A stretch of DNA of 12,291 bases from Candidatus Aenigmatarchaeota archaeon. Lineage in GTDB: Archaea > Aenigmatarchaeota > Aenigmatarchaeia > QMZP01. Positions 1-12,291 of the stretch are shown piece after piece. The notes below the pieces were generated by a model, which searched no databases, was not told where the DNA came from, and saw only the letters and a program-made list of their open reading frames with translations. Made by a program: the position numbers and the translations under genes. The stretch covers positions 1-12,291 of the forward strand of contig DAOVGQ010000056.1 of NCBI GenBank assembly GCA_030672315.1, in the 5' to 3' direction. The stretch's first letter is position 1; every line of letters starts with the position of its first letter.

Positions 1-819
1 GAGATGAACCCCTTCAAGCTGGCCAATCTCATAAGCAAGTCCAAGTCCGAGGCCCCTGCCAAGGGGGGTGATGTTGCTCCCAGGGACATAGGGGTCAAGG
101 CAGGCCCGACCCCCCTCCCCCCAGGCCCTGTGATAGGCGAGCTCCAGAAGGCCAAGATACCCTGCATGATAGAGGGCGACAAGATTCACATCCGCGAGGA
201 CACTGTAATAGCAAGGGAGGGCCAGGTTATTGACAGCCTACTTGCGGGAGTGATGGCCAAGCTGGGAATCACGCCCATGGAAATCGGCCTCAACATCCTC
301 ACTGTCTGGGAGAAGGGAGAGGTCTATGACAGGGACATCCTGTTCATACCCCAGGAGGCCTATCTAAATGACCTGGTAGCTGCCCACCAGGAGGCCTTCA
401 ACCTGGCCCTCAATACAGGCTATCCGACCAGTGAGACCATGCCCCTGCTCCTGGTCAGGGCACACCAGGAGGCCCTGAGCCTGGCCCTGGCAGCTGACAT
501 CCCCACCAGCGAGACAGTGAGGCTGCTCCTTGCCAGGGCCCATACCCAGGCCGAGGCCCTGAAGGCAGCAGCCAAGCCCGCTGAGCAGCCGCAGCCAGAG
601 GCAAAGCCAGGGGAGGCCCCAGAGGAGAAACCATCTGAACAGCCAGGGGAGGCCAAGGAAAAGAAGCCCGAGGAACAGGAGAAGCCTGATGCTCAACCCG
701 AACCCAATAAAGAAGAGAAAGCAACTGAGGAAACTAAACCCGAAGCTAAGGAAGAAGAAAAACCCAAGACCGAGGAAGAAAGCAAGGAATCTAAAAAAGA
801 GGAGAAAAAGGACAAGTAA
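1..819 (+). CDS. rpl10: Large ribosomal subunit protein uL10 (archaeal P0), 5' partial
   Basis: P0 is the base of the ribosomal stalk: it binds 23S rRNA with L11 and carries the P1 dimers that recruit translation GTPases. The frame is open from base 1, so the N-terminal rRNA-binding part (about 90-100 residues, judged from the family) lies outside the window; the ATG at base 4 is internal. Visible landmarks are [10 protein letters not shown], then the conserved [15 protein letters not shown] and [10 protein letters not shown] stretches. Next come helical P1-binding repeats (residues about 125-190 of the visible part) and an 80-residue Lys/Glu/Pro-rich tail. The tail ends in KKEEKKDK at the TAA at 817. 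It lacks the GLxxLFG ending that archaeal P0 normally shares with P1, which is odd. rpl12 follows after 19 nt, as in the usual L11-L1-L10-L12 operon. The identification is very secure. Confidence 0.95.
385..570 (+). repeat. 26-residue P1-binding helical repeats in P0
   Basis: Two head-to-tail units of exactly 78 nt (385-462 and 463-540) and a partial third (541 to about 570) encode HQEAFNLAL..., HQEALSLAL... and HTQAEALKA. The first two units match at 17 of 26 residues, including the PTSET turn and the LLLxRA end. In the known archaeal stalk, such segments form the helical spine of P0, each docking one P1 dimer. This is a family property, although the exact 78-nt period makes the internal duplication unusually easy to see. 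Confidence 0.85.
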
Positions 820-826
820 TGCTAAC

Positions 827-833
827 GGAGGTG
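827..833 (+). promoter_or_regulatory. Shine-Dalgarno site of rpl12
   Basis: GGAGGTG lies 5 nt before the ATG at 839 and is a full match to the archaeal 16S 3' end. It decides the P1 start: the rpl12 frame is open much further upstream (to 689), but only because the purine-rich P0 tail contains few stops in that frame. Confidence 0.85.
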
Positions 834-838
834 TAAGA

Positions 839-1165
839 ATGGAAATGATGCATGCAGCGCTCTTGCTCCATAGCGCCGGAAAGAAAATCGATGAGGCAGG
901 TGTCAAGAAGGTCCTGGAGGCCGCGGGTGTAAAGCCTGATGCAGCCAGGGTCAAGGCCCTTGTCTCGAGCCTCGATGGAGTCAACATTAACGAGGCCATA
1001 AAGCAGACAGCAGTAGCGGCAACAGCCGCACCGGCAGCTGCACCAGCAGGGGGCGAGGCCAAGGAAGATGCCCAAAAGGGTACAGGAAAGAAAGAGGAAA
1101 AAAAGGAAGACGAGGGAAAGAAGCAGGAGGAAGCAGCCGCAGGACTCTCCTCCCTTTTCGGATAG
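839..1165 (+). CDS. rpl12: Ribosomal stalk protein P1 (archaeal L12), complete
   Basis: This 108-residue protein is the usual length for archaeal P1, which forms dimers on P0 and contacts elongation factors at the GTPase centre. Residues 1-58 make the alpha-helical dimerisation domain ([20 protein letters not shown]...GVNINEAI). Residues 58-72 are an Ala/Pro-rich hinge. Residues 73-98 are a Lys/Glu-rich mobile stretch, and the protein ends in the factor-binding tail [10 protein letters not shown]. The ATG at 839 follows GGAGGTG by 5 nt and gives the canonical N-terminus. The gene is probably co-transcribed with rpl10, with its own strong ribosome binding site allowing the higher P1 dose that a stalk needs. 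It converges on the surface-protein operon. Nothing is missing, in contrast to its P0 partner, which lacks the matching tail. Confidence 0.96.
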
Positions 1166-1216
1166 GTGAATCAATTCCAACAGAGGGAGCGGAAAGATCC
1201 CCTTTCTTAATCAAAA
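1166..1216. terminator. Convergent intergenic gap with a weak hairpin
   Basis: These 51 nt separate the end of rpl12 from the end of the opposing operon. The only structure seen is a 5-bp stem, GAAAG (1192-1196) and CTTTC (1202-1206), around a 5-nt loop. A short T/A stretch follows on the + strand. There is no long T run of the kind that marks archaeal terminators on either strand, so a bidirectional terminator role is tentative. Confidence 0.25.
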
Positions 1217-4200
1217 TTAGCTCGGGTAGCTGACAGGGGGTGCGGATGTCAGGCCAGCGACTGCAAGTTCTGCCTCCTCAAAGCTTTCAGAGGAGCAGTA
1301 GTCCTCTAACTGTTTCTTCATATCCTCAAAGTATTCTATCTGGGTATTCATGTCAACACCCTCCTGCTTCCCTATATACCCAAGGTATACCATGATAAGG
1401 CCCATCGCTATCATCATGTATCCTGTACCGCAACAAGTGGGATTTATCACCCAACAACAAGTTGCAAGTAGATAAAAACCAAGCGCGATTAACCCAACTC
1501 CCATCAGATAATACATCCATCCCCAGTCATCATAGCTTTTCTGGTTGGCCCTGAGCCTGTTTATAGTGTCATCGATATTGCTTATCCTGGCCTCGCATGA
1601 TTCAAGGCCGCTTGTCTTCCTTTTACTTGTTTCTATAGTATCATTAAAAGCAGATATATTCTTCACCATGGTCACGCCATTGAGTGTATAGTTGATGCTC
1701 ATGGAGAGGTTAAACGTTCTGTTTACCCCCTCTTCCACACCACTTTCCAGTGAACCCGGAATGAAGGCACAGTCCCAATTCCCGTAGGTTGCGGTCTCCA
1801 TGCAGTTTACCTCCGGGATTTTCTCCCCATCTATCTGGCAGAACACATTCAGGATTTCAAGGTCATCCGGCGAGTTCACTATGTGCGCATTGACAATGTG
1901 CTTCTTTATGTATTTGCATTCCCCTCCAATCCTGCCTATTATACATTCCCAGGGGTCTGTCTCAAATCCCAGAATCCTCAGGTCTATTGTGCTGTTGTCC
2001 ACACACTCACCGTTTGGGTTCGCTCCCAGGTAACAGAAGTAGCTATCACCAAAATCAGAGCAGCCGCAGTCCCTGCAGCAGTTTGTCTGGTCCTCACCCA
2101 GCCAGGTTTCGCACATCACAGGAGGGTCCCCGCTACCCTCCCCACAGTGCGAGGTCACTTCAATCACAACCTCCCCGATGGACTCCCCCCAGTCTTTTAC
2201 CTCCCTGTTAAACCCGTTGTTGTAATACAGGCTCACATTAAGGCTGTTTCCATTCAGTCTTATCTCCCGGTCACCCTCATCATAATAGGGAGAGGTCACA
2301 TAGTCCAGTACCGGCACAGTCATCGTGCAGCTCAGGTTGTAATCCCTCTCCGGGTTCTCTGAAGCCACACGTTCACAGTTTAGCCCGCAGTCAACATCGC
2401 CACCAGCAAGATAGCACTCAAAAACAAAATCAGTTATATCAGTCGCATTTGGGTAGTTCTCCACGTGCATGAGAACCGGAATCTCGTGCTCTTGTGTGGA
2501 GTCCACCACCTCCAGGGAACCGACGCTGTCTATCACTATACTGAAGTCAGCACTCCTGCACCCGTCACCCTCAGTGGGGCCGTCAACAGTCTGGGTGTCA
2601 CAGTACTGTCCTGCGGGGCATGGGCAGTCATAGCAGCAGTTGTCAGAATCCTCGTCCTCCCCTCCACAATCCTTGTCCCCGCACCAGTGCGGCCCGATTG
2701 AAAAATAGTTCAGGGACGTGCTTATGCTCTTATAAACATACCCAAGCGTCCCGTTCCTGTAACGCATATCAAGGGCCAGCTCAGGGGTTAAATCATAATT
2801 CCTAAGGGCGCTGTATCCTTGTATAGTGAAGGTAAGCGCGCAGGTCATGTTGTATTCCCCTGGGTCAGAGGAACCCTCCTCTGTGCAGGAAATGCTGCAG
2901 GTTGAGCTGCACGCCCCTGTATAGTCATAAACACACCCCAGCTCACAGGAAACGCCATCCAACTGGAATGTCTTGGGCTTGTTGCTGATAACAATGTTCA
3001 TGGATACCTGGTCACCTGCATTGTGCGTATAGAAGTGGTCAGGCCAGTATTTACCTATCTTATTAATATCTCCAGAATCCAGGTCCTCCCTGCACACCCC
3101 AGAGCTCGGGTCAGCACCCCCTTCATAGTCGCAGTAACCGCTTGGGCACCCGCAGTCCAGGCAGCAGTTCTCCCAGCTTTCTCCCAGTCCTGCCTCGCAC
3201 CCATACTCCCCGCACACGAACGAGCCTATGGTAATATCAGGGAACGGTGTCTCTATATACTTACTCCTCGGGGTTTTCCCGTCCATGTAATCAACCTTGA
3301 ACCTTATCGCATTGTTGGTTATCCTGAACTCCCCGCTGCCACACTCCTCCACTGGCGGAACCTCCACTGAACACACATAGATATCACCCGTGCTCTGGGC
3401 GCACGTGCATACACCGAACACACCCCCCAGCTTGCACCAGCTCTGTGTTACTGAATGGCCTGTCGGTGCATTGTCTATCTTGACCGGTATGCTGACAGTA
3501 TGACTCTCATAGCAGTTGACAACCCTGGGATCAACAGTCCCGAAGAGGCTGAGGCCTATACCCCCCACTGGCCTGCACCCCCAATGACTGTCACAGTAGT
3601 AATCTCCGCTGCAGGGGCAGTCCAGGCAGCAGTTGCTCGAGCTCTCACCCCTGTCGCTCTCGCACCCAAACATCCCACATGTATATGAGGGGTTGAGATA
3701 GAGCGTCACGGGGCTGTTCACCTGGGAGGACACGACAGGAAGCATGAAGCTGTAGTCCCTTGAGACCGAGCTCACTTCACTCCCCGGAATTTCCTGATAA
3801 CCAGCATTATTCGGCTGGCTGCTGATATCCCCCTCTCCATCTATGCTTATCTCGTAAACAAAGGATGCCCCCTTGAGGACAACCCTGCTTATCCAGTCAG
3901 TGTTTGCAGGAATCATGAAACGGTTTTTTATGAACTCCCTTATTGTCGATAGGAGACCAATATCCCTTACATAGACCCCTATCTCAGAGATATCACTCTC
4001 TTGGACAGTGAATGTCTGGCCGTCCCTTTCCACCACTGTCCAGAAGGCTACCCATACAGGGATGCCTTCGTTGTTGAGCTTCACAAAATAGAGGAGGTTT
4101 GCTGTGTCACCGCTCGATATCTCGCTCCAGCCATAGCTAGCGTCCACATCTCCAGAGAAGGCATCCACCCCAACCAACACGCTTTCCATGCAACTATAGG

Positions 4201-4471
4201 GATTCCTGTCCCTGCACTTGTAGAGCCAGACCCCCTCCAAACTCACCGAGGAGCTGCCGTTGGTCAATACAAGACTCAGGGTCTCTGTTCCCGGGTCAAC
4301 CGAGACCTCCCTCTCCACAAGGCCCCCCGGGCTGAAGCTTATGGGGCTCCCGAACTCTGCCCCTGTTGAGTCATAGGTTCTTACAATCACAGCCGATGCT
4401 ACGGACATGCTGATTACAAGATAGCTCGCCACCACAGCGAACAGCTCAACCCACAGGAACTTCCAGTTCAC
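1217..4471 (-). CDS. Giant cysteine-rich surface protein A (four NCC modules, C-terminal membrane pair)
   Basis: This 1084-residue protein of unknown function has about 61 cysteines. Residues 1-27 look like a signal peptide or membrane segment (FAVVASYLVI, then SVASA). An N-terminal domain without clustered Cys spans about 28-260. Four eight-cysteine modules lie at 265-299, 420-460, 597-638 and 776-823, each with an NCC-x-D-C-x-C core. Beta-rich, probably Ig-like domains alternate with them (about 319-418, 486-593, 659-774 and 841-946). A short coiled coil (about 955-978) leads to two membrane helices (984-1006 and 1017-1034) joined by CCWVINPTCC. More than ten N-x-S/T sequons suggest glycosylation. 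The start is GTG: an in-frame TGA lies two codons upstream, AGGTGAT is 5 nt away, and the N-terminus aligns with that of paralogue B. It is last in the operon, 10 nt after B. Role (inferred): structural or adhesive surface protein. Confidence 0.93.
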   Translation of the reverse strand: MNWKFLWVELFAVVASYLVISMSVASAVIVRTYDSTGAEFGSPISFSPGGLVEREVSVDPGTETLSLVLTNGSSSVSLEGVWLYKCRDRNPYSCMESVLVGVDAFSGDVDASYGWSEISSGDTANLLYFVKLNNEGIPVWVAFWTVVERDGQTFTVQESDISEIGVYVRDIGLLSTIREFIKNRFMIPANTDWISRVVLKGASFVYEISIDGEGDISSQPNNAGYQEIPGSEVSSVSRDYSFMLPVVSSQVNSPVTLYLNPSYTCGMFGCESDRGESSSNCCLDCPCSGDYYCDSHWGCRPVGGIGLSLFGTVDPRVVNCYESHTVSIPVKIDNAPTGHSVTQSWCKLGGVFGVCTCAQSTGDIYVCSVEVPPVEECGSGEFRITNNAIRFKVDYMDGKTPRSKYIETPFPDITIGSFVCGEYGCEAGLGESWENCCLDCGCPSGYCDYEGGADPSSGVCREDLDSGDINKIGKYWPDHFYTHNAGDQVSMNIVISNKPKTFQLDGVSCELGCVYDYTGACSSTCSISCTEEGSSDPGEYNMTCALTFTIQGYSALRNYDLTPELALDMRYRNGTLGYVYKSISTSLNYFSIGPHWCGDKDCGGEDEDSDNCCYDCPCPAGQYCDTQTVDGPTEGDGCRSADFSIVIDSVGSLEVVDSTQEHEIPVLMHVENYPNATDITDFVFECYLAGGDVDCGLNCERVASENPERDYNLSCTMTVPVLDYVTSPYYDEGDREIRLNGNSLNVSLYYNNGFNREVKDWGESIGEVVIEVTSHCGEGSGDPPVMCETWLGEDQTNCCRDCGCSDFGDSYFCYLGANPNGECVDNSTIDLRILGFETDPWECIIGRIGGECKYIKKHIVNAHIVNSPDDLEILNVFCQIDGEKIPEVNCMETATYGNWDCAFIPGSLESGVEEGVNRTFNLSMSINYTLNGVTMVKNISAFNDTIETSKRKTSGLESCEARISNIDDTINRLRANQKSYDDWGWMYYLMGVGLIALGFYLLATCCWVINPTCCGTGYMMIAMGLIMVYLGYIGKQEGVDMNTQIEYFEDMKKQLEDYCSSESFEEAELAVAGLTSAPPVSYPS
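2003..3679 (-). repeat. Four eight-cysteine NCC modules in protein A
   Basis: The modules span 3575-3679, 3092-3214, 2558-2683 and 2003-2146. Each has eight Cys in the order C, C, CC, C, C, C, C, with a core reading NCC-x-D-C-x-C followed by YC or FC and a last Cys 6-14 residues on. A Gly-Glu or Glu/Asp-rich stretch precedes the vicinal CC. Disulfide pairing or metal binding could both account for the conservation. The pattern loosely recalls CGDGxC...NCxxDCG repeats in other prokaryotic surface proteins; I cannot name a curated domain. Confidence 0.85.
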
Positions 4472-4476
4472 TTTTC

Positions 4477-4483
4477 ATCACCT
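4477..4483 (-). promoter_or_regulatory. Shine-Dalgarno site of protein A, overlapping the stop of protein B
   Basis: On the - strand the junction reads TTTTAGGTGATGAAAAGTG. The TAG stop of protein B (4482-4484) shares bases with AGGTGAT, which lies 5 nt before the GTG start at 4471. This supports GTG over the nearby ATG at 4476-4478, which is out of frame. Translational coupling of the two genes is likely. Confidence 0.75.
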
Positions 4484-7400
4484 AAAACATTGGTATGTAT
4501 GGCATCCCGCTCGTGGCACTCGCCAGTCCCCCAAATGTCTCAGAGGAGCACATCATCCTCTTCTGCTCGAGCTGCATCTCCAGCCCCTGTCTCTGCATGC
4601 CAGTGTTCTGTGAGGTCATGCCCAGTTGCTGCGCAAACATAATGAGCATCAGGGCCGTGGTCATGAGTGGCATGCACACTATCGCGCAGGGAGTGCTATA
4701 ACTCAGGGTATTCCCCCCAGCCGCAGACTCTCCCGCAAGGCTCAGTGAGGAGCCATCAGGGGATTGGGAAGGCTCCAAACCACTGGCCCCCAACATACCG
4801 GGCGGCAAGTTGGTAGGTATACTTCCTTTAAGGGGTCCGGCGCCGCCCCCGTAGCAGCTGTATATGCAGTACACAAAGGCCACCATGAACATGAACCCCA
4901 TAACCATGAAGAGCTTGGAGTAGCTGTCGTACTCATCAGCGTTGCTGTCGAGGTTGTTTATCATCCCCCGGAGCCTCGCTATCTCATCCTCACAGTTTAT
5001 CAGGGCTTCGGACTTCTTCCTGGTTATCTCCTCCTCGGTGCTGGCATTCACATTCTGTAGCACCTCCACATCACCGATGTGATATCTGATATACAAGCTG
5101 ATGTCCAGGGTGCGGGTTTCTGTGCCCACAGTTCCACCCAGGTCATTCAGGAGCAGGGGACATGTAAAGTTTCCGTGCTCCTCCCCGGACACACAGGTGG
5201 TTTTCTTGCCATCCTGCCCCTTCAGGATGTAGAAGGCGTCAATCACCTCGATATCAGGCGGGGCATTTATCACACGGACATATGACTCTATCTGGCTGAA
5301 TCTGCAGGGCCCCCCTATGTAGCCTATGGTACACTTCAGGGGATAGGGGTCAAACTCAACTATCTCCAGGAGTATGGTGTCGTTCTTCACGCAATTCCCA
5401 GTGCTCGGGTTCGCCCCCAGATAGCAGAAGTAGCCCTCTCCATAGGGGGGATCAGAGCAGCCGCAGTCCAGGCAGCAACTAGCTTGGTCCTCCCCAAGGT
5501 CCTCCTCACAGTCCTCATTCCCGCAGTGGGAAGTAACGGTGATTTCCACGGTTCCCAGGGGAGGTTCATAAAAATCCTCCCTCTTGTCAGGGCCGTCATT
5601 ATAGGATACTGCTATGTTGTAGCTGTTTGGCTGGAGTCTGAGCACTCTGTTGTTGGGGTCAGAGTCGTCATAGTAGGGCAGCCCTGTTGTTGTGTATCCA
5701 ATGGGCGGAATGTGCAGCTCACATTCAATACCGTATCCAGCATCTATCACCCCGGTCCCCCGGCAGTACATGACACAGTCTATATTCGGGTCATTGGCCA
5801 GGTTGCATGTCCCGGATATTGCGAAGCCCGAGGCCGGATCAGGGATGTGGCCTTTTATGGTAATGGTTTGAGGCTGTGTGGAGTCCTCCAGGTAAAGCTC
5901 ACCTATCTCATCGATAATAAGCTCGGTCCCTGAGAGGGGCTTGCAGCTGTCCACTCCCCGGGTGGGCCCGTCAATGTTCCTGGTGTCGCAGTAGTAGCCT
6001 TCAGGGCAGGGACAGTCATAGCAGCAGTTCTCTGAATTTTCGTTACCTGTGCAGACACTGTCCCCACATTGCTGTGCGCCCACTGATATATCCCTGAAAT
6101 TCTGAATAATGCCCCTCGTGACCATGACAGGGCCGTTGTTGTAGCTCAAGCTGAAGCTCAGGTTCGGCGAAAGGGTGTAATCAGATTCTGTATCATAATT
6201 ATCGATATCCAGGAAGAGCGTGCAGGAAACGTTGTACTCCTCCGGGTCAGACGAGACCAGTTCAGAACAACCTCTTAAAGAGCATGTCGCGGTGCAGGAT
6301 TCCTCACTTTCACCCTTCAGGCATCCTGTGCTGCACGAGGTGACTGCAACACCCAGGCTCCTGGGAGCGTTGCTGATAACAATGTTCATATCCACGGTCT
6401 TCCCTGATTCAGAAAACACTGAGAAGTGGTCAGGCTCTATGCTTGCCGCACGGATGTCGCTCCCCCGGGGGTTCTGCCTGCAGTAAGCATCTATCTTAGA
6501 CCCCCCTGTCTCATAATCACAGTATCCGACAGGACAGGGGCAGTCATAACAGCAGTTCTCCCAGTCCTCTCCCAGCCCTGCCTCGCACCCTCCCTGCCCG
6601 CATTTGAACGAGCCTATGGTTATATCAGGAAGGCCTGTCTCCAGGTCCATGGTCCTGGTTTCAGCCCCATCCATGAAGGATATCTGAACCCCGATTCTGT
6701 TGGGGCCGAGCGTGAACACACCCTCTGTGCAGTCATCCATGGCAGGGACGGTCACCGGGCAGCTGTAGATGCTGCCTGAAAGGCGGATACAGGATGTCTC
6801 GTGCTGGTCATTTCTGAGTCTGTACCAGGCCGATACCAGGCTCATGCCCGAGGGAGCGTTCTGAACCTCCACAGGAATGTTCAGGTCATGGCTCTCATAG
6901 CAGTTACTCACCCCGGACGGCACGCTTCCGTACAGGCTCAGGCCTATACCTGACTCTGGCCTGCACCCCCAGGAGGAATCACAGTACCAGCCAGGGCTGC
7001 AGGGGCAGTCCAGGCAGCAGTTGCTCGAGCTCTCGCCCCTGTCTTCTGTACCACCACTGCCATCCTCACACCTTGAATCCCCGCATATATAGGATGGGCT
7101 TTTATAGAGAACGACGGGGCTCTTTATGCCAGAAACCTCTGGAAGCATAAGGGTGTAATTCTTGGAGACCGAGGTCACCTCATTGCCTGATAAATGCTGG
7201 CCTTCAATATATCCGGGCTGGTCAAACTCCAGCACATACATCGAGTTTGCCGACTCAAGGACTATCTTGGTTACCCAGAGCGGGTTTACAGGAATCATGT
7301 GGTTGCCTGTTATGAACTCCTTTACTGTGTTGATATAGCCTATGTCATCCACATAGATGCTGAGGGAATTCAGGTCATCCTCTGATATCTCAAAGTCCTG

Positions 7401-7862
7401 CTGCGAGCCCCTCTCAATCTCTATCCAGAACCCTGCCCAGAAGGGCTTCCCTGCACTGTTTACCCTTACCATCACCAGTATGTTGGCCTGCTGCGGATAG
7501 CTCGCGGTCTGGTCAGCCAGGGAGGTCCAGGCGAACTCGGAAAGGAGGTCCCCCTGTGAGGACTCGGCCTGCACAGCAGAGACGCAGTCGGACGGGCTCA
7601 TGCCCCTGCACTTGTAGAGCAGTACGCTCTCCACAACCGCCCCGGATGTCGAGTTGGATATTCCGATGCTGACAGTGGGAGAGTCCCAGGGCGGATTTAT
7701 CACAACCTCCTTCTTGAGCATGTACCAGGGATTGTATGTTGCAGAGAGAGAACTCAAACCGCTGTATATCTCGACAGTTGTCGCAGACGCTGCGGGCAGG
7801 GTGAGGATTAGGTAGCTTGCAACTATTGCAAACACCTCAATCCCAAGAATCCCCCATTTCAT
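4482..7862 (-). CDS. Giant cysteine-rich surface protein B (four NCC modules, C-terminal membrane pair)
   Basis: This 1126-residue paralogue of protein A has about 58 cysteines and no function I can name. Residues 1-27 form a signal peptide or membrane segment (FAIVASYLIL, then PAASA). The four NCC modules lie at 260-300, 421-461, 599-640 and 780-824, within five residues of their places in protein A. Beta-rich domains with NAP/SNAP turns separate them. A coiled coil (about 955-980) leads to two membrane helices (about 983-1003 and 1057-1077). Unlike A, these are separated by a 53-residue Gly/Ser/Pro-rich linker, and a Gln/Met-rich tail follows. The ATG at 7862 is backed by GGAG 6 nt upstream; 9 nt separate the gene from the upstream one. 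Same-order paralogy points to tandem duplication. I infer that A and B are partner surface proteins, perhaps a heteromer. Confidence 0.93.
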   Translation of the reverse strand: MKWGILGIEVFAIVASYLILTLPAASATTVEIYSGLSSLSATYNPWYMLKKEVVINPPWDSPTVSIGISNSTSGAVVESVLLYKCRGMSPSDCVSAVQAESSQGDLLSEFAWTSLADQTASYPQQANILVMVRVNSAGKPFWAGFWIEIERGSQQDFEISEDDLNSLSIYVDDIGYINTVKEFITGNHMIPVNPLWVTKIVLESANSMYVLEFDQPGYIEGQHLSGNEVTSVSKNYTLMLPEVSGIKSPVVLYKSPSYICGDSRCEDGSGGTEDRGESSSNCCLDCPCSPGWYCDSSWGCRPESGIGLSLYGSVPSGVSNCYESHDLNIPVEVQNAPSGMSLVSAWYRLRNDQHETSCIRLSGSIYSCPVTVPAMDDCTEGVFTLGPNRIGVQISFMDGAETRTMDLETGLPDITIGSFKCGQGGCEAGLGEDWENCCYDCPCPVGYCDYETGGSKIDAYCRQNPRGSDIRAASIEPDHFSVFSESGKTVDMNIVISNAPRSLGVAVTSCSTGCLKGESEESCTATCSLRGCSELVSSDPEEYNVSCTLFLDIDNYDTESDYTLSPNLSFSLSYNNGPVMVTRGIIQNFRDISVGAQQCGDSVCTGNENSENCCYDCPCPEGYYCDTRNIDGPTRGVDSCKPLSGTELIIDEIGELYLEDSTQPQTITIKGHIPDPASGFAISGTCNLANDPNIDCVMYCRGTGVIDAGYGIECELHIPPIGYTTTGLPYYDDSDPNNRVLRLQPNSYNIAVSYNDGPDKREDFYEPPLGTVEITVTSHCGNEDCEEDLGEDQASCCLDCGCSDPPYGEGYFCYLGANPSTGNCVKNDTILLEIVEFDPYPLKCTIGYIGGPCRFSQIESYVRVINAPPDIEVIDAFYILKGQDGKKTTCVSGEEHGNFTCPLLLNDLGGTVGTETRTLDISLYIRYHIGDVEVLQNVNASTEEEITRKKSEALINCEDEIARLRGMINNLDSNADEYDSYSKLFMVMGFMFMVAFVYCIYSCYGGGAGPLKGSIPTNLPPGMLGASGLEPSQSPDGSSLSLAGESAAGGNTLSYSTPCAIVCMPLMTTALMLIMFAQQLGMTSQNTGMQRQGLEMQLEQKRMMCSSETFGGLASATSGMPYIPMF
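4695..4853 (-). other. Low-complexity linker between the two C-terminal membrane helices of protein B
   Basis: Residues about 1004-1056 of protein B are rich in Gly, Ser, Pro and Leu and carry no Cys after Y1004. Protein A has only about ten residues here, including two CC pairs. If both helices cross the membrane, this loop lies on the opposite side from the ectodomain and the tail, probably in the cytoplasm. It may be a partner-docking or flexible segment specific to B. Confidence 0.5.
5391..7085 (-). repeat. Four eight-cysteine NCC modules in protein B
   Basis: The modules span 6963-7085, 6480-6602, 5943-6068 and 5391-5525. Each keeps eight Cys and the CC-x-D-C-x-C core (NCCLDCPC, NCCYDCPC, NCCYDCPC, SCCLDCGC). 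Each module resembles the module at the same position in protein A more than its neighbours in B: module 4 shares YFCYLGANP, module 3 shares YCDT and DGPT, module 2 shares CEAGLGE. The four-module array therefore existed before the two genes split. Confidence 0.85.
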
Positions 7863-7868
7863 GTATTA

Positions 7869-7874
7869 CTCCTA
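7869..7874 (-). promoter_or_regulatory. Shine-Dalgarno site of protein B, overlapping the stop of the upstream gene
   Basis: On the - strand TAGGAG contains both the TAG stop of the prepilin-like gene (7872-7874) and the GGAG ribosome binding site (7869-7872). GGAG ends 6 nt before the ATG at 7862. The other junction of the operon has the same arrangement, which suggests coupled translation of all three genes. Confidence 0.7.
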
Positions 7875-10256
7875 GGTGCATACCACCCTGACCTGGCAGT
7901 CCTGCTCCAGGTCTTTCAGGTAGTCCAGGGCAGCCTGTTTGTCGCAGCAGGTCGTGCACGGCTCCTCCCAAAGCCCGGGACCGCATGAGCCGCAGTCACT
8001 CAAATCAATCCCGCCCACAGGGCAATCACAGAACATGCTGTTAATCTCAGCAGTGGTTGCACCACAGGACTCAGCCACAGCCTTCAGATAAGAGCAGTCA
8101 CACCCCGGCAGCACAATGGTGTTGTCGACATATTCCTCAGTGCTTACAGGGTCTATCTCGCATTTCTGCATTGCGGCGGCCAGGCAAGCCTTCTCGCTGT
8201 CTGTCATCACAAGACCAGAATCACTGCTCCTCCTTGGTATGTATACATAAACATTCCTGTCCTCACTGCCCAGGGCAAAGCCGCTGTAAGAGAAGCCGCC
8301 CCTGGGCATGTAATCCGCCAGGGGGTCATACATTGTTGCACCAACATCATAGCTGTATCCTGACGGAAGATAGTCTACCAAGGTGCTTACCAGCGGGGGT
8401 GAGTAGCATCCCTGGGTACACTCGCTACAGTTGCCCATAATCATATCCCTCATGTCTGCACCCACACTCTCTATTTCCTCAGCATGCTCCTCACAGAACC
8501 TGCATTCGTCTGTGTCCCCGCACCCCGGAGGGGCGTTGCTGATATCCACATTGGTTACAGGAAGGTTCATGTAACCGTTGTTGAATTCCACAAAGGCATG
8601 CTCCCTGTCCACTGGCCCGATGCTACACTGGTGGACGGTCACTGTATCAATATCGCAACTAACTGCGCAGGCATCGCAGCTGTCAAATTGCTTATCTCCC
8701 TCATGGTCATAGTAAAATCCATCCTCGGTGATGCTGACCTCCTTGAAGTGCACCCTTATCTCATGCACAGGGTTAAGCTTGACCTGGTAATTCTTGCTGG
8801 GTTCAAGCTCATCTGCCGAGACCTCCCTCTTCAGGAACTCGTAATCAGTGGTCTGATAGACAAAGAGTTCCTGAGTCCCTGTCCCGCACCTTATCAACCC
8901 CTCAACCTCGCCATTCTCATCTGTCTCCCCATCTCCAATGGGGCATCCCCCAAAGACAACCCAGGCCCCCTCCATGGGTGTCCCGAGTTCGTTAACTACC
9001 CTTACCCTGCCGTTGCAGTGCAGCTCCGCCTCTGTGCACTCGGGCAGCCCTGCTCTGGGTGAACCGCACCCCTCAGGCTTCGGCTCCATTACTTGGTCTC
9101 CCCTGTCCCTGATACCCACTTCGCTCGCGAAATTGAAGCTGTACCCTGTATAGGGGTCCCTCACCCTGATTATGAAGGGATAGTTGAATTCATAGGCATG
9201 GTTGTAGACAGCGGTGCAGACAGGTATTGTAAATCCCCCATGTGAAGGCATCTTGAAATTGGTCGCGAACACAAAGTCAAAGAGGTTGAAAACCCAGCCA
9301 TCAGCCATCAGGGTCCGGATGTCAAGGTCCGGATAGCTCTCTCCGTTCAGGTCCTGTATGGCAAACATCTTGGTCTGTGGTAGACATGAGGCCCCGGGAC
9401 AGAGGTTCTGCATGGGCACCCACCATTCAGTGGATACTATTACATATTCCAGTATCTCATACAGGTAGGCATTTATCTGCTGCGGGCTCCTGTAGACAAC
9501 CTCACCGCACTGTGTCATGGCACCTGAAGTGGGAAGCTTGGGATGCCCGTCTCCCGTCTCCTGGGAGAAGTATATGGCCGCTATGGTGAAAACATCAAAG
9601 TACCTGTTGTCCGCAGAGGCCTCTGCAAAGTCCCTTGCAAATGCATATATCTTTCCGAACTTGGTATCAATACGGGCCCTGTAAGGATAGAGGTCCCCTG
9701 ACATGGTGTAGTTCCTGACCGTGGTGGGCATGGTAACAGTGATGTCAATAAAATCAGGCTCATATATATTGGTACCTGGCAGCTTTTTTGTACCCTTTAT
9801 CTCTACATCAACATTAATCTTACTCTTGTCGAACTCTGCCCTGTTTCCATAGCGCAGCTCAATGTCATCCATACCCTCCAGGACAATCTTCTTTATGGAG
9901 GCCTCCATCCACAATTTCACATCCATGATGTCAGGATACATCACATTGTCACATCTCTGCCAGTAGGGCACTCCCATGAAAAGGAACTCGACATGATCCA
10001 CATCCTCATAAGTCCTTGTCACCCCTGGCATGTAGGCATCCAGGTAGCCACCATGGGTCATCATTGTCCTGAGGGTCTTGTCCGCGGCATCCCTTATCAC
10101 ACCTTTGACGCTGTCCGCGACCTGTCTCTGCTCGTCATACACCCCCTTGGGGACAGGGCTCGGTATAATGGTCCCGCCCTGAATGGCATAATAGGCCACT
10201 ATCACCACAACGAACATGATGCCGAGAACAACGATAAACTCCATCTGCCCCTTCAT
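7872..10256 (-). CDS. Prepilin-like, membrane-anchored cysteine-rich surface protein
   Basis: This 794-residue protein has an unknown function. It begins MKGQMEF, followed by a hydrophobic helix (residues 6-28). This resembles archaeal class III prepilin signals, in which a prepilin peptidase cuts between Gly and Gln; here the Glu comes sooner than in the usual Q-x-S-x-E form. The large exported part has a poorly cysteined region (30-400). A carboxypeptidase-regulatory-like beta sandwich is likely at about 412-498 (RVRVVNELGTPMEGAWVVF, then GETDENGE). Cysteine-dense stretches follow (527-617 and 719-793, including CDCPVGG and PCTTCCDK). About 34 Cys are present in all, mostly in the second half. 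It is the first gene of the operon with proteins A and B. The ATG at 10256 has no visible SD, but a TATA-like box about 29 nt upstream suits a leaderless mRNA. It may be a pilin-type subunit or an anchored adhesin. Confidence 0.92.
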   Translation of the reverse strand: MKGQMEFIVVLGIMFVVVIVAYYAIQGGTIIPSPVPKGVYDEQRQVADSVKGVIRDAADKTLRTMMTHGGYLDAYMPGVTRTYEDVDHVEFLFMGVPYWQRCDNVMYPDIMDVKLWMEASIKKIVLEGMDDIELRYGNRAEFDKSKINVDVEIKGTKKLPGTNIYEPDFIDITVTMPTTVRNYTMSGDLYPYRARIDTKFGKIYAFARDFAEASADNRYFDVFTIAAIYFSQETGDGHPKLPTSGAMTQCGEVVYRSPQQINAYLYEILEYVIVSTEWWVPMQNLCPGASCLPQTKMFAIQDLNGESYPDLDIRTLMADGWVFNLFDFVFATNFKMPSHGGFTIPVCTAVYNHAYEFNYPFIIRVRDPYTGYSFNFASEVGIRDRGDQVMEPKPEGCGSPRAGLPECTEAELHCNGRVRVVNELGTPMEGAWVVFGGCPIGDGETDENGEVEGLIRCGTGTQELFVYQTTDYEFLKREVSADELEPSKNYQVKLNPVHEIRVHFKEVSITEDGFYYDHEGDKQFDSCDACAVSCDIDTVTVHQCSIGPVDREHAFVEFNNGYMNLPVTNVDISNAPPGCGDTDECRFCEEHAEEIESVGADMRDMIMGNCSECTQGCYSPPLVSTLVDYLPSGYSYDVGATMYDPLADYMPRGGFSYSGFALGSEDRNVYVYIPRRSSDSGLVMTDSEKACLAAAMQKCEIDPVSTEEYVDNTIVLPGCDCSYLKAVAESCGATTAEINSMFCDCPVGGIDLSDCGSCGPGLWEEPCTTCCDKQAALDYLKDLEQDCQVRVVCT
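8763..9023 (-). other. Probable carboxypeptidase-regulatory-like (Ig-fold) domain
   Basis: Residues about 412-498 of the prepilin-like protein show the family pattern. A first strand is followed by GTPMEGAWVVF, then DGETDENGEVEG, and a final strand reading YQVKLNPV. Such domains are common stalk or spacer modules in surface proteins. Two extra Cys (438 and 457) could cross-link it. The call rests on pattern recognition only. Confidence 0.6.
10173..10256 (-). other. Class III-like prepilin signal and anchor helix
   Basis: Codons 1-28 encode a short basic start (MKG), a candidate Gly-Gln cleavage point, a Glu at position 6 and a helix rich in Val, Ile and Phe up to YYAIQGG. In type IV-like pilins this helix packs into the filament core after cleavage. 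If it is not cleaved, it would be a plain N-terminal membrane anchor. Confidence 0.6.
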
Positions 10257-10269
10257 ATATATTATTAAT
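10256..10269 (+). promoter_or_regulatory. Candidate TATA region of alaS
   Basis: TATATATT (10256-10263) and the overlapping ATTATTAAT (10261-10269) lie 41-54 nt before the alaS ATG. Either would place a transcription start near 10284-10296, giving a short leader that could still include the AGGAG at 10294. Which element is used cannot be told from sequence. Confidence 0.4.
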
Positions 10270-10280
10270 TGATGGTTACT

Positions 10281-10289
10281 ATTAATAAT
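10281..10289 (-). promoter_or_regulatory. TATA-like box of the surface-protein operon
   Basis: On the - strand ATTATTAAT occupies -25 to -33 relative to the A of the ATG at 10256. Archaeal TATA boxes sit about 25-30 nt before the transcription start, so transcription would begin at or next to the start codon. That agrees with the missing SD. No clear purine-rich BRE is evident beside it. Confidence 0.5.
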
Positions 10290-10293
10290 TTTC

Positions 10294-10298
10294 AGGAG
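10294..10298 (+). promoter_or_regulatory. Possible Shine-Dalgarno site of alaS
   Basis: AGGAG lies 11 nt before the ATG at 10310. That is a little far for an archaeal SD, so initiation may be weak or the match fortuitous. The alaS frame has a TAA at 10286-10288 and no other start codon before 10310. Confidence 0.45.
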
Positions 10299-10309
10299 AA
10301 CCTGTAACC

Positions 10310-12291
10310 ATGCTCACAAAAAAGGCCCTCATGGAGAAGTTCAGAAAGACCCCTGATAAATACTGGAAGGCCGAACTCTTCAAGGAGAAGGGCTTTGCAA
10401 GAAAGAGATGCAGCAACTGCGGCAAGTATTTCTGGAGCCTTGACCCTGACAGGAAGCTGTGCGGCGATCCGCCCTGTGAGAACTACGGCTTTATAGGCAA
10501 GCCCATAACCAAGGTCAGGTGGGACTATGTCCAGGCTTGGAAGGCCTTTGAGAGGTTCTTTATGAAGAACGGCCATGCCTCGGTTCCCCGTTACCCTGTT
10601 ATAGACAGGTGGAGGCCCGACCTCTTCTTCACAATAGCATCCATCCAGGACTTCCAGAGGCTTGACAAGGGCAACATGGTCTTCGAATACCCCGCAAACC
10701 CGCTTATCGTTCCCCAGATGTGCCTGAGGTTTCCTGACATCCAGAATGTCGGTGTGACAGGCAGGCACCACACCTCCTTTCTCATGTCCGGCCAGCACGC
10801 CTTTGGCTACCCCGAGGAGGGCTACTTCAGGGACCGCTGCCTCGAGCTCAACTTCAGCTTTCTTAACAGGGTGATGGGAATCCCAGAGAGGGAGCTCACC
10901 TATATCGAATCCCTCTGGGCCATGCCCGACCTTTCAGCATTCGGCCCCTCAATGGAGACACTCTCCCGCGGCCTGGAGCTTGTGAACTCTGTATTCATGC
11001 AGTTCACCAGTTCAGGCTCCTCCTTCAGGGAGCTTCCAAAAAAAGTGATTGACGTGGGCTGGGGCCACGAGCGACTGGTGTGGTTCACCCAGGGAACCAT
11101 TACCGGCTATGATGCGGTCTTTGGTCCTGTTATAGAATGGCTCAGGAAGAGGGCAGGCATCAGGGGCAGCGAACTCCTGGAGAGGTATGCATCCCTGGCA
11201 GGGGGCCTTGACATCGAGGAGGCCGCCAATGTCAGAAAGCTCAGGGAGGGTATAGCCAGGGAGCTCGGTGTCTCTGTCAAGGAGCTCACCGAATTAGTCG
11301 AGCCCTCCCAGGCCCTGTATGCAATAGCTGATCACACCAAAACCCTCCTCTTTGCCATAACAGACGGAGGCATACCCTCTAATGTGGGGGGAGGCTACAA
11401 CCTGAGGGTCCTGCTAAGGAGGATGCTCTCCTTTATCAATGAATTCGGTTTTGACATCGACCCAGGCAGGGTAGCCGAGCTCCATGTGAAGCATCTCCAT
11501 CCCATGTTCCCTGAACTATCCAGCGGCCTGGACAACTTCGCCAAGATTATGGACATAGAGAGGGAGCGCTACGAGAAGACCCTTGAGAAGGCAGGCCTCC
11601 TTATACAGAGGGAGCTGAAGTCAGGCAGGGGCATAGATACCAAGACCATGGCAAGGCTCTACACCTCAAACGGAATCACACCCGAGCTTGTCGAGAAGGT
11701 TGCCAGGGAGCAGGACCTTGATTTTTCTGTGCCAGAGGGCTTCTATTCAAGCCTGACCCAGGGGCACATGACAGGGGAGAAGGATCAGGCTGAGAAAGCC
11801 CTCAGGGTGGATGTCTCGGGCATACCCAAGACCCGTACGCTCTTCTATGAGAAACCCTACCAGAAAGAGTTCAAGGCTGCTGTTCTGGCCAGGCTGGGCG
11901 ACTGGATTGTCCTTGACAAGACCCTTTTCTATGCCGAGGGTGGGGGCCAGCTCTCGGACCAGGGCATTCTCTGGCTGGGCACCAGGGAGTTCCAGGTCCT
12001 GGACGTCCAGAAGATTGATGACGTGATTCTCCACAAGGTGGACAGGCCAGAGGGCCTAAGGAAGGGCCAGGCGGTGAGGGGCGAGATAGACTGGGAGAGG
12101 AGACACACCATCATGAAGATGCACACCTGCACCCACATCGTTGCAGGCGCAGCCCGTAAGGTTTTGGGCTCCCATATCTGGCAGGCCGGTGCCAAGAAGG
12201 ACCTTGAATCATCCAGGATAGACCTCACCCACTACAAGCCCTTCTCCCAGGAGGAGCTCAGGGAGATAGAGCGCCTGGCCAATGACATAAT
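10310..12291 (+). CDS. alaS: Alanyl-tRNA synthetase, archaeal type, 3' partial
   Basis: The enzyme charges tRNA-Ala with alanine and hydrolyses mischarged Ser- and Gly-tRNA in its editing domain. It is cytoplasmic. The frame starts at ATG 10310, just after an in-frame TAA, and stays open to the window edge: 660 codons of an expected 900 or so. Residues 34-56 (CSNC...CGDPPC) form the archaeal N-terminal zinc insert. Class II motif 2 lies in the stretch RFPDIQNVGVTGRHHTSF (140-157), and motif 3 is GWGHER (250-255). The C-terminal half of the catalytic and tRNA-recognition region includes SNVGGGYNLRVLLRRML (357-373). The editing domain begins near FYAEGGGQLSDQG (540-552) and has the metal-binding HTCTH (605-609). 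Its second, Cys-x3-His, motif and the C-terminal domain lie outside. It is divergent from the surface operon. Confidence 0.97.
   Translation, partial: MLTKKALMEKFRKTPDKYWKAELFKEKGFARKRCSNCGKYFWSLDPDRKLCGDPPCENYGFIGKPITKVRWDYVQAWKAFERFFMKNGHASVPRYPVIDRWRPDLFFTIASIQDFQRLDKGNMVFEYPANPLIVPQMCLRFPDIQNVGVTGRHHTSFLMSGQHAFGYPEEGYFRDRCLELNFSFLNRVMGIPERELTYIESLWAMPDLSAFGPSMETLSRGLELVNSVFMQFTSSGSSFRELPKKVIDVGWGHERLVWFTQGTITGYDAVFGPVIEWLRKRAGIRGSELLERYASLAGGLDIEEAANVRKLREGIARELGVSVKELTELVEPSQALYAIADHTKTLLFAITDGGIPSNVGGGYNLRVLLRRMLSFINEFGFDIDPGRVAELHVKHLHPMFPELSSGLDNFAKIMDIERERYEKTLEKAGLLIQRELKSGRGIDTKTMARLYTSNGITPELVEKVAREQDLDFSVPEGFYSSLTQGHMTGEKDQAEKALRVDVSGIPKTRTLFYEKPYQKEFKAAVLARLGDWIVLDKTLFYAEGGGQLSDQGILWLGTREFQVLDVQKIDDVILHKVDRPEGLRKGQAVRGEIDWERRHTIMKMHTCTHIVAGAARKVLGSHIWQAGAKKDLESSRIDLTHYKPFSQEELREIERLANDI

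Follow-up and report, generated by a model that had tools for sequence, protein, structure and literature searches.

Organisation of the locus

The window (the whole stretch of DNA analysed, 12,291 nucleotides) carries a block of three genes, C, A1 and A2, all on the minus strand, whose open reading frames (ORFs) span exactly 7872-10256, 4482-7862 and 1217-4471, respectively. The rest of the window encodes an L10/P0 ribosomal protein (PF17777 match) and an acidic P1/L12 protein (PF00428), both on the plus strand, and beyond C, also on the plus strand, an alanyl-tRNA synthetase (PF01411), which gives the order L10/P0, P1/L12, A2-A1-C block, alaS. At both junctions (C/A1 and A1/A2) the TAG stop codon of the upstream gene lies inside the Shine-Dalgarno-like stretch of the next gene; the ORFs and the junction letters thus confirm the tight block with gaps of 9-10 nt and stops within the next ribosome-binding site that the first-pass annotation of this DNA had described. 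It had also presented the first product as a small prepilin-like anchored protein; the pilin-like and anchored character stands, whereas C with its 794 aa is small only relative to the two giants. The features of the locus are as follows.

7872..10256, minus strand: gene C, 794 aa, with a pilin-like N-terminus (MKGQMEFIVVLGIMFVVVIV) and a large ectodomain (ORF, AlphaFold model, 29 homologues)
10179..10256, minus strand: C residues 1-26, KGQxE motif and single hydrophobic helix with a putative prepilin-peptidase site after Gly3 (hydropathy, helix 2-26 in the model, family motif)
8763..9041, minus strand: C residues 406-498, carboxypeptidase-regulatory / transthyretin / CnaB-like beta domain
7863..7874, minus strand: stop codon of C and 9-nt gap, overlapping the ribosome-binding-like site of A1 (TAGGAG..ATG)
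4482..7862, minus strand: gene A1, giant of 1126 aa with signal peptide, head, four units of 8-Cys module plus Ig-like domain and two C-terminal hydrophobic segments (ORF, model, hydropathy)
7104..7781, minus strand: A1 head domain, residues 28-253 (model; covered in 41/41 A frames scored)
6963..7085, minus strand: A1 cysteine module 1 (8 Cys)
6480..6602, minus strand: A1 cysteine module 2 (8 Cys)
5943..6068, minus strand: A1 cysteine module 3 (8 Cys)
5391..5525, minus strand: A1 cysteine module 4 (8 Cys)
4857..4913, minus strand: A1 hydrophobic segment 984-1002 (hydropathy 2.12)
4632..4688, minus strand: A1 hydrophobic segment 1059-1077 (hydropathy 2.23)
4472..4484, minus strand: stop codon of A1 and 10-nt gap, overlapping the ribosome-binding-like site of A2 (TAGGTGATG..GTG)
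1217..4471, minus strand: gene A2, tandem paralogue of A1 of 1084 aa with a GTG start and the architecture of A1 by alignment (ORF, alignment, sister clade to A1 in the tree)
3575..3679, minus strand: A2 cysteine module 1 (8 Cys)
3092..3214, minus strand: A2 cysteine module 2 (8 Cys)
2558..2683, minus strand: A2 cysteine module 3 (8 Cys)
2003..2146, minus strand: A2 cysteine module 4 (8 Cys)

Between C and alaS, whose starts diverge, lies a 53-nt AT-rich gap (10257-10309) that appears TATA-like by eye, and the transcripts may therefore have very short leaders. A scan for sigma-70 promoters and terminators, with a model not suited to archaea, stayed near shuffle level.

Protein C has a pilin-like start

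Hydropathy analysis placed a single hydrophobic segment in C, at its N-terminus, and the AlphaFold model (pLDDT 85.2, pTM 0.71) contains helices at residues 2-26 and 37-67 with a break at 27-36, of low confidence at 27-32. The start of C fits the pilin-type pattern of a basic residue, Gly/Ala and Gln ahead of a hydrophobic helix. Of 46 C frames, 36 carry the motif [KR][GA]QxE close to the N-terminus and one more has NGQAE, the remaining 9 including mis-called or truncated starts. The Glu of pilins is usually found at position +5 of the mature protein, whereas the conserved Glu of C would come to lie at +3 if the protein is cut before Gln. The Pfam class III signal and pilin models (PF04021, PF07790) did not match C at E up to 1, and a PDB sequence search with C gave no match. 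Foldseek returned generic Ig stalks for C. VIA coverage is mainly of residues 406-498; no structural match was obtained in these limited searches for the N-terminal pilin-like half of C or for the head of A, and no fold is claimed for either.

The giants A1 and A2

A1 and A2 are 39% identical over 1035 alignment columns. By hydropathy each has one N-terminal and two C-terminal segments, the second C-terminal segment of A2 being weak (mean hydropathy 1.59), and each of the eight cysteine modules, four per giant, contains exactly 8 Cys, so that the signal peptides and eight-cysteine modules read earlier from the sequence are confirmed. The "twin" C-terminal helices proposed at the same time are seen in both giants but do not extend to the family as a trait: among 71 A proteins, internal hydrophobic segments numbered two in 22, one in 26, three in 14 and four in 4, with none in 5. 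The A1 model (pLDDT 79.7, pTM 0.40) shows the head domain and Ig-like spacers.

None of C, A1 and A2 matched a Pfam or NCBIfam model at E up to 1, in line with the initial impression that the genes had no nameable match; an already described family, which would have spoken against that impression, was thus not met with in these collections, nor was a sequence relation of A to known S-layer proteins. The PDB sequence search with A1 gave only chance-level EGF rows (E 0.05-0.3). The top Foldseek rows for A1 were plexin/MET PSI-IPT ectodomains, which resemble A1 in alternating a disulphide-rich module with an Ig-like domain along an extended stalk; a reading of this resemblance as homology was considered and not adopted, the TM being about 0.1.

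A constant head on a variable stalk

The head domain was fully covered in all 41 A frames scored, i.e. those over 80 bits, a threshold that favours head-bearing frames and leaves outside the count the A-like genes that have no head (c28, ahead of C in L099-L102). In the same 41 frames profile coverage of the second and third Ig-like and cysteine units was only 0.58-0.72, the length ranged from 706 to 2254 aa and a CCxDCxC-like pattern occurred 0 to 5 times, being absent from 8 frames. Two pattern-less frames, L087_10 and L089_7, align over 97% of the profile, hence their modules may be degenerate and not missing. Because the head is constant while modules and length vary, it is the head that defines A, and the cysteine-rich character, which had been put forward as the hallmark of the system, was rejected in this role; the notion of a surface unit formed by these genes was kept. 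We read this pattern as a fixed head that may work with C, on a stalk that would have been lengthened and shortened in evolution with the cysteine modules as probable spacers.

The c28 genes themselves (L099, L100, L101, L102) have an A-like C-terminal sequence and no head, and are found in the order c28-C-A in one lineage.

Distribution of C and A

Protein searches retrieved 29 relatives of C and 30 of A, the latter including A1 and A2 of the window. The organism-named rows in this first C search comprised two Aenigmarchaeota and one labelled Candidatus Thorarchaeota (P0024; 32% identity, query coverage 78%), whose contig may have been mis-binned. With a wider C profile 69 rows were retrieved, of which the seven with an organism name were all Aenigmarchaeota or Aenigmatarchaeota. 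On a named Ca. Aenigmatarchaeota contig C is 64% identical in the best segment and lies beside alaS (L001, the same locus as L113); judged by such relatives, the source of the window belongs to this group or is a close neighbour of it. Within the phylum, C was found in 42 of 156 genomes (including the weak matches of G094, E 5e-4) and in 24/24 genomes of the G001 family. The A profile matched in 71/156 genomes at E up to 0.001, many of these being short matches to cysteine modules in other large frames. The viral contigs searched contained no relative, and no description of a C-A unit was found in open-licence full texts.

C and A form a conserved pair

To the window we added 40 regions, picked from the C matches listed and covering 34 of the 42 C-bearing genomes (41 loci in total); ORFs were called on the 40 regions and subsequently clustered. 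L094 was left out owing to a mis-called C, although the genome tables place C and A close together there. A gene for A lies directly downstream of C on the same strand in 41 of the 45 testable C frames (46 with the window, one of them at a contig end). The gap ranges from -67 to +11 nt with a median of -11 nt, hence most C-A pairs overlap. The exceptions are L101_5, which is followed by a second C with its own A, L111 and L114, with c65 in the place of A, and L112, with an A-like frame upstream.

Two main contexts were distinguished. In type 1, represented by the window, the pair is flanked by alaS on one side and by the L10/L12 genes on the other; by clustering, alaS was present in 12 loci and the L10 gene in 13. 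In the 14 loci of type 2 the pair follows a run of small pilin-like genes and usually precedes c2, which encodes a protein with a signal peptide and a hydrophobic segment at the C-terminal end. By eye, many c2 and c13 proteins (L083 13628-16719 and relatives) have, beyond their last hydrophobic segment, a short acidic tail that closes with aromatic residues (such as EEEYF or EEEFY) and may be a cytoplasmic signal common to both.

In the C tree, from which L101_5, a second C-like frame of 1024 aa, was left out, the 15 rows of type 1 and the 11 rows of type 2 are each split off by one branch with support 100/98. In the A tree, built by a quick method with SH-aLRT support only, 14 type-2 rows form one clade (100), and another clade, of 40 rows (99), includes the type-1 copies. 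A1 and A2 of the window fall inside the latter in two sister clades of 9 rows each, both with support 100, which implies that the second giant arose by tandem duplication in a single lineage. Furthermore, the double pairs of G107/G114, G111/G112 and G129 have the same partners in both trees, with one G107/G114 pair differing in its deep placement between the C and A trees. By these trees the paralogous C-A pairs diverged together, and the conserved unit is C-A. The products had been expected to act together, and both the position of A after C and the divergence of paralogues as pairs agree with this; homologues are thus not routinely found apart. Conservation of the three genes as a trio was in contrast not supported, the pair being conserved and A2 a recent tandem copy. 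At one type-1 locus (L089, G129:C6:63000-82999) two C-A pairs stand in tandem.

A pilin-like cassette accompanies the pair in relatives

The pilin-like gene run is a cassette of five small genes in the order c7-c10-c6-c11-c3. The complete cassette lies just upstream of C, sometimes with an extra ORF between, in eight loci (L080, L083, L086, L093, L095, L105, L107, L147), and eight further loci have it without C in the fetched stretch (L136, L137, L140, L142, L143, L144, L145, L146). In the closest named genome c6-c11-c3-C are found on one short contig (L131). The window alone had suggested a surface unit, which holds, but the five-gene cassette lies outside it, in relatives. The c11 and c3 products of L083 matched the class III signal and Pilin_N models below the cut-offs only (13.3 of 23.7 and 17 of 25.2 bits).

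Profile counts gave c6 in 37/42 genomes with C versus 1/114 without, and c3 in 36/42 versus 1/114. The genome sets for the c3, c6 and C profiles were compiled by hand from match listings, and G014 (c3, E 1.8e-5) and the weak partial c6 matches of G146, G149, G150, G152 and G153 were left out of the counts. Since the genomes with C are largely one related group, this co-occurrence is not independent evidence and Fisher values overstate independence. In several genomes cassette and C-A pair lie on different contigs and both are retained. L140 (G137:C9:22000-41999) is the sole case in the profile of a full cassette in a genome without a C match, and its assembly may be incomplete. A second cassette copy in a complete chromosome (L136, G002:C1:709000-728999, at 7505-10960) has no C beside it, and its last gene enters a masked stretch.

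Of the 42 C-bearing genomes, 36 have a match to prepilin peptidase (PF01478, Peptidase_A24), which across the phylum exceeds the cut-off in 123 of 156 genomes; PF06847 was found in 0/24 genomes. All 24 genomes of the G001 family have a PF00437 ATPase over cut-off, a model that also matches all 14 controls and non-pilus ATPases. Peptidase and ATPase hits fit the earlier supposition that assembly factors are encoded elsewhere; the former being phylum-wide and the latter present in all controls, neither points to the C-A system. No ATPase or platform gene was noted beside the C-A pairs, and the G002 cassette copy at 717830 is at least 73 kb from every PF00437 match. In G002 two adjoining multi-helix ORFs, possible candidates for a TadC-like platform protein, were seen by eye next to a PilA-like ORF.

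Proposed function and alternatives

We consider it fairly probable that C-A is a lineage-specific type IV pilus-like adhesion system, in which C would be a large minor-pilin-like subunit and A a membrane-anchored stalked adhesin. Together they would make up an adhesion complex of the cell surface, a side branch of type IV pili that is, as far as seen, peculiar to Ca. Aenigmatarchaeota. C would be made with its pilin-like N-terminus and cut by prepilin peptidase after Gly3, the single helix holding it in the membrane or in a short filament with the large ectodomain outward. A would be exported via its N-terminal signal and held by its C-terminal hydrophobic segments, and its invariant head would sit on a stalk in which disulphide-rich modules link the Ig-like domains. 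Made from overlapping or near-touching genes, C and A may bind each other, probably through the head of A, and the task of the complex is probably contact with host or partner cells or surfaces. As in many relatives the C-A pair is the last part of an operon starting with the five pilin-like genes, the complex likely works with a pilus-like assembly. We hold this working mode with moderate confidence: given the Glu at +3, the broken first helix, the lack of a Pfam pilin match, the membrane segments of A and the lack of a clear link to an ATPase locus, membership in a pilus is not claimed. A, having its own membrane segments, cannot itself be threaded into a pilus.

The position of the Glu and the break in the first helix speak for a rival reading, in which C would be a single-pass anchored ectodomain whose helix is never polymerised, forming with A a fixed, non-filamentous projection of the envelope. 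That type-1 loci, the window included, have no small pilin-like genes beside C-A, and that A is anchored by its own segments, also speak for such a static complex. We nevertheless find it possible but less likely, because C co-occurs with the cassette, shares one run of genes with it in 14 type-2 loci, and has a KGQxE-type start in 36/46 frames. A structural role in the S-layer or envelope scaffold, with A forming a lattice or stalk in the manner of archaeal SlaB and C as its partner, seems improbable: C is present in only 42/156 genomes of the phylum, many genomes have two loci, and the threefold range of A lengths is unlike that of a lattice protein. Finally, shared ancestry alone could have preserved the gene order of two proteins with separate functions, given that the genomes with C are largely one related group and that small genomes keep gene order. 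This we regard as very improbable, for pairs were duplicated and retained together several times, they stand in differing neighbourhoods (alaS/ribosomal, pilin-like cassette and others) and in most of them the reading frames overlap.

Comparison of the proposed adhesion system with known ones draws partly on passages of Makarova et al. 2016 (PMC4858521). According to these, archaeal secretion ATPases and TadC can act for pilin sets whose genes lie elsewhere, and for some nanoarchaeal ATPases no cognate pilins could be identified; the models for other archaea combine minor pilins with a large protein that is an adhesin or minor pilin and with anchored, cysteine-containing proteins of S-layer-like type. 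As described in these passages, such sets share with the present system small pilin-like proteins, a large signal-peptide protein (adhesin or minor pilin) and large proteins with cysteines and a C-terminal anchor; they differ in that the window has no ATPase or TadC, the sequence families are not the same, the Glu of C is at +3, and C-A is a fixed pair with an interchangeable stalk. The stem of the name Aenigmatarchaeota has 0 occurrences in those passages. For the thin pilus of Saccharibacteria TM7x, loss of the large minor pilin PilX2 is reported, in the part of the source considered, to lower host binding (PMC12206443). By description PilX2, from an ultrasmall symbiont, compares with C in being a minor pilin enlarged by a further domain at its C-terminus, whereas its system is bacterial type IVa and the excerpt names no A-like partner. 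The Makarova sets and PilX2 are, in our reading, analogies for C-A. Similarly, the nanohaloarchaeal SPEARE proteins are portrayed in an excerpt (PMC9563170) as DPANN surface proteins of very large size with a presumed role in contact between symbiont and host; they resemble A by description and are depicted there without a pilin-like partner, unlike A.

More speculatively, the system may be an undescribed Aenigmatarchaeota contact machine, with c7-c10-c6-c11-c3 as a five-subunit pilin-like base, C as giant pilin and A as the anchored adhesin matched to it, in which the head would stay fixed and the stalk be remodelled as Ig-like and cysteine modules are gained and lost. The machine could serve host attachment, the duplicated copies providing several contact specificities; we advance this as a tentative idea. 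If true, the machine would supply pilin-like partners for the orphan pilus ATPases of DPANN-type archaea. Independently of this idea, C, the A head and the cassette, co-inherited across the lineage, offer a concrete, testable candidate for DPANN-host attachment, and proteins of 600-2250 aa that databases call hypothetical gain hints to their function.

Cysteine modules outside the A family

The 8-cysteine module alone matches other very long Aenigmatarchaeota frames (G029:C12:82658-82738, G027:C13:14474-14626, G060:C8:12056-12130 and others), the longest of them in an open frame of 11249 aa. This suggests a mobile module that extends beyond the A family.
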